NCBI GenBank assembly: GCA_030649165.1 | Contig: JAUSGG010000056.1 | Coordinates: 1 to 64,000, forward strand | DNA: 64,000 nt | Reading direction: 5' to 3' | From: Armatimonadota bacterium | GTDB taxonomy: Bacteria; Armatimonadota; UBA5829; JAUSEB01 | In this document: in pieces, positions 1 through 64,000 of the stretch | Layout: each line of letters starts with the position of its first letter | How positions within the stretch are numbered: position 1 is the first letter of the stretch | Position numbers and translations under genes: made by a program | Notes under the pieces: model-generated | What the model was told of the DNA's origin: nothing | The model's database searches: none | The model's input: the letters and a program-made list of their open reading frames with translations, nothing else

Positions 1-1
1 G

Positions 2-1036
2 TGCACGGGGATCGCGTTTAAGGGCAGCGGGACCAACCTCGCGGCGATAGTGATAGCAAGCGACAATAACCCCAACCTCAATCCGCGGAAGCTCTACATA
101 GACAACGTTTTCGGCGAGGCCAAGCCGGTGACTGTGGCCGAAGTGCGAGATGACGGCGCGTGGACCCCCAGCCTGTCCAAGCTTCACTTCTCCTTCGACC
201 CGGCTCCTTGCGCCGGCGAGTATCGCTACGCCGTCGGGACTACCGCGGGCGGAACGAACGTCAGAGGCTGGACAATCTGCGGGCAGGCGACGGACGTATT
301 GGCGACCGGCCTTTCGCTGACGCAGAACCAGAACTACTACATGAGCGTCGAGGTCGGCACTGGCAACGACACCTGGGGGGGTTGGGTTTCGAGCAACGGG
401 ATAAAAGTAGCCCCCGGAGTCACCATACAGGAGGCCAAAGCGCTCGCCGACGGGACCGACCCGGACACAAAGGCGATAAGGGGCAAAGCGGTCTCAGCCG
501 TATTCTCAGGCTTCTTCTATATTCAGGACACGGCGGGACATTCCGGCATAAAGATACTGTCCCCGGCTTCAGTCGCCGCCGGTGACGAGGTAGACGTATG
601 CGGCGTGATGCAGGGCTCAGACGCTGAGAGGTATCTGGACTGCACGGGGAACCCCGTTATGACCACGACTCCAGGTCCGGGAATTCCTCCCGCCGCGGCC
701 ATGAGCGCCGTTTCGCTTGGCGGGACGGAGCTCAACTCATACACGCCTGGAGTGGTTGGTGGAGTCGGGACGAACAATATAGGTCTACACGTTACGGTAT
801 TCGGGAATGTGACCGCGCTCGGGTCCGGTTTCTTCTACCTCGACGACGGAAGCGCGCCGAGCGATCCGAGAATAGACCCGGGCACGGGTCAGCCGTACGT
901 CGGAGTGAGGATACTGAGCTCCGCGTCCGTAGGTTTGGACGAGTACTGGACGGCCACCGGTGTATCCACGCTGGAATCGGACAGCGGAAATCTGATAAGG
1001 ACGGTGCGGGCGGCTAACGCGCAAAGGATGCAGTGA
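2..1036 (+). CDS. Secreted protein with repeated beta-type domains, 5' end outside the window
   Basis: The reading frame is already open at base 2, so the start lies upstream and only the last 345 residues or so are visible. The visible part begins with a fibronectin- or Ig-like stretch (about window residues 40-125). Two related modules follow, each with the pattern V.G.V....GFFY..D....G+.+L and each suggestive of a small OB-like beta barrel; the second carries FFYLDDGS. A similar pattern (GKFTK..FTLDDGSG) occurs in the broken gene at 53997. The composition (Gly, Ser, Thr, Asp; few Lys) fits an exported surface protein. No catalytic motif is recognised. Confidence is high that this is a gene and low for any function. 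Confidence 0.85.
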   Translation, partial: CTGIAFKGSGTNLAAIVIASDNNPNLNPRKLYIDNVFGEAKPVTVAEVRDDGAWTPSLSKLHFSFDPAPCAGEYRYAVGTTAGGTNVRGWTICGQATDVLATGLSLTQNQNYYMSVEVGTGNDTWGGWVSSNGIKVAPGVTIQEAKALADGTDPDTKAIRGKAVSAVFSGFFYIQDTAGHSGIKILSPASVAAGDEVDVCGVMQGSDAERYLDCTGNPVMTTTPGPGIPPAAAMSAVSLGGTELNSYTPGVVGGVGTNNIGLHVTVFGNVTALGSGFFYLDDGSAPSDPRIDPGTGQPYVGVRILSSASVGLDEYWTATGVSTLESDSGNLIRTVRAANAQRMQ

Positions 1037-1156
1037 TCCATTGGCTGAGTGTTGAGAGTTGAGGGAACAAGCAACCGTCACTTCGAGGTGTCTTTCACGA
1101 ATCCGGGCTGGGGTTCCAGGGTTCTTACTGATCCGGCCGATCTGAAATCTGCAATA

Positions 1157-1519
1157 TTACCGCGCCGCCTCAATCGCGTCTTCCACGCTGGCAAAACACG
1201 CGACCTCCCTGTCCAACTGGGTAATGTGCAGTATCTTCTCGAAGATGCCGTGGCAGCCGACCGCCGCCATGTTCCGCTTTTCCCGGCGAAGCGCCGCGCG
1301 CGTTGACGCGATGACGGCAAGAGCTGAGCTGTCGATGTAAGTCAGCTCGCGGACATCCAGGATGACCGGCCCCCTGTCGCGCGCCAGGACGTGGCGCAGC
1401 TCCACTATCAGGTTGGGGGTTTCCGCGATGTCCAGTTCCCCAGTCAGCGCGACAACGGTCGCGTTGTCCAGCTTCTCGGTTCGGATCGCAAAATCGGAGG
1501 ACTGTGTGCCGGTAGACAT
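1157..1519 (-). CDS. STAS-domain anti-sigma-factor antagonist-like protein
   Basis: A 120-residue protein that is almost entirely one STAS domain: the first strand is near TVVALTGELDIAE and the conserved serine lies in YIDSSALAVI. In the SpoIIAA/RsbV family this serine is phosphorylated by an anti-sigma kinase, and the dephosphorylated form binds that kinase. The ATG at 1519 is chosen because GGGAG lies about 8 nt upstream; the frame stays open to 1570, but that extension does not look like STAS sequence. No kinase or sigma-factor gene is adjacent, so its partner is unknown. It sits downstream of the efflux operon on the same strand, separated by 318 bp of repeats. Confidence 0.85.
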   Translation of the reverse strand: MSTGTQSSDFAIRTEKLDNATVVALTGELDIAETPNLIVELRHVLARDRGPVILDVRELTYIDSSALAVIASTRAALRREKRNMAAVGCHGIFEKILHITQLDREVACFASVEDAIEAAR

Positions 1520-1639
1520 GTTCGCCGCTCCCTGCGGGGTCGAGGCGGCAACACGCGCGTCTCTGATCACAGCTATACCGGAATTAGGCGTTGGCTAAAC
1601 ATTGGAGCAGTCGAAGGAGTCGAGAGAGTCGAGGGGCCG

Positions 1640-1682
1640 GAACTCCCTCTCCCTGGAAGGGAGAGGGCGGGGTGAGGGTTGA
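1640..1682. repeat. CCCTCTCCC hairpin repeat, single arm
   Basis: The arm CCCTCTCCC-tgga-aGGGAGAGGG at 1645-1667 folds on itself and is followed by gcggggtgagggtt. It is one copy of the GC-rich hairpin family found in at least fifteen intergenic places in this window. A short tract of the GGAGTCGAA minisatellite lies just before it (about 1612-1635). Confidence 0.8.
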
Positions 1683-1714
1683 ACCCATGTCCAACTTCCA
1701 ACCTCCAACTTCTA

Positions 1715-1809
1715 ATGCCGGTGTTTCGGGATTTGAGGGTTGGGCTTCACACTTGTGCGGTGACGGCACAACCTCGCATCCCAACCCGGAAATCCCGAAA
1801 CACCGGCAT
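1715..1809. repeat. TTTCGGGATTT palindromic element, copy 1
   Basis: A 95-bp element with 30-bp inverted arms (1715-1744 and 1780-1809) that match at 28 of 30 positions around the cores TTTCGGGATTT and AAATCCCGAAA. Related copies are at 18428-18516 and 44521-44607. The loop of this copy differs from that shared by the other two. It fills part of the 318-bp gap between the STAS gene and the methyltransferase gene. Confidence 0.85.
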
Positions 1810-1837
1810 ACAGGCCAGAAGAAGGGGATTCCGTGGT

Positions 1838-2437
1838 CTACCTGAAAAGCTGCGCGAGCGGCGGGAGGAACTGCACTCGCGCGCACACCGCCGCGAACAT
1901 AACCAACAGGCCGACTACATTCCGGTATTCGTGGTTCCGCGCAAAGAACTCCCATTTGGCTTTCGCTCCGGCCGATCCCTGGTATGGAGTGAGACGGGGC
2001 AGGAACTGGCGCACATTTGCGCAATATTCAGCGTAATCGGAGCCGAAGTAACCGGCGAGTTTCGCTTCTTCCCCACCGACCCTCAACTTGGCGTAGACGA
2101 CGAAGAGGATGACGTACGCCGCGATCAGCCAGGGGTTCTTTATCATCAGCGTGATTCCGAGGCCGACGAAAAAACGCCCGAAGTACATGGGATTCCGCAC
2201 GCGCGCGTAAGGGCCGGACGTCGCCAGTTGCTTGTCTTTCCTCAAATGAGAAGCGGACCACACCTGTATCGCTTCGCCGACCGACGCGACGAGCATCCCG
2301 TACCAGAGAGGCCGCCTGTCGATCAGAGCTATCGCCGCGACGCCCACCAACAGCAGCAGGGGTATCTGAAACGCCCCCAGCGTACCGTGACCCAATTTGA
2401 ACGTTTGTTTCCCTTTGCCGCTCACTTTACCCTCCAT
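1838..2437 (-). CDS. Membrane methyltransferase of the isoprenylcysteine/phospholipid (ICMT/PEMT-like) family
   Basis: 199 residues with about five hydrophobic segments. The segment GPYARVRNPMYFG (about residues 75-90) is the signature of ICMT/PEMT-type membrane methyltransferases: a GPY then an R.P.Y motif that helps bind S-adenosylmethionine. The substrate cannot be told from sequence; lipids, isoprenoids or heavy-metal detoxification are all known in the family. Its ATG follows the TGA of the RND pump gene directly (TGAATG), so it is the last gene of the efflux operon and is probably translated by coupling. Family call is good, function open. Confidence 0.8.
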   Translation of the reverse strand: MEGKVSGKGKQTFKLGHGTLGAFQIPLLLLVGVAAIALIDRRPLWYGMLVASVGEAIQVWSASHLRKDKQLATSGPYARVRNPMYFGRFFVGLGITLMIKNPWLIAAYVILFVVYAKLRVGGEEAKLAGYFGSDYAEYCANVRQFLPRLTPYQGSAGAKAKWEFFARNHEYRNVVGLLVMFAAVCARVQFLPPLAQLFR

Positions 2438-5400
2438 TCAACTCTCAACCGTCTGCGCGATCTCCTGCGCCGGCTGGCTTGGCCCGGCTGCCTCGGCCCT
2501 CCCGCCGCGGAGCCTGCGCATGAGCCCGCCGGTCCAGTCATCAACTATGGTATACACGACCGGTATCACGATAAGCGTAAGCAGTGTCGAGACAATCAGC
2601 CCGCCGATAACCGCAATAGCCATCGGCGCGCGCTGCTCGGACCCCCGGCTTACGGCGAGAGCCGTCGGCAGCATGCCGCCCACCATCGCCAGTGTCGTCA
2701 TCAGTATCGGGCGCAGCCTGGTCGGCCCGGATTCGAGAATCGCCTCCGTCCGGTTCTTGCCGCGCGACCGCAGCGTGTTTGTGTAGTCCACCAACAGTAT
2801 AGCGTTTTTCGTGACCAATCCCATCAACATGATGATCCCGATCATCGACACTATGCTCAGACTCTTCCCCGTTACCAGAAGGGCGAGCAGCGCGCCGACC
2901 ATGGCCTGCGGCAGCGCGAACATGATGACAAATGGGCTGGCAAACGATTCGAACAGCGCCGCCATGAGCATATACACGAGCACAATCGCTAGCAGCATCG
3001 CGCTCAACATATACATAAAGCTCTCTGTCATGATCTGGCCGGTGCCGCCCGTCTTGACATCCACGTTGCCGAGAGGGATCTTCGCGATCTCCTTGTTCAC
3101 TTCGTTCTGAACGTTTCCCAGGACGTAACCCGTCACCAGGTTCGCTCCGACAGTGATCAACTTCTGACGGTCCTTGCGGTTCAGCTTGCTGGGAGCCGCG
3201 CCGAGGTCGACCCTGGCGACATCGCGAAGGTAGACCGGCGAGCTGTCCTTATAGCCGACTATCACGGACGAAACGTCCCGCACGTTCTGCAGGTCGTTCG
3301 GACGGTTGATCTCGCTCGCCTCCGTCCCCGTCAGGCGGACGCGGATATCGTACTCGCTTCCGCTGTCTCGGAGCTTGGCGTCGGTATTTCCCTCGATCGA
3401 GGTCCGCAAAGCGGTCGCGATTTGCCCGACGGAAACGCCCATATCGGCTGCCCTGATCCGATCCACCGTTATCCGCGCCTCGGGCTTACCGATTTTATAC
3501 GATGACTCCACGTCGATAACGCCTTTGACCTTGTTCATTGCGGCGGCGACCTTGTCCGCCACGGCCGCCATCTCTTTTATGTTGTTTCCGGTCACGTCCA
3601 TCTGCAGCGGCGACCCGGCCGGTCCCATTCTTCCGCTGACGGCCACCCGGATCCTCCCGCCGGGTATCAACGCTACCTTCCTGGCGACATCATCGGCCAC
3701 CTGATCGACACTCCGGGAACGCAGTGTCCTGTCGACGAGCTTCGCCGAGATACGCCCGTATTGCGATCCGGTGTCGCCCCCGCCGAATTCCGAGGCGCTG
3801 CTCGTCGAGCCGACAAGCCCCTGGTAAAACGCCATCCCCGGTTCTTTCGCGAGGATCGCTTCGACCTTCCGCAGGAGGACGTCGGTCGCCTTGAGCGACG
3901 TTCCCGCGGGAGTCTCTATCATCACCGCGAACTCGCCCTGGTCCACCGGCGGCATCATCTCTGCGCCGAACGGGAGCCGCACCACGAGGGCCATGTATAT
4001 CATCGCCAGCCCGAACACGGCGGCGACCCCTTTGCTCTTCGAGACCGCGAATGCCCACGCGGAAAGCCCGGCTGCTATCAGAGCGATGACCACTCGCGGC
4101 GACCGGATTGCCGCGGTCGCCGGCGGCATTGCGAGCGCGAACACCACCAGCAGAGAGGCGAAACCGATCACGACGGTGAGCAAGCGGTTTTCCAGCGCCC
4201 ACTGCAGCAGCGCCCGATAACGGGTGTCGAGCGCGCGGTAAAAGACTTCCAACCCGCCGAACAACCACCGCGCCACATCGTTCAACCGCATCGTTGACCG
4301 TCCCTGGCGATACCGCCGCTCTTCCTCTTCCTCCCGCAGGTCGCTTTCGACGTTCGCGCGCGACATCCACCGTGAGGCCATCATCGGCGTCAGTGTAAAC
4401 GACATGAACAGCGAAAATAGCGTCGCCGCCGCGATCGTGATGCCGAACTGCTTGAAGAATTGGCCCACGATACCGCCCATAAACGCGATCGGAATGAACA
4501 CTACCACGTCGACCATTGTGATCGTGATCGCCGCGAGGCCGATCTCCGACCGCCCGTTGAGCGCCGCTTCCCTCGGGGGCTCCCCAAGTCTCAGGTGGCG
4601 CTCGATATTCTCCAGAACGACTATCGAGTCGTCAACGAGAATCCCTACCGCCAGCGACAACGCGAGCATCGTCATCATGTTCAGGCTGAATCCGGCGGAG
4701 CGCATCGGCAGGAAGGTCGCGAAAATGGAGGTCGGTATTGCCACCGCTACGATGAACGTCGCTCTGGCGCTGTGCAGGAACAGAAAGACAATCAGCACGA
4801 CCAAGGCGACGCCCTCGAACAGCGCCCTGTTCACGTCGTGCAGAGCGTCCTCGACGAATATCGACTGGTCGGTGGCGACCACGGGCTTCACCCCGCGCGG
4901 CAGAATTCCTCTTATCTCGACCGGCTTCGGCGCAGGTTTCCGAGTCAGCCGCGCCCTAAGTTTATCGAATCCCGACGGATATTTCACCCCGCCGGTCATC
5001 TGTTTCAACTCCCGCTTCACGCCTTCAGCTACGTCCACCGTGTTCGCGTCCGTCTGCCTGACAACCGCCATCACGACGGTCGGTTTGCCGTTCAAACGGG
5101 TCAGCGTTGTTGGCTCGGCCACCGTGTCCCGCACAGTTGCTATGTCCCCAAGCCGGACCACCGAATCGTTTACGGTGATGCGCAAATCCCTGATCTCGTC
5201 CGCTCCGGTGAACTCGCCGACTGTCCGCACGGCGTACTCCCTGGCGCCCTCTTTGATCGAGCCGGAAGGCAGGTTCAGGTTCTCGCTCCTCAGAGCATCA
5301 GCGATGTCGCCGATCGATGCTCCGTAAGCGTCGAGCCGGTCGCGGTCCACGGACACCAGCACTTCACGCTGATCGCCGCCGCTGACATATACTCCGGCCA

Positions 5401-5914
5401 CGCCGCCGACTTTCGACAGACGGTCTTTGATCACGTCGTCGGCGAGTATGCGCATCTGCTTGTTCGAGACCGACGGCGGCCCGATCATTCCTATCGTAAG
5501 AACCGGCATCGCCGAGATGTCCACTTTCGTGATCGATGGCGGCTCCAGGTCTCGCGGAAGCTGCCGCCGAACGGCCGAGACCTTGTCCCGCACGTCGGCC
5601 GCCGCCGAATCGAGATTGGTCCCCAGCTCGAACTCCATGCCTACGGTCGATATCCCGTCCTGAGACGTCGAGGTCACGTGCCGGATGTTTCCGACCGAGC
5701 TCACGGCGCGTTCAATCGGCTCGGTGATCAACGTCTCGATCTCCTGAGGTCCCGCGCCTGGGTACACCGAAACCACCGTGACGAATGGGAATTCTATATT
5801 CGGATACAGCTCAGCCGGCATTTTGCCCCGCGCCGTCCAGCCCAGGATGATCAGGGCCAGGACGAACATCACTATGAAAACCGGCCGCCGTATGGATACG
5901 TCAGTTAACCACAT
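2438..5914 (-). CDS. RND-family efflux pump inner-membrane subunit
   Basis: 1158 residues, longer than the roughly 1040 usual for AcrB/MdtB-type pumps. The first helix follows the N-terminal MWLTDVSIRRPVF. The proton-relay pair is visible in VDDSIVVLENI (about residue 425), and the C-terminal half has the expected TM bundle (MLLMGLVTKNAILLVDY-like segment). Two insertions stand out. One is a Pro/Lys-rich stretch of about 30 residues (KPAPKP) before the first TM bundle. The other is about 50 residues at roughly 594-644, with two extra hydrophobic segments between TM7 and the PFGAEMMPP motif that opens the second porter domain. It should pair with the adaptor and TolC proteins encoded upstream to form a tripartite exporter. 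The substrate is unknown; it looks more like the drug (HAE) than the heavy-metal branch. Confidence 0.95.
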   Translation of the reverse strand: MWLTDVSIRRPVFIVMFVLALIILGWTARGKMPAELYPNIEFPFVTVVSVYPGAGPQEIETLITEPIERAVSSVGNIRHVTSTSQDGISTVGMEFELGTNLDSAAADVRDKVSAVRRQLPRDLEPPSITKVDISAMPVLTIGMIGPPSVSNKQMRILADDVIKDRLSKVGGVAGVYVSGGDQREVLVSVDRDRLDAYGASIGDIADALRSENLNLPSGSIKEGAREYAVRTVGEFTGADEIRDLRITVNDSVVRLGDIATVRDTVAEPTTLTRLNGKPTVVMAVVRQTDANTVDVAEGVKRELKQMTGGVKYPSGFDKLRARLTRKPAPKPVEIRGILPRGVKPVVATDQSIFVEDALHDVNRALFEGVALVVLIVFLFLHSARATFIVAVAIPTSIFATFLPMRSAGFSLNMMTMLALSLAVGILVDDSIVVLENIERHLRLGEPPREAALNGRSEIGLAAITITMVDVVVFIPIAFMGGIVGQFFKQFGITIAAATLFSLFMSFTLTPMMASRWMSRANVESDLREEEEERRYRQGRSTMRLNDVARWLFGGLEVFYRALDTRYRALLQWALENRLLTVVIGFASLLVVFALAMPPATAAIRSPRVVIALIAAGLSAWAFAVSKSKGVAAVFGLAMIYMALVVRLPFGAEMMPPVDQGEFAVMIETPAGTSLKATDVLLRKVEAILAKEPGMAFYQGLVGSTSSASEFGGGDTGSQYGRISAKLVDRTLRSRSVDQVADDVARKVALIPGGRIRVAVSGRMGPAGSPLQMDVTGNNIKEMAAVADKVAAAMNKVKGVIDVESSYKIGKPEARITVDRIRAADMGVSVGQIATALRTSIEGNTDAKLRDSGSEYDIRVRLTGTEASEINRPNDLQNVRDVSSVIVGYKDSSPVYLRDVARVDLGAAPSKLNRKDRQKLITVGANLVTGYVLGNVQNEVNKEIAKIPLGNVDVKTGGTGQIMTESFMYMLSAMLLAIVLVYMLMAALFESFASPFVIMFALPQAMVGALLALLVTGKSLSIVSMIGIIMLMGLVTKNAILLVDYTNTLRSRGKNRTEAILESGPTRLRPILMTTLAMVGGMLPTALAVSRGSEQRAPMAIAVIGGLIVSTLLTLIVIPVVYTIVDDWTGGLMRRLRGGRAEAAGPSQPAQEIAQTVES

Positions 5915-5954
5915 TGTCTAGATCCTCTTAGCCGTCAGCTCAATCCGCAAGCAA

Positions 5955-6031
5955 GACCTCACCCCAGCCCTCTCCTGGAAGGAGAGGGAGCCAAATCCCC
6001 CCTCCTCTTAGGAGGGGGTTAGGGGGCGGTC
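5955..6031. repeat. GC-rich double-hairpin repeat
   Basis: Two hairpins in a row: a CCTCTCCT/AGGAGAGG arm, then CCCCCTCCT/AGGAGGGGG followed by ttagggggcggt. The same 70-80 bp unit recurs at 7562-7630, 9086-9172 and 17365-17439 and inside the element at 52413-52557. It lies between the pump and adaptor genes. Confidence 0.85.
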
Positions 6032-6054
6032 AACCATCAATCACCAACCATCAA

Positions 6055-7533
6055 CTACTCCGAAACATGCACCCTCACCCCATCCTGAAGGCTCTCGTGT
6101 CCCGTAACAACCACCTGCTCACCCGGAACCAGGTCCGTCGGCGGCAGCGCTTCCACGACCTCGGTGTTGCCCATCCCCACGCTGATGGGTTTTACCTTTG
6201 CCTCGTAATACACGGCCCCCTGTTTCGGCCTCACTTCCCGCACGGTGAATACCACCGTGTCCCCGTGCCGCTGGTCTATCGCGTCCTTCGGCACCAGCAG
6301 CGCCGACCTGCGCAGGCCGAGCAGCACGTTCCCTCTTGCGAACATGCCGGGGCGCAAATCCCCGCCCCGGTTCGGAATCTGCGCCTGGACCTTGAAGTCC
6401 CGGCTGGCCGGCGACGCCACGGGAAGGATCTTTGCGACTATTCCGGAAAAGCTCCTGCCGGGCAGCGCGTCAATCGTCACGCTGACGGAACGCCCTATCC
6501 TCACTTTTTCAAAATCGCTCTCGGAGACGTTCGCCTCGAAGTACACGCTGCGCAGATCGACCACGGCCATAAGGGTCATCCCGGGGGTTGCCGTCTGGCC
6601 GGGCTCGACTTCTCGCGACGACACCACGCCTGAAACGGTGGAGGTGATACTCGTATAGGCCAACTGCTGTCTCGCGGCGGCCAGGGCCGCTTCGGCCTGG
6701 GAGACTGCCGCCCGCGCGCCCTTTACGTCCTCCCATCTGACGTCAACCTGTGAAGCGTTCGCTCTGGCCATGCGCAGCGCTTCCCGCGCCTGGCTGAACT
6801 GTCCCTCCGCCGCCTCTATGTCCTCGGGCCGCGCGCCTTCCTGGATCAAGGATAACTGCTGCTTCGCTGAGTCGTACTGCGCTTTGGCGATATCATACTG
6901 GGTCTTGTAAGTGTCGAGCTGCTGCGCTGAGACCGCGCCCCGGTCGTGCAGCGTCTTGTACCGCTTATAGTTCGCCTCGGCGTTGTCCAGGTTGGCCTTC
7001 GCGGTGTCCACGGCGTTCTGCGCGACGAGCCGCTCCTGCGTCCGCGCGCCTTTCCTTACAACGTCCAGATGCGCCTGGGCGACCCTCAACGCGGCCTGGG
7101 CCTGAGCGATTGTGGCTTTGGACTGCTTCTCCTGCGCCTGGGCCATCGTTATCGCCTGGGAGAGCCTCGCCCTTGCCGCCGAAACCCCCGCCCCCGCGCT
7201 CCTTACCTGGCTCTGCGCTTCAGTCTGGTCGAGCATTATGAGAGTCTGTCCGGCCCCGACCGAGTCGCCCTCCCTGGCCATAACCGCCGCCACCCGTCCC
7301 GGCGCCTTGGCCGAAAGGTTGACGGCTGTCAGAGCTTTCACGTTGCCGGTCACCTGCAGCGTGTCCTCGATCGGACCCAGTCTCACCTCGGACATGACCA
7401 CAGGTATCCCCGCCTCGGCGCGTATCTCCGCCTGCGTCTCGACCTTTGGCTTATGCGACATCTTAATGCTCAGCGTGGTCACACCCACCATAACCGCCGC
7501 TACCAGCGCAATACCCACTAACTTGTTCTTCAT
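6055..7533 (-). CDS. Periplasmic adaptor (membrane fusion protein) of the RND system
   Basis: 492 residues. An N-terminal membrane anchor (about 5-24) is followed by a first lipoyl half (VNLSAKAPGRVAAVMAREGDSV) and a very long alpha-helical hairpin (about 100-290, Ala/Gln/Glu-rich). The second lipoyl half (YTSITSTVSGVVSSREVEPGQ), a beta barrel and the membrane-proximal domain complete the HlyD/MFP layout. The hairpin is long for this family and suits docking onto TolC. Start: the ATG at 7533 has GGAGAG about 7 nt upstream; an in-frame ATG at 7566 lacks this. It lies between the TolC and RND genes in one minus-strand operon. Confidence 0.95.
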   Translation of the reverse strand: MKNKLVGIALVAAVMVGVTTLSIKMSHKPKVETQAEIRAEAGIPVVMSEVRLGPIEDTLQVTGNVKALTAVNLSAKAPGRVAAVMAREGDSVGAGQTLIMLDQTEAQSQVRSAGAGVSAARARLSQAITMAQAQEKQSKATIAQAQAALRVAQAHLDVVRKGARTQERLVAQNAVDTAKANLDNAEANYKRYKTLHDRGAVSAQQLDTYKTQYDIAKAQYDSAKQQLSLIQEGARPEDIEAAEGQFSQAREALRMARANASQVDVRWEDVKGARAAVSQAEAALAAARQQLAYTSITSTVSGVVSSREVEPGQTATPGMTLMAVVDLRSVYFEANVSESDFEKVRIGRSVSVTIDALPGRSFSGIVAKILPVASPASRDFKVQAQIPNRGGDLRPGMFARGNVLLGLRRSALLVPKDAIDQRHGDTVVFTVREVRPKQGAVYYEAKVKPISVGMGNTEVVEALPPTDLVPGEQVVVTGHESLQDGVRVHVSE

Positions 7534-7561
7534 AGCTTCTCTCCGTAAGCGAACTCCGAAG

Positions 7562-7630
7562 CTCACCCCAGCCCTTTCCTAAAAGGAGAGGGAGTCCCCC
7601 CTCCTTTCAGGAGGGGGTTAGGGGGAGGTC
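7562..7630. repeat. GC-rich double-hairpin repeat
   Basis: Second full copy of the double-hairpin unit (see 5955), here between the adaptor and TolC genes. Its stems would lie in the polycistronic mRNA and could affect its stability. Confidence 0.85.
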
Positions 7631-7646
7631 TTCTCTCAACTCTCAA

Positions 7647-9029
7647 TCACTTCTCCCCAACAACCGCCGTCTCAAACTCCGGCTGCGTCGCCGTGGCCCG
7701 CCGGTAACTCGCCAACGCCGTCGCGTAATCATAAGTGGCGCTGACCATGTTCGTCCTCGCCTGCGTCAATGCGGTCTCGGCGTCGCTCACTTCCACTTGC
7801 AGCGAAATCCCCGCTTCGTACCGGACCTGTGCCAGCCTCAGCGCCTCCTCGGCCTGCGCGACGTTTTGAGCGGCTGTCTGAACTCGCTGATACGACTCGT
7901 TCACGTTCAGCACAGCCGATTTCACATCCAGCCCGACGTCCAGTTTGGCCTGGTCGAGCGCAGCCTGGGCGGCGCCCACGTCGCTCTTTGCCTCGTCCAC
8001 CCTGGCCTTGATCGCGCCGCCCTCGAATATCGGAAGCGAGGCGTTGACGGTCACAATCCACGTAAACTTGTCCGGCCTGAAAGCCGTTGCCTCACCGTTG
8101 TAGTTGTAGCCGGCGTTTGCCGACAGCGCCGGTATTCGCTCTCCGCGGGCAAAGCTGACGGACTTCCTGCCAAGCAGCACGTTCGCCTCCGCCGCGGCAA
8201 CTTCGGGTCTGCGCTCTATCGCCGTGGCCACGCCCTGTTCGATCTTCACATCGAGTGGTTGAGCGGGAACAGTGACCTGCTCCACTTCTATCGGGGCGGT
8301 GGGGTCCGTTCCCATCGCGTTTCTTAATACGGCCTTCCGCTGGTCCACGGCGCTGGTCGCGCTGATCAAGGTCTGCTGGTCGTTGGCGACATCGACCTCC
8401 GCCCGCGTAACGTCGAACTTGGGCAGCGTCCCGACTTCGAAGTGCGCGCGCGTTACGCGCAGCCTCTCAAGCGCCGTGTTCACGGAAGACTCCGCGACGT
8501 CTAGCTTCGCCTGAGCGCGGAGCACGTTGTAGTAAGCGTTCTGCACGTCGAATATCACCTGTTGTTCGGTCCTGGCCAGGTTCAGGTTCTGAATGCGCGA
8601 TCCCAGTTCCGAGATACCGGTAGCCAGGGACACCCGACGGTTCAGGTCGAGGATTTGCGAAAGCGTAACCGCGCCCGTGGTCGTTTTGGGTGACCCGATG
8701 CTGACCGTTTGCTCCGCGCCCGGAGGCCCGACCGTGAAAGTCGGAACCGGCCCCGTCCAAAGCTGCTGGGCCTGAGCCCCCAACTGCGGAAGTCCCGCCG
8801 CTCGCCTCTCACGAACCTGCGCCCGGCTTCGCAAATACCTCTCCCGCGCGCCCGCGATGACCTTGTTGTTGGACAGGGCGGTGTTGATCGCCTCCCGCAG
8901 CGTCACAACCGGCCCGCCTGCTGCGTTCTCCTGTCCCGCCGGCTTCTGCTCCTGCGCGCAAATGGTCCGCGGCGCAGCGATCAAGCATACCGTTAGTAAG
9001 ACTCCAGCTATCCTCTTCGTCACCATCAT
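7647..9029 (-). CDS. TolC-like outer-membrane efflux channel
   Basis: 460 residues with a signal peptide ending near ICAQ (about residue 25). Two homologous helical halves follow, typical of the OEP family: VTLREAINTALSNN at the start of the first and LDQAKLDVGLDVKSAVLNVNESYQRV in the second. It should form the trimeric outer-membrane duct for the pump encoded downstream. Start choice is ambiguous. AGGAGG abuts two tandem ATG codons (9029 and 9026) and is six bases before an in-frame GTG at 9023, which has the best ribosome-binding spacing. The product differs by only two residues. Confidence 0.93.
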   Translation of the reverse strand: MMVTKRIAGVLLTVCLIAAPRTICAQEQKPAGQENAAGGPVVTLREAINTALSNNKVIAGARERYLRSRAQVRERRAAGLPQLGAQAQQLWTGPVPTFTVGPPGAEQTVSIGSPKTTTGAVTLSQILDLNRRVSLATGISELGSRIQNLNLARTEQQVIFDVQNAYYNVLRAQAKLDVAESSVNTALERLRVTRAHFEVGTLPKFDVTRAEVDVANDQQTLISATSAVDQRKAVLRNAMGTDPTAPIEVEQVTVPAQPLDVKIEQGVATAIERRPEVAAAEANVLLGRKSVSFARGERIPALSANAGYNYNGEATAFRPDKFTWIVTVNASLPIFEGGAIKARVDEAKSDVGAAQAALDQAKLDVGLDVKSAVLNVNESYQRVQTAAQNVAQAEEALRLAQVRYEAGISLQVEVSDAETALTQARTNMVSATYDYATALASYRRATATQPEFETAVVGEK

Positions 9030-9085
9030 CCTCCTAACTCAGTTTCCAACCACGTAACCAGTGAACAGTGAACGGTGAACAGTAT

Positions 9086-9172
9086 GACCTCCCCCTAACC
9101 CCCTCCTAACCCCCTCCTAAGAGGAGGGGGGACCGGCTCCCTCCCCTCTCAGGGGAGGGCTGGGGTGGGGTT
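9086..9172. repeat. GC-rich double-hairpin repeat, opposite orientation
   Basis: Third full copy of the double-hairpin unit, inverted relative to 5955 and with one arm partly doubled (ccccctaaccccctcctaaccccctcctaa). A tract of the GTGAACAGTGAACG minisatellite precedes it (about 9059-9083). It occupies the gap between the AbrB-like gene and the TolC gene. Confidence 0.85.
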
Positions 9173-9209
9173 ACTCTCAACACTCAACCCTCAGCTCTCA
9201 ACTCTCCCG

Positions 9210-9473
9210 TCACCCACTCTTCTTCTCATCCGGCGCGCCCAATTCTTGCTCTACCTTCGTCAACCGATCGAGAAACGCGGAAAAAAACTCCCGCATCGCC
9301 TCCATCTTGGCGAGTATCAGACCGCTGCCTCCGGGATGCGCCAGGACAAGCAGCTTATCACCCGCCTGTATCGAAAAACGCTTTCGCGCCTCAGCCGGGA
9401 TAACAATCTGCCCGCGTTCGCCGACCGTCACCGCGCCAAACATGCACTCGTCCAGCGATGGCTCACATTTCAT
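9210..9473 (-). CDS. AbrB/SpoVT-like swapped-hairpin DNA-binding regulator
   Basis: 87 residues. Residues about 12-55 form an AbrB-type domain (TVGERGQIVIPAEARKRFSI, then GDKLLVL), and a C-terminal helix follows (about 60-80) that may help oligomerisation. Start: the ATG at 9473 has AGAGGTGG upstream; the frame is open to 9659, but that part is repeat sequence. It is the first gene of the efflux operon and is preceded by an 18-bp perfect palindrome, so it may regulate itself and the pump. This is inference: AbrB-type regulators can also be antitoxins, but no toxin gene is adjacent. Confidence 0.85.
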   Translation of the reverse strand: MKCEPSLDECMFGAVTVGERGQIVIPAEARKRFSIQAGDKLLVLAHPGGSGLILAKMEAMREFFSAFLDRLTKVEQELGAPDEKKSG

Positions 9474-9485
9474 ACTATCCACCTC

Positions 9486-9503
9486 TTTCGCACATGTGCG
9501 AAA
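9486..9503. promoter_or_regulatory. Perfect 18-bp palindrome before the AbrB-like gene, candidate operator
   Basis: TTTCGCACATGTGCGAAA reads the same on both strands and lies 13-30 bp upstream of the regulator's ATG. On the minus strand a possible -10 box TATGAT is at 9519-9514, which would place the palindrome just after the transcription start, where a repressor would block. It has the general shape of a LexA- or GntR-type site, but the binding protein is unknown. Confidence 0.5.
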
Positions 9504-9617
9504 CAACATACATATCATACTTACAATAGACGAGACGTCCAGGGATGTCAAGATGGCAAATCGGTTGTCGGACCGGACCAACGTGTCCGACAAGTCCGAA
9601 AACCAACAACCAACAAC

Positions 9618-9779
9618 GTAACAGTTCAGGAATGGTGAGTACCTGTCGGGCAACGTCATTCCGAGGAACGAGGAATCTGCTTTTTCCGGCCACTTTACAG
9701 AAGCAGATTTCTCGACTCCGCTGGCGCTCCGATCGAAATGACATTCGGCGCCACGTACTTCCTATTCCTGAACTGTTAC
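9618..9779. repeat. Inverted-repeat element A with GTAACAGTTCAGGAAT ends
   Basis: Perfect 16-bp inverted ends (9618-9633 and 9764-9779) enclose a second inverted repeat (9655-9742). The inner arms have the pattern GTCATTCCGAG..CGAGGAATCTGCTT and AAGCAGATTTCTCG..CGAAATGAC. It looks like a MITE-type element or a nested pair. It fills the divergent gap between the AbrB-like and P-type ATPase genes. Related ends occur at 18352, 20732, 31622 and 48323. Confidence 0.8.
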
Positions 9780-9800
9780 CCAACAACTCGCCCGCTGTGA

Positions 9801-9829
9801 TTGCGCCGCGCTATCTGCTAGAATAATAC
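9801..9829 (+). promoter_or_regulatory. Probable sigma-70 promoter of the P-type ATPase gene
   Basis: TTGCGC (9801-9806), a 17-bp spacer and TAATAC (9824-9829), just outside the end of repeat element A. It predicts a start near 9836 and a leader of about ten bases before the TTG start codon at 9845. Confidence 0.45.
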
Positions 9830-9844
9830 GAGTGGCTGTGAGCC

Positions 9845-12232
9845 TTGGGTATAACTAACAAAAGGCCACACAGTCTGGATTTTGCGCCTGTGGAAACAAA
9901 AACACTAGACATACCGGTTGCGCTTCCTGAATATTACGAAAACTGCGAGCGATGCATCGAGCGGCTGAAGGAATCCCTGCTCAAAATCGAGGGCATGCAA
10001 TCGGTCGAGCTCGATGAAGCCACTTCCTCGCTCATCGTCACCTATGACGCCAGTTTCACGTCGATAGAAGGTGTTATAGAAAGCGCGAGGCAGATCGGCG
10101 TGGAAATCGTGCGGCGTTACACGCACGAGATCGTCACCCTCAGCGGGCTCGACTGCCCCGACTGCGCGCAAAAGGTCGAGAGAACGCTGCTGAAGATGGA
10201 CGGCGTGCTCTGGGCATCCGTCAACTATGCCACGTCGATCTTGAGTATAGAGTATCTGTCAGCGTCGGTTTCCCACCAGAACGTCGTAGGTTGGGTGCGT
10301 AGACTCGGTTATGACATCGTGGAAGAGGCGCCCGCGATGCCCGGTGTCGCCCCCGTGGCGAAAGTCGAGCCTGTCTGGCGCAACCGGCGCGCCCTGCTTA
10401 CGCTCACTTCCGGCCTGTTTCTGGTCTTGGGGTTCCTTTCTTCCCGTCTCGGGCTGCCGGACCCCTTTCCCAACGCGATGTATGCAATTGCGCTCGTTAC
10501 GGGTGGTTATTACCCCGCCAGGAGCGGACTCTTCAGCGCCCGAGCCCTCGCCCTGGACACGAACTTTCTGATGACCGCCGCCGCGCTCGGCGCCGTCGCG
10601 CTGGGCGAATGGGCGGACGGAGCAATGGTGCTGTTCCTTTTTTCGCTCGGCTCGGCTCTCGAAGCTTACACGGTGGAGAGGACGCGCCGCTCGATACGGC
10701 TTCTGATCGAGCTTTTTCCGCGGGACGCCCTGGTCAAGCGCAATGGCCGTGAGGAACGGGTCCCAATCCAGCAGATCAGCGTCGGCGAGACCGTCATCAT
10801 CAAGCCCGGCGATCAGATAGCGGTGGATGGCGTCGTCGCCGCCGGCAGCTCATCGGTCGATCAGTCGGCCGTCACCGGCGAATCGACTCCCGCCGAGAAG
10901 GTCGCCGGAGACGCCGTGTTCGCGGGTTCGATGAACCAGCGAGGCGCGATGGAGGTCCGCGTTACAAGCGCGGCGGAGGATAACACTCTTTCCAAGATCA
11001 TCCACCTCGTCGAAGAAGCGCAGGCCCGGAAAGCGCCGTCCCAGAGGTTCAGCGAGCGGTTCGGACGAATATATACGCCGCTCGTCATCGTGGCCGCGGT
11101 GGGGCTGTCCGTGATCCCGCCGCTTCTCGGAGGCGACTTCGCCGAGTGGTTCCGCAAGTCGCTCATACTCCTCGTGGTCTCGTGCCCTTGCGCTCTGGTG
11201 ATCTCGACTCCGGTGGCGATAGTCGCGTCCATCGGCAACGCGGCCAGAAACGGCATACTCGTCAAGGGCGGAGCGTATCTGGAGGAGTTGGGCAGGATTT
11301 CCGTCATAGCCTTCGACAAGACGGGCACGCTGACGACCGGGCGGCTGGAGGTCGAGAACGTCTTTCCCGTCCCCGGCCACACCGAGCAGGACGTTCTGAA
11401 GACCGCCGCGACCATAGAAAGTAAGTCCGAGCATCCGCTTGCCGATGCCATACTCGCGAGGGCTCGCGCCCGCGGCGTGGAGTTGGGCGATATCGCTTAC
11501 TTCGAAGCCCTGCCGGGCATGGGCGCGAGAGCCGTCATCGACGGCCGGCTGACCTATATTGGCAACGACCGACTCTTGGCCGATATAAAGCTGACCCCAC
11601 CTGAGATTCCGGGGCTGGAACCCGATGCCTGTAATGGGAAGACCCTGATGTACGTCTGCGTTGAGAACACCGTCCTCGGCGTCATCACCGCCACGGACAC
11701 CGTTAAGAAGACTACCCCGGACGCGGTGCGAGAGCTTCGCCGCGCCGGCATTGTGAAGACCGTGATGATAACCGGGGACAACGCGGCTACGGCGCGCGCC
11801 GTGGCGAGCGACCTCGGCATAGACGACGTATACTCCGACCTTCTGCCCGAAGAGAAGGTGGATATCATCCGGGACCTGGTGAAGCGCCACGGCCGTGTGG
11901 CGATGGTCGGAGACGGCATCAATGACGCTCCCGCGCTCGCCGCCGCGACCATCGGAATCGCAATGGGCGGCGCGGGAGCGCATTCGGTCCTCGAAACGGC
12001 GGATGTGACGCTGATGGCGGACGACCTGTCCAAGCTGCCTTACAGCATCAGATTGAGTCGCAGTTCGCTGAGGATCATCAAGCAGAATGTGACGTTCGCG
12101 GTGATCGTAGTGGCCGCGCTGGTTCTGAGCACGCTGGTCGGCTGGCTCACCCTCGCGGGAGGCGTGATCGGGCACGAGGGCAGCGCGTTGATTGTCATAG
12201 CAAACGGAATGAGACTCTTGAGAAAGGCCTGA
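9845..12232 (+). CDS. P1B-type heavy-metal-translocating ATPase
   Basis: 795 residues. Two N-terminal metal-binding domains are visible: CERC at 34-37 and a clearer one with CPDC at 104-107. Next come the TM helices, the actuator motif TGES, the CPC metal site in TM6 (447-449), the phosphorylated Asp in DKTGT (491), the SEHPL nucleotide motif, and MVGDGIND. CPC and the overall sequence fit the Zn/Cd/Pb subgroup (P1B-2). Odd: the last helix carries HEGSA (777-781), like the HEGST motif of the Co-type P1B-4 group, where P1B-2 pumps usually have an Asp. The neighbouring ZIP gene also suggests zinc or another divalent metal. Start is TTG with no clear ribosome-binding site; a GTG near 9890 is an alternative. 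Confidence 0.93.
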   Translation: MGITNKRPHSLDFAPVETKTLDIPVALPEYYENCERCIERLKESLLKIEGMQSVELDEATSSLIVTYDASFTSIEGVIESARQIGVEIVRRYTHEIVTLSGLDCPDCAQKVERTLLKMDGVLWASVNYATSILSIEYLSASVSHQNVVGWVRRLGYDIVEEAPAMPGVAPVAKVEPVWRNRRALLTLTSGLFLVLGFLSSRLGLPDPFPNAMYAIALVTGGYYPARSGLFSARALALDTNFLMTAAALGAVALGEWADGAMVLFLFSLGSALEAYTVERTRRSIRLLIELFPRDALVKRNGREERVPIQQISVGETVIIKPGDQIAVDGVVAAGSSSVDQSAVTGESTPAEKVAGDAVFAGSMNQRGAMEVRVTSAAEDNTLSKIIHLVEEAQARKAPSQRFSERFGRIYTPLVIVAAVGLSVIPPLLGGDFAEWFRKSLILLVVSCPCALVISTPVAIVASIGNAARNGILVKGGAYLEELGRISVIAFDKTGTLTTGRLEVENVFPVPGHTEQDVLKTAATIESKSEHPLADAILARARARGVELGDIAYFEALPGMGARAVIDGRLTYIGNDRLLADIKLTPPEIPGLEPDACNGKTLMYVCVENTVLGVITATDTVKKTTPDAVRELRRAGIVKTVMITGDNAATARAVASDLGIDDVYSDLLPEEKVDIIRDLVKRHGRVAMVGDGINDAPALAAATIGIAMGGAGAHSVLETADVTLMADDLSKLPYSIRLSRSSLRIIKQNVTFAVIVVAALVLSTLVGWLTLAGGVIGHEGSALIVIANGMRLLRKA

Positions 12233-12238
12233 CAGTAT

Positions 12239-12724
12239 ATGCGGCAGCCTACTCGGAAACCAAAGGGATTGACCTGGTGGGACCTGGGAGCAGGATTGCT
12301 CCTTTCAGTTCCCTTTCTTGGCGTAACGTACTGGTCTACACATACGTTGAGGGCTATGGGCGTCGGCGACTTGTGGCACATTAGTCGCGTGGGAATTCGG
12401 CTGTACTGCCTCGGCGTCATCGGCGCCGGCCTTGCGCTGGCGGGAATTGCGACCCCGCTCATCGTCGCCGACCTGCCGGACAGCGCGCGGCTCAGAGGCT
12501 GGTCGCTGTTTCTCATTGGTACGGCGTACGCGCTGACCGGCGGGATGATGAGATGGTATCTGCTTGCAAAGCGCGACTACGAGCACCCGACCCTCGAACC
12601 TTTCCGCGTCTTCTGGCTTCTTGTCGTGGCGTGGATAATTCTGATCGGTTGTTCGATATACGCCGTCCGGCTGGAGCGCAAAGCCGCTTCGCGAGGGCAC
12701 GAAAACAATCCCCCTCTCCCTTGA
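12239..12724 (+). CDS. Small integral membrane protein of unknown function
   Basis: 161 residues with four hydrophobic segments (about 11-33, 52-75, 88-108 and 124-145). No family recognised. It starts 6 bp after the ATPase stop and so is co-transcribed with it, and it precedes the ZIP gene, which suggests a role in metal transport. The last codons (NNPPLP) run into a CCCTCTCCC repeat, so the natural C-terminus may have been replaced by repeat sequence. Confidence 0.75.
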   Translation: MRQPTRKPKGLTWWDLGAGLLLSVPFLGVTYWSTHTLRAMGVGDLWHISRVGIRLYCLGVIGAGLALAGIATPLIVADLPDSARLRGWSLFLIGTAYALTGGMMRWYLLAKRDYEHPTLEPFRVFWLLVVAWIILIGCSIYAVRLERKAASRGHENNPPLP

Positions 12725-12750
12725 AGGAGAGGGCCGGGGGTGAGGGTGAA
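12711..12750. repeat. CCCTCTCCC hairpin repeat overlapping a gene end
   Basis: Arms CCCCTCTCCC and GGAGAGGGcc, followed by gggggtgagggtg. The left arm supplies the last codons and stop of the membrane-protein gene. A right-end motif, ATTCCTGAACCGTTGC (12761-12776), follows and resembles the ends of elements A to C. Confidence 0.8.
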
Positions 12751-12810
12751 ACTTCCCTTGATTCCTGAACCGTTGCAAAAGGAGAACAAATCATAACACC
12801 AGCCGCTGAG

Positions 12811-13566
12811 TTGATCTTGCTGCGCGCCGGAATCGCGGTCCTGGCGGCCACTTTCGGCGGCGTCCTGGGTCTGGCCCGCAAGGAAGTAAGCCATCGCACC
12901 CTCTGCGCCCTTGTGAGTTTCGCGGCGGGGGCGCTTCTCTCAGTCACCGCGATGCACATCGCTCCGGAGGCGTCGGAATTGGCGGGGCCGGGCTTGACCG
13001 CCGTGTCCATTGTCATCGGTGTGGCTATTTTCTACCTGATCGGGAAGTACGTATCCTATATCTGCCCGGCGTGCGCCGCGTCCGCGGTCGACCACGACAA
13101 GGGCTACCTGCGGCTCGGCATACTGCTGATGGTAGCTCTGGGAATTCACAGCACTATGGACGGGATCGCCATAGCCGTTGGCGCCGAAATGCAGAAGCCG
13201 GCGCTCGGACTTCTGATACTTTTCGCCGTCTCCTATCACAAGGCGCCGGAAGGTCTCGCGCTCACGTCGGTTGCGCGCCTCGCCGGGTTCAGCCGGTCGA
13301 AATCGCTTCTGATCGCCATCCTGATCGAGCTGACGACTGGCCTCGGCGCCTTTATCGGCCTTTTGGTTGGGGGCATCTCCGATCGATGGATGGGCATTGT
13401 TCTAGCTCACGCCGGAGGCAGTTTCCTGTACGTCGTGGGCTTCGCGTTGTTCACGGAGTGGAGGGAGCATGAAAAGCGCTCGATCGTGACGTATTTGATC
13501 GCCGGTTTCCTGTCCATCTGGCTGCTCGGCGTCGCTCTCGCGAGCGCGGGCATATCCCCGCATTGA
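12811..13566 (+). CDS. ZIP-family divalent metal transporter
   Basis: 251 residues from the TTG at 12811, with about eight TM helices. The two ZIP metal-site helices are clear: GIHSTMDGIAIA (HSxxDG in place of the usual HNxxDG) and SYHKAPEGLAL (HKxPEG). ZIP proteins carry Zn, Fe or Mn into the cytoplasm, the opposite direction to the P1B pump upstream. Start is uncertain. The good ribosome-binding site GGAG (12780-12783) is correctly spaced from in-frame ATC (12790) or ATA (12793) but about 27 nt from the TTG. There is no ATG. Either a rare start codon is used, or a start ATG has mutated. Confidence 0.9.
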   Translation: MILLRAGIAVLAATFGGVLGLARKEVSHRTLCALVSFAAGALLSVTAMHIAPEASELAGPGLTAVSIVIGVAIFYLIGKYVSYICPACAASAVDHDKGYLRLGILLMVALGIHSTMDGIAIAVGAEMQKPALGLLILFAVSYHKAPEGLALTSVARLAGFSRSKSLLIAILIELTTGLGAFIGLLVGGISDRWMGIVLAHAGGSFLYVVGFALFTEWREHEKRSIVTYLIAGFLSIWLLGVALASAGISPH

Positions 13567-13586
13567 CCCGCGGAATGCGGCGAGCC

Positions 13587-13622
13587 TTCCCCCTCCTTAT
13601 AGGAGTGGGTCTGGGGGAGGTT
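13587..13622. repeat. CCCCCTCCT hairpin repeat, single arm
   Basis: Arms ccccctcctTATAGGAGtggg, then tctgggggaggtt: a degenerate copy of the second hairpin of the double-hairpin unit. It lies just after the ZIP stop, where the stem may help end the transcript, although no T-run follows. Confidence 0.7.
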
Positions 13623-13677
13623 CGCACGAAAGCACGAAAATACGAAGGATTTGGGCGATTGACCTAAGCTGCCTCGA

Positions 13678-13704
13678 TCGCACGCGATATGCCATCGCGT
13701 GCGA
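13678..13704. repeat. 11-bp perfect inverted repeat upstream of the M20 peptidase gene
   Basis: TCGCACGCGAT and ATCGCGTGCGA, separated by five bases (atgcc). A second small hairpin, GGGATTTgAAATCCC, lies at about 13717-13731. No T-run follows, so this could be an operator, a leader hairpin or a small repeat. Confidence 0.5.
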
Positions 13705-13813
13705 AATAGAATCGCGGGATTTGAAATCCCTGGATTCTGTTTCAGGTGTCATTGCAAATAACGCCCGATGGACAAACCGAAGCTGCCGTGTTGTTGGAAA
13801 GGAACCTATACTG

Positions 13814-15052
13814 TTGCTGTCAGACGACATAAAGAGCTTCCTGATGGAACAGGAAGAGAACGCCGCTCGCTTGCTGTCGGAGCTAATCCATTACCGCAGC
13901 CTCGTGTCCAAAGAGGAGGAGATACAGTCCTTCATCTACGACTACCTGTGCGTGCTCGGCGGTCTTCACCCGCAATATGCGCCGATAGACGAGGACATCG
14001 TGGACGATCCGGACCACACGAACGTCCCCGGCCACAAGAGCTACGCCGGGCGCAATAACGTCGTGGTCCGAGTCCCCGGCGCCGGCGGGGGCCGGAGCGT
14101 CCTGCTCAACTCGCACAGCGACGTCGTTCCGGGGCCCGAACACGTCTTTACGCCGCGGCGAGAAGGCGATCTGGTGTTTGGCCGCGGCGCGTGTGACGCC
14201 AAGGGACACGTCGTCACCATGCTTCTCGTCCTGCGGGCGCTTCAGGAACTTGAGATACGGCTGCGCGGAGACCTCATGCTGCAAGTCGTGATCGAGGAAG
14301 AGACCGGCGGCAACGGGTCCCTATCCCTTATCCGTCAGGGACAAATCGCCGACGCGGCGGTCGTCCTCGAGCCGAGCAACCTCCACGTCTGCCCCGCGAA
14401 CAGAGGCGCGGTCTGGTATAGACTCGCCGTCGAAGGCAAACCCGTCCACATGGCGAAATACTACGACGGCGTCAACGCCGTCTACGAGATGACGAGCGTG
14501 CTCACAATTCTGCGCGAATACGAGGCCAGGCTCCGAGACGAATCTCGCGGGCAGCCGCTCTTTCCCGACGACCCAAGTCCGGTCGTGGTCAATCTGGGCA
14601 CGATCAAAGGAGGCGAATGGCCGGCTACCGTGGCGGGCGACTGCGTCATCGAGGGCGGCGTCGCCTTTCTCCCCAACAAGCGGCTCAGTCAAATCCGGGA
14701 CGAACTCCGCGCCGCGATAGAGCAGGGGATCAGCGGCTGGGCCAGAGAGAACTACAGCCTGGACTTTGCCCGCCTTCACAACGACGCGTTTGCCACGCCT
14801 ACCGATCACCCGGTCGTTGAGGCGCTTTGCCGGGCCGCGGACCAGGTGAGGGGGCCGGACCCGCCGACCGGCTTCATCGCTTCCTGCGACGCCCGGCTGT
14901 TCTACCACCGCGCCGGGATCCCAACCGTCGTCTTCGGCGCCGGAGACCTGGCCCACGCCCATTCCGCGGAGGAGCAAGTCCACATCTCCGACATCATCAA
15001 AGCCGCCCAGGCGCTGACGCTGTTTGTGATGGAGTGGTGCGGGGTGGCGTAG
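13814..15052 (+). CDS. M20-family metallopeptidase (ArgE/DapE/CPG2-like)
   Basis: 412 residues. Visible metal and catalytic motifs: NSHSDVVP (His ligand and catalytic Asp), GRGACDAKG (bridging Asp), EEETGG (catalytic Glu and ligand Glu), VLEPS and a terminal HAHSAEE (His ligand). It therefore probably cleaves an amide such as an acetylated amino acid or dipeptide in the cytoplasm; the exact substrate cannot be told. The frame is open from 13721. The TTG at 13814 fits the family N-terminus and has GGAAAGGAA upstream; the ATG at 13844 is the alternative. It appears to stand alone. Confidence 0.88.
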   Translation: MLSDDIKSFLMEQEENAARLLSELIHYRSLVSKEEEIQSFIYDYLCVLGGLHPQYAPIDEDIVDDPDHTNVPGHKSYAGRNNVVVRVPGAGGGRSVLLNSHSDVVPGPEHVFTPRREGDLVFGRGACDAKGHVVTMLLVLRALQELEIRLRGDLMLQVVIEEETGGNGSLSLIRQGQIADAAVVLEPSNLHVCPANRGAVWYRLAVEGKPVHMAKYYDGVNAVYEMTSVLTILREYEARLRDESRGQPLFPDDPSPVVVNLGTIKGGEWPATVAGDCVIEGGVAFLPNKRLSQIRDELRAAIEQGISGWARENYSLDFARLHNDAFATPTDHPVVEALCRAADQVRGPDPPTGFIASCDARLFYHRAGIPTVVFGAGDLAHAHSAEEQVHISDIIKAAQALTLFVMEWCGVA

Positions 15053-15351
15053 GCAGCCGGTTGGTGGTTGATAGTTGATGGTCGGGATTTCCAAGTCCAA
15101 CGATTCGCATTGGGGCTTGGACTCACTGCCATGTTAACAGTTTAGTCACTCAGGGCGCGGCGGGCGTTTTTCTCGCGATTCTGCATTGTTTGTGCGTGAT
15201 TTGCCTCGAAACAGCACCATTTCCGCACCGTTTCTGCATCAAATCGCACCGAAACCGCTGTACAAAGCTGTGAAATCCGTCCGAAAACGCGCGAAACTGC
15301 TCGGAAACGTTCCGAAACTGAACCAAATCGTTAGTGGTTGGTGGCTCGTGG
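15053..15351. other. Non-coding gap with CGAAAC-rich sequence
   Basis: About 300 bp with no convincing gene. The left part has ttgatagttgatgg-type low-complexity sequence. From 15205 to 15330 the motifs cgaaac, ccgaaac and ggaaacgttccgaaac recur at short intervals. A similar run lies on the minus strand at about 39896-39930. No promoter or terminator is clear. Confidence 0.5.
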
Positions 15352-16239
15352 TTAGTGTGGCTTCAGCATCCTATCGAAGAACTTGAGGACTTCCCGCGCG
15401 ATCTGGTCGAGCGATGGCTCGCTCGAACTGTTGAAGCCGTGCCCGGCGTTCTTCACTCTGAGCAGCTTTACGTCCACGCCGGATTTCGTTAAGACATCCC
15501 GGAAGCGCTCGCTCTGCCGTATGGGGACCAACGTGTCCAGTTCGCCGTGGACTATGAAGACCGGCGGATCGCCGCGAGTCACGTGAGTCACGGGGCTGGC
15601 CAGTTTCGCAAGAGCCGGCTTCTCACGGACCGGTCCGCCGAGCAGGTCCGAGACGGGATTTGGGACGATCCCCGAAATACCTTCGAGCACCGTGAGATCG
15701 GCGGGTCCGAAGAAATCACATACGGCCTGAACGCGGCTTGAGAGGCCGGGACTGCCGCAATCGCCCTCCAACGCTTTGACGCCGCCGGAGGTCCCCAAAA
15801 GCGCCGCCAGATGCCCACCCGCGGAGGCGCCCCATACTCCGATGCGCTTAGGGTCGATGTTGTAATCCTTGGAATGCGCCCGCAGGAAACGTATCGCGGC
15901 CTTGCAGTCGTGAATCTGCGCGGGAAAGACCGCCTCCTTGCTGAATCGATATTCGATACTTGCGGCGGCGTAACCGTGTCCGGCCAGCCAGGCGGCGACG
16001 TTCGGCGCCTTGCTGCCTTGTCGCCAACCGCCGCCGTGGATCCAGACCACCGCCGGACTCGGTTTCCCCGTCGCCTTCGGCAGCGCGAGGTCCATGAGCA
16101 GGGCCTTTTCCCCGGCCTTTCCGTACCGCACGTCGGTCAGAATCCGCGCGCCCGAGGGGGCGTCGAGCGGACCGGCGCCGGCGGCGCCGGCGGCCAATAC
16201 GCAGAGCAGGAAAAGACCGATGATGCGCTTAGGTGACAT
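15352..16239 (-). CDS. Secreted alpha/beta-hydrolase (esterase, BD-FAE/Aes-like)
   Basis: 295 residues with a signal peptide (about 1-22, ending AGAAGAG). Oxyanion motif HGGGW (about 69-73), nucleophile elbow GASAGG (about 139-144), acid Asp in HGELDTLVP and catalytic His in NAGHGF. The arrangement matches the hormone-sensitive-lipase-like or BD-FAE-type esterases that deacetylate polysaccharides or cleave small esters. Export plus nearby glycoside hydrolases supports a role in polymer breakdown, but the substrate is not known. Confidence 0.9.
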   Translation of the reverse strand: MSPKRIIGLFLLCVLAAGAAGAGPLDAPSGARILTDVRYGKAGEKALLMDLALPKATGKPSPAVVWIHGGGWRQGSKAPNVAAWLAGHGYAAASIEYRFSKEAVFPAQIHDCKAAIRFLRAHSKDYNIDPKRIGVWGASAGGHLAALLGTSGGVKALEGDCGSPGLSSRVQAVCDFFGPADLTVLEGISGIVPNPVSDLLGGPVREKPALAKLASPVTHVTRGDPPVFIVHGELDTLVPIRQSERFRDVLTKSGVDVKLLRVKNAGHGFNSSSEPSLDQIAREVLKFFDRMLKPH

Positions 16240-16447
16240 TAGCCATTCCTTTCAGAAACCCCAGCCGGAATTTGACATTCACGGTAACCGTCTGTACTTT
16301 AGTCTAGCGGCAGGAGCCACGTGACAATATACCAAAGGGTCGTTAGTCGCGTTCGCCGGCAATTCCTTGTTGCAGGCCGCCGGCGATGAAACGGTACGGC
16401 GATCCGCAACCCGAATTTTGGGATTCAGGATTCGCGCTGAGCCTATT

Positions 16448-17338
16448 ATGGACTTGTCAGTGATAATCATCATAGCCGTCATTGCCGCCGCCGCGGTCGC
16501 GCTCACACTGCCGTGGCTGCGCCGGCGGCAGGAAAAGCCGAGCCCGTCGCACTACTCGCCGGTCGATCTCTGCGTCTTTCTGAAAGAGCCCGTGAAGATC
16601 AACCCCGGGACTCTCGCGGAGATATTCGGCCAAAGATGGGGAGCGCGGGCGCTCTGCCGGGAGAGCGCCGAATGGAGCGACGCGGGGCGGAAACTGCGGG
16701 CCTATCTGCTCACCGACGGCACGGCGAGCCTTCTGCTGCTGATCAGCGATTTGCCCGCGCCCGATCATCTGACGAAACCGGTCCTGGAGTCGCTGTCGAT
16801 CGCCCCGGACCGAAAGCCTGGTTTTTCAAACCACAAGGCCGCCATCCTCATCCGGTGCGTAACCCCGTCGGACGAGGGCGCCGGGCCGGCCGTGCTGTGC
16901 GCAAAGGGCCTGCTCACCCTGTTGAGTCTCCCGCAGGCGATCGGCTACGTCGATGTTTCGGCCCGGCTTTACAGGGCGAAAGAAGCCCTGGGGCGCATGC
17001 TGCAGTCAACCTCCGTGGACAACGCCGATCTGTTCGCGATGCTGGTCAACATGCACGCGGTCACGACGTCCGGCGGTCGATGGCTGCACACGCACGGGAT
17101 GGAACAGTTCGGCCTGCCGGACGTCGAAGTCACGTTCGAGAGTCTGGAGAAGGCGACCTATTACCAGGCGCTTCTTACAAATGCGGCGTTGTATATGATC
17201 GAACAGGGGCCGGTCTTGAACGTTGGTGACACCGCCGCTCTGGCCGGAGACGGCCAAATGTACCGGATACGGCCAGGCGCGGCGGAACCCAGGCACCCCT
17301 ACGGCCGCCGTGGAGTGATAGAGATAGTTGAGTGTTGA
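16448..17338 (+). CDS. Membrane-anchored protein of unknown function (DUF4261-like C-terminus)
   Basis: 296 residues. An N-terminal TM helix (about 5-22) ends in a positive stretch (RRRQEK), so the bulk is probably cytoplasmic. The C-terminal part has RWLHTHGMEQFGLPDVEV, a pattern I associate with DUF4261 and suppressor-of-fused-like domains; no enzymatic motif is seen. Start: the ATG at 16448 begins the TM helix; the longer open frame from 16367 adds unlikely sequence. The domain call is low confidence. Confidence 0.75.
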   Translation: MDLSVIIIIAVIAAAAVALTLPWLRRRQEKPSPSHYSPVDLCVFLKEPVKINPGTLAEIFGQRWGARALCRESAEWSDAGRKLRAYLLTDGTASLLLLISDLPAPDHLTKPVLESLSIAPDRKPGFSNHKAAILIRCVTPSDEGAGPAVLCAKGLLTLLSLPQAIGYVDVSARLYRAKEALGRMLQSTSVDNADLFAMLVNMHAVTTSGGRWLHTHGMEQFGLPDVEVTFESLEKATYYQALLTNAALYMIEQGPVLNVGDTAALAGDGQMYRIRPGAAEPRHPYGRRGVIEIVEC

Positions 17339-17364
17339 GTGTGGAGAGTCGATAGTCGAGAGGA

Positions 17365-17439
17365 ACCTCACCCCAGCCCTCTCCTGAGAGGAGAGGGAGC
17401 AAATCCCCCCTCCTTTCAGGAGGGGGTCAGGGGGAGGTC
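17365..17439. repeat. GC-rich double-hairpin repeat
   Basis: Full copy of the double-hairpin unit (see 5955) between two convergent genes (16448 plus and 17452 minus), where it could serve as a bidirectional transcript end. Confidence 0.85.
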
Positions 17440-17451
17440 ACTCAGCGCTCC

Positions 17452-18294
17452 CTACTTCTCCCCTGGTATATCGAACACGACCAGGTCCGGATGCAGGAAC
17501 TTGGCGACCGCGGCGGCCTCGCCTTTCGGACTCGCGATGGTCGAACAGCCGGTGTGCCACCAGCCCTTCCACTGGCCCGCCGCAACCTTTCCAAGCACGG
17601 TATCGGTACCCACGACCCACATACCGGTTTGTTTTCCGATGTTCTGTATATGCTCCTGGTAACCATTTGCGTTGCTCCGCAGGTCGCCTGATTTCGCGGC
17701 AAATCCGTGAGGCGTGATCAGGAGCCACGCTCCCTGTTCGGCGATCCGTTTTGGGTTCTTGATGCTGAAGTTGTCCGCGCAGATGGTCATTCCGATTCTG
17801 CCAAACTCAGTATCGACCACTTTCAGACTGTCCGGGTCTCCGGGGTCGTACAGCTTCTTTGTAAGGTTCTTGAGAGTGTTTATCTTCCTGTGCTTGAGGA
17901 CGATTTTGCCCTTGCGGTCGATGATAACGGCGGAGTTGTAGGTCTTTTCGCCGTCTTTTTCGAGGCATCCGGCGGAAACCCAGACGTTCAGCTCCTTCGC
18001 CAGACGGGACAGCAGTTTCGTATAGGTCCCCGGAATCGGGTATGCGTCCCGCCGCGCGCTCTCGTACAACCAGCCATAATCCGCCGCCTCGGGAATGCAG
18101 ACGAAGTCCGCCCCTTGAGCGGCCGACTGCCTCACGGCCCCCTCGGCCCGCTGCATGTTTCCGAGAACGTCGCCGTCTTCGACTCGTATCTGCGCCATTG
18201 CCACCCGAAGCCCCGGATGGGGGCCCGCAAGAGATCCCGCGCAGCAGATCAAAGACAGCGCCGTGACGGCGAACAGAGTATAGGTGTAGGACAT
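17452..18294 (-). CDS. Secreted carbon-nitrogen hydrolase (nitrilase superfamily)
   Basis: 280 residues with a signal peptide (about 1-24). The nitrilase-fold catalytic triad is visible: Glu in IPEAADYG, Lys in LKHRKIN and Cys in TICADNF. Such enzymes cleave amides or nitriles through the Cys thiol. A cleavable signal is unusual for this mostly cytoplasmic superfamily and suggests the periplasm. The substrate is unknown. Confidence 0.88.
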   Translation of the reverse strand: MSYTYTLFAVTALSLICCAGSLAGPHPGLRVAMAQIRVEDGDVLGNMQRAEGAVRQSAAQGADFVCIPEAADYGWLYESARRDAYPIPGTYTKLLSRLAKELNVWVSAGCLEKDGEKTYNSAVIIDRKGKIVLKHRKINTLKNLTKKLYDPGDPDSLKVVDTEFGRIGMTICADNFSIKNPKRIAEQGAWLLITPHGFAAKSGDLRSNANGYQEHIQNIGKQTGMWVVGTDTVLGKVAAGQWKGWWHTGCSTIASPKGEAAAVAKFLHPDLVVFDIPGEK

Positions 18295-18351
18295 TCTCCG
18301 GCTCCTGTGTGCTGATAGTTCATTATAGCAGGGTTATAGGGTTATGAGGTT

Positions 18352-18670
18352 GTAACAGTTCAGTCTTCCGGGAATTGTCATTTCGAGCAACCGACCCCGC
18401 AGGCCGGGTTATTTCGGAAAGAGACCACCCCGGTGTTTCGGGATTTGAGGGTTGGGCGTCATACGCATGCTATAGCGGACGGCTTCGGGTCCCAACCCGG
18501 AAATCCCGAAACGGGGCGCTTTCTTAGGAGCGGAGCGCCAGCGGAGTCGAGAAATCTGCTTTTGCTGTGGTAAGTTCCGGAAAAAGCAGATTCCTCGTCG
18601 TTCCTCCTTGGAATGACGTCCTCCGGGGCTTCTTTTGGTATACGTTCGGAATGACATTCCCGTAGAACTG
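18352..18670. repeat. Inverted-repeat element D with a second palindrome inserted
   Basis: The left end, GTAACAGTTCAG (18352) then GGGAATtGTCATTTCGAG, mirrors the right end GGAATGACATTCCCgtaGAACTG. Inside is the AGCGGAGTCGAGAAATCTGCTT..AAGCAGATTCCTCG module also seen in element A, plus a complete TTTCGGGATTT palindrome at 18428-18516. This points to stepwise insertion of one repeat into another. It makes up most of the 477-bp gap. Confidence 0.7.
18428..18516. repeat. TTTCGGGATTT palindromic element, copy 2
   Basis: Arms CCGGTGTTTCGGGATTT.. and ..AAATCCCGAAACGGGG surround a loop that starts cgtcatacgcatgctat and ends gcttcgggt. Copy 3 (44521) has nearly the same loop in the opposite orientation, so the loop is part of the element rather than host sequence. 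Confidence 0.85.
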
Positions 18671-18771
18671 AGATCTCACATGAGGTTTATGGCTATTGAA
18701 GAGACGGACCGGCAAGGCATATACTAGGTTGAGGCGGGATAGCCAAGTATGCGGACGGGAGGAGATGCGGA

Positions 18772-19542
18772 TTGTTTCAAAAGGACTATTGCGATAAAGA
18801 GTTCGAACGGCTGGTCATATTGGGCGAGAGCACGGTGCAGGGCGGAGGCTGGCTCCAGCGGCAGGACCAGCGGTTCGGCGACATCATCGCGCAACTGATC
18901 GACGCCTGCCAGGCAAAGCCCGTCGAGTACTTCAACGAGGGCGTATCCGCCAGTGTGATATCGCCCCGGAGCCCCGGCTACGACGATTCCGCCAAACCGA
19001 GCGCCATGGAGAGGTACAGGGAAAGGGTGATCGCGCGCCGTCCGGACCTGTTCGTCTTCTGCTATGGGCTGAACGATATGCGGTGCGGCAACCCGGTTGA
19101 CGCCTTCATCGAGGACATGGACACCATCCTCGTGGACGTGAAGACCGCGTGCAGCCCTGTGATAGTGCTGACGACGGTCTATCACATGACCGGGTTCGAC
19201 CGCTACGCGCCGTTCAACGTCGGAAGCGTCGAGGTAACGAAGGAGTACAACCGGGCGATTGCGGCCCTGGCTGAGAAGCGAGATTGCATTCTGGCCGACG
19301 TCTGGGAGGCCGAGGGGATGGCCGATCACCTCATCCACCCCGACGGCGTCCACGCCAACGCTGTCGGGAGCATCCTGATCGCAAACAAAGTGTTCGAGGC
19401 CATTGCGCGGAGCTGCAGCGGAATATCAGCCCACACTCAGGCTATCGACCAGGATACGGAATGGGGCCGTCACGCGGCGAAGGTGGCTCACCGCGAGCGG
19501 GGGAACGAGGTGAAGGATTGGGGAAGGTTTGTAGGTTCATAG
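18772..19542 (+). CDS. SGNH/GDSL-type hydrolase
   Basis: 256 residues with no signal peptide. Block I is LGESTVQ (Ser nucleophile, GES instead of GDS), block III YGLNDMR (oxyanion Asn), and block V HPDGVHAN with the Asp-x-x-His pair. The family comprises esterases, lipases and carbohydrate acetylesterases. Start is TTG, supported by GGGAGGAG seven bases upstream; an ATG at 18765 is out of frame and soon meets a stop. It is alone on the plus strand between repeat-rich gaps. Confidence 0.88.
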   Translation: MFQKDYCDKEFERLVILGESTVQGGGWLQRQDQRFGDIIAQLIDACQAKPVEYFNEGVSASVISPRSPGYDDSAKPSAMERYRERVIARRPDLFVFCYGLNDMRCGNPVDAFIEDMDTILVDVKTACSPVIVLTTVYHMTGFDRYAPFNVGSVEVTKEYNRAIAALAEKRDCILADVWEAEGMADHLIHPDGVHANAVGSILIANKVFEAIARSCSGISAHTQAIDQDTEWGRHAAKVAHRERGNEVKDWGRFVGS

Positions 19543-19646
19543 GTTTGTAGGGGATTCAGGACTGAGGACTGGTTGCGGCCCCCTGCGGGGACTGACTTTT
19601 GCGATTTCGGAGGGTGTGATGTGTTAGGCCGTTCCCGCAGGATAGG

Positions 19647-19702
19647 AGGAGTCGAAGGAGTCGAAGGAGTCGAAGGAGTCGGAGGAGTCGGAGGAGTCGG
19701 AC
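19647..19702. repeat. GGAGTCGAA minisatellite
   Basis: About six 9-bp units in tandem, GGAGTCGAA then GGAGTCGGA. Shorter tracts of the same unit occur at about 1612, 23990, 35280, 42876 (opposite strand), 46566 and 54520. Confidence 0.85.
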
Positions 19703-19741
19703 GGTCTGACAACCGTCAACCGACAACTGTCAGCCGCCAAC

Positions 19742-20656
19742 TCAATCCCCGAGTATCCTGCCCATGAACAGCTTCATGAACCTCGGCTTGTCGACCTCCA
19801 GGCACACATTGGCGTTCGGCTCCTCGCCCGGCGCGACCCGCGTGAAGCCGTCGTTCGTGACTTTGACGCAGAGACGCTCCGTCTTTACCATGTCCCGTTG
19901 CAGGATGACGGCGACCGCCACAGGGTCGTAAAACGTCGGAATGGGGTGTCCCCACGCCACGAACAGCTCGTGGAGCGCGTGGGCGAGCGGCTGCTTGCTC
20001 TCCGCAAGTCTCTTCATGTCCGCCGGGTCGGGCTGCATCATGACCGTCACGTCCAGCGGGGCCATCGTTATCGGAATGCCGGACTCGAAGACCGTCCGCG
20101 CCGCCTTTGCATCGAGCACGATGTTCGTCTCCGGGCACGGCTGAGGCTTGTAGTGAAAGTCCCGGTAGATCGAGCCGCCCATCAGGACGATCTCCTCTAT
20201 CTTCTCTTTCACCTTGGGCTCCAGTTTCAGCATTTCGGCGACGTCGGTAAGCGGGCCCGTCGGGACAATGATGACTTTCTCCCGCGAGCGCATGACGCGG
20301 TCCGCCAGCGCGCGTGGTCCGTCGCTGACCACGGGTGTCTTCGGAGTAAAGCCGGCCGCCCAGCGCAGTTGGCCCTGGTCGTAGTCCTCACCCGGCTTGC
20401 CGACCAGGACCGGAATGTCCTCCCGCCCGGCTATCGAAAGCAGCCTGGCCGCCAGTTTGGCGCGTCTCGCCGTCGGACCGTGCGTCGCTACTATGGCGTC
20501 CACCTTCAGCTCCGGCGATTTCAACGCGAAAGCCACGGCGAAAGCGTCGTCTATGTCGTCACCGATATCGGTGGAGATGATGACCTTCCTGGGAGCGGCG
20601 GACACCTCGCCGATGGCCAAGACAATTACGACAAGAACTATGAATGTCAGGCTCAA
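19742..20656 (-). CDS. Secreted nucleoside hydrolase (IunH-like)
   Basis: 304 residues with a signal peptide (about 1-20, SAA). The N-terminal DIGDDIDDAFA is the Asp cluster that binds Ca2+ and ribose in inosine-uridine nucleoside hydrolases; PTGPLTDV and LMGGS are further family marks. The C-terminal motif reads FYDPVAVA. The Asp ligand is kept, but the His that usually precedes it (HDP) is Tyr, so specificity or leaving-group activation may differ. Export suggests scavenging of extracellular nucleosides, in keeping with ade and hpt at 31868-34163. Confidence 0.88.
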   Translation of the reverse strand: MSLTFIVLVVIVLAIGEVSAAPRKVIISTDIGDDIDDAFAVAFALKSPELKVDAIVATHGPTARRAKLAARLLSIAGREDIPVLVGKPGEDYDQGQLRWAAGFTPKTPVVSDGPRALADRVMRSREKVIIVPTGPLTDVAEMLKLEPKVKEKIEEIVLMGGSIYRDFHYKPQPCPETNIVLDAKAARTVFESGIPITMAPLDVTVMMQPDPADMKRLAESKQPLAHALHELFVAWGHPIPTFYDPVAVAVILQRDMVKTERLCVKVTNDGFTRVAPGEEPNANVCLEVDKPRFMKLFMGRILGD

Positions 20657-20731
20657 CGCTAACCTCCAAACGCAAGAACGCCAGGAATGAGTTCGACCGC
20701 CCGGTCGTGAGAACCTTCTCGGCTCTTGAAC

Positions 20732-20903
20732 GTAAGAGTTCAGAAATGGGGAGAACTTTCACCCTCACCCCGTTCGCTACGCTCAGGGCAGGCTCTAACC
20801 CTCTCCCTCAAGGGAGAGGGGATTACGCTCGCGTTCTCCCCGGGGGTGAGCTGCGAGAAGAGTCGTACCGACCATTCCTGAACTGTTATCCTGAACTGTT
20901 ACC
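20732..20903. repeat. Inverted-repeat element B (GTAAGAGTTCAG ends, CCCTCTCCC cargo)
   Basis: Left end GTAAGAGTTCAGAAAT (20732-20747). Right end ATTCCTGAACTGTTAT (20874-20889), with a second partial right end to 20903. Between them is a CCCTCTCCCtcaaGGGAGAGGGG hairpin. It has the same ends as element A but a different interior, and it lies in the divergent gap before the first GH20 gene. Confidence 0.75.
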
Positions 20904-20982
20904 CTTGAACAGGAAGGCGATTCAACCTATACTGGAACCGTCGAAAGACAATCGCCAATTCGTGTCAACGTGGAGTATTCGT

Positions 20983-22485
20983 ATGAGAACCGTCACGCCA
21001 CTCATCGCTCTGATCGTCTCGATGCTCGCGGGCCTGGCGGCCTGCGCCGAACAGCAGATGAAACCGGACAGCCTTCGGCTGGTCCCCTGGCCGCATAGGA
21101 TCATAATGAGCGCGGGCAACACCGTATTGCCGGCGGCGCTGCCGGTCAAGACCGGCGGCGATGATCCGGAAGCCGCGGGGCGGGTCGCGAAGACTCTGGC
21201 AGGTGACCTGATCGAGCTTGGCTTTACCCCCAGTTCCGCGAAGAAGGGACCGAAGATCGTCCTGAGCATCTCCCCCGACAAGGCTCTTGGCCCGGAAGGC
21301 TATCGACTTCGCGTCACAAGCGACATCCGTATCTCCGCGGCCACCGAGAAAGGGCTATTCTGGGGCACCCGCACGGCCCTGCAACTTGCGGCGAAGGGAC
21401 CGGGGGCGACCGTGCCGCGCCTGACGATATTCGACAAACCGGAGTACTGGTATCGCGGCCTCTTGATCGACGCGGCGCGGCAGTTCCACTCAATCGACTT
21501 CCACCGGCAAACGATCAAGCGTCTGGCGCAGTACAAAGTCGCGTTCTACCAGGTTCACTTCACGGACGACCAGAGCTGGACGCTTCCCAGCGAGAAGTTT
21601 CCCGCCCTGCCGACGCCGGGGCGTCATTACGCGAAAGACGAGTTGAAGGATCTCGTCAAACTGGCGGCGCAGTACCACGTGACCATCGTGCCTGAGATCG
21701 AGATGCCGGGCCACTCCTCCGTCCTGTGCGCGGCCGTGCCCGACGTGGTCTGCGGCGGCAAGCCGCCTCGGTGGATGACCTGCGGGGGATCGGAGAAGTC
21801 CTTCGCGGCCCTCACCGCGCTGATAACCGAGGCGATGGATATCTTCCCCGGCCCCTACTTCCACATAGGGGCTGACGAGTGCGATTATGCTTTGTGGGAC
21901 GGATGCCCGGACTGCACGGCGGCCAAGGCCAAAGAGGGTCTGAAAGATAACGAGGCCCTGTATAACCGGTTCGTCAACCATATCAACAGCTTCATCAAGA
22001 GCAAAGGGCGCAAAACGATAATATGGGAAGGCTTCAAAGTGGGAAAGGAGCCGCTTATCGATAAGGACATCCTGGTCCACGAATGGAACAACAAGGAAGC
22101 GCTGCCCGGCGACCTGATGGGCGCAGGGTACGATATCGTCAACTGCTCGAGCGGCTCGCTTTACGTAGTCGTGCACTGGGCTACCCAGGCCCCAACCCCT
22201 GAAATCATGGCTGAATGGAACGCGCTCTACTTCGGCGGCGGTTATCCGGTGAAGAAACTCGACCAGATGACTAAGGTCAGTCCCAATCCGAAGCTGAAGG
22301 GCGTCGGCATGTGTTCCTGGGAAAACGAGGAGCGGGCGGAGGACTCGATACTCTTCGGCATCGGCAATAAGGTGGAAGATTACGCGGACCCGGCTCCTCG
22401 CGTCCAGATAATGGCCGAGCGCGCCTGGACCGGAGCTTCGACGAGCGTGGAGGACTTGCTGAAGAGAGTTGGAGTGGCGAAATGA
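20983..22485 (+). CDS. GH20 beta-N-acetylhexosaminidase, first of a tandem pair
   Basis: 500 residues. N-terminal signal with a lipobox-like LAAC (Cys21), so it is probably a lipoprotein. A GH20b-type alpha/beta domain (about 30-150) precedes the TIM barrel. The catalytic Asp-Glu pair is in FHIGADECDY (about residue 296), with KVAFYQVHFTDDQSW and EIEMPGH also typical. It removes terminal GlcNAc or GalNAc from glycans, with the substrate acetamido group as nucleophile. Start: the ATG at 20983 has GGAG 7 nt upstream; the open frame extends into repeats at 20644. It overlaps the next gene by ATGA. Confidence 0.95.
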   Translation: MRTVTPLIALIVSMLAGLAACAEQQMKPDSLRLVPWPHRIIMSAGNTVLPAALPVKTGGDDPEAAGRVAKTLAGDLIELGFTPSSAKKGPKIVLSISPDKALGPEGYRLRVTSDIRISAATEKGLFWGTRTALQLAAKGPGATVPRLTIFDKPEYWYRGLLIDAARQFHSIDFHRQTIKRLAQYKVAFYQVHFTDDQSWTLPSEKFPALPTPGRHYAKDELKDLVKLAAQYHVTIVPEIEMPGHSSVLCAAVPDVVCGGKPPRWMTCGGSEKSFAALTALITEAMDIFPGPYFHIGADECDYALWDGCPDCTAAKAKEGLKDNEALYNRFVNHINSFIKSKGRKTIIWEGFKVGKEPLIDKDILVHEWNNKEALPGDLMGAGYDIVNCSSGSLYVVVHWATQAPTPEIMAEWNALYFGGGYPVKKLDQMTKVSPNPKLKGVGMCSWENEERAEDSILFGIGNKVEDYADPAPRVQIMAERAWTGASTSVEDLLKRVGVAK

Positions 22486-23981
22486 GCAGGTCACTGTCGA
22501 TGGCCGTGGTTCTCACGCTGGCTTTCGCCGGGCGCGTCCCGGCCGCGGCGGTTGACCACGCTAACCGCCCGTGTCTGGTTCCGTGGCCACAGAAGATAAC
22601 AATGCGCGCCGGCAGCTTCACAGCCCCGGCGCGTCTGAGCATCGAAGTCGCCGGAAAGACCCCCGCCGGCCGACGGGTGGCCGATACGTTTGCCTACGAT
22701 CTTCGGGAAATCGGTTTTGCCCCGGTCTTGACGACGAGGGCGACGCCGACAGGAGCGCGAATCGTCCTCCGACTGGCTGACGATCGGTCGCTTGGCGCCG
22801 AGGGCTACCGGCTCAGTGTGGACGGCGGCATCCGCATCACCGCCGCGACGGAAGCCGGCCTGTTCTGGGGAACGCGGACAGCCCTGCAGTTGCTGGCGAA
22901 AGGCCCTGGGCGGCCCGTGCCTTATCTCAGCATTTCGGACAAGCCCCTCCTGCCGTTTCGCGCCTCGATGGTGGACGTGGCGCGGCAGTTTCACACTATT
23001 GGCTTTCACCGACAGATGGTAAAACGTCTTGCGTCGTGCAAGCTCAACGTCTACCATATTCACTTCAGCGATGACCAGAGTTACACACTGCCCAGCGAGA
23101 AATACCCCAGCCTGCCGACGCCGGGACGGCATTACAGCAAAGATGAGTTGAAAGGTCTCGTTAGATTAGCGGCGCGGTATCACGTGACGATCTTGCCTGA
23201 GGTGGATATGCCGGGTCACAGCGAGGCGCTATCCAGAGCTGTCCCGGAGATCGCTTGTCGAGAGACCCCGGGCCAGCCTATATGCCCAAGCTCGAACAGG
23301 AGCTTCGAGATCCTCAAGAATCTGATCACAGAGGCTGCGGATATCTTCCCAGGGCCGTATTTCCACATAGGCGCGGACGAGGTCAATTTCGCCATGTGGG
23401 ACAACTGTCCGGACTGCCGGGCCAGGAAGGTGAGCGAAAACCTGAAGGACAACGAGTCGCTCTACAATTGGTTCATCAACCGGGTCAACAGGTTCGTCCG
23501 GAGCAAAGGACGCAGAACCATTGTCTGGACCGGTTTCAAGCCGACCGTGCGCCCTGCCATCGACAAGAACGTGTTGGTCGATCAATGGGACAACGGCTAT
23601 GCGAATCCGACGGACTTGCTGGCAGCGGGGTATGACCTGCTGAACGCTTCATCCACTCCCCTGTATGTCGTCCGAGACTGGGCCTCGCCGCCTGAGATGA
23701 TCGCGGAGTGGGACGTATGGCATTTCGGCCCAGTGACCGCCCCTTTGCCTTACGTCCCGCCAAAGATAGCCCCGACCGAAAGACTCAAAGGTGTCTGCTT
23801 CTGCTCCTGGGAGAACTCGGAGAGCGTTCAGGACGCGATTCTCTTCGGGATCGGGGAGCCGGTGCAGGGTTACGCCGGCCCCGCTCCGCGCGCGCCGATC
23901 ATGGCAGAGAGGGCGTGGACCGGAAGCGGAACGAGTAAGGCGGATTTGCTGAGGCGGGTTGGGTGGAAGGCGAAGCACTGA
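22482..23981 (+). CDS. GH20 beta-N-acetylhexosaminidase, second of a tandem pair
   Basis: 499 residues with a signal peptide (about 1-22). Same layout as the upstream gene and clearly its paralogue: GAEGYRLSVDGGIRI, KLNVYHIHFSDDQSY, EVDMPGH and the catalytic FHIGADEVNF. The N-terminus has no lipobox, so this copy may be soluble in the periplasm while the first is lipid-anchored. The ATG overlaps the previous stop (ATGA), so the two are translated as a pair. Both keep the catalytic residues. Confidence 0.95.
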   Translation: MSRSLSMAVVLTLAFAGRVPAAAVDHANRPCLVPWPQKITMRAGSFTAPARLSIEVAGKTPAGRRVADTFAYDLREIGFAPVLTTRATPTGARIVLRLADDRSLGAEGYRLSVDGGIRITAATEAGLFWGTRTALQLLAKGPGRPVPYLSISDKPLLPFRASMVDVARQFHTIGFHRQMVKRLASCKLNVYHIHFSDDQSYTLPSEKYPSLPTPGRHYSKDELKGLVRLAARYHVTILPEVDMPGHSEALSRAVPEIACRETPGQPICPSSNRSFEILKNLITEAADIFPGPYFHIGADEVNFAMWDNCPDCRARKVSENLKDNESLYNWFINRVNRFVRSKGRRTIVWTGFKPTVRPAIDKNVLVDQWDNGYANPTDLLAAGYDLLNASSTPLYVVRDWASPPEMIAEWDVWHFGPVTAPLPYVPPKIAPTERLKGVCFCSWENSESVQDAILFGIGEPVQGYAGPAPRAPIMAERAWTGSGTSKADLLRRVGWKAKH

Positions 23982-24040
23982 GGAGTGAAAGAGTCGGCGG
24001 AGTCGAAGCAGTTGCTGTTCCATCGCACACGAAGGAGGCG

Positions 24041-25003
24041 ATGAGCTTGCGCAGGTTCATACGTCTGCATCCCTGGCGGCTTGAGATAGTTCCGGCGGCG
24101 GCGTTCCTTGTCGCCGTTGCATACACGGCCTATTACCACCTCAGCGGCGCAGAGGCGGTATTGAGACGTGCCGCTTACCCCGGGGAGCCGCCAGTCCAAT
24201 ATGAAGCCACGATAATGGGCCACATCTGTCTCGTTGCGTTCTTCTGGACGATTGCGGCGGCCTCCAACCATCGGTGGGTTCTCCTGGAACGCCGGAAGAT
24301 GTATAACTGGACGGCTGCCGTGTTTCAGTTCACGATCCTCGGCAACGCCGGCATTGCGGTTTTCCTGGCGCGGACTGGACTGCCGGGAATCACGCCAACG
24401 ACGGTAGCCGTGGACGTCGACGTTATTCCCGCGATCGCCTTACTCGGAATAGCAGTGACTGCAGCCCTCGAATGGACGCGGCGGTTCGTCCCCAGGGAGT
24501 ACGCTGCCGAGCCTGATCCGCCGCCCCCGACAATGGTATATACTGATGACAGCTTCCGTTATGTGGAGACGGGACTGGAGTGGGAGTGGGCGATCTTGGG
24601 AGCGGGCGTATTCGCTCTAGGCATAGGGGCTACGGCGTACGGCGGCATAACCCTCAGTGGCGTTCTGTCGGCTGTGGCCGGGGTCTTCTTCTGCAGCTTG
24701 AGTCGACGAAGACTTGAGACCAGCAGCCATCGCGTCGTGATGTGGAATGGCCTCTACAGGGTGCAGGTTGCGCTGGCGGACGCGGCATCCTGCAAGGCGA
24801 CTTCGGATGAGAACGGGCAGCGGCCTAGCGAGACCAGCCGCAAGAAGTGGCATCAATTCTCGTGGAATACGGGCCGATGCCTGGAGATCGCCACGAAGCA
24901 AGGCCATATCTACCGCTTCGGCATGATCCGGCCGCAGTACGCGCGCAGCCTGATCGAGTCGGTGATCGACGTGGGCAAGTCCGACCCGGAGCCGGCCGAG
25001 TAG
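24041..25003 (+). CDS. Polytopic membrane protein of unknown function
   Basis: 320 residues from the ATG at 24041, which has GGAGG at good spacing. Six hydrophobic segments lie in the first 230 residues. The C-terminal 100 residues are soluble with alternating strands (RVVMWNGLYRVQVALADAASC ... HIYRFGMIRPQYARSLI), resembling a PH-like or bPH2-type domain that follows membrane helices in other proteins, but this is weak. It lies 60 bp after the second GH20 gene and may be co-transcribed with it. Confidence 0.75.
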   Translation: MSLRRFIRLHPWRLEIVPAAAFLVAVAYTAYYHLSGAEAVLRRAAYPGEPPVQYEATIMGHICLVAFFWTIAAASNHRWVLLERRKMYNWTAAVFQFTILGNAGIAVFLARTGLPGITPTTVAVDVDVIPAIALLGIAVTAALEWTRRFVPREYAAEPDPPPPTMVYTDDSFRYVETGLEWEWAILGAGVFALGIGATAYGGITLSGVLSAVAGVFFCSLSRRRLETSSHRVVMWNGLYRVQVALADAASCKATSDENGQRPSETSRKKWHQFSWNTGRCLEIATKQGHIYRFGMIRPQYARSLIESVIDVGKSDPEPAE

Positions 25004-25011
25004 CCCGGCGG

Positions 25012-25770
25012 CTATTTCCCCTCCGACGCGGACAGCAGCGCGACCAGTTCCTCCGCCGTCTTCACGTAGGTGAACCCCACGTCCTGAATCCCCTTCTTGC
25101 GCGTGCTTTCTCTTGCGTTCCAGGTGGCGTCCTCCACGCACAGGGTGTTATATCCCAGCCGTTTTGCCGAGGAAGCAGTCCCGAAGAGGCAGCCCTGCGT
25201 GTGGCCGCCGACGAAGATGATGTTCTTCACCCCCAGGTTGTTCAGGATGAAGTCGATGCGGGAGGAAATGAACGCATCCTGCGCGGACTTGGCGACCACA
25301 TACTCGCCCTTCCGCACCTTCAGGCATTCCGCCGGGCGGGAGGTGGGATCGGAGATGTGATGGGGCCATTTCTTCGGGTCCGGGCCGATGTCATGGAGAA
25401 ACGTCCGGCGCGTCGCGGGGTCGAGGTCCATGCCGTCCTCGCACAGATACCCCCAGTGGATGAAGATCATCGGCAGCTTACGGGCGCGGCAGGCGTCGGC
25501 GACCTTCACCGCGTTCGGCATTGCAACGTCGAAAAGGTAGTCGGTCGCTTTGTTGCAGTCCTCGACCGTAAACCCCTGCTGTTTCCATCCGTCGGGCATC
25601 TGCTCGGCCTTCATATAGACCCGAGGGACTTCCTGAAGATCGACGCAAACAAACGCGCAATTCTTGAAGAAGGCAGGGTCAAAATCCTTTGGCTGCGCGG
25701 GCGTCGCGGCATTTGCCGACAGCGCAGCGATCAGGACCAACGTGGCAATAAGTGGCAAACAAGGATTCAT
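25012..25770 (-). CDS. Secreted isochorismatase-like cysteine hydrolase
   Basis: 252 residues with a signal peptide (about 1-22, SANA). The fold's triad is present: Asp in FVCVDLQE, Lys in YVVAKSAQDAF and Cys in GGHTQGCLFGT. The family includes isochorismatases, nicotinamidases and N-carbamoyl amidases; export is unusual. Start: the ATG at 25770 has AGGAG upstream; the frame to 25842 reads into a repeat. It follows the HyuA-like gene, so hydrolysis of a ring-opened carbamoyl or amide product is possible, but that is speculation. Confidence 0.85.
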   Translation of the reverse strand: MNPCLPLIATLVLIAALSANAATPAQPKDFDPAFFKNCAFVCVDLQEVPRVYMKAEQMPDGWKQQGFTVEDCNKATDYLFDVAMPNAVKVADACRARKLPMIFIHWGYLCEDGMDLDPATRRTFLHDIGPDPKKWPHHISDPTSRPAECLKVRKGEYVVAKSAQDAFISSRIDFILNNLGVKNIIFVGGHTQGCLFGTASSAKRLGYNTLCVEDATWNARESTRKKGIQDVGFTYVKTAEELVALLSASEGK

Positions 25771-25817
25771 TAGTTCTTCTCCTATAGCTTCGAGGACGCA
25801 GTAGGCCCCAAACGAAA

Positions 25818-25835
25818 GCGGAAACAAGTTTCCGC
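25818..25835. repeat. GCGGAAAC/GTTTCCGC hairpin
   Basis: Perfect 8-bp inverted repeat with a 2-base loop (GCGGAAACAAGTTTCCGC) between the HyuA and isochorismatase-like genes. It could be a transcript-end hairpin or a small dispersed repeat. Confidence 0.5.
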
Positions 25836-25846
25836 ACTCCAAAAGA

Positions 25847-27820
25847 CTAGCCGAACGCCCCGCCGGACGCGACAGCCGTTATCCTTCGCTCTATGAAAAC
25901 ACTACCGCCGTCGGAGGCGGCGCCGGAGCGGTCGTCGCGGAGGACGGTTACCTCCGGAGCCTGAGCGCCGGATTCGACCGCCCGTTCGAGCGCCCGGGCG
26001 CGGGATATCTCCATCGCTTTCTCCGTTGCAGGCTCCAGCTCGCGGAACAGCATCCGCTCTCCGCTGCCGTGCAGGGTGAATGTGCCGTCGAGCGTCGGGG
26101 AAATTGTTATCTCCTCCCGCACGACCACGCGGCTGCCTATCGCGCCTATCGCGTTCGCAACGTCCGCGTGCTCTGGGACGATAATCTCCACACCCAGACG
26201 CTCCCCGACACCGGAGACCAGCGCCTCGGCAGGCGCGCCGATGGCCACTATCGGCCTTCGGATGGAGAGACGCACGTCGAGGCCGTCGCCTTCGCCCGCA
26301 AATGCCTTATCGATCAGGAACCCCCACGATTTGGGCAAATCGTGCAACTTGTGGTTCTCCCAGGAGACTTCCCGCCGCACTATCTCCTCAAACAGCCTGC
26401 GCGTCACCGCCCGCATTGCGAGTTCGATGATTTCCTCCGGGGAGCGGCCGAACATCGTGGAGAATATCCCCAGGGCGCGTGTCGCGGCGTCAACGTTCCA
26501 CGTGGTGAACTGACCCGTAACGTGCAGCAGGTCGGTCGGGGTGAGCGCCGATCTCTTGACCGCCCCGACCGCCTCCAGCCGCGAGACCGGCAGCAGCGAC
26601 GCGTCGTGCATTTTCAACTCCTTCGCCGCTACGGTCGCGGGAATTGGCCCGCCGCGCAGCAGATCGATCAACCTGCGCTCGGAGCGAGTGGCGTCGGGCA
26701 GCGTGTCGCTTGCGAGGACCAGCACGTCCATAGCGGAGGCGTCGTACGCCCCCGCATGCCGCCGGACGTCAAACGCGGTCAGGAAGTCCTCGACGCTCTT
26801 GTGCTCGTGGGCAAGATACGCCAGCGGGATATTGCGCACGGGACCAATCCTGATCTTCCGGTCGCGCGTGAAGTCTATCCGGCTGTCGCCGCCAAGGCCG
26901 ACGGTCAGGATATCCGCCACGTCCACGTTCATCACGTAAGGGCCTACACGCGCTCCGTCGGGAGAAACCGCCACCTGGCCGTTTTGGATAATCGCGCAAT
27001 CGGTCGTGGTCCCGCCGATGTCGAGGACCAGGGCGTCTTCCAACCCTGTCAATATCCGTGCTCCGCTGACGCTGGCGGCGGGACCGGACAGGACGGTCTC
27101 GATGGGTCTTGCCCGTGCGACGCTCTCCTCGACCGGCGTACCGTCACCTTTGACGACCATGAGCCTTCCGGATACGCCGAAATCCTCCAGGGCGTTCCGC
27201 ACCGAGGCGATGAGGTCCCTGATCACCGGCAGCAGCTTCGCGTTCGCAACGGCCGTCTGCGCGCCGCGCACCGCGTTGAGCCTGCGGCTAAGCTCGTGGG
27301 CGCAGACCAGGGGAACGTCACACATCTCCGAGGCGATCTCCCGGACCCGGTTGGCCTGCTCAGGGTTGCGGACCATGGCGTATCCCGCAACGACCAGCGC
27401 CGCGCACCGCTCCCGCGCTACGAGATGCTCGACCGCTTCCCTGCAAGCGTCCTCGTCCAGCGGTTGGAGTATCTGGCCGGTGATCGCGGTGGCGCCGGGG
27501 ATTTCCACGCACGGCTCGTGGCCGATCTGTTTGGCGAACCAGTCCCACGGGGAAAGCACGATCAGCCCAACCTTATGACCGCGACCTTCGACAACTGAGT
27601 TGGTCGCCAGGGTGGTCGAAAGGGATGTCACCCCCGCCCTGGCCAAAAGCTCCCGCGGGAGCCGGCCCAGCGCTTCGCGGATTCCCTCGACCAGGTTGTG
27701 GTAGGTCGTAAGGGCCTTGGCTTTGGCGAGGAGCCGCGTGGTCGCCATATCGCAGAGCACGGCGTCGGTGTAGGTCCCGCCCGCGTCTATTCCGAGGCCG
27801 ATTGTGGATCTAATAGACAT
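25847..27820 (-). CDS. Hydantoinase/oxoprolinase family protein, HyuA-like subunit
   Basis: 657 residues. N-terminal ATP-site motif GIDAGGTYTDAV, STTLATNSVVEG, and a second nucleotide-site motif VLDIGGTTTDCA (about residue 275). HyuA proteins are ASKHA-fold ATPases that open hydantoin, oxoproline or acetone-like substrates, normally with a HyuB partner. No hyuB is present here; single HyuA-like proteins exist whose role is not settled. Its start overlaps the end of the upstream NmrA-like gene by 11 bp, so the two are coupled. Confidence 0.88.
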   Translation of the reverse strand: MSIRSTIGLGIDAGGTYTDAVLCDMATTRLLAKAKALTTYHNLVEGIREALGRLPRELLARAGVTSLSTTLATNSVVEGRGHKVGLIVLSPWDWFAKQIGHEPCVEIPGATAITGQILQPLDEDACREAVEHLVARERCAALVVAGYAMVRNPEQANRVREIASEMCDVPLVCAHELSRRLNAVRGAQTAVANAKLLPVIRDLIASVRNALEDFGVSGRLMVVKGDGTPVEESVARARPIETVLSGPAASVSGARILTGLEDALVLDIGGTTTDCAIIQNGQVAVSPDGARVGPYVMNVDVADILTVGLGGDSRIDFTRDRKIRIGPVRNIPLAYLAHEHKSVEDFLTAFDVRRHAGAYDASAMDVLVLASDTLPDATRSERRLIDLLRGGPIPATVAAKELKMHDASLLPVSRLEAVGAVKRSALTPTDLLHVTGQFTTWNVDAATRALGIFSTMFGRSPEEIIELAMRAVTRRLFEEIVRREVSWENHKLHDLPKSWGFLIDKAFAGEGDGLDVRLSIRRPIVAIGAPAEALVSGVGERLGVEIIVPEHADVANAIGAIGSRVVVREEITISPTLDGTFTLHGSGERMLFRELEPATEKAMEISRARALERAVESGAQAPEVTVLRDDRSGAASDGGSVFIERRITAVASGGAFG

Positions 27821-28673
27821 GATCTAAGAAGACTTCTATCAGTTCAGCGGCGAAGCTCTTGAAGTCTCTGGCAGGGTGGCCAACAACTTCGCGCTGGGCG
27901 GCCAACTCCTCCGAGGTCGCCCTGAGGCCGTGGTCTTTGAAATAGTCGCTCATAGCTGGGAAGTCCTCGACCATCCACTCAGGCGTTCCCACGGAAGGCT
28001 CCCATTCGTCCAAACTTTCGCCGATGTACCGGACTTTCCGGCCTAGAACGCGGCTGTATATTTCGGCGGCGCGCTCGCCGGTGAGGGCTTCCGGCCCGTG
28101 CAGCGAACAGGTCTTGTTCTCGCAGCCCGAACCGAGAAGCGCATTAACGGTGGCGTCGGCGATATCGCGAACGTCCACCCGGTTGATTCCCACGTTTCCG
28201 AGAGGCTGGGGATAGATTCCGAGTTCCACGATCTCTCGCCGGAAGAACCTGTCGTTCTGATAGAAGTTGTTCGGCTGCAGAATTGTATGCGGAATCCCTG
28301 ATTCTCGAATCGCTTGCTCGATAGGAACCTTACCGCCGAGGCCCGGAACCTCCGCGCCCAGGTCGGTCCTGGCGACGGAGATGTAGACAATCCGGCGCGC
28401 GCCAGCGGCTTTCGCCGCTTCGACCGCGCCAAGTCCCATTGAGACTACATCCGGGCCGTCAGGAACCACGAGGAAAACGCCGTCAACCCCGCTGAGCGGG
28501 GCCGCCAGCGTTTCGGGCCGCGCCAGGTCCCCGCGAACGATCTCGACGCCAGATGGAAATACCGCCGTGTCTCCGCGGGCCATTGCCCGAACGTCCGCCC
28601 CGCGATCGAGCAAACCCCGCACGACTTCAGCGCCGACCGTTCCGGTTCCGCCGATAACCAGGACCTTCCCCAC
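27810..28673 (-). CDS. NmrA-like NAD(P)-binding protein (atypical SDR)
   Basis: 287 residues. Rossmann motif GGTGTVGAEVV at residues 8-18, then RGDLARPETL and YISVARTD, typical of NmrA/HSCARG-like atypical short-chain dehydrogenases. The usual YxxxK active pair is not evident, so it may sense the NAD(P) redox state or act as a reductase. It is the first gene of the short minus-strand operon with hyuA and the isochorismatase-like gene. Confidence 0.88.
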   Translation of the reverse strand: MGKVLVIGGTGTVGAEVVRGLLDRGADVRAMARGDTAVFPSGVEIVRGDLARPETLAAPLSGVDGVFLVVPDGPDVVSMGLGAVEAAKAAGARRIVYISVARTDLGAEVPGLGGKVPIEQAIRESGIPHTILQPNNFYQNDRFFRREIVELGIYPQPLGNVGINRVDVRDIADATVNALLGSGCENKTCSLHGPEALTGERAAEIYSRVLGRKVRYIGESLDEWEPSVGTPEWMVEDFPAMSDYFKDHGLRATSEELAAQREVVGHPARDFKSFAAELIEVFLDHVY

Positions 28674-28718
28674 GTTTCCCGGTTTCCTTCCTTTCTTCCT
28701 TTCCTCGCAAAAAGACGG

Positions 28719-30026
28719 CTACGGATTCGCCGGCGTCGTCTTCGTCAGCGGGACCCTGCCCCGAAACATCTTTGTCCCGTAGCCCGTCAGGCGCAGGTAC
28801 CAGTCCGAGGGCTTGCCTTCGTAGGTGGCCATGTAGATGCCTACCGGCGGGTCGTTTGTTACCTTGAATATGGCGGTTCCTTCGTCTACCTCGTCGAACA
28901 TGGCGATGTAGATCGTATCTACCTTCTGCTCTGTCGCTGTCACGAACTGCTCCCAGAGGAAATCGCCGCCGCGGCGGGACAACGGGTGGCCGGCCCCCTG
29001 GGGATTTCCATACGCCCGCTGGAGGTTGTCCCACGTAAACCCGGGATAGATCACAGGCATATACATAATGCCGAGCTTGCGGCACTCTTTCAGGTCATCG
29101 GCCCAATAGCTGGTCGACGCCATAGAAAACTTGTTGTCGGCGGACATCGTGCTGTTGCCGGGATTCCAGGGCGTAATAGCGTTGAAGCGCCTGTAGATTG
29201 CAGGCCAGCCAGCCCAGTCAGCGTCGTTTATGCTCCGCCACCACCATGCGCCGCTGCAGACCAGGAAAGTCCCGTATTTGGGGTCATTCTTGAAGAAGTC
29301 GATGATCTTGTTCGCCGTCTCGGCCGGGAACCGCTCGGGATAGAAGCCGAACAACTGCAGGACGGGTTTGCCGTTGTGATGCAGGTATCTCTTGTCCTTC
29401 GTGATCTTCATCCGGTCCACGAGGAACTTCCAGTCGTTTACCATCCAGTCGTACAGCTTCTCCGTCGGCGTGCCGGACATATCGTAGGTTATGGAAAACA
29501 CCCGGCCGTGCCTATTTGCCGAGTTACGAGCTTGCGCAAGCATTCCGCTCGCGGAAGGCGGATTCTCCAACCCGCAGACGAAACGCTGGACATAAACTCC
29601 GTCTATGCCGTATTCCCGCATCCACTTGAAGTGGACATCCATCGTCGCCGGTCTTGCCGAGCTGAACAGATAAGCCTGTCTGCCGTCCTTATGCTTCAGC
29701 CCCGCGACCGGCATCCATTCCGATTTGGGGTAGTCGGTCATGTCCGGCCAATAATCCACGGTCACACTGTTCGCGAGCACCTTTTCCGCATTCATGCTCC
29801 AGTGGATATAGCGATTTGCCGGCCCGTCGCCCGGCGTGCTGAACCAGCCCTGATACCCGCACATCACCTTGCCCTTGAGCGTAGTGGCGTCAACATCGTT
29901 TCTGCTCGGACCCTTGTACGGGGCAAGCTCCGGCGACAGCTTCGCCCCCTCATCCGCCGCCAGACAAGGCAAAACAATACCCACAACCAAAACCACCGCC
30001 AACAACAGCATGCAAATCCTCATCAA
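28719..30026 (-). CDS. Secreted glycoside hydrolase-like protein (GH71/GH99-type)
   Basis: 435 residues with a signal peptide (about 1-23, CLA). Segments VMCGYQGWFSTPGDG, DYGVYVQRF-like GIDGVYVQRF and the late IYIAMFDEVDEGTAIF match the GH71/99-like proteins often annotated as xylosidase/arabinosidase in soil bacteria. GH99 enzymes are endo-alpha-mannosidases and GH71 alpha-1,3-glucanases; which, if either, applies cannot be told. The two other glycosidases in the window are also exported. Confidence 0.85.
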   Translation of the reverse strand: MMRICMLLLAVVLVVGIVLPCLAADEGAKLSPELAPYKGPSRNDVDATTLKGKVMCGYQGWFSTPGDGPANRYIHWSMNAEKVLANSVTVDYWPDMTDYPKSEWMPVAGLKHKDGRQAYLFSSARPATMDVHFKWMREYGIDGVYVQRFVCGLENPPSASGMLAQARNSANRHGRVFSITYDMSGTPTEKLYDWMVNDWKFLVDRMKITKDKRYLHHNGKPVLQLFGFYPERFPAETANKIIDFFKNDPKYGTFLVCSGAWWWRSINDADWAGWPAIYRRFNAITPWNPGNSTMSADNKFSMASTSYWADDLKECRKLGIMYMPVIYPGFTWDNLQRAYGNPQGAGHPLSRRGGDFLWEQFVTATEQKVDTIYIAMFDEVDEGTAIFKVTNDPPVGIYMATYEGKPSDWYLRLTGYGTKMFRGRVPLTKTTPANP

Positions 30027-30063
30027 AAACAGCCTCCAATCGTCTCGTACATAAACCCACCAA

Positions 30064-30100
30064 ATCCCCCCTCCTCTTAGGAGGGGGTTAGGGGGAGGTC
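30064..30100. repeat. CCCCCTCCT hairpin repeat, single arm
   Basis: ccccctcctcttAGGAGGGGG followed by ttagggggaggt. One copy of the second hairpin of the double-hairpin unit, lying between the GH71/99-like gene and hisF. Confidence 0.8.
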
Positions 30101-30146
30101 ACCCATCGCTCAGTCCTCATCGCCACTCTCCACTCTCAACTCTCCC

Positions 30147-30923
30147 TCACCACTTCTTCCTCACCGGCACGCCCGCCGCGGCCAATTCCGCTTTTATCTG
30201 CGCTATCGTATATTCGCCGGTGTGGATCATGCTGGCAATGATGGCCGCATCCGCCCGGCCCTGGTTGAACACGTCGACCAAATGCTGGGGCGTTCCTGCT
30301 CCTCCCGACGCAACAACCGGAATGCGCACCGCGGTAGAGATCATACTCGTCAGGTTCAACTCGAAGCCGTCTCTCGTCCCGTCCGCGTCCACGGAGTTGA
30401 CGACGATCTCGCCGACGCCCAACTCCTCGGCGCGTTTGGCCCATTCAAGAGCGTCGAGTCCGGTGCGCTCGCGGAATCCGCGAATAGTGACCTCGTAGCC
30501 GCTCGGAAAGGCGGCCCCGTCGGTTCTGACGGGATCCATCCCGAGCACTATACACTGCGAGCCGAATACCTTTGCGCCTTCGGCGATAATGGCCGGGTTG
30601 GTCACCGCAAGCGAATTGACCGAAACCTTCTCCGCGCCTGCCAGGAGCGCGCGGTACATATCGTCCAGCGTCTCGATTCCGCCGCCGACCGCAAATGGTA
30701 TGCGAACGGCCCGCGCGACCTCACGGACCATCTCTATGTCGATCGGCCGCCTTTCGGCGGAGGCGGTGATGTCGTAGAAGACGAGCTCGTCGCAGCCGCC
30801 GTCGCTGTAGGCCACCGCCATCTCCACGGGATCGCCGAGGTCGATATTGTTCTGGAATTTGACGCCCTTGGTGACCTTCTTGTTTCTCACATCCAGGCAC
30901 GGGATGATGCGTTTGGTCAGCAT
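30147..30923 (-). CDS. hisF: Imidazole glycerol phosphate synthase, cyclase subunit
   Basis: 258 residues, the normal HisF length. A TIM barrel with the two catalytic aspartates in PCLDV (residue 11) and in GMDPVRT (about 130); phosphate-binding segments GGGIET and ASGGAGT are present. It uses ammonia from HisH to make imidazole glycerol phosphate and AICAR in histidine synthesis. The ATG at 30923 lies inside the last codons of hisH (AAATGCTGA), so the two are tightly coupled. No other his genes are in the window. Confidence 0.96.
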   Translation of the reverse strand: MLTKRIIPCLDVRNKKVTKGVKFQNNIDLGDPVEMAVAYSDGGCDELVFYDITASAERRPIDIEMVREVARAVRIPFAVGGGIETLDDMYRALLAGAEKVSVNSLAVTNPAIIAEGAKVFGSQCIVLGMDPVRTDGAAFPSGYEVTIRGFRERTGLDALEWAKRAEELGVGEIVVNSVDADGTRDGFELNLTSMISTAVRIPVVASGGAGTPQHLVDVFNQGRADAAIIASMIHTGEYTIAQIKAELAAAGVPVRKKW

Positions 30924-31540
30924 TTTCCGTCCCACCGGCTGAAGTTGTCGAGAAGTTTGAGGCCGATCCTCCCTGAGCGTTCGGGGTGGAACTGGGTGGC
31001 GAAGAGGCTGCCTTTGCCGACTACCGACGCGAACCTGAGGTCAGCGTAATCTGTTTCGCCCAGGATGTAGGACGCGTCGGACGGCGCGGGATAATAGCTG
31101 TGTACGAAGTAGAACTCGCTCCCGTCCTCGATCCCCTCGAACAACGGGTGCGCGACGCGCTGTTCGACGGTGTTCCAGCCCATCTGCGGGATTTTGCACA
31201 TCGGGTCTGACGGCGTGAAGCGCTTGACGGTCCCCGGCACGAGCCCGACGCACGGCACGCCGCCGTCTTCTTCGGTGGACTCGAAAATCACCTGCGTGCC
31301 GAGGCAAATGCCCAGGAACGGCGTCCCATTGGACACGACGCTCCGCAGCGGTTCCAGCAATTGCCGCTCGCGCAGGTTCCTCATAGCCTCGGCCGCCGCG
31401 CCGACGCCGGGGAAGATCACGCGCTCCGCCGCGAGTATGCGCGAGGGGTCGCTGGTGACCTCGCACGCCGCGCCGATGGCCTCTAAAGCCAGGCGGACGC
31501 TGGTCAGATTCCCAGCATTGTAGTCGATAATGGCGATCAC
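30917..31540 (-). CDS. hisH: Imidazole glycerol phosphate synthase, glutaminase subunit
   Basis: 207 residues from the GTG at 31540. Class-I glutamine amidotransferase with Cys nucleophile in GICLGTQ (about 80) and the His-Glu pair in QFHPERS (about 187). The N-terminus VIAIIDYNAGN is typical. It hydrolyses glutamine and channels ammonia to HisF. The longer open frame to 31660 reads through repeats and was not used. Divergent from ade. Confidence 0.95.
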   Translation of the reverse strand: MIAIIDYNAGNLTSVRLALEAIGAACEVTSDPSRILAAERVIFPGVGAAAEAMRNLRERQLLEPLRSVVSNGTPFLGICLGTQVIFESTEEDGGVPCVGLVPGTVKRFTPSDPMCKIPQMGWNTVEQRVAHPLFEGIEDGSEFYFVHSYYPAPSDASYILGETDYADLRFASVVGKGSLFATQFHPERSGRIGLKLLDNFSRWDGKC

Positions 31541-31621
31541 ATATTCGATACTACCTGAAAAGCGGGGGTTCGGCAAGGGTGGCCTTTGGACCGGCCGGAC
31601 CCGTCCGACCCACCGCCTCGG

Positions 31622-31757
31622 GTAAGAGTTCAGGAATGGGTAGAATTGTATCACCCTCACCCTAACCCTCTCCCGTCAAGGGAGAGGGGATTACGCTCGT
31701 CTTCTTCCGAGGACGGAGGAATAACGACCGACAGTCTACCTAATCGTGAACAGTTAC
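31622..31757. repeat. Inverted-repeat element C (GTAAGAGTTCAGGAAT ends, CCCTCTCCC cargo)
   Basis: Left end GTAAGAGTTCAGGAAT (31622-31637). A degenerate right end, ATCGTGAACAGTTACC, lies near 31743-31757. The cargo is ccctcaccctaaccCTCTCCCgtcaaGGGAGAGGGG. It lies in the 327-bp divergent gap between hisH and ade, so their promoters must sit in the remaining sequence on either side. Confidence 0.7.
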
Positions 31758-31867
31758 CGCCTCGGCGGCACACGGACTTTCGCCTCCGTTTCAGCCCCTG
31801 CAAGTGGGGTATACCAAATGTAGAGTCTGTGTGTCTGTGTGTTCGGGCTGGAGGGGTAGTTTTCGGT

Positions 31868-33637
31868 ATGGATGAGTTCAGCAAGGTCGCTGAGACTGCC
31901 CGCCTGGTGGCTGTCGCCCGCGGACAGGAGAAGGCCGACCTGGCGATCCGCGGCGGGCGGATCGTAAATGTTTTTACCGAAGAGATATATGCCGCTGATA
32001 TCGCGATCCGCGGCGAGCGCATAGCGGGAATAGGTTCGTACAGGGGCAAAGAGGAGATAGACGCCTCGGGACTCACCTTGATTCCCGGGCTAATAGACGG
32101 GCACCTTCACCTGGAGAGTTCGCTTCTGACACCGGCGGAGTTCGCGCGGTTCGTACTGCCTTTTGGCACGACTGCCGTGGTGATAGATCCGCACGAGATC
32201 GCAAACGTCGCGGGCGCGGAAGGCGTTCGGCAAATGCTGGCGGCGAGCGCGGAGTTGCCGGTGACCTTCTACATCATGATACCTTCCTGCGTGCCGGCGT
32301 CCCGGCTCGAAACCGCCGGCGGGGAGATCACCGCGGAAGACATAGCCGAGCTGGAAATGGACTCGCGCGCGCTGGGGCTTGCGGAGGTGATGGACTATCC
32401 CGCCGTGCTGGAGGCCGATCCGGAAGTTCTGTTCAAGATAGCGGCCGGCAGTCGCAAGGTGGTGGATGGACACGCGCCGGGGGTGGTTGGGCCGGACCTT
32501 CAGGCGTACGTCGCCGCCGGAATGGGATCGGACCACGAGACCGTGACCACCGAAGAAGCCGTCGAGAAGCTGCGGGCCGGTATGCGACTGATGATCCGGG
32601 AGGGATCGGTCGCAAAGAATCTCGATACCCTCCTGCCGCTGGTGAACCGCAATAACGTGGACCGATGTCTCTTTGTGACGGACGATCTGCTGCCGTCGGA
32701 CATCCGGGAAAAGGGGCATATCGACCACCTCCTCCGACGGGCGGTGGCCGGGGGAATCGATCCGATTTGGGCGGTGAAGATGGCGACGTTGAATACGGCG
32801 AGCTACTTCGGACTTAGGGACGCGGGCGCGCTGGGTCCGGGACTCAAGGCCGACGTAGTCGCGGTTGAGGATTTGCGCGAGTTCAAGACCCGGTTTGTCG
32901 TCAAAAGGGGCCGCCTGGCATACGCGGAGGGCCGGATTCTTGCGCGAAACTCTCGCCGGAGCAAGTTCTCCAACGACCTGTTACACACCGTCCGTATAGA
33001 CGCGCTCAGGCTGGACGATATCCGCATACCGGCGAAGCGCGGCCTGTGCCGCATCATCGAGGTGGTTCCCGGCCAGATAGTCACGGAGGAGCTTCTGGCG
33101 CAGCCGACTTCGCTGTTCGGGTGGGTCGTGGCGGACGTGCATCGCGACATCCTGAAGATAGTCGTGGTGGAGCGGCATCAGGCTTCGGGAAGAGTCGCGG
33201 CCGGCTTGATAACCGGATTCGGCCTGCAGCGCGGGGCAATAGCCAGTTCGGTTGCTCACGACGCCCATAACATCGTCGCGGTGGGCGCGGACGATGAGGA
33301 TATTCTGACCGCGATAAGCGAGGTCGCCAGGATGCAGGGCGGCCTGGCCGTGAGCGCCGGCGGAACGGTCATGGAATCGCTGCCTCTTCCGGTGGCCGGC
33401 CTGATGTCCACGAAGCCGGCTCGCGAGGTCGTCGCGGGTCTGCGCCGGGTGGAACTGGCCGCGTTCAACCTCGGCGCGGTTCCGCGCCGGCCGTTCATGA
33501 CGCTGTCGTTCATGTGCCTTTCGGTCATCCCGAAACTCAAACTCACTGACAGGGGACTGGTCGATGTCAAAGCCGGCGAGATCGTCGATCTCTACGCGGA
33601 CACCTCGGGCTGGGCTGAGAGAGCTGCTGCGATCTGA
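31868..33637 (+). CDS. ade: Adenine deaminase
   Basis: 589 residues, usual for bacterial Ade. Amidohydrolase metal motifs GLIDGHLHLES (about 70) and VIDPHEIANV, VDGHAPG, and a late FVTDD. The C-terminal domain has HDAHNIVAVG and SAGGTVMESLPLPVAGLMS, which separate Ade from other amidohydrolases. It converts adenine to hypoxanthine, which the next gene can salvage. The ATG at 31868 is chosen; GGAGGGG lies about 11 bases upstream. It overlaps hpt by 74 nt. Confidence 0.95.
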   Translation: MDEFSKVAETARLVAVARGQEKADLAIRGGRIVNVFTEEIYAADIAIRGERIAGIGSYRGKEEIDASGLTLIPGLIDGHLHLESSLLTPAEFARFVLPFGTTAVVIDPHEIANVAGAEGVRQMLAASAELPVTFYIMIPSCVPASRLETAGGEITAEDIAELEMDSRALGLAEVMDYPAVLEADPEVLFKIAAGSRKVVDGHAPGVVGPDLQAYVAAGMGSDHETVTTEEAVEKLRAGMRLMIREGSVAKNLDTLLPLVNRNNVDRCLFVTDDLLPSDIREKGHIDHLLRRAVAGGIDPIWAVKMATLNTASYFGLRDAGALGPGLKADVVAVEDLREFKTRFVVKRGRLAYAEGRILARNSRRSKFSNDLLHTVRIDALRLDDIRIPAKRGLCRIIEVVPGQIVTEELLAQPTSLFGWVVADVHRDILKIVVVERHQASGRVAAGLITGFGLQRGAIASSVAHDAHNIVAVGADDEDILTAISEVARMQGGLAVSAGGTVMESLPLPVAGLMSTKPAREVVAGLRRVELAAFNLGAVPRRPFMTLSFMCLSVIPKLKLTDRGLVDVKAGEIVDLYADTSGWAERAAAI

Positions 33638-34163
33638 CGAGATCGAAGAGCGCGTGCGGGATTTGGCCGCCGAAATAGCCCGGGACTACTCTGACAGCTC
33701 TCCATTGATGATTGCGGTCCTGAAGGGGGCGTTCGTGTTTCTGAGCGACCTGATCAGGCATATCGACGCGCCGGTCGAGATCGACTTCATCCGATTGGCG
33801 AGTTACGGGTCGGGGACAATTCCAGGAGAACTACAGGTTATATCGGACATCACGACACCCGTCGCGGGGCGGGACGTGCTGATAGTGGAGGACATCGTCG
33901 ATACGGGCCGCTCGCTCGATCTGCTCGTCCGAATGCTCAAGGACCGGGGAGCGAAATCGGTGCGCATTTGCGCGCTGCTGGACAAGCCCTACAGGCGCGT
34001 CGTTGACATTCCGCTCGACTACGTGGGTTTCAACATTCCCGATGTGTTTGTGGTGGGGTACGGAATAGACCTCGGCGAGCGGCACAGGGAGCTTCCGGAC
34101 ATATACGCGGTGGAGCAGGGGGAGGCGAGTTCTGAGCGCTCAGAACTCAGCGCTCAGAACTGA
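33564..34163 (+). CDS. hpt: Hypoxanthine-guanine phosphoribosyltransferase
   Basis: 199 residues. PRPP-binding motif VLIVEDIVDTGRSL (about 105-118), with the FIRLASYG segment upstream and VGYGIDLGERHRELPDIY at the C-terminus, all typical of Hpt. It turns hypoxanthine and PRPP into IMP. The first 17 residues (before LRELL) are read from inside the end of ade and exceed the family norm, so a later non-ATG start (CTG near 33612) is possible. The last eleven residues are encoded by a palindromic repeat and overlap the convergent pncA-like gene. Confidence 0.93.
   Translation: MSKPARSSISTRTPRAGLRELLRSDEIEERVRDLAAEIARDYSDSSPLMIAVLKGAFVFLSDLIRHIDAPVEIDFIRLASYGSGTIPGELQVISDITTPVAGRDVLIVEDIVDTGRSLDLLVRMLKDRGAKSVRICALLDKPYRRVVDIPLDYVGFNIPDVFVVGYGIDLGERHRELPDIYAVEQGEASSERSELSAQN
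34128..34147. repeat. 20-bp perfect palindrome shared by two convergent gene ends
   Basis: AGTTCTGAGCGCTCAGAACT, followed by a second partial copy (cagcgctcagaactga). It encodes the C-terminal tail of hpt and reaches into the stop and last codons of the pncA-like gene on the other strand. It might act as a two-way transcript-end hairpin, although no T-run follows. Confidence 0.75.
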
Positions 34164-34766
34164 CGCCCTGCGCAGTTCGTGCTTGACTTCATCAAAGACC
34201 GCTGGGCGCGCGCCGGCCTCGACCATCCGGCGGATGGCTGCCTGCGAGTCGCCGGGTCTCACGTCGATACCTCTGATCGCGTCGGTCAGGAGGATCACCT
34301 CGAACCCTTGCGAGAGGGCGTCAAGAGTAGTGGCGCGGACACAATAGTCGGTCGCCAGGCCTCCTATGTAGAGACCCGTTATCCCCCTGCTCCGAAGGGA
34401 CGTGGAGAAGTCCGCGCCATCTTCGTCGCGGCCCTCGAAGCTCGAATAGCCCTGCTCGCTAGGGCCAATACCGGCGGATACGACGCGCGCGTCAGCGGGA
34501 AGCTTGAGGTCCGGGTGAAACTCCGCGCCGGGGGAACTCTGAACGCAGTGCGGCGGCCAAAGACCGCCGTATTGCTTGAAGTGACTCGTCTTCTCGGGAT
34601 GCCAATCGCGGGTGGCGTATATCGGCAGTCCGGACTCTTTGAAGAGCTCGATGTACTCGTTAAAGACCGGCACAACGGCGTCACCGTCCGAGACGGGGAG
34701 CGCGCCTCCCTCGCAGAAGTCCCGCTGCACGTCTATGATTATCAGGGCCCTTCCGGCCATTGTCAT
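34140..34766 (-). CDS. Nicotinamidase/isochorismatase-family protein (PncA-like)
   Basis: 208 residues. Catalytic Asp in IIIDVQRDF (about 11), metal-site Asp-His in TRDWHPE, and nucleophile Cys in GLATDYCV (about 148). The overall order matches nicotinamidase, which makes nicotinic acid for NAD salvage. One residue is odd: the catalytic Lys expected in a KG..P..D.YS.F-type segment is replaced by Ala (VVSAGIGPSEQGYSSF). Activity may therefore be altered. The ATG at 34766 has AAGGTG upstream. It overlaps hpt convergently by 24 bp. Confidence 0.88.
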   Translation of the reverse strand: MTMAGRALIIIDVQRDFCEGGALPVSDGDAVVPVFNEYIELFKESGLPIYATRDWHPEKTSHFKQYGGLWPPHCVQSSPGAEFHPDLKLPADARVVSAGIGPSEQGYSSFEGRDEDGADFSTSLRSRGITGLYIGGLATDYCVRATTLDALSQGFEVILLTDAIRGIDVRPGDSQAAIRRMVEAGARPAVFDEVKHELRRASVLSAEF

Positions 34767-34814
34767 CGCGCACCTTTCGTATAATACTTACCCAGCCCGG
34801 GCATACACCGCCCA

Positions 34815-35201
34815 TCAGCCGCGAAAGCGAAGACTATCCGGGTTACGGAAGGCTCTTCGTCTTCGGTGAGAGCCGTGGGCGAACGACCCGGCGAGAAGGT
34901 AGGCTGTTAACAGGGCGGCGATGAGCCAGGCCAACTTGAACGGGCCCAGCAAGTATCCGGGGGAGACGGCATACCAGGCTGTGAGGGCGATCGAGGAACC
35001 GAGGAATACCGCCCGGCCGCCCTGTGGGATTGCGCGGTCTGGCGCGGCGGCCATGAGCGTTTCGATCAGAAAACCTGCGGCGGCGCCTGCGAGCAGACCG
35101 GGGTACATTCCCGAATGAGCGGCGAGAAATTCCGAGACGTGCAAGGCCGCGAGGGCGGCGATAACGTGAAGCAGTTTCCAGATACAGGAGGCAAATCTCA
35201 C
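34815..35201 (-). CDS. Small membrane protein of unknown function
   Basis: 128 residues from a GTG with GGGAG upstream. Three to four hydrophobic segments (about 9-28, 35-52, 64-82 and 86-105) and a basic C-terminal tail (HGSHRRRRAFR). No family recognised. It lies 48 bp upstream of the pncA-like gene on the same strand. Confidence 0.65.
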   Translation of the reverse strand: MRFASCIWKLLHVIAALAALHVSEFLAAHSGMYPGLLAGAAAGFLIETLMAAAPDRAIPQGGRAVFLGSSIALTAWYAVSPGYLLGPFKLAWLIAALLTAYLLAGSFAHGSHRRRRAFRNPDSLRFRG

Positions 35202-35305
35202 TGCGAGGCTCCCAGCGCCATTTGAACGATAGCTTGCTTTTTGTCTTCTTAACGCGGGAACTGAAAGCTTCCTCCGTTGAAGTCGGAGGAGTCGAGGGTC
35301 GTTTA

Positions 35306-35341
35306 CTCCCTCCCCTCTCAGGGGAGGGCTGGGGAGGGGTC
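35306..35341. repeat. CCCTCCCCTCTC hairpin repeat, single arm
   Basis: tccctCCCCTCTCAGGGGAGGGctggggaggggt: one arm of the double-hairpin family in the 271-bp gap upstream of the 34815 gene, next to a short GGAGTCGAA tract (about 35278-35298). Confidence 0.8.
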
Positions 35342-35472
35342 ATTCACCGCCAAAGACAACCACGCTACGCCGACGTCATTCTGAACGCAGTGAAGAATCT
35401 GCTTTCGGCCATGCAAACCCATTGATGGCCCGGAAGATCCATCTTCGCGAAGCAATTCTGCAAATCACATCG

Positions 35473-37860
35473 TTATGCGTTACCGCCCAGGGCCTGCAGC
35501 TTTTGAACAAAGTTCTCTTTGAACACCATGCGGAATACGCACTTGCCGTTGCTTTTGGCTTCCCACAAGGCGCCGAGGTCTGTTTTCTCTTCCGTGTCTT
35601 CCTTGATGTGAAGACCGCCCTTGTATTCCACCGCGAGAACCCGGTCGTCGTCCAGAAGCGCTACGAAGTCCGGGTAGAACTTGTCCGTGGAGGTTTGCAG
35701 CCAGAACGACATATCGCTACGCTCGATGTTGCGAACCCAATACTTGACGTTAGGCAGGAAGTCGATCACCTGCGCACAGCGCTCCTCCTCGCCGTTCATA
35801 TCGCCTATGTTGCGGTAGTAGTGCTTCTTGAAGCCGATGCCGCCGTTGTAGGGCTGTCCGAGGGGATACCTATCCGGGTCGTATCTGAACACGCGTTCCG
35901 CGCTCACCTCCACGTCCTTCTTGTAAACACCCAAGAGAATCTGGTCAAAGCCGGCCTTCATGGCTTCGCGGCGGTATCCGTCGATCTTCAGAGCAGCCGC
36001 ATCCCGAAGCCGCAACCGCTCTCGGATGAGATCCTCCAGCGGGATCCCGCGATCCTGGAGCAGGCCTTTCACAACCCGGGTGAGGAATAGAAGCGACTGG
36101 GTCTGAACCACGTCCGGGTGCAGAATCATCCTGTCTAGCCACAACGCCAGCCTTTCGGGCGTGTTGATGTCGCACGGAACCACGACGGCCAGCCGCTGCT
36201 GCAGGTCAGATACGTGCCAGCTCTGCACAGCGCCGTCTTTCGTTACGTCGATCTCGTATAGCTGGGGAACAATGCCATGAGGCGCGTATTCGGCCTCACC
36301 TAGCAGTGGGTCACACTCTGCCAACTGCCACTGCGCACGGAGGAAGTGGCTCTGCTCGACCGGCTCAAGTTCTCCGTCGATCCACAACGCAAGCTGCGGG
36401 ACGGCGAACTTCTCCCCGCGTTCGGACGGGGTCGGGCCGGTTTCCTGTTTAAAGAGTCCCCCATAGCCCCAATCCGAAGTAGGCAGGGCCGGATATATGG
36501 CTTGCTCGGCCTCCGGCGGCGTGAACCCGTTTGCCTCCAATGCTCCCTTCAGCGCGTCCAGGGTACTCGCCGTATCGGCGAACTGGTGAGAAGTAACGAA
36601 GGCGTAAGCCTGGTTCAGTTCGGGGCGGTTCTTGCGAGTGGCGCTGGGCATACGGAGAACTCGTCCGAGTATCTGCTCCACGGCTGTCTTGGACGAGGTG
36701 TCCCTTACCGAGCACAGCACATAAGCGAAGGCGCAGTCCCAACCCTCTCGGAGCTTGTCAACGGTGATGATGTACCGTACCGGACAGGTATCCGCGAACA
36801 CGTCGACGCCCGAAAGGTCTTGCCGATCACCCGTCTCGACCGCAATTCGAGCTTCCGGGATGCGCATCTCGTCTTTCAGGCAGTTGTATACCGTCTCGAC
36901 GGTGATCTCCTCGTTCTTCTTCTGAGCTTGCAGCAGAACGATTGGCCGCAGGTATGCGCCACCATCCGCTCGTTCGGCTTCGGCCGCTTTCTCCAGTTCG
37001 TCTCGCTTCTGGCTGGCCGCCAAAATGGTTTGCCGCCAGTCGCTGCTCGTTTCAAGCCGTATGGGCAGCTTGATCATGTCCTCCGACTTCAGCTCCCATG
37101 CGGACACCCTGCAAAGGACGTTGCTGGGATTTGGCGGTTCAATCGCTGGAGTGGCTGTAAACTCCAGAATGCATGAGGGATCGAACCGCGCCAGCGTCTC
37201 AAACGATAGCGGCGTGCGCGCGTTGTGCGCCTCGTCCATCACGACTATCGGCATACGCAGACAGAGCACGTTAGCCAGTGAGGGTATCGGCTGGTCGGAT
37301 CCGTTGTACTTCTCGAGCTTCGCAAGAGCTTCGGGCGGGAAACCGTCGAAGTGGCCCATCAGCGCCCCGTTTTGATCGTAGAGCTTGCGCTTGTCCGTAT
37401 CTCCTATTCGCGGCGCCGCGAGAGTGGAGACGATGATGACGCTCTCGCTGTCCAGCGTGGGACGCGTCAGGTATAGCGCCTCTTCAACGTCCATCACCTG
37501 CACGCGGCCCAAAGCGGCGTCGAGAGCCTGGCGGTAAGGATGCGAGCGATTGCGCAGGGCGGCCAGCGTCTGGTCCTTTATGGTATTGGTCGGCACGAGC
37601 CACAGGACGACGCACCTTTCTTGCCGCAGGAAGTCCTGGGCGGCTATCGCGACGGCATGGCAGGCCATGAGCGTCTTGCCACCGCCGGTCGGCACGCGGA
37701 GGCAGATATACGGAGGCCCCTCAATCTGCTCCACACGGCGATACGGCGCGTGAGTAAGCTGATAGAAGGCCAGATCAACGTCGTTCGTGCTTTCCGCCAG
37801 ATGAAGGTATTCGCGGAGCTTGTCAAGCGCTCGCTGTTGGTATTCCTTGAGTTGCAGCAT
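35473..37860 (-). CDS. Type III restriction-type helicase-nuclease (Res-like)
   Basis: 795 residues. Helicase motifs: Walker A VPTGGGKTL (about 56-64), DEAH box VVMDEAHNAR, motif III EFTATPA, and motif VI EQILGRVLRMP. The C-terminal third has a PD-(D/E)xK nuclease pattern: FYPDFVALLDDDRVLAVEYKG. This is the layout of type III Res subunits, which translocate and cut DNA together with the Mod methyltransferase. Start: the ATG at 37860 lies 2 bp after the mod stop; the frame extends to 37941 inside mod. It is probably the effector of a two-gene defence system. Confidence 0.92.
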   Translation of the reverse strand: MLQLKEYQQRALDKLREYLHLAESTNDVDLAFYQLTHAPYRRVEQIEGPPYICLRVPTGGGKTLMACHAVAIAAQDFLRQERCVVLWLVPTNTIKDQTLAALRNRSHPYRQALDAALGRVQVMDVEEALYLTRPTLDSESVIIVSTLAAPRIGDTDKRKLYDQNGALMGHFDGFPPEALAKLEKYNGSDQPIPSLANVLCLRMPIVVMDEAHNARTPLSFETLARFDPSCILEFTATPAIEPPNPSNVLCRVSAWELKSEDMIKLPIRLETSSDWRQTILAASQKRDELEKAAEAERADGGAYLRPIVLLQAQKKNEEITVETVYNCLKDEMRIPEARIAVETGDRQDLSGVDVFADTCPVRYIITVDKLREGWDCAFAYVLCSVRDTSSKTAVEQILGRVLRMPSATRKNRPELNQAYAFVTSHQFADTASTLDALKGALEANGFTPPEAEQAIYPALPTSDWGYGGLFKQETGPTPSERGEKFAVPQLALWIDGELEPVEQSHFLRAQWQLAECDPLLGEAEYAPHGIVPQLYEIDVTKDGAVQSWHVSDLQQRLAVVVPCDINTPERLALWLDRMILHPDVVQTQSLLFLTRVVKGLLQDRGIPLEDLIRERLRLRDAAALKIDGYRREAMKAGFDQILLGVYKKDVEVSAERVFRYDPDRYPLGQPYNGGIGFKKHYYRNIGDMNGEEERCAQVIDFLPNVKYWVRNIERSDMSFWLQTSTDKFYPDFVALLDDDRVLAVEYKGGLHIKEDTEEKTDLGALWEAKSNGKCVFRMVFKENFVQKLQALGGNA

Positions 37861-37862
37861 AG

Positions 37863-39452
37863 TTAGCTCACCTTCACCTGGTAGGGTATCTGTTTGAACG
37901 TGACTCCCGCGCGCTTCAACGCGGCCTGGGATAATGTGCAACCTTCCCCAAAGACAACGCGTGGGCCATCATGGGGCGGCAGCGATTTCAGGAGTTTCAG
38001 AGTAAGCACGTTGCCGCCGTCTACACTCTTGTCGCCGAGTATGCCGTTGAACAAGAGATAGAATGCTACGCCCCCAGTGACACCAATCAATGCAGAATCC
38101 GGCTTCTGGCGTTCCGGCATTGGCTCGCCTGTTTCGGTGAAGAAAACGTGTCGGGATAGATCGTCAAAAGTTACTTCCGTAGCTATTTGCCCTTGCGCGT
38201 CGAACAGCGGCTCGCCGAGCGTGCAGTAGCGAAAGCCGCCGCCGAGGCCTTCGACGTGACCTTTACCATTGTCGTAGCCTTCGATTACACGCTTGAGGCG
38301 TTGGGCTGTTATGTTATGGCATATATCCGAATCCATCTCCACGAGGATGAAACGCCGGTTTCCACCATCACTCTTATTCAACTGCATTGCCGCTTGGGCC
38401 GTAGTGCCACTGCCAGCAAACGAATCCAACACCAAGTCTGTGCCCGTGCAGAGTTGTTCGACCAGCTTCGATACTAGGCTGCTGGGTTTCGGGAATGAGA
38501 ATACTTGTCCTCCCAAGATGTCCCTGATCTCGTGCGAGCCCTGCGCCGTGAAAACGGTGTCGATGATGCTGGGAAGACCGGTGAACTCAGTCTTCAATTC
38601 CGCAAGAAACACTTTCTCTCGCGGGCGACCGGTCTTCTTGGGCGGGAATAGTATGCGGCTCTCCGCGATCTTGGTGGCGATTGTATCTTGGCTGTACCGC
38701 CATCCGGTGTTCGGTGGACACGGATATGTGATCCCAGTTGCGGGGTCAGCAAGATCGTAGTGCAGGTTGGGCCTCTGCTCTTGGGTAGCAAGCCCCAGAA
38801 TACTTCGGCTCATCCATGGGCCGCGCGGATCGTTGTCTGGATTGCTGTACTTCGTTTCGTCGCGTTCTCGTCCACGGAACCGCACATTTCCGGCGGTCTT
38901 GGCATAGACCAGAATGTACTCGTGATCTGTCGAAATGCCCGTTACCGCTCGGCTATCTATATACTGCCTGCACTTCCAGACAAGCTTCGCCAGAAAGCTT
39001 CGCGCTCCGAAAACTTCATCCATGAGAAGCCGGAGATGACTCTCTTCGTTGTCGTCTACACTGACGAACATGGCGCCATCGTCTGTCAGGAAGTCCCTGA
39101 GAAGTGCCAAGCGCGGGTACATCATGCACAGCCACTTGTCGTGCCGCGACAGGTCGTCTCTATCTACCGTTGCGGTTAGCCACCGCGATATATCGGGCGA
39201 ATTGACATTGTCGTTGTAGACCCAGCCTTCGTTGCCGGTGTTGTACGGCGGATCAATATAGATACACTTGACCTTGCCGGCGTAGTAGGGCAGCAGGGCT
39301 TTGAGCGCGAGGAGGTTGTCGCCCTCGACGAGGAGGTTGCCGGTACCGGGGTCGCCCACGGACAAATCCTCCCGGCAGTGCAGAAGCCGGAACGGCACTT
39401 GTTGGTGATGATTGACAACGGCTTCCTTGCCGATCCAGTGCAAAGTGGGCAT
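37863..39452 (-). CDS. Type III-like DNA adenine methyltransferase (Mod-like)
   Basis: 529 residues. Motif IV IDPPYNTGNE (about 68) comes before motif I LDSFAGSGTTAQA (about 345), the beta-class order of type III Mod and related N6-adenine or N4-cytosine methylases. The middle part, about 160 residues between the motifs, should hold the target recognition domain. It marks host DNA and guides the Res-like partner encoded just downstream. Similar to Mod of many diverse type III systems; the recognition sequence cannot be read from it. Confidence 0.93.
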   Translation of the reverse strand: MPTLHWIGKEAVVNHHQQVPFRLLHCREDLSVGDPGTGNLLVEGDNLLALKALLPYYAGKVKCIYIDPPYNTGNEGWVYNDNVNSPDISRWLTATVDRDDLSRHDKWLCMMYPRLALLRDFLTDDGAMFVSVDDNEESHLRLLMDEVFGARSFLAKLVWKCRQYIDSRAVTGISTDHEYILVYAKTAGNVRFRGRERDETKYSNPDNDPRGPWMSRSILGLATQEQRPNLHYDLADPATGITYPCPPNTGWRYSQDTIATKIAESRILFPPKKTGRPREKVFLAELKTEFTGLPSIIDTVFTAQGSHEIRDILGGQVFSFPKPSSLVSKLVEQLCTGTDLVLDSFAGSGTTAQAAMQLNKSDGGNRRFILVEMDSDICHNITAQRLKRVIEGYDNGKGHVEGLGGGFRYCTLGEPLFDAQGQIATEVTFDDLSRHVFFTETGEPMPERQKPDSALIGVTGGVAFYLLFNGILGDKSVDGGNVLTLKLLKSLPPHDGPRVVFGEGCTLSQAALKRAGVTFKQIPYQVKVS

Positions 39453-40016
39453 AGGGTGTCTCTCTCGGTCGCTTGGCTTATGTGTTCATTCGTGACGAGT
39501 GGCGAATATCCTTCTGTAGCGAGCAGACCCCATGTCCCCGGCTCCCCTCAAAAAAACCTGAAAAAAATCCCGGAACCCCGGAACAAAACTCCCTCCCCCA
39601 TCGTCTATTCACTACTAGTGGTCAGACATGGCGGCGTCCCGGCAACCTGCGCCCGAAAAAATTCCGCAACTGCAAAAAACGAACTGATTTGACAACTGAA
39701 TAAGACATGCGACCATCGGCGGCGGACAGATGAACCCGGAAGGCTGAAAGCCACAGTATCTTCATCTACCGTGCGGAGGCTTCCCTGCTTTCAGGCCCTC
39801 CGCGTCTCAGCGGTGCGTAGAATGCGCAAATGGCGGTTTTCAGGAACCAGCCGATAGTCGTGAATTACTAACCAGTTCCCATCAGAATCCATGCGGTTTC
39901 GGAACGTTTCGCATATATTTCGGAACGATTTCATTGCTTTTTCACCACGTTTGGAGCCACGCTCGGGCAGGAACAGGCAATTGCGAATCTCGCGGGTCGC
40001 TGAAACCCTGGAACCT
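39453..40016. other. Non-coding region upstream of mod with a possible structured RNA
   Basis: 564 bp between typA remains and mod. It has A-rich runs (aaaaaaacctgaaaaaaatcc, 39548-39570), the hairpin/pseudoknot candidate at 39742-39803, and a CGAAAC-rich stretch (minus strand, 39896-39930) like that at 15205-15330. A 47-codon minus-strand frame from an ATG at 39934 is present but unsupported. The promoter for mod should lie here. Confidence 0.5.
39742..39803. ncRNA. Candidate structured RNA with interlocking stems
   Basis: CTGAAAGC (39744-39751) can pair with GCTTTCAG (39787-39794). GCGGAGG (39773-39779) can pair with CCTCCGC (39797-39803). The second hairpin encloses one strand of the first, so both together form an H-type pseudoknot; alternatively they exclude each other. 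A short GGCTgaaAGCC hairpin is a third option. Strand and function are unknown. Confidence 0.3.
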
Positions 40017-40560
40017 CTACTGCCCCCGCCTCGACGCCAGCATCCGGTCCATTTTGCTGAGTATGCGTTTGCGGAAGCGGAGGGCGTCGGGCGTGATCTC
40101 CAGCAGTTCGTCATCGCCGATGAACGACAGCGCCTGCTCCAGCGTGAACTGCCTTGGCGGGGTTATCAGGACCGTGGCGTCTTCGGTTGAGGAGCGCATG
40201 TTGGTCATGTGCTTCGCCTTGGTGATATTGACGACCATGTCTTCCTGGCGGGAGTTCTCACCGACCACCTGTCCCTCGTACACCTCATCGCCGGGCGAGA
40301 TGAAGAAGTAGGCCCTTTCCTGCAAAGGGGCGATGGCATAGGCCGTGGCGCGCCCGGTCTCTTTCCCGCTCGAGGTCGTTGGAGTCCATTACGCGCTCGG
40401 CGACAATCTGATTGCCGCGGAAGGTCCCGCTCTGGCGCAGGATCACATCGACCAGCGTCGTCTTACCGTGGTCAACGTGGGCTATAATGGCCAGGTTCCG
40501 CATATCTTCGCGGACGTGGGCCGGTTGGCCTGTTACCTGTTCTACGCTCATTGGTTCCAT
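40017..40560 (-). pseudogene. typA: typA/bipA with internal deletion and frameshift
   Basis: The N-terminal part is clear TypA/Bip[18 protein letters not shown] then [11 protein letters not shown]. It then jumps, with a change of frame, to the far C-terminal part [20 protein letters not shown] ... VYEGQVVGENSR ... RKRIL. TypA is normally about 610 residues; roughly 440 residues (about 1.3 kb: switch regions, domains II and III, most of the C-terminal domain) are missing. The junction is near 40357-40365, at a short shared GAGA. Only the P-loop remains of the GTPase. It is either a true deletion or an assembly error; the product would not be functional. The start used is the ATG at 40560 (40551 or 40503 are possible). 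Confidence 0.88.
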
Positions 40561-40639
40561 ACGGGAAGCAGCAAAAACGGCCGAAGCTCCCAGGGGGGCG
40601 GGGAATCGGACGGATAGGACGGATGGGACGTATGGGACG

Positions 40640-40685
40640 AGTGGCCCCAACAACCACCAACCAACAACCAACAACCAACAACTAA
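40640..40685. repeat. CAACAACCAAC low-complexity tract
   Basis: A run of caaccaccaaccaacaacc-type units. Similar tracts lie at about 9598-9617 and 46536-46562. A part of it was captured in the long frame upstream of typA. Confidence 0.6.
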
Positions 40686-41732
40686 TCACTGGTATTCGTC
40701 TTTGGGGTCGCGCTGCATTAGGTCGGTGACGGCGTCTTTTGCGGGTTTGCTTTTGAAAACCACGAGGTAGATCTGCTCGGTGATCGGCATGGACACGCTG
40801 AGTCTGCGGGAGAGGTTGTAGGCGGCGAGGCAGGTGGGTTTGCCTTCGACGACCTGCCTGACCTCGGCCTCCGCTTCGGCCACGCTTAGTCCACGTCCCA
40901 GCGCGCGGCCAAATCGGAGGTTGCGGCTGAGCGGGCTGCCGCAGGTCGCCATCAGATCGCCCACGCCGGCGAGGCCCATGAAGGTCCTTGCGTCCGCGCC
41001 GAGGGCGACTCCAAGCCGTGTCATCTCGGGAAGGCCCCGGGTTATGAGCGCGGCTTTGGTGTTATCGCCGTAGCCGAAGCCGTCACCGATGCCGGCGCCG
41101 ATGGCGACCACATTCTTCAACGCGCCGCTGAGCTCCACGCCGATCAGGTCGGGGTTACGGTAGACGCGGAAATGCGGAGTGGTCAGCAGCCGCTGGGCCG
41201 CCAGGGCGGCCTCGGGCGACAACGACGCGACTACCGTGGCCGCGGGGACCTCTTTCGCGATTTCGACCGCCAGGTTCGGACCGGACAGCGCGACGAGGTT
41301 CGACGCCAAACCTTCTCCAAGCTCCTCTGTAAGAATCTGCGACAGGCGAAGACCGGTATCGCTTTCCAGCCCTTTGCCCGCGTTGACGATCAGCGGAGCC
41401 CCTTGAATGCCGATTTCCGCGACCTGCCGCGCGACCCCCCGCAGAGCTTCGGACGGGATTGCGAAGACCACACAATCCGCGCCGTCGAGAGCTTCGGCCA
41501 AGTCGCCGGTTACAGCTATGTTGTGGGGAAGGAGATGGTCGGGAAGATAGGCGGTGTTCCGGCGCGCTGACTGGATTTCGTCCACCACCGGCGGCTCGCA
41601 CGACCAGAGCCGGACCGGAAAGCCCTTGCGCCCCAACAGGAGCGCGAGGGCCGTCCCCCAGCTTCCCGCGCCGAGGACGGTTACCGAGTTAACAGTGAAC
41701 GGTGAACAGTGATCAGTGGACGGTTCGGTCAT
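40686..41732 (-). CDS. gpsA: Glycerol-3-phosphate dehydrogenase [NAD(P)+]
   Basis: 348 residues. Rossmann motif [10 protein letters not shown] (about 22-31), then [19 protein letters not shown], the catalytic-Lys region [15 protein letters not shown], and [12 protein letters not shown]. It makes sn-glycerol-3-phosphate for phospholipids. The N-terminal 15 or so residues before VTVLG (HCSPFTVNS) are unlike the family and are a translation of the GTGAACAGTGAACG minisatellite lying at 41693-41716. The ATG at 41732 is needed because no start codon lies closer to VTVLG. Confidence 0.95.
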
Positions 41733-41780
41733 TTTTCAGCCTGGTCCTTTGGAAGTGAACGGTGAACGGTGAACAGTGAT
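41693..41780. repeat. GTGAACAGTGAACG minisatellite at the gpsA start
   Basis: Units gtgaacggtgaacagtg at about 41694-41716 (inside gpsA) and 41755-41780 (upstream of it). Similar tracts occur at 9059-9083 and 56241-56290. Confidence 0.8.
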
Positions 41781-41894
41781 TGGTCATGCTATAGCGTTCT
41801 TGTACGACTTTCCGGGATTCGGAAATCCCGGTTTAGTCTTCGGGTGGCGATTCGGAAATCGCCACCCATCGTGTCACTGGTCGCTGGTCACTGT

Positions 41895-42680
41895 TTACTC
41901 GCCCGCGACCTGGTCCGCGACGGCGCGCAGGAAGTGAAGCGTCGGAGCGCACTCGTTTTCGAGGTCGTTCCACCGGCATTCGATAGAGACCCGTTTGTCG
42001 TACCCAGCCTCCCGTAACGCGCGGAAGAAACCGATGTGGTCGTACGCGCCGCTTCCCGGGGCGTATCTGCCCGTGTCGGCGGTGTGGCAATGGGCGAGGA
42101 ATGAGCCGGCGGCCGCTACGTCGCTGAGCGGCTCCCCCTCTTCGTCTATGTGATATAGATCGGCGAGCGCCTTTACCTCGGGCCGCGCGGCCATCTCCGC
42201 AAATTCGACAGCTTCAGCGACACTGTTGATGACATTCGACTCCTTGCGGTTCAAAGGCTCTATCGCTATCGTCAGAGAATACTGCGCCGCAATACTGCCG
42301 CACAGGGCCAGGAATTCGAGTATCTGACGCCGGGCGTCCGGCTGGGAAAAGCCTTCTGGTACGCTTCGGGCGCCGCCGCTTCCGAATACCACGACCTTTC
42401 CGCCCAGCTTGGCGACCCTGCCGAGCGCGGTCCGCAGGTATCTTTCGATTCTGTAGAAATCGACGCTCGGGCCGGTCAGTTTCATATCACCGGGCATAAG
42501 GCAGTTCCACGCTTCGGGGCGGATCGCGCAGCCTTCGATCTGTTTGAGAATCAGCCCGAACTCGCTCTCGGGTCGTTCCGGCATTACCGAGCCAACGGGC
42601 GGCTCGATGTAATCGTAACCGGCCTTTTCAAGTACTGCGATCTTGTCCAGTCCGGCGCAGCATCCTATACGCAATCGCAT
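41895..42680 (-). CDS. Sugar phosphate isomerase/epimerase-like TIM-barrel protein
   Basis: 261 residues. AP-endonuclease-2/xylose-isomerase-like fold: N-terminal RIGCCAGLDK, metal-site Glu in IAIEPLNRKESN (about 140), DLYHIDEEG, HCHTADTGR, and a final Glu in SIECRWN. It probably isomerises or epimerises a sugar or a related polyol. No neighbour fixes the substrate. Confidence 0.88.
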   Translation of the reverse strand: MRLRIGCCAGLDKIAVLEKAGYDYIEPPVGSVMPERPESEFGLILKQIEGCAIRPEAWNCLMPGDMKLTGPSVDFYRIERYLRTALGRVAKLGGKVVVFGSGGARSVPEGFSQPDARRQILEFLALCGSIAAQYSLTIAIEPLNRKESNVINSVAEAVEFAEMAARPEVKALADLYHIDEEGEPLSDVAAAGSFLAHCHTADTGRYAPGSGAYDHIGFFRALREAGYDKRVSIECRWNDLENECAPTLHFLRAVADQVAGE

Positions 42681-42828
42681 ACCTCACTTTCTTTGGCCAG
42701 GTCGATTCTCTGCGTTCAGTTGGGTTCAGAGAAGAACGCAGATGAACGCGGATGGGAAAGGAATGGACGAGGGATAGACCCCACTCCTGATTTTTAGAAG
42801 TTGGAGGTTGGAAGTTGGACAGGGGTTC

Positions 42829-42869
42829 AACCCTCACCCCAACCCTCTCCCTTCCAGGGAGAGGGGGTT
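42829..42869. repeat. CCCTCTCCC hairpin repeat, single arm
   Basis: aaccctcaccccaaCCCTCTCCCttccaGGGAGAGGG. It lies between gatB and the isomerase gene, next to a GGAGTCGAA tract on the other strand (42876-42912). Confidence 0.8.
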
Positions 42870-42944
42870 TCTGCCCTCGACTCCTTCGACTCCTTCGACT
42901 CTTCCGACTCTTTATCTGTGTCCATCTGTGTTTATCTGCGGTTA

Positions 42945-44405
42945 CTACCTCCGCGATTCCAGCCGTTCCCGCAGGAGGCGGTTGACCAACGGCGGATTAG
43001 CTCTTCCTTTAGTATAGCGCATTGTCTGACCAACGAGAAACGCCAGAGATTTGTCCTTACCGCCAAGCACGTCCTGCACGATCCTGGGGTTCTCGTCGAG
43101 GACCTGGTTTATTATTGGGATAAGCTCACTCTCATCGGTGATCTGAGTCAGACCCAGCTTCTCCACGATCTCGGAGGCCCGCCTGCCCGTGCCGAACATC
43201 TCCTCAAAGACGGTCTTTGCGATCTTACCGCTGATCGTGCCCTTGCCGATCAAGTTCAGCATTTCCGTAAGATGAGATGGTGTTAGCTTCGATTGCTCCA
43301 TCTCCGTGCCGGTGGCGTTGAGCAGCCGCAGAAGGTCGCCCATCATCCAATTGCTGACTGACTTGGCGTCGGCGGACAGCTTCACCGCTTCCTCGAAGAA
43401 CTCGGCCATTGGCCGCGAATCGGTGAGGATTTCAGCGTCGTATTCGGGAATTCCCAGTTCCTCGATGAACCTGCGCTTCCTTTGGTCGGGCAGTTCGGGG
43501 AGCGCCTTCCGCTGCTCCTCTACCCATTGCGCATCGAAGCGCAGCGGGGTGAGGTCCGGCTCGGGGAAGTACCGATACTCCTGCTCGAATTCCTTGCTGC
43601 GCATAGAGGCGGTCGCGCCGCGGACATCATCCCACCGGCGCGTTTCGTGAACGATTTTGCCGCCTTTTAGCAGTACCTTTTCCTGTCGCTCCAGTTCATA
43701 TTCGATGCCGCGCAGCACTGCCCGGAAGGAGTTGAGGTTCTTGAGCTCCGTCTTGACGCCGAACTCGATTTGGCCGACCGGGCGCAGCGAGATGTTCGGC
43801 TCGCAGCGCAGGCTGCCTTCTTCGAGCTTGCCGTCGTTCACGCCGATGTACGTCAAGATCGCTCGCAGACGGACAAGGTATTCTTTCGCCTCCTCAGCGG
43901 ATTGGATCTGGTCGAGTCCCGGCGGGGGCGGGTTTTGCGTCACGATCTCCATCAGCGGCACACCGCCGCGGTTATAGTCGATGTGGCTCCTGTCGCCCTC
44001 GACGTGCAGCAGCTTGCCGGTGTCCTCTTCCAAGTGGACGCGGCGGATGGCGATCTTCTTGGTTGCGCCGTTTACGGTTATCTGGACCCACCCATGCTGG
44101 CCGATCGGGGTGTCACCGTACTGGGATATCTGATAGCCCTTGGGCAGATCGGGGTAAAAGTAGTTCTTGCGGTGGAAGATGCTGTTCGGCGTGATAGAGC
44201 AGTTGAGCGCAAGGGCCGCCTTGACCACGTACTGCACGGCCTTAACGTTGATCACGGGAAGCGATCCGGGAAGGCCAAGGCACACGGGGCAGCACCTGGT
44301 GTTGGGCTCGCCGCCGAATTCGGCAGTACAGCCGCAGAACATCTTGCTCTCGGTCAACAATTCCGCATGGACTTCCATGCCGATGATCGGCTCGTACTCT
44401 TGCAT
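42945..44405 (-). CDS. gatB: Aspartyl/glutamyl-tRNA amidotransferase subunit B
   Basis: 486 residues, normal length. N-terminus [14 protein letters not shown], then FCGC with further cysteines and [13 protein letters not shown], the Zn-binding and kinase part of GatB. The middle helical domain follows and the C-terminal YqeY-like tail ends at residue 486. It activates Glu-tRNA(Gln) or Asp-tRNA(Asn) for amidation by GatA. It is separated from gatA by 254 bp of repeats rather than directly linked. Confidence 0.97.
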
Positions 44406-44520
44406 CTATCCTCTCACGGAAAAGGCTTTCTCACGAGGAAAGAAAGAAAGGAAGGCGGTCAACTACTTGCCCGGATTGCTCACGAGCAACGCCCCGAAGG
44501 TCGTCATTCTGAGAGAAGCG

Positions 44521-44607
44521 CCCCGTTTCGGGATTTCCGGGTTGGGACCCGGAGTTGTCCGCAATAGCATACGTATGACGCCCAACCCTCAAATCCCGAA
44601 GCACCGG
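44521..44607. repeat. TTTCGGGATTT palindromic element, copy 3
   Basis: Left arm 44521-44546 and right arm 44581-44607. The loop, read on the minus strand, begins cgtcatacgtatgctat and so matches copy 2 (18428) at most positions. It lies in the gatA-gatB gap and therefore in an apparently polycistronic mRNA. Confidence 0.85.
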
Positions 44608-44659
44608 TTCCTTTCGTCTTTTCTTACCTTTCTTATTTTCCTCGTTAAATCCCCCACTG

Positions 44660-46114
44660 CTACAGGTTCGGTTTCTGCTTATGATAGTCCGTGTTCTGTT
44701 CAAAAGCGTAGGCGACGCGGAGCGCGATTTCCTCGCCCAGGCCGGGCGCCATTATTTGCAGGCCGATCGGCAGTCCGTTGTGGAAGCCGCACGGGACCGA
44801 AATGGCCGGTATGCCGGCGAGGTTGGCGGGTATGGTGCAGACATCCGACAGTTTCATCGCCAAGGGATCGTCCACGCGCTCGCCGAGGCCGAAGGCCACT
44901 GTCGGCGACGTGGGCGTGACGAGCACGTCGAATTCTTCAAACGCGCGCTCGATGTCCCGACGCAAAAGAGTCCTCACCTTCTGGGCCTTCAGATAATATG
45001 CGTCGTAGTAGCCCGCGCTGAGGGCATAGGTCCCGATCATTATGCGCTGTTTGACCTCCGCTCCAAACCCCTCTTCGCGCGTCTTCATGAGCATCGTGAT
45101 CGGATCGGGAGAGTCTTTGCTTCTGAGGCCGTACCGCACGCCGTCGTATCGCGCCAGGTTGGAACTCGCCTCCGACGGCGCGATTATGTAGTAAACGGGC
45201 AGGCCGTACTCCACGCTTGGCGTGGAGGTCTCTTTCCATTCGGCGCCCAGGCCGGCGAGAAGTTTCACGGCGTCCCAAACGGCGCTCGCCACCTCCGGAG
45301 CGGTCCCCATTCCGAAGAGCTCTTTCGGGACCCCAATTTTGATGCCTTTCACGTCGGGCGCCAGCGACTTCGTGTAGTCCGGAACGGGCACGTCGAGAGA
45401 TGTCGAGTCGCGCGGGTCTTTGCCTGATATGACGTTCAGGAGCAGAGCTGTGTCGGTGACGTCTTTGGTGATCGGGCCGATCTGGTCCAGAGACGACGCG
45501 AACGCGACGAGGCCATATCTCGACACGCGCCCATAGGTGGGCTTCATCCCGGTCACGCCGCAAAAGGAAGCGGGCTGGCGGATAGAGCCTCCAGTGTCGG
45601 AGCCGAGCGCGGCCAGGCATTCGTCCGCCGCGACGGCGGATGCCGAGCCGCCGCTTGAGCCGCCGGGGGCCTTTTCGGTGTCCCACGGGTTGCGGCTGGC
45701 GAAGAAGCCGGAGTTCTCGGTCGATGATCCCATTGCGAACTCGTCGAGGTTCGTCTTGCCGACCATGACGGCGTTCACAGCGGCGAGACGCTCGACCACA
45801 GTGGCGTCGTAGACGGGCTTGTAGTTGTAGAGAATCCTGGATGAGCACGTCGTCAGTACGCCGCGCGTGCACATATTGTCTTTAATGGCGATCGGTATGC
45901 CCGTCAGCGGCGCCGCGTCGCCGGAGGCTATTCTCTTGTCCGCCGCGTCCGCCTGCCGCAGGGCGATATCGGACGTCACTGTGACGTAGGCTTTGGTCTT
46001 ATCATCGACCGACTCGATCCTCCGCAGTACGGCCTCGGTCAGCTCTCTGCTGGTGACCTGCCTGCTTTTGAGAAGCTCGTGCGCCGCCTTTACAGTCAAT
46101 CCGGCAAGGTCCAT
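44660..46114 (-). CDS. gatA: Aspartyl/glutamyl-tRNA amidotransferase subunit A
   Basis: 484 residues. Amidase-signature Ser-cisSer-Lys triad: Lys in IAIKDNMC (about 77), [10 protein letters not shown] (about 150) and the nucleophile Ser in [16 protein letters not shown] (about 175). It hydrolyses glutamine and passes ammonia to GatB. Its start lies 3 bp after the gatC stop. Second gene of gatC-gatA-gatB. Confidence 0.97.
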
Positions 46115-46117
46115 TCC

Positions 46118-46408
46118 CTAAGTCTCCACAATCCTTGGCACAGCGAAGCAGTCGTCCTGCGATTCCGGCGCGTTCGCCAGGACGTCTTGCGGCGGCAGCG
46201 ACGGGCGCGCCTTATCCTCCCGGAAAACGTTTTCCACGGGTATCACGTGCGACGTTGGCTCCACTGCATCAGTATCCAGCTCCTGCAGCTTGGCGAAATG
46301 CTGAAGCAGATTGTTTATGTGCCCTGTAAGCTTGTCTTTCTCTTCGTCCGTCAGCTCAAGTCGCGCGAGGAACGCTACTTGCGAGACGTCTTCTCTTGAG
46401 AGTATCAC
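46118..46408 (-). CDS. gatC: Aspartyl/glutamyl-tRNA amidotransferase subunit C
   Basis: 96 residues from the GTG at 46408: ILSREDVSQVAFLARLELTDEEK, then the EPTSHVIPVENVFREDKARPS segment and the C-terminal FAVPRIVE. GatC stabilises the GatA-GatB complex. The GTG has a strong GGGAGAG seven bases upstream and matches the family N-terminus, so it is preferred to the ATG at 46444. First gene of the gatCAB operon. Confidence 0.94.
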   Translation of the reverse strand: MILSREDVSQVAFLARLELTDEEKDKLTGHINNLLQHFAKLQELDTDAVEPTSHVIPVENVFREDKARPSLPPQDVLANAPESQDDCFAVPRIVET

Positions 46409-46698
46409 TATGTGCTCTCCCGTTGCAGCAGATTGACGCTCCATTATATCAGCCCAGGGCGGGTCGCACAACGGACAGGGGAAGGGGAAGGGTTTTAACC
46501 GCCGATGAACGCAGATAAACACAGATAGGGAAGGGATTGTTGGTTGTTGGCTGTTGGTTGTTGGACGAGTCCGACTCATCCGACTCCTTCGACTCCAGAC
46601 GGGAAGGTTAAGGTTTATGAGGTGAGGGTTATGAGTGGGTACGCGATGCTGGGGCGGTCGGATGGCCGCCCCAGCCTGAACGCAGGTATTCAGCTTAC
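46409..46698. other. Repeat-filled gap between gatC and the selenoprotein gene
   Basis: Contains gttggttgttggctgttgg low-complexity (46536-46562), a gtccgactcatccgactccttcgactc minisatellite (46563-46595) and tatgaggtgagggttatg sequence. The gatC promoter probably lies at about 46420-46500, but no strong box is seen. No gene. Confidence 0.55.
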
Positions 46699-47274
46699 TC
46701 AGACGTCTCCCGCTTTTGCCCAGCGGGTTCCGGGATAGCGCTCGGCCACCTGGTCCCAGTACTCGCCGAGGTACTTGCCGTCGCCGGTAGCCCGGTACTT
46801 GGCCACGCCGACCATATAGAGGGCTTCGGGCGCGGCAAGCGAGTCGGGAAGCTCGCTCACGATATGCTCGTAACGCGCGACTGCCTCTTCGTAGCGTTTA
46901 TTGTCAAATGCCTCCTGAGCCAGTCCTATGTAGAGATCGGCCAGAAAATCGTCAGGGAAAGCATAACCGACCTGCCGCCTGTGTTCGCGGCCTTCGGCGT
47001 CGAGGAAGAAGATCGCGGGGGTCCACCGCTGGAGGAACCTGTCCGTAAACTCCGGATGCTCGACCACGTTGATTTGCACGGGAAGGAAGTTTTCGTTGAT
47101 CAGTCTCGCCACTCGCTCATCGGGGTACGTCACGGCACCCATTTTCTTGCAGCCGCCTCAGCCGGGGTTGAAGAAGTCCAAAAGGACCAGCTTCCCCGTC
47201 TCCTTCGCCTTAACGAGGGCCTCATCGAGCGAGCGCGTCCATAGCCCTTGCGCGGGCATGGTCTCAATAGCCAT
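46699..47274 (-). CDS. Thioredoxin-like selenoprotein with U-x-x-C motif (in-frame TGA)
   Basis: The frame starts at the ATG at 47274 (AGGAG upstream) and reads 38 codons, MAIETMPAQGLWTRSLDEAL up to LLDFFNPG. It then meets TGA at 47160-47158 and continues GGCKKMGAVTYPDERV to a normal stop at 46699. Thioredoxin-fold relatives have Cys at that place (C-x-x-C), so TGA most likely encodes selenocysteine: residue 39 is U, with Cys42 as partner. The rest is a thioredoxin fold (about 15-125, cis-Pro region RWTPAIFF) and a helical TPR-like tail (about 130-190). Readthrough is supported by continuous homology-like sequence on both sides and by a SECIS-like hairpin. Total 191 residues. Divergent from the 47452 lipoprotein gene. 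No sel genes are in this window. Confidence 0.85.
47123..47160 (-). promoter_or_regulatory. UGA codon and SECIS-like stem-loop in the selenoprotein mRNA
   Basis: After the UGA (47160-47158) come 17 bases. A 6-bp stem, GGGUGC (47140-47135) with GUACCC (47128-47123), then closes a 6-base loop, CGUGAC. The loop begins 23 nt after the UGA and has G as its second base. Both agree with the known bacterial SECIS rules: loop 16-37 nt after the UGA and a G among its first two bases. The pairing includes one G-U. Confidence 0.65.
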
Positions 47275-47451
47275 CTGTTCTCTCTCCTATGACAGTCTCG
47301 TGCATGGAAAGGTATTGTTCATCGTGTAGTTACCCGCCGGAACCGGTCATCAATCCGTGGATGATTGCGGGCAAAGGGTTCGGGGAAGGAGTTATTCGAC
47401 GGACGCCGAACATTGACTGGTATGCCCGTCGGGCTACGAGAGAGGAGACAC

Positions 47452-48240
47452 ATGAGGAAAACCACAGCCGCCGGTATCGCCGCGCTTGTCGCCATATTGA
47501 TGGTCGGGTGCGCCAAACCGCCTTCCGCCAAGCAGGTATTGCAGAAAACGTCCGCCACTTATCAAAAGGCCAAGACACTGAGAATCGAAGCGAGCAACAG
47601 CTCGGAATTCCGCGTCGATAATCAATGGCAAGGTAACGGATCGCTTGTTTCGACCGAGTTCGAGAGACCTAACAAAGTGCGTCAGCAATTGGTCGGGGCA
47701 AAGAGCCCTAGCGTGATTTCCGACGGGAAAAACGCTTACTTCTATGTGGATCAGATGCAGACGTACGTACAGGTCCCGCCGGAACGCCTGGTAACCGGCG
47801 TTTCGCAAGACCCGGCGGGCGCGCGCGTCCTGAGATCGGCGGTGGAGAAGGACGCCTTCAAGAATGTCAAGGGCGCGAAGATTCTGGAAGATGAAACTGT
47901 TGACGGGGTCGATAGTTACGTGGTGCAGTTTACGCCGACTCAGGTCCTGCCGATGCGCGGCATGGAAAAGGCAAAGCTGACCGAAAAACTGTGGATCGGC
48001 AAGCAGGATTTCATCGTGCGCAAGGGCGTCTTGATTGCCAAACAGAAGGCGCCTGCGAGCGAGGGGAAGCACGAGGCCACTTTCACGTTGACGTCGGTGT
48101 TGACCAAGCAGGAGATCGATAAACCCATCTCTCGCTCCGAATTCGTTCTGCCGAAGGGCTCGAAGGTGACTCGGATGCCGGCGATGCCAACGGCCCCACC
48201 TCACGGTGGTTCGGAGAAGACCGGCCCGGAAGGTAGATAG
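47452..48240 (+). CDS. LolA-like/DUF2092-type outer-membrane lipoprotein
   Basis: 262 residues. Lipoprotein signal with Cys20 (MVGC). The rest resembles the LolA/LppX half-barrel: SATYQKAKTLRIEASNSS, ERPNKVRQQ, VISDGKNAYFYVDQMQTYVQ, GVDSYVVQF, KLWIGKQDFIVRKG. LolA-like proteins carry or bind lipids or lipoproteins in the periplasm. The ATG at 47452 follows GAGAGGAG. The C-terminal tail is Pro- and Gly-rich. Confidence 0.88.
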   Translation: MRKTTAAGIAALVAILMVGCAKPPSAKQVLQKTSATYQKAKTLRIEASNSSEFRVDNQWQGNGSLVSTEFERPNKVRQQLVGAKSPSVISDGKNAYFYVDQMQTYVQVPPERLVTGVSQDPAGARVLRSAVEKDAFKNVKGAKILEDETVDGVDSYVVQFTPTQVLPMRGMEKAKLTEKLWIGKQDFIVRKGVLIAKQKAPASEGKHEATFTLTSVLTKQEIDKPISRSEFVLPKGSKVTRMPAMPTAPPHGGSEKTGPEGR

Positions 48241-48322
48241 TGGTTAGTGGTTCGTATCGCGGGAATGCCACGCGACGCTTGGACGGCCCCACCGACAACT
48301 GACAACCGCCAACCCTTGTGAG

Positions 48323-48469
48323 AGTTCAGTTCTACGGGAAGCTTGTCAAATCGACGGCGCTGCGAGATCCGGTCCCCCTCACCCTACCAACCCTCTCCCG
48401 CCCAAGGGGGAGAGGGGGTAGGTGGCGCATGCTCCATTGCCTGGACAGCGTTCCCGCAAAGCTGAACTG
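48323..48469. repeat. Inverted-repeat element E (AGTTCAG/CTGAACT ends)
   Basis: Left end AGTTCAGTTCTACGGGAA (48323) and right end TTCCCgcaaagCTGAACT (48469), with a CCCTCTCCCgcccaagGGGGAGAGGG hairpin inside. It belongs with elements A to D by its ends. It fills most of the gap before the S1 gene promoter. Confidence 0.7.
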
Positions 48470-48489
48470 TTTCCAACTTTTCCTCGCTA

Positions 48490-48518
48490 TTGACAAAAAG
48501 GCAGCCCGTCCCTATACT
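48490..48518 (+). promoter_or_regulatory. Consensus sigma-70 promoter
   Basis: TTGACA (48490-48495), a 17-bp spacer and TATACT (48513-48518). The predicted start is about 48525. It is the clearest promoter in the window and drives the S1-protein gene. Confidence 0.8.
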
Positions 48519-48524
48519 ATATCT

Positions 48525-48592
48525 GGGCGAATAGCTGTGCTGGTTACAAAAGTCTGCAAAACCAGTCAAATAGAGCCAAACGCCTCAAGCCC
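48525..48592 (+). ncRNA. tRNA-Cys-like leader of the S1-protein gene
   Basis: The leader begins GGGCGAATAGC at the expected transcription start and contains GTCTGCAAAAC, the usual anticodon-loop sequence of tRNA-Cys (GCA), with a TGGTTA D-loop-like motif five bases before it. The D stem, most of the anticodon stem and the T arm are not formed. CTGGTT and AACCAG pair instead. So it is not a working tRNA; it may be a relic or a regulatory fold. No Shine-Dalgarno sequence precedes the ATG. Confidence 0.3.
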
Positions 48593-49048
48593 ATGTCTTC
48601 TGTTATCGAGATCGGTAGCACGGTAGAAGGCACTGTTGTGAAGCTCGCTGACTACGGCGCCATTGTTCGACTGGCGGGTGGTAAGATGGGCCTCGTCCAC
48701 ATCTCGGAGGTCACGGACGCCTACGTGCGCGACGTGCGCGATTACTTCCGCGAGAACGACCGAATCCTCGTCAAAGTTCTGAAGATCAACAACAAGGGTA
48801 GATACGAACTGTCTGCCAAACAGGCCGAGGGCGCGGTTCCGGTCCAACGCCCGGAGAGGCCGCCGGAGCGGGAAAAGCCGAGAATGGAAACCTCGAACGG
48901 GGCGTTTAAGTGGGAATCTCGTCAGAAGCCCGCTCCCCAGAACTTCGAGGAACGGCTGTCGCGCTTCATGAAAGACAGCGAGGAGCGCATTCACGACATC
49001 AAGCGTAACATTGAATCCAAGCGCGGCGGCGGCAGCGCCCGCAAGTAG
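48593..49048 (+). CDS. S1-domain RNA-binding protein (GSP13/YugI-like)
   Basis: 151 residues. One S1 domain (about 5-77): IGSTVEGTVVKLADYGAIVRLAGGKMGLVHISEV ... VKVLKINNKGRYELSAK. A charged Pro/Arg/Glu-rich linker and helix follow, ending in RGGGSARK. Single-S1 proteins of this type associate with ribosomes or RNA and affect translation or stress responses. Transcribed from a consensus promoter, with a 68-base leader lacking a ribosome-binding site, which may indicate regulated translation. Confidence 0.92.
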   Translation: MSSVIEIGSTVEGTVVKLADYGAIVRLAGGKMGLVHISEVTDAYVRDVRDYFRENDRILVKVLKINNKGRYELSAKQAEGAVPVQRPERPPEREKPRMETSNGAFKWESRQKPAPQNFEERLSRFMKDSEERIHDIKRNIESKRGGGSARK

Positions 49049-49241
49049 GCGGGTTCCGTGGCGATTGCTACCCGTGGGCCGGCTTTCGCGCTTGGACGCC
49101 CCGTGTTTTCGACATCGTAGTAGATAATCCACGGCAGGTAACCGAACTATTCCGTGTTACGTCATATTCAGTGGAGGCGGTACCAGCTTCAGACCTCGCG
49201 GGGCCATTACCTCTGGCCGCGGGTCAAAGGGGGAATGGGCT

Positions 49242-51059
49242 ATGAAAAACACGCACATTTTTTCGAAGGTTCTCCTGGTTCTACTCACACTCGCGTTTAC
49301 CGCGTTTCTGGCTTTGGCCGTGAGCCGCGCGCCTGCGTCCGCGGGCATGGGGTTCATGAAACGTGGTGACGACGAGCAGTCGGACAGGGCGAAAAATCGC
49401 GATGACCGACAAGCCCGGGAGGACCGCGACCGCCAGGACCGGGGTCGCCAAGACCGCGATCGGCAGGAGCGCGATCGGCAATCGCAGGCAGAGCGCGAGC
49501 GTCAGGGCGACCGAGACCGCCAGGCGCGTGAAGATCGCGATCGTGAGGATCGCGGCAGGCAGGTCCGCGCTGACCGGGAACGCCAGGACCGAGAAGTCCG
49601 CGACCGTGAGAATGGGGAGCGGCAAGCTCGGTCAGATCGAGAGCGTCAGGAACGAGACAGGCAGGCCCAGGCGGAGCGCGAGCGGCAGGCGGACCGAGAC
49701 CGCCAGGCGCGTGAAGGTCGCGATCGTGAGGATCGCGGCAGGCAGGCCCGCGCTGACCGGGAACGCCAGGACCGAGAAGTCCGCGACCGTGAGAATGGCG
49801 AGCGGCAGGCTCGGGCAGATCGAGAGCGTCAGGAACGAGACAGACAGGCCAAGGTGGAACGCGAGCGTCAGGCCGATCGGGATCGCGCGGCCCAACGGGA
49901 AAAGGACAGGGCAAGCTGGCAGGCTTCGACTGTCAAGCCCCGCCGAGGCGATTCGGACTCCGGCGCCTCGAGCGCGCGCCGGGACGGCAAGTCCGGCGGC
50001 AGCGGGGACTCGCGAAGCAACCGACCTCAGCGCTCGGGTTACGAGCGGCCGAAGGCCGATGATTCCAGGACCGACGTCCGCGTAGAGGACAGGCGGGAAA
50101 GGGGCGACTCAGGCCGTAGCGGCGTGGGTGGTATCTTCGGCAAGAGCAAGCGAGGAGAGTCCGACCGAGACGAGTCTTCCAGGGTGGAGAACCGGCCTTC
50201 CGGCTCCGGCTCGACCCGTACGGGTGAGGTGTACAGGTCCACCCCGTCGAGCAGCAACAGGCCGAAGCGCACGGATCAGGTTGCTCGGCCTTCGATTTCC
50301 ACGTCCGGTCGCTCTTGGAGCGGACAGAGGACGGACCGAGTCTTTACGAGAGTGTATGAAACTCGGCGGGATTGGCGCGTTCGTTATCACAGCTACGATT
50401 ACCGTCACCGCCCGAGCTTCCACGGCGGGTTCTACTACTATGGTTCGTCGCGCTACGATCCATACTATTATGGGTACTACTGCTTCAGCTACGTGCCGCG
50501 GTACACGTACCCGTCTCTCTATTTCTACTACGGAACGTTCCCATACATGTACCGCGACAGGATCGTGTTCATCAGCTTCCCGTTCAGGCGATACGTATAC
50601 GTTCCGCTGTATGTGTATGGCGATGACTTCTACAGGCCATACTATCAGCCGTATCCGGGATACTATCTCTCCACGAGCAACCGCAGAGAGATGAGGAATA
50701 CGCTCGACGACATTCAGGAAGCCTGGGAGCGAGCGGACTACGACCTGATCATGCGCCACGTGCGGTACAGCGAACGGGTCCACGTGTACTTCAAGGACCA
50801 GTACGAGTACTCGGTTGACTTCGATGATTACCGGGACATGACTCGCGATGCGATGGAAACGATCGACACCATCGGTTTCGAGTTCTACAAGGTCAGCATG
50901 AGGTACCGGGACGAGGTGGTGGCCTATGGGCGTCACAAGTACTACGACGACGATGACAAGTACTCTGTCGTCAACGTGACGTATACGCTGGAGCGCCGCG
51001 GCGGCGAATGGTATATCACGGAGGTGGGCTCATCTCCGAGGAGTACAAGCAGGCTGTAA
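49242..51059 (+). CDS. Secreted Arg/Asp/Glu/Gln-rich repeat protein with Tyr-rich and NTF2-like C-terminal regions
   Basis: 605 residues. Signal peptide (about 1-35). Residues about 40-225 are nearly all R, D, E, Q with A and G, including two copies of a 61-residue unit whose DNA repeat is 183 bp (from 49518 and from 49701). It should form a highly charged coiled-coil or single alpha-helix. Residues about 226-370 are basic, Ser/Gly-rich and probably disordered. Residues about 375-480 are Tyr-rich (YYYGSSRYDPYYYGYY). The last 110 or so (LDDIQEAWERADYDLIMRHV ... RRGGEWYITEV) look like an NTF2/SnoaL-type domain. No family recognised for the whole. The ATG at 49242 has GGGGGAATGGGCT upstream. Confidence 0.85.
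   Translation: MKNTHIFSKVLLVLLTLAFTAFLALAVSRAPASAGMGFMKRGDDEQSDRAKNRDDRQAREDRDRQDRGRQDRDRQERDRQSQAERERQGDRDRQAREDRDREDRGRQVRADRERQDREVRDRENGERQARSDRERQERDRQAQAERERQADRDRQAREGRDREDRGRQARADRERQDREVRDRENGERQARADRERQERDRQAKVERERQADRDRAAQREKDRASWQASTVKPRRGDSDSGASSARRDGKSGGSGDSRSNRPQRSGYERPKADDSRTDVRVEDRRERGDSGRSGVGGIFGKSKRGESDRDESSRVENRPSGSGSTRTGEVYRSTPSSSNRPKRTDQVARPSISTSGRSWSGQRTDRVFTRVYETRRDWRVRYHSYDYRHRPSFHGGFYYYGSSRYDPYYYGYYCFSYVPRYTYPSLYFYYGTFPYMYRDRIVFISFPFRRYVYVPLYVYGDDFYRPYYQPYPGYYLSTSNRREMRNTLDDIQEAWERADYDLIMRHVRYSERVHVYFKDQYEYSVDFDDYRDMTRDAMETIDTIGFEFYKVSMRYRDEVVAYGRHKYYDDDDKYSVVNVTYTLERRGGEWYITEVGSSPRSTSRL
49518..49883 (+). repeat. Two tandem 183-bp units inside the R/D/E/Q-rich gene
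   Basis: The 183-bp (61-codon) unit starting at cgccaggcgcgtgaag (49518) repeats from 49701, with few changes. Shorter gaccgccaggac-type repeats flank it. The length is an exact multiple of three, so copy number can change without loss of frame. Confidence 0.85.
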
Positions 51060-51084
51060 GAAGTGATTAGTTGCCAGTTCGAAA

Positions 51085-51116
51085 TGAAGGCCGGCGGAGC
51101 GCTTCCCGCCGGCCTT
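51085..51116. terminator. Strong hairpin between convergent genes, probable bidirectional terminator
   Basis: Perfect 12-bp stem, GAAGGCCGGCGG with CCGCCGGCCTTC, and an 8-base loop. It lies 25 bp after the 49242 gene and 22 bp beyond the stop of the 51139 gene. It is followed by ggtgttcct, which is not a true T-run. Confidence 0.7.
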
Positions 51117-51138
51117 CGGTGTTCCTAGCCCGGCACGT

Positions 51139-51339
51139 CTAACGCGGTTGAGCGGGCTGCTGACTCGGAGGCACATAGGGCTTATAGCCCGGCCCGTGAA
51201 TTCCCCGCGTTATCGTCTCATTCGACAGATTTGCTCCCGGCGGTCGTGTGAACTTCATTATGCTCCACGCCGCGAGGCCTACGGCCAGTATAACAACTAC
51301 TACGACTGCGACGACTTTTCCAGGTGAACTGTCTTTCAT
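51139..51339 (-). CDS. Small single-pass membrane protein downstream of a pseudopilin gene
   Basis: 66 residues: short charged N-terminus MKDSSPGK, one TM helix (about 9-28, VVAVVVVVILAVGLAAWSI), and a Pro-rich tail (YKPYVPPSQQPAQPR). AAGGAG lies about 12 bases upstream of the ATG at 51339. It starts 34 bp after the pseudopilin-like gene. In my recollection, very small membrane proteins often follow such pseudopilin genes in this group; the role is unknown. Confidence 0.75.
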   Translation of the reverse strand: MKDSSPGKVVAVVVVVILAVGLAAWSIMKFTRPPGANLSNETITRGIHGPGYKPYVPPSQQPAQPR

Positions 51340-51372
51340 AACTACACCAGACTCCTTTCAATATGCTCTAGA

Positions 51373-52182
51373 CTATGGCAAGTCCCAATCCCAGTCTTGC
51401 GGAAATTTGCGCGGATCACGAGGGTTGCGCAACTGCCTTGCGGTGTCCCAGTACAGAGGCACCGGCCACCTCTGCCACCCCTGGCACGCGCGCACATGCA
51501 AGTCCGCCATGAGTCTTACCGTGGTTAAACCCCTGATATAATTGGCACGGTTGTTGGCGGTGTCTGACTCAGGCCGAAACATAACTCTTCCGTGACCTGT
51601 GTATGTATATCCGTCTTTGTTGAGATCTCCCACCTCAGAAACACGCTGGTCACCGAGCAGCCAGGCGTACTGACCCTTGGCGCGGCGGTCCGCGCAGTCC
51701 TGGTCCAAGTTGCGGTGTATGCCAGGAACATCGGCGTAATCGAGGGTAACACCACCGTAAGTGTATGACATCTCATAAGGCCACCGCGTGTCCGATCCAC
51801 TTGTCGCCGACGCAGCCTTGCCTCGGAAGCCGAACGTATAGTCGGAAGGACACTGCCATACCTTACCTATTTTCGTCTTGGTGTCCGGAATGCCGGCCGC
51901 ATCCACGACCTTAGCCGGGATGTACTTCAGATGTGCGAGGAGAATCTCGATGCAGTTGTTGCCATACGGGTAGTTCGCCGGGTACGTGTAGCCATCGTGG
52001 TCCTCGCAGTACAGCCTGATGCCGGTCCCGATCTGCTTCATGTTGCCGATACACGCGGCTCTCCGCGCAGTCTCTCTCGCCTTCGCGAAAATGGGAAAGA
52101 GTATGGCGGCGAGTATCGCGATGATCGCGATAACTACCAGCAGCTCGATCAATGTAAAACCGCTGCTCTTTCTTGACCTCAT
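51373..52182 (-). CDS. Type II secretion/type IV pseudopilin-like protein
   Basis: 269 residues. The N-terminal prepilin peptidase site, [10 protein letters not shown], with Glu at +5 of the mature protein, is followed by the hydrophobic helix and the [23 protein letters not shown] segment typical of Armatimonadota and Planctomycetes pseudopilins. The C-terminal region has SYTYGGV and HVRACQGW and resembles the H-x-G DUF1559-like domain group. It is probably exported and may build short fibres or a secretion pseudopilus. No secretion ATPase is nearby. Confidence 0.9.
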
Positions 52183-52402
52183 GTTCTTTCACCCCTGTTC
52201 CAATGTAGTTTGTGACTTCCGGGGAAGTCATGACCGGGAAGCCGAACTGCTACGGGCCGTCACTCTTTCCGGTCTAAAGTGTGGAAAACGGCTCAACGTC
52301 TTCCGTACTATATTCTGCCCTGCCGGCGCGGCTTCGACAATTGGACGAAAGACGTATTTTTTCTAATACTAAAGTATTACTGAGCCGTTGTCCAGCAGGA
52401 GG

Positions 52403-52567
52403 GATGAAAACGCAGGAGCATCGTTTGTAGTCATTAGCCACAGATGGACCTCCCCCTAACCCCCTCCCACGGGGAGGGGGAACTTGCCCCCTCTCCTTTC
52501 AGGGGAGGGTTGGGGTGGGGTTCAGACGGGTTATGCCTTCCACAAACGATGCTCCTGGATGAAAACG
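52403..52567. mobile_element. MITE-like element with 16-bp terminal inverted repeats and 10-bp flanking duplication
   Basis: The element spans 52413-52557 (145 bp). Its ends, CAGGAGCATCGTTTGT (52413-52428) and ACAAACGATGCTCCTG (52542-52557), are perfect inverted repeats. Identical 10-bp copies of GATGAAAACG lie at both sides (52403-52412 and 52558-52567), as a target-site duplication would. The interior is a GC-rich double-hairpin unit. It carries no gene. It lies between the dehydrogenase and pseudopilin genes. Confidence 0.75.
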
Positions 52568-52589
52568 GCGTGGGCGCTGCCTGAAGCGG

Positions 52590-53609
52590 CTACGCTCCTA
52601 TCTCCACTCTTTGCTTGGTCTTCGCGCTCTCTGTGGCGCCGAAGACCATCGCCAGGCTCTTGATGTTATCCGTGCAGACGGTTTCCGGCTCTTTTCCCTC
52701 GCGCAGGGCCGTCATCATAGCATCCATACAACCGTCGTGACCCACGAGGCGCGTGTCCAGAGGCTGTATAGTGATACGGTCGTGCTTGTAGATGAAGCCA
52801 TCGGGGGCCGACACCACCTCGGCGATGATCTCATTTGCCCCATTCCATTTGGAGCTGCCTTTGGATCCCTGGACGCGCCACTCGCTCTCCCAGGACGTAT
52901 TCAGCCCCTCCGCGCACCAGGAGCCTCGATAGGTGAAGACGACATCGTTGGTCATTTCAAACATGCAGACCGCGGAGGCGTGGCCCTTGTACCAGGAGCC
53001 TTTGGGATTGTACTCATGGCAGTAGACGGCGATCGGGTCCTCGCCGCAGATGAACCGCGCCTGGTCGAACGTATGAATGGCCATATCGAGCACGAGCGGG
53101 CTGTCCATGGCGTCTCGGAAGCCGCCGAAATGCGCGCCTAGGTAGAAATCGGCGTTGACAGTAGAGATATCCCCGATCAGGCGGTCATCCAAGGCTTTGC
53201 GCAGCCCGCGCATCTGAGGAAGATAGCGCCGGTTCTGCATCACCGCGTAGAGTTTCCCCGAGGCTTTGGCGGCGGCGACCATCTCTTTCGCTCGCTCCAT
53301 GCTGTCGGCGAGCGGCTTCTCGCCAAAAACGTGGCAGCCTGCCTTCAGCGCCGCTAGAGTCACTTCGTGGTGAGCGGCGGGCACGGTGACGTCGAATACG
53401 ATGTCCGGCTTCGCCATAGACAGGGCTTGATCGAGGGTGTCGAAGACTACGGATGCGGGCAGACCGTGCCTTTTCGCGCACTCCTCAGCGGTCTGCCTGT
53501 TCAGGTCTACCAGTCCCACGATCTCGAGGTCGGGAGTATTGCCGGCCATGTCTATCCAATGATGGGCCATGCCCCCGCAGCCGACTTGAACTACGCGGTA
53601 CTGTTTCAT
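52590..53609 (-). CDS. Gfo/Idh/MocA-family dehydrogenase
   Basis: 339 residues. N-terminal Rossmann motif VQVGCGGMAHHW (about 6-17), and GCHVFGEKPLADS, the EKP motif of this family (about 96). The C-terminal domain holds LVLDMAIHTFDQARFICG, with the His of the active site. It probably oxidises or epimerises a sugar or inositol with NAD(P). The ATG at 53609 follows AGGAGG; the open frame to 53711 reads into gatggtttgatgg repeats. Confidence 0.92.
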   Translation of the reverse strand: MKQYRVVQVGCGGMAHHWIDMAGNTPDLEIVGLVDLNRQTAEECAKRHGLPASVVFDTLDQALSMAKPDIVFDVTVPAAHHEVTLAALKAGCHVFGEKPLADSMERAKEMVAAAKASGKLYAVMQNRRYLPQMRGLRKALDDRLIGDISTVNADFYLGAHFGGFRDAMDSPLVLDMAIHTFDQARFICGEDPIAVYCHEYNPKGSWYKGHASAVCMFEMTNDVVFTYRGSWCAEGLNTSWESEWRVQGSKGSSKWNGANEIIAEVVSAPDGFIYKHDRITIQPLDTRLVGHDGCMDAMMTALREGKEPETVCTDNIKSLAMVFGATESAKTKQRVEIGA

Positions 53610-53996
53610 AGCTGCCTCCTGCATGCCTATTGTAGCGGAAGGCAGGGGCCCGCGTCCACTCGATGGTTTGATGGTGTGATGGTTTGATGGGTTTGATGGT
53701 TGATGGTTCATGGTTGTGGGCTGCCGATCGTCAGGTCAGATCAGTCCGATCGGTCTGATCCGTCTGATCTCCGCTAACGCGAGCGCCTCCTGACCGCGGT
53801 CAGTTGGGTGGACTAACGCCACACCCTGTGTTGCCAGCAGCCCCTGCAATCCCGGTAATCGTACGAGTTGACAGGCAACCTGCCACGTGCAATGATGTGG
53901 TGTTTCCAACAACCGGCAACCAACAACTATCAACCAAAGACGTGGCAGTTGAAACGCCGTAGATAGGGAACCCCTTCGATAGAGGAGGGCGTACAC
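53610..53996. other. Divergent gap with low-complexity DNA and a palindrome
   Basis: From 53661 to 53715 gatggtttgatgg-type units repeat. At 53739-53760 lies the near-perfect palindrome GATCAGtCCGATCGGtCTGATC, with one mismatched pair; it may be an operator. A cgtgcaatgatgtgg region and cggcaaccaacaactatcaacc follow. The AGGAGGG ribosome-binding site of the 53997 gene lies at its end. Confidence 0.5.
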
Positions 53997-54339
53997 ATGG
54001 TGAAGAGGGCGTGTTTCATTGTTTTTGTGGCGGCGCTTTTGGCCGCTTGGGGAGCGGCGTGCGCGGTTTCGCCGGCCGTCTCCAACGTTATGGCAAGCCG
54101 CCGGTCGGACGGGCCTGGTCACCATATACGGCAAGTTCACCAAGACTAGCGATGCGACGTTCACACTGGATGACGGCAGCGGTCTGACAGTGAAGTGCGT
54201 GGTCCCAACCGGGGTAACGACGGACTCCGGTTGGAAGTACGCTGTAGTGACCGGCATATCCTCCTGCGAAAAGGTTGGCGAGGAACTCCAGCGGCTGCTG
54301 CGGGTACGGAACCAGGGCGACATTGTGCCGTTGCTGTAG
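53997..54339 (+). pseudogene. Small secreted OB-like protein with a frameshift
   Basis: An ATG at 53997 with AGGAGGG at good spacing starts a signal peptide (MVKRACFIVFVAALLAAWGAACA). After VSNVMA the frame leaves the family-like sequence. Skipping one base at about 54096 gives AAGRTGLVTIYGKFTKTSDATFTLDDGSG ... CEKVGEELQRLL to a stop at 54339. This matches the OB-like module at the end of the first gene in the window. Corrected length is about 113 residues. It is either a real +1 frameshift or a sequencing error. Confidence 0.65.
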
Positions 54340-54801
54340 GGCCATATAGCAGGGGCCGCGGCGAACCGCAGAATAGTAGCCCATATATGACATGCTCTTC
54401 CCGCCGAAATCCGCACCCTTCGACTCCTGTCCGCTGCGCGAGGGTCTCCTCGCCTGTCCCGGTCTATCGGGAACCCAGCGCAAGCCCCCACCGCCAAGTC
54501 TCCCCCACCCTCCACTCCCTCCACTCCTCCGACTCCTCCGACTCCTCCGCAAACGGTTGAGATAGTTACCTCGTGGGTAAAACGACCTGGGAAGAAGACA
54601 AGCTTTGAGTTGGGTCCTCGCCTCTGGGAGGGGCAACGCTAGAAGCCGCCCACGTCGCTGCAGACGCCGCGGGCGGCTTCTCTCGCAGGGAGGGAAAACC
54701 GCTCTCCTTCTAGGAGAGGGCTGGGGTGAGGTTCCGTCAGGCAGCGTAACGAGCGGTCGTTTGCGCTTTCGGAGGCGGGGGAATAAGTTGGGGGCAGGAG
54801 A
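54340..54801. other. Non-coding gap upstream of aspA with hairpins and repeats
   Basis: Holds a cactcctccgactcctccgactcctccgc minisatellite (54520-54550), then two hairpins in tandem: GCCTCTgggAGGGGC (54621-54635) and a perfect 11-bp stem, AGAAGCCGCCC (54641-54651) with GGGCGGCTTCT (54671-54681). A CTCTCCTtctAGGAGAG repeat follows (54702-54732). The second hairpin could end the upstream transcript or form part of an aspA leader. Confidence 0.5.
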
Positions 54802-56253
54802 ATGAAAATGAGAATCGAGCGAGACGCCCTGGGTGAGAAGGCGGTTCCAGATGAGGCGTATTACGGCGCGCAGACCCAGCGCGCCGTGGAGAATTTCCCG
54901 ATAAGCGGCGGGAGACTCCACAGGCAGATGGTTCGGACGATAGGGCTGGTCAAACTGGCGGCGGCCGAGGTCAATATGGCCCTGGGAGACTTGCCGGCAA
55001 AGATCGGCTCGCGCATCGCCGAGGCGGCGGAGGAGGTCGCGAACGGCAAGTGGGACTCGCAGTTCGTGGTTGACGCCTTCCAGGCCGGCGCCGGGACTTC
55101 ATTCAACATGAACGCAAACGAGGTCATCGCGAACCGCGCGCTTGAGCTTCTGGGAAAGCCGCGCGGCGATTACGGCACAATCCATCCGAACGATGAAGTG
55201 AACATGTCCCAGTCAACAAATGACGTGTTTCCGACGGCGATACGCCTGGCGGCGCTCGTTCTGATCCGCGATCGCTTGCTGCCGGGCTTGACCAGTCTGG
55301 AAGAGGAACTGCGGAAGAAAGCGGCGGAGTTCGACGGCATTGTGAAGGCGGGCCGGACCCATCTGCAGGACGCGGTCCCGATCAGGCTCGGTCAGGAGTT
55401 CGGCGGGTACGCTCAGGCCGTCGCCGATGGAATCGACGCCATAAAGAGCGCGGCCCGGGGCCTCAGGCGGCTCGGCATCGGGGGAACCGCGGTCGGCACG
55501 GGGATCAATACTCATCCGAAATATCGGGAGAGGGTCATCCGCAGGCTGAGAGAGCTTACGGGACTGCCGCTTCAGCCCGCGGGAAATTTGTTCGAGGTGA
55601 CTCAGAGCGCGGCCGATCTCGCGCGTGTTTCCGCGGCGCTGAGAGGGCTGGCGTTGGAACTGATCAGGATATCGAACGATCTCCGCCTGCTTGGCTCCGG
55701 TCCTAGGACGGGTCTGGCGGAGATAAACCTCCCCGCGGTGCAGCCCGGATCGTCGATTATGCCGGGCAAAGTGAACCCTTCGATGGCCGAGATGCTGGCG
55801 ATGGTGTGTTTCGAGGTGGTGGGGAACGACCTGACGATCGCGATGGCGACTCAGGCGGGGCAACTCGATCTCAACGTGATGACGCCGGTGATCGCCCACG
55901 ACCTGCTGCAGTCGATCGAGATTTTGGGAAATGCGTCTTTAATGGTTGCGACTTCCTGCGTTCGCGGAATCACGGCGAATGAAGCAAGGTGCGGAGAGTA
56001 TGCCGAAAAGAGCGTCGCCCTCGTCACGGCGCTCTCGCCCAGGATCGGATACGCCAAAGCCGCCGAGATAGTGAAGGAAGCCGTGAATACGGACAAGAGC
56101 CTTTTGGAAGTGGCCCGAAATCGCCTCGAACTGACCGAGGAAGATCTCAGAAAGGTCCTGGAGCCTCTGCATTTGACGGAGCTTTCCGATTGCGTCGGCG
56201 AGTCCGCCGGAGATGGCGAAGCAGGGAATGTAGCAGCAGACAGTGAACAGTAA
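54802..56253 (+). CDS. aspA: Aspartate ammonia-lyase (AspA; class II fumarase family)
   Basis: 483 residues. Signature loop GSSIMPGKVNP (about 319-329) with the catalytic Ser; also GAGTSFNMNANEVIANRAL, SQSTNDVFPTA and THLQDAVPI. AspA and fumarase C share these; I prefer AspA because of the VDAFQAGAGTSFNMN and GEYAEKSVALVTAL patterns, but FumC is not excluded. It makes fumarate and ammonia from aspartate. The last residues (DSEQ) and stop are encoded by the GTGAACAGTGAACG minisatellite. Confidence 0.9.
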   Translation: MKMRIERDALGEKAVPDEAYYGAQTQRAVENFPISGGRLHRQMVRTIGLVKLAAAEVNMALGDLPAKIGSRIAEAAEEVANGKWDSQFVVDAFQAGAGTSFNMNANEVIANRALELLGKPRGDYGTIHPNDEVNMSQSTNDVFPTAIRLAALVLIRDRLLPGLTSLEEELRKKAAEFDGIVKAGRTHLQDAVPIRLGQEFGGYAQAVADGIDAIKSAARGLRRLGIGGTAVGTGINTHPKYRERVIRRLRELTGLPLQPAGNLFEVTQSAADLARVSAALRGLALELIRISNDLRLLGSGPRTGLAEINLPAVQPGSSIMPGKVNPSMAEMLAMVCFEVVGNDLTIAMATQAGQLDLNVMTPVIAHDLLQSIEILGNASLMVATSCVRGITANEARCGEYAEKSVALVTALSPRIGYAKAAEIVKEAVNTDKSLLEVARNRLELTEEDLRKVLEPLHLTELSDCVGESAGDGEAGNVAADSEQ

Positions 56254-56290
56254 ACAGTGAACGGTGAACAGTGAGCAGTGAGCAGTGAAC
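56241..56290. repeat. GTGAACAGTGAACG minisatellite between aspA and nuoB
   Basis: cagtaaacagtgaacggtgaacagtgagcagtgagcagtg tract. It provides the end of aspA and fills the 38-bp gap to nuoB, where a ribosome-binding site should be. Confidence 0.8.
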
Positions 56291-56291
56291 C

Positions 56292-56798
56292 GTGGCGGAG
56301 AGGCTGGAGGTTGATCGGGAGAGTTTCGCGATGATCGTGCCTGGGGTGGCGTTTGCAAATCTCGAAGACGTTCTGAGGTGGGCCCAGAAGTATTCTCTGT
56401 GGCCCCTTATGTATGGGCTGGCGTGCTGCGCGCTTGAAATGATGGCCACGGCGGCGTCGCGATTCGATCTCGCGCGGTTCGGGGCCGAGGTGTTCCGGCC
56501 TTCGCCAAGGCAGGCGGATCTGATGATCGTGGCCGGCAGGGTGTCCATCAAGATGGCGCCGGTCCTGAAAAGGCTGTACGATCAGATGGCGGAGCCGAAA
56601 TGGGTGTTGTCTATGGGCGCGTGCGCCTCCACGGCGGGCGTCTTCAACAATTACGGGCTGCTGCAGGGGGTAGACAAGATCGTTCCGGTGGACATCTACG
56701 TGCCGGGCTGCCCGCCCAGTCCTGACGTGCTGCTGGACGGCCTGCTTAAGCTGCAGGCGAAGATTGCGCGTGGGGAGGCTCCCGGTACCGGCCGATGA
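56292..56798 (+). CDS. nuoB: NADH-quinone oxidoreductase subunit B
   Basis: 168 residues from a GTG. Ligands of the N2 4Fe-4S cluster are present: CC in [10 protein letters not shown] (about 41), Cys in MGACAS (about 106) and Cys in VPGCPPSP (about 136). NuoB links the hydrophilic arm to quinone reduction. No clear ribosome-binding site; a minisatellite precedes it. It overlaps nuoCD by ATGA. Confidence 0.96.
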
Positions 56799-58585
56799 CA
56801 GTCACTGACGAACTGATCACGTCCGAAAGCTTCGATCGACTCCTTGCTGAGGCCAAGGCTCTGTCGCGCCGAGAAGAGGGCAGAGAGATAACGCTCAAGT
56901 GCGAGCCGGCGGAGATCGTCCGGCTGGCGGGCGTCTTCCGAGACGACCCGGAACTCAGGTTCAGCTTCCTGAGCGACATCGTATACGTCGATCACTACGG
57001 TCAGCCGGGCAACGGCGCCAGGTTCGAGCTAATATACCGCGCATACAACCTCGACGATTACCGACGAATCCACATCAGAGTCCCGGTCCCCGATGGGCAG
57101 TCGGTGGACTCCGTGGCGGGGATTTGGCCGGCGGCCAATTGGTACGAGCGCGAAGCGTTCGACCTGATGGGCTTCCGGTTCGCCAACCATCCCGATCCGC
57201 GGCGGATTCTGCTGCCGAGCGCGTTCGCAGGCCATCCACTCCGCAAGGACTTCCCGATCGGCGGTGAGGAGGTCCAATTCAGCGTCAACTGGGGCGAAAT
57301 CGAGCCGCAGGAGACCATGCTGGACCAATGCTTCGAGGGGATGACCTGGAAGGAGTACGTCGAACGCGGTGACGACATAGAGACTGAGGCCGGCGCAAGC
57401 CCGCTTCGGAAATGGGCCGAAGAGGACAGGATGATCATCAATATGGGACCCCAGCACCCGAGCACGCACGGAGTGCTGAGGCTGGCGCTGGCCCTGGAAG
57501 GTGAGACCGTCCTGGACGCGGCCTGTGACATTGGGTTCCTGCACACCGGCATCGAGAAGAGCGCCGAGCAGTTGATGTTCCAGCAGGCGCTGACGCTCAC
57601 CGACCGTATGGACTATGCCGGTCCGCTGGGCGACAATCTCGCGTACGTGCTCTCTGTCGAGAAGCTGCTGGGGATAGAGGTCCCGCCGAGAGCCCAGGCG
57701 CTCCGGGTCATGCTGGCCGAACTTACGCGCATCGCCAGTCATTTGCTGTTCCTCGGCACGCACGCGCTTGAACTTGGCGCGGTGAGCGTGTTCCTGTACT
57801 GTTTTCAGGACAGGGAGCAAATCCTCGACATATTCGAGCTCGCGTCCGGCGTCAGGTTGATGACCAGTTACATCAACATCGGCGGCCTGCGTGACGATAT
57901 TCCCGAAGGGTTCAGCGCGAAAGTCCGCGAGTTCCTGGAGTATCTTCCGCCGAAACTGGTCGAATACCACGCGCTTCTGACGCGAAACCCGATCTGGTTG
58001 GAGCGAACCCGCGGTGTCGGCGTTATCAGCGTCGAAGACGGGATCCGAATGGGGGTCAGCGGCGCGAACATAAGAGGCTCCGGCCTGAAATGGGACGTTC
58101 GCAAGGCCTGGCCTTACTCCGGCTACGAGAACTACGACTTCGAGATACCGACCGGCTCCAACGGCGACGTATACGACCGGTATCTCGTGCGGATGGAGGA
58201 GATGCGCCAGAGCCTGAGAATCGTCAGACAGGCGCTCGACAACTTGCCCGGCGGAGACTACCGCATATCGGATTACAAGATCGTTCTTCCGCCGCGCGAC
58301 AGGCTGGCGGTGAGTATGGAGGCCGTTATTCATCACTTCCTGGTGGCGTCTCGCGGGTTCGACGTGCCCGCTGGTGACGCGTACGTGAGCACGGAAAGCG
58401 CGCGGGGCGAGATGGGATTCCACGTCGTAAGCCACGGCGGGCCGAAACCCTGGAGGATGAAAATGCGCCCGCCGTCGTTCGCCACGCTTCAGGCGCTGCC
58501 CAAGATGGTGACGGGAGGAATGTTGGCCGATGTCGTTGCGACGGTGGGGAGTATCGATATCATACTGGGCGAGGTGGATCGGTGA
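56795..58585 (+). CDS. nuoCD: NADH-quinone oxidoreductase, fused subunits C and D
   Basis: 596 residues: a NuoC part (about 1-190, with [24 protein letters not shown]) fused to a NuoD part (about 205-596, starting [19 protein letters not shown]). The NuoD end has [39 protein letters not shown]. The fusion is known from enterobacteria and other groups. nuoA lies neither upstream (aspA is there), nor are nuoE to nuoN downstream, so the complex I genes are split or have been interrupted. Confidence 0.96.
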
Positions 58586-58756
58586 GCAGGGCTACGAGGT
58601 CTTAGTTAACCAATTGTTACTATGGCCTGCTTACTAGCCGGCTTAATAAACTAAAACGGCGATTTGGTTTACTATGGGTTTCGATTACGGGTGACGGCAA
58701 GGTTGTCCGACGTGAACTGAGACGACGACTGAAGGGAAAGCCTGCCTAGTTGCCTA

Positions 58757-61700
58757 ATGCTGTACCGCCGATGTTACTCCGACCACATCGGCCTGCTTGA
58801 TTCAGAGCTATCACAGGAGAGGCCCATCTTGGAGCTTCGTGAAGGCCAGATCGTCACAGGACCATTCTTTAGCGAGCCGATGCGGATCGTCACCGCGAAA
58901 CCGGCGGGCGATGGCACGTGGGTTGTCGGACTGGTGGGATTGCAGACAAGTCGATTTCGCGAAGTGCCCCTGGGCCCCAGCGAGCTTTCGCTTCTGCATG
59001 TCAACGAGGCCGAATATTCCTATGACGGCGACGGCAGCCTCCTCCGCTTGGGCCTACAATCGCACGCGCTCGGCATCGCTTATGAGTTCGATCCGTACTT
59101 CGGGCTTTCTATATCCCGCGTTGACCCACTCCCCCACCAGTTGGAGGCCGTCTACGACTACCTGCTGAAGCTCGCCAGTGTCAAGTTCCTGCTCGCGGAT
59201 GACGCCGGAGCAGGAAAAACGATTATGGCCGGGTTGCTCGTCAAGGAGTTGAAGCTGCGCGGGCTCGCGGATCGCATATTGATTGTCTGCCCCGCCAACC
59301 TGACTTTTCAGTGGCAGCGGGAGCTTACCGAGAAATTCGACGAGAAGTTCCGGGTTTGTGCGGGATCGGACGTCAAGAACCAGTTCGGCCTGAATGAATG
59401 GATGGAAACCCCGCAGATTATCACGTCGCTGGACCTCGCTAAACGCGATGACATACTGCCGGGTCTGAGGCAGTGCCGATGGAACCTCGTGATTGTGGAT
59501 GAGGCCCACAGAATGTCTGCCGCGTCACACGACAAGAAGAGCCTGCGCTACAAACTCGGCGAATTGCTGCGGGATCGCACCGATAATATGCTGCTCTTAA
59601 CCGCGACGCCGCACAAAGGGGATCCGGAAAACTTCACGCTTTTCCTGCGGCTTCTGGACGAGGATGCCTTCGCCGATGTTCGCTCGATACGGCAGGCCAT
59701 GGACAACCGCCGCGCGCCCTTCTATCTCCGTCGCACGAAAGAGGCCATGGTATACTTCCCGGAGCTTCAGCCCGACGGAACCTGGGCGACAAAGAAGATA
59801 TTCACTAAACGGATTCCACACACTGTGGCCTTCGGGATCGACGGCGCCGAATTCCGGCTGTACACGGACGTAACTAGGTTCGTCAAGAAGCAGTCCGCTG
59901 CCGCGGCGGCCCGCGGAAACGATCGCGCGGCCCGAGCAGTTGGATTTCTTATGACTCTGTATCAGCGTCGGTTGGCCTCCAGCGCTTACGCCATACAAAG
60001 GTCACTTGAAAACCGCGCCAGGAAGCTGCAGGAGAATCTGAAGAAAGCCAAAGAACTTGCGGATACCGCCCCTCCTGACATTCCCGATCCGGAAGAAATG
60101 GAGGAGATGGAGGACAGCGAACGCGAGCAGATCGAGTCCATACTCAATGCGATTACCATAACCAGAAGCCCTGAACTCATCACCCAGGAGACCGATGAGC
60201 TGCTCGGCCTCGCGTCTCAGGCGGAAAAGGTGAAGCTGGCCGGGGAGGAAGCCAAACTCTCCCGGCTGAAAAGCCTTCTTACCGATGAGGGTTTCTTCAA
60301 CGAGCCTGGCAAGAGGCTGCTCATCTTCACGGAGTTCAAGGACACGCTGCACTATCTAGCTGGCAAGGGGGCCGGGGTTGTCGGTAAGCTCGAGGAATGG
60401 GGTTTCAAGGTCGGGGTCATACATGGCGGGATGCGGCCCGGCTCACGTGACGATCCCGGCACCAGACTCTACACCGAACAGCAGTTCAAGGACGGAGCTA
60501 TCCAGATATTGGTGGCGACCGAAGCCGCCGGCGAGGGGATCAACCTGCAGTGCTGCCACATCATGTTCAACTACGATATTCCCTGGAATCCCAATCGCCT
60601 GGAACAGCGCATGGGCCGAATCCATCGCTACGGTCAGACCCAGGACTGCCTGATCTTCAATTTCGTGGCGGCGAACACCGTCGAAGGGGCGGTGCTGAAC
60701 AAGCTCCTCGACAAGCTGCAGGAGATTCGTGACGCGCTCGACGATGACGCCGTCTTCAACGTCGTCGGCGAGGTTCTGCCGTCCTCCCAGATCCACCGAA
60801 TATTCCGGGACTACTACGCCGGGAAGCTGGGGGATGCGGACCTGGAAGAGGAAATCCTCGGTCCCAATCAGGTCGAGCGGTATAGATCCGTGTGTCAGAG
60901 CGCCTTGGAGGGTCTGGCCTCGAAGAGGCTGAACCTGGCGATGCTGGTCGAGCGCCGCGCGCTTGCGAAAGAACGGCGGCTGGTGCCGGAGACGATTGCC
61001 CGCTTCCTCAAGGATGCGAGCGCCTACGTGCCGATGACACTCCGGTCTGCCTCATCATCATCGCACACCTTCGACGGCATCACAACCCCTCCTGTTCTGC
61101 GCCGCTACAGCGAGGACCCCGGATGGAAGCTTGCGGCGGTCGCCAGCAGGTATCCTCCCTTCTCCACCGATAGAAAAGCCGCCGAAGACGCCAAACTGGA
61201 ATGGGTTACGCCGGGGCATCCGCTCTTTGAGGCGATTCGGCGGCACGTGGCGGCCGGCTCACAGGAGTGTTTTGCGCAGGGCGCCTGTTTCTATTCACTG
61301 GACCACGATAAGCCGGCGCGTCTGGATTTCTTCCGCGCGCAGGTCGTAGACGGCCTGGGTCACGTGATACACGAGCGACTGTTCGTGGTGGAGATGGCGG
61401 AAGAGGGCGAGCCATGCCTGCGGGAACCGGGGATCCTGGGAAACATGCAACCGGCGCCACCGTCCCACGCACAGGATGTCATTGACGGGATCGGCGCTGA
61501 AGCCTGGCTGCGCGAGCGCGCTCTGACTCCGTTCCTTGAAGAAGTACGGCAGGAACGCGTCGCGGAAGTCGAACGGATCGCGGAGCACGTGGAGCTTTCG
61601 CTTGGTGAGCTTATCCAGAGGGAAGACGAGCTTATCGGAAGGTTCTCCGAAGCGGCCGAGCGGGGCGACGACGGCGCGGCCGGCAACCTGAAACAGGCGG

Positions 61701-62275
61701 AGGACCGGCAGACCGACGTCATCCACAGACGTGACCGCAGGCGCAGAGAACTGGAGAGGCAGCGGTCGCTGCTGCTGCAGAGCGTCGAACGGATCACCAG
61801 CGTCATGATTCTGCCGCATCCCGACAGGGACCGTCCCGATGTGCGGAATCTCAAGCCTGATCCCGAAACCGAGGCCATAGCGATGCGCGTCGCCGCGGAG
61901 TACGAGGAAGCCGCCGGACGAACCGTAACCGACGTTCACGAGAAGAACCTCGGATACGATCTGACCAGCCTCGACACCAGTACCGGCGATCTGAGGCTGA
62001 TAGAGGTGAAAGGCATAGCGGCCGAGACCGGAACCGTCTGTCTCTCTCCAAACGAGAAGCGCGTCGCGGAAGACCGCCCAGATTGCTACTGGCTCTATGT
62101 GGTGACCAACTGCAAGACAGAGCCTCGCCTTCAGGAACCAGTCTTCGACCCGGCGCGGCTTGGGTGGCGCGAGGTCAGCAAAGTGCACCACTATCAGCTT
62201 TCCGTTTCGGCCATGGGAAAGGCTATGACACTTCACGAACCGCGCGGTAGCTACGGCAAGGGGCAAGAGAAATGA
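58757..62275 (+). CDS. SNF2-type helicase with C-terminal DUF3883-like segment (DrmD-like)
   Basis: 1172 residues. Walker A DDAGAGKTIMAGLL (about 147), DEAH in VIVDEAHRMSA (about 247), motif III LLTATPHKGD, helicase C part VATEAAGEGINLQ and IPWNPNRLEQRMGRIHRYGQ (about 587-628), then a long helical region. The C-terminal region has HEKNLGYDLTSLDTSTGDLRLIEVKG, the DUF3883-like pattern with a nuclease-like ExK. This matches DrmD of class 1 DISARM and related defence helicases. The next gene is an adenine methylase, joined by ATGA. Start: the ATG at 58757 has no good ribosome-binding site; the TTG at 58829 with AGGAGAGG is a credible alternative. Its insertion-like place after a truncated nuo cluster supports an accessory origin. 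Confidence 0.9.
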   Translation: MLYRRCYSDHIGLLDSELSQERPILELREGQIVTGPFFSEPMRIVTAKPAGDGTWVVGLVGLQTSRFREVPLGPSELSLLHVNEAEYSYDGDGSLLRLGLQSHALGIAYEFDPYFGLSISRVDPLPHQLEAVYDYLLKLASVKFLLADDAGAGKTIMAGLLVKELKLRGLADRILIVCPANLTFQWQRELTEKFDEKFRVCAGSDVKNQFGLNEWMETPQIITSLDLAKRDDILPGLRQCRWNLVIVDEAHRMSAASHDKKSLRYKLGELLRDRTDNMLLLTATPHKGDPENFTLFLRLLDEDAFADVRSIRQAMDNRRAPFYLRRTKEAMVYFPELQPDGTWATKKIFTKRIPHTVAFGIDGAEFRLYTDVTRFVKKQSAAAAARGNDRAARAVGFLMTLYQRRLASSAYAIQRSLENRARKLQENLKKAKELADTAPPDIPDPEEMEEMEDSEREQIESILNAITITRSPELITQETDELLGLASQAEKVKLAGEEAKLSRLKSLLTDEGFFNEPGKRLLIFTEFKDTLHYLAGKGAGVVGKLEEWGFKVGVIHGGMRPGSRDDPGTRLYTEQQFKDGAIQILVATEAAGEGINLQCCHIMFNYDIPWNPNRLEQRMGRIHRYGQTQDCLIFNFVAANTVEGAVLNKLLDKLQEIRDALDDDAVFNVVGEVLPSSQIHRIFRDYYAGKLGDADLEEEILGPNQVERYRSVCQSALEGLASKRLNLAMLVERRALAKERRLVPETIARFLKDASAYVPMTLRSASSSSHTFDGITTPPVLRRYSEDPGWKLAAVASRYPPFSTDRKAAEDAKLEWVTPGHPLFEAIRRHVAAGSQECFAQGACFYSLDHDKPARLDFFRAQVVDGLGHVIHERLFVVEMAEEGEPCLREPGILGNMQPAPPSHAQDVIDGIGAEAWLRERALTPFLEEVRQERVAEVERIAEHVELSLGELIQREDELIGRFSEAAERGDDGAAGNLKQAEDRQTDVIHRRDRRRRELERQRSLLLQSVERITSVMILPHPDRDRPDVRNLKPDPETEAIAMRVAAEYEEAAGRTVTDVHEKNLGYDLTSLDTSTGDLRLIEVKGIAAETGTVCLSPNEKRVAEDRPDCYWLYVVTNCKTEPRLQEPVFDPARLGWREVSKVHHYQLSVSAMGKAMTLHEPRGSYGKGQEK

Positions 62276-64000
62276 CCATCCCACGCGAGTGCAAACGCCT
62301 GATAGAGGTCGATTTTCCGATTGCGGAGGTCAGCAAGCATTCGGCCAGGGAGAAGAGCATCCGGCATGGACATCCATCCACGCTCCATTTGTGGTGGGCG
62401 CGGAGGCCGTTGGCGGCGTGTCGGTCGGTGCTATTGGGCCTCCTGCTGCCCGACCCCTGCGATCCCAACTGCCCGGAGGATTTTGGGTCCGTTGCACGGG
62501 CGGCGCTGGGTCCGGTCCCTTGCGGGATCGGGCCGGATGATGAGGGCCTTCGCAAGGGGCTGCTGAAGTTCATCGCGGACTTCGCCAACTGGGACATGTC
62601 GTCAAATCCGGTCTACGTAAAAGCCGGGCGCGAACTGGTGAAGGCCGCCCATGGGGAGGAGCCGCCGCTCGTCGTTGACCCGTTCGCGGGCGGTGGAAGC
62701 ATCCCGCTGGAAGCGCTCAGGCTGGGCTGCGACGCTTTCGCCAGCGATCTCAACCCTGTCGCCTGTCTGATCCTGAAGGTCTTGCTGGAGGATATTCCCC
62801 GCCACGGGCCGGAACTAGCCGAGGAACTCCGGCGGGTTGGCAAAGAGATCAAGGAGAAGGCGGAAAAGGAGCTTGCCGAGTTCTATCCCCCCGATCCTGA
62901 TGGCTCGCGGCCTATCGCCTATCTATGGGCGCGGACCGTCCGCTGCGAGTCGCCGAACTGCGGGTGTGAAATCCCGCTGGCCCGTTCGTTCTGGCTATCG
63001 AAGAAGACGAATCGCAGGCGGGCGCTGAAGTATAGCGTGGACCGGACCGGGCGCGTTCCCAAAGTCGAGTTCGACATATTCACGCCTAAGTCGGAAGAGG
63101 AAGTCCAGAACGGCACCGTCTCCCGCGCGAACGCCACATGCCCCGCTTGTAGGATCGTCCTGCCCGCTCCGCGAGTCCGCGAGCAGCTTGCCGCACAGCG
63201 CGGCGGGGCGGACGTGATCTTCGATGAGAATGGCAACCGCGTTGGTGGAGCGCGCCTGACGACCGTGGTCACCATTCGCGAGGGTCAGCAGGGGCGCAAC
63301 TATCGTCTGGCTGAGGCGCGTGACTACGAAGCTGTTTGGAAGGCAACAGCCCGGCTTGAGGAGATCAACTCCCTGCCTCTGCCAAACGGTCTTTCACCCG
63401 TACCGGACGAACCACTTCCGCCAATCGGCACTCTCGGCTTTCGCGTCCAGCGTTACGGCATGCTGCAGTGGGGCGATCTCTTCACGGCGAGGCAGAAGGT
63501 GGGTTTGACCACCCTGGCGACCAGTACATCTGCGGAGACCAGGCGCGGCATGCTCGTTGCATTGCTGGCTTTGGCTGCAAGTCGATGTGCCGAGCAGTCC
63601 ACAAGCCTAGTCAGATGGAGAACGACGGTCGAAGCCGTCGCGGGCACGTTTGGTCGTCAGGCATTGCCGATCATGTGGGACTTCGTGGAGATTGTGATTA
63701 CCGCCGACGGAGGCTCAAGCTATATTGCCGCCACCGAATGGGTAGCTGAAGTGGTCGCGGCACTGACGTGCGCGATCCGCCGAGCTGGACAAGTTGAGTT
63801 GTCCGACGCATGCGAATCACCCATTCCCACGAGTTCGGCCGGCGCAATCTTCACCGATCCGCCCTATTACGACGCCATCCCCTATTCTGACCTTTCCGAT
63901 TTCTTCCTGGCGTGGCTGAAAAGGATGCTGCCAGGATACCCAGTTCTGCGGGATCCATTTGACCCGGATAACCCACTCAGTCCGAAGTGGCAGGAGATCG
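62272..64000 (+). CDS. Large adenine-specific DNA methyltransferase, 3' end outside the window (DUF1156-like)
   Basis: The frame from the ATG at 62272 is open to the window end (576 residues seen), so the gene is partial. The N-terminus IEVDFPIAEVSKHSAREKSIRHGHPSTLHLWWARRPL is the DUF1156 pattern. Motif I is VDPFAGGGSIPLEALRLG (about 135), with cysteines (SPNCGC and TCPAC, about 228 and 288) that suggest a Zn ribbon. Motif IV is TDPPYYDAIPYSDLS (about 528). This order is found in N6-adenine methylases that accompany helicases in class 1 DISARM-like and DUF499-linked systems. It overlaps the helicase gene by ATGA. Confidence 0.9.
   Translation, partial: MTIPRECKRLIEVDFPIAEVSKHSAREKSIRHGHPSTLHLWWARRPLAACRSVLLGLLLPDPCDPNCPEDFGSVARAALGPVPCGIGPDDEGLRKGLLKFIADFANWDMSSNPVYVKAGRELVKAAHGEEPPLVVDPFAGGGSIPLEALRLGCDAFASDLNPVACLILKVLLEDIPRHGPELAEELRRVGKEIKEKAEKELAEFYPPDPDGSRPIAYLWARTVRCESPNCGCEIPLARSFWLSKKTNRRRALKYSVDRTGRVPKVEFDIFTPKSEEEVQNGTVSRANATCPACRIVLPAPRVREQLAAQRGGADVIFDENGNRVGGARLTTVVTIREGQQGRNYRLAEARDYEAVWKATARLEEINSLPLPNGLSPVPDEPLPPIGTLGFRVQRYGMLQWGDLFTARQKVGLTTLATSTSAETRRGMLVALLALAASRCAEQSTSLVRWRTTVEAVAGTFGRQALPIMWDFVEIVITADGGSSYIAATEWVAEVVAALTCAIRRAGQVELSDACESPIPTSSAGAIFTDPPYYDAIPYSDLSDFFLAWLKRMLPGYPVLRDPFDPDNPLSPKWQEI

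Follow-up and report, generated by a model that had tools for sequence, protein, structure and literature searches.

The gene examined here lies on the reverse strand of a 64,000-nucleotide stretch of DNA from an Armatimonadota bacterium (hereafter the window), and it is a genuine bacterial gene, shortened in standard annotation. The mechanical list of open reading frames reports it as a 147-residue frame that begins just 3′ of a redox motif, as the original prediction had pointed out, and lacks the first strand along with the active site. Read upstream of that entry, the frame stays open to an ATG preceded by a good ribosome-binding site (AGGAG, 9 nt 5′ of the start), and the sole stop inside it is a TGA at codon 39 (Table 1), both as described beforehand. 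The 191-residue product begins with MAIETMPAQGLWTRSLDEALVKAKETGKLVLLDFFNPG-U-GGCKKM..., which places the TGA at the first position of the predicted redox motif, NPG-U-GGC. The gene also terminates at TGA (positions 46701-46699, codon 192), and TGA thus doubles as selenocysteine (Sec) codon and stop.

Table 1. Features of the selenoprotein gene and its 3′ flank in the window
Feature	Position	Strand	Basis
Selenoprotein CDS, 191 residues with Sec39	46699..47274	-	Full-length homology
Ribosome-binding site AGGAG	47284..47288	-	9-nt spacer to ATG
Start codon ATG	47274-47272	-	Read from the sequence
In-frame TGA, codon 39, first position of U-G-G-C	47158..47160	-	TGA at the same column in eight other genomes, Cys in relatives
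Cys42, resolving residue of UxxC	47149..47151	-	Kept in all relatives but G014
Candidate bSECIS hairpin GGGUGC-CGUGAC-GUACCC	47123..47140	-	Fits the bSECIS model of PMC13188914
Thioredoxin-like domain, residues 12-104, DsbD-gamma/Thioredoxin_7 type	46963..47241	-	Pfam, structural model, Foldseek
W84-T85-P86, cis-proline loop position	47017..47025	-	Invariant alignment columns
C-terminal helical TPR-like tail, residues 107-189	46708..46956	-	Pfam, profile, helices of the model
Short 147-residue ORF, the standard gene-caller output	46699..47142	-	Mechanical ORF list
GC-rich hairpin past the stop, in the gap before gatC	46648..46675	-	Computed RNA fold

Next after the gene in the window come gatC-gatA-gatB, which share its strand. 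A perfect GC-rich hairpin (GCTGGGGCGG...CCGCCCCAGC) with no T run stands between the selenoprotein gene and gatC and is a possible transcription end. Neighborhoods are not conserved between genera, and sharing was found only within close pairs of genomes, such as a DUF3866 gene beside the copies in G050 and G063 and common genes near those in G009 and G010. Because no neighbors are shared across genera, we rejected the neighborhood as a clue to function. Elsewhere in the window (49242-51059, forward strand) is a gene for a 605-residue protein whose long low-complexity stretch, rich in Asp, Arg, and Gln, is a repeat at the protein level; its middle is Tyr-rich and its C-terminal domain SnoaL-like.

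Relatives of the full-length product were sought in 121 related genomes and then in the whole phylum (291 genomes). Ten full-length relatives score above 170 bits, and all other matches fall below 100 bits. In eight of these ten, a single TGA interrupts the frame, at the column where the window gene has its own (genomes G009, G010, G043, G050, G063, G121, G151, and G154), within the motifs NPGUGGC, NPGUYGC (two genomes), NPNUGGC, SPHUGGC, SPQUGGC, APRUGGC, and APMUGGC. Since these eight proteins, all from the same phylum, are only 35-43% identical to the window protein, the shared TGA is not explained by DNA similarity. Across the nine genes the stop at this column is always TGA, never TAA or TAG. 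Homology on both sides of the TGA, combined with TGA at the identical column of eight divergent relatives and no other stop, rules out chance read-through.

The original prediction also looked to homologs with Cys at the TGA column, and these exist in the phylum of the window and in a second one. The relative in G069 has the motif SPKCVSC, with Cys at the Sec column, in a genome that yielded neither SelB nor tRNA-Sec. In the tenth relative (G014, locus L024:1489-2058), both active-site residues are replaced, by Leu and Ser (NPTLVGS), in a protein that is still full-length, and the genome keeps tRNA-Sec and two SelB genes. Retention of this dead-site form hints that the tail or the scaffold has a role apart from redox chemistry. 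The second phylum, that of an uncultured Ignavibacterium locus, contains a full-length relative in 16 of 396 genomes, every one of which (16/16) has C-x-G-C. Verrucomicrobial matches (L010-L012) were left out because they align with the tetratricopeptide repeat (TPR) part only. In the tree, all 11 sequences from the window's phylum cluster together (support 100/100), with G069 and G014 nested among them, and the Cys form of G069 is placed inside the Sec clade (95/86). Given the Cys of the second phylum, the simplest reading of these sequences would be one Cys/Sec exchange between the two phyla, of which the unrooted tree does not fix the direction, followed by two later losses of Sec.

The window comes from a genome of 5.48 Mb (99.3% complete), and all four of selA, selB, selC, and selD, the genes on which the prediction depended, are present in it. 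The tRNA-Sec, with anticodon UCA, is on contig C114; profile searches of the genome identified SelB on C48 (382.6 bits against a cut-off of 242), SelA on C81 (579.9 bits), and SelD on C27 (395.3 bits). The selD gene (L049:1381-2440, on contig C27 of the host genome, G000) has an in-frame UGA of its own in GAGUACK, at the known Sec position of SelD, and judged by its sequence it appears to be a second gene of this genome that needs Sec readout. The Sec motif of SelD is listed as UxxK in a published inventory (PMC13188914 Table 1). With a complete selABCD set and a Sec-type SelD, the organism has what it needs to decode UGA as Sec. More widely, SelB occurs in seven of the nine genomes with the TGA form, compared with 140 of the 291 genomes across the phylum. 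One of the remaining two, G009, has tRNA-Sec and no SelB at E ≤ 1e-70; in the other, G154, a genome that is 73% complete, neither SelB nor tRNA-Sec was found. This co-occurrence is supportive of the Sec reading and is not decisive.

Two other accounts of codon 39 have to be set against Sec. Were the UGA a true stop, the gene would be the 147-residue frame or a decayed locus; a standard open reading frame does exist there, and the Met that follows the motif is common to several members. This account is very improbable, given that TGA alone occupies the one column in nine genes whose upstream 38 codons are conserved, that Leu replaces the Met in G063, G050, and G121, and that the short frame would be a protein with neither active site nor first strand. 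It is just as implausible that the UGA is read as some other amino acid, by a reassigned code or near-cognate read-through, or that TGA is a sequencing error: nothing in favor of either emerged, the same gene terminates at TGA, the genome has the full selABCD set along with a Sec-containing SelD, and recurrence of TGA in eight other genomes excludes the misread TGC or TGT that the original prediction had named as a possible refutation. The selenoprotein reading of codon 39 is strongly supported and the internal TGA almost certainly encodes Sec; we infer that Sec is actually inserted in this organism.

A bacterial Sec insertion element (bSECIS) had been proposed immediately downstream of the TGA. 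The published model describes a loop of 3-9 nt with G in one of its first two positions, located 16-37 nt from the UGA (PMC13188914), and our criterion also took a stem of at least 4 bp. The geometry of the proposed element stands, in that a 6-bp stem (GGGUGC/GUACCC) encloses a loop, CGUGAC, that starts 23 nt after the UGA and has G in second place. In isolation the hairpin is within chance under synonymous shuffling (P 0.075-0.10), and 13 of 171 codon positions of the same gene score as well. By itself the window hairpin is only suggestive. Of the nine Sec genes, six have a strict-model hairpin. Synonymous shuffles would give 1.2 (P about 2e-4, with members treated as independent), and other codons within the same genes 0.8; the relaxed setting gives six against 1.8 expected (P 0.002). 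Two further hairpin scores gave combined P values of about 0.03 (by our own combination) and 0.25, the latter from a looser score that reached no significance over the family; the family-wide enrichment depends on the measure used. The stem position is common to the window, G154, and G151 (loops CGUGAC, CGGGAC, and CGUGAC, respectively), and the stem is about 7 nt nearer the UGA in G063, G050, and G121. No strict-model hairpin was found in G009, G010, or G043, the last of which retains a bulged form. Pair covariation in six sequences was not above that in shuffles. Because both the single-sequence score and covariation are within the range of shuffles, we rejected the hairpin as stand-alone proof of Sec.

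The predicted architecture, a thioredoxin fold joined to a TPR-like tail, is backed by Pfam and by a confident structural model. The window protein matches PF13098 (Thioredoxin_2, 45.1 bits) and PF13899 (Thioredoxin_7, 44.2 bits) over a cut-off of 27. Against TPR_6 it reaches 20.8 bits (cut-off 26.3), and other family members match TPR models with E values down to 1.2e-8. In the PDB, the family profile finds both consensus TPR proteins and the C-terminal domains of DsbD. An AlphaFold2 model built on a 12-sequence alignment (pLDDT 93.5, pTM 0.88, with low confidence in the first nine residues) shows a thioredoxin fold followed by helices at residues 107-124, 128-141, 148-163, 167-179, and 184-189. 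The best PDB neighbors found by Foldseek are DsbD C-terminal (gamma) domains (E 4e-7). The (C/U)xxC motif lies at the start of helix 1, and the invariant WTP occupies the position of the cis-proline loop of thioredoxin folds. Invariant residues across the family alignment (W12, W84-T85-P86, G103, Y160, and L169) fall on the active-site side as well as in the tail, which indicates that both are constrained. By inspection we saw neither a signal peptide nor a hydrophobic N-terminal segment, and so we read the protein as cytosolic.

Selenoproteins of thioredoxin fold with UxxC have long been known (PMC1088965, PMC13188914), and several described families share parts of this design. The "thiol:disulfide interchange protein" selenoproteins of PF13098 (PMC13188914 Table 1; representative WP_011366075.1) have the same Thioredoxin_2 domain and Sec first in UxxC, although the inventory, whose entries give just a domain and a motif, lists no family with a TPR tail. 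The closest fold and the best family matches for the thioredoxin part are provided by DsbD gamma and TsoB (NF045694, a rhodanese/DsbD fusion-like selenoprotein). However, the window protein scores 41.7 and 40.2 bits against the DsbD and TsoB models, far below their cut-offs of 330 and 805, and those models span 574 and 572 residues, whereas the window protein has 191 and is soluble and TPR-tailed. The VPGUxxT (NF041382/NF041383) and Trx7/PDZ (NF041199) families are likewise thioredoxin-like, Sec-containing, and multidomain, but they differ in motif (VPGUxxT and CxxU) and in their C-terminal parts; scores against them are 32.5 bits for VPGUxxT type 2, 21.8 for type 1, and 17.9 for Trx7/PDZ (cut-offs 275, 350, and 300). 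CnoX/YbbN proteins resemble the window protein in having an N-terminal thioredoxin fold and a C-terminal TPR part and in being cytosolic, but they have no Sec, their motif is SxxC or WCGPC, and their TPR part is longer. We rejected membership in that family because PF14561 (TPR_20) has no match in the 12 members and the structural match to YbbN has an rmsd of 11.4 over 189 columns. A search of the same genomes for CnoX-type TPR_20 proteins gave general TPR matches only, and the best of these in the host genome is a different, longer protein.

The original prediction had suspected that a UxxC thioredoxin fold with a TPR tail was little described, and what we found agrees. No NCBIfam model matches the window protein above its cut-off, and none matches it over its full length. 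Judged from its entries, a 2026 inventory of 119 selenoprotein families (PMC13188914) includes no thioredoxin-TPR family. The open-license literature yielded no selenoprotein of this family for Armatimonadetes/Armatimonadota, Fimbriimonas, DUF255, or TPR. Thus, although UxxC Sec and the combination of thioredoxin fold with TPR (CnoX/YbbN) are each known already, we could not find a description of their arrangement in one selenoprotein family. The family extends the selenoproteins by a new domain arrangement, and does so in a phylum whose selenoproteins are almost absent from the literature that we searched; it also illustrates how standard annotation strips the active site from such selenoproteins.

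The open frame, the column-specific TGA, the Sec/Cys exchange, the Sec machinery, and the fold are results of computation; for function, we infer, with a probability of about 0.75, a Sec-dependent thiol-disulfide reductase of the cytosol that docks its clients by the tail. SelB would deliver Sec-tRNA(UCA) to UGA codon 39, probably aided by the hairpin 3′ of the UGA. The UGGC motif of the DsbD-gamma/Thioredoxin_7-like fold would reduce or exchange a client disulfide or an oxidized thiol, with Sec39 attacking and Cys42 resolving the mixed selenenyl-sulfide, after which the cell's thiol system would presumably re-reduce the Sec39/Cys42 pair. The short C-terminal TPR-like tail may dock the client or a chaperone. 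Redox direction, electron donor, and client docking are proposed parts of the scheme.

The tail could instead hold unfolded or oxidized clients in the manner of CnoX/YbbN, shielding their thiols by a mixed (seleno)sulfide before handover to DnaK or GroEL. The two-part architecture is the same, YbbN (3qou) is matched across 189 columns at rank nine of the Foldseek list, Caulobacter CnoX shows oxidoreductase activity (PMC6282202), and G014 retains the protein without its active site. We nevertheless regard such a role, that of a seleno-chaperedoxin, as unlikely: identity to YbbN is 11% at the high rmsd given above, the tail has about 80 residues compared with the much longer TPR domain of YbbN, TPR_20 is absent from all 12 members, and the thioredoxin part is DsbD-gamma/Thioredoxin_7-like rather than WCGPC. 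Were it true, Sec chemistry and a client-holding tail would be joined in one cytosolic protein, and selenium would have a part in the quality control of protein folding in this phylum. Less likely still is a peroxidase-type role in oxidative-stress defense, in which the selenol would directly reduce peroxides or sulfenic acids. Such chemistry is often served by Sec, and the G014 gene adjoins genes for a Fur-family regulator and rubrerythrin; that sole neighborhood, however, belongs to the member with the dead active site, and UxxC on a DsbD-gamma-like fold differs from the TxxU of peroxiredoxins (Prx) and the UxxT of glutathione peroxidases (GPx). Because nature offers Sec, Cys, and dead-site members of one fold, a small set of proteins would suffice to test what Sec gains over Cys and, separately, what the TPR tail does.

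Two side observations follow. A second related group in this phylum has TDW-U-GWC with an in-frame TGA at three loci (L064:1411-2286 in G030, L036 in G068, and L079 in G209). Its members are Thioredoxin_7-like, with a longer TPR part and an N-terminal signal-like segment, Cys versions (TDWCGWC) are common, and no NCBIfam model matches over its cut-off; by its sequences, this group is a probable further selenoprotein family. Finally, prepilin N-termini of the type ILFPxFAxARExARRAxC, which point to Armatimonadota as the probable phylum, occur in both the window and G069.
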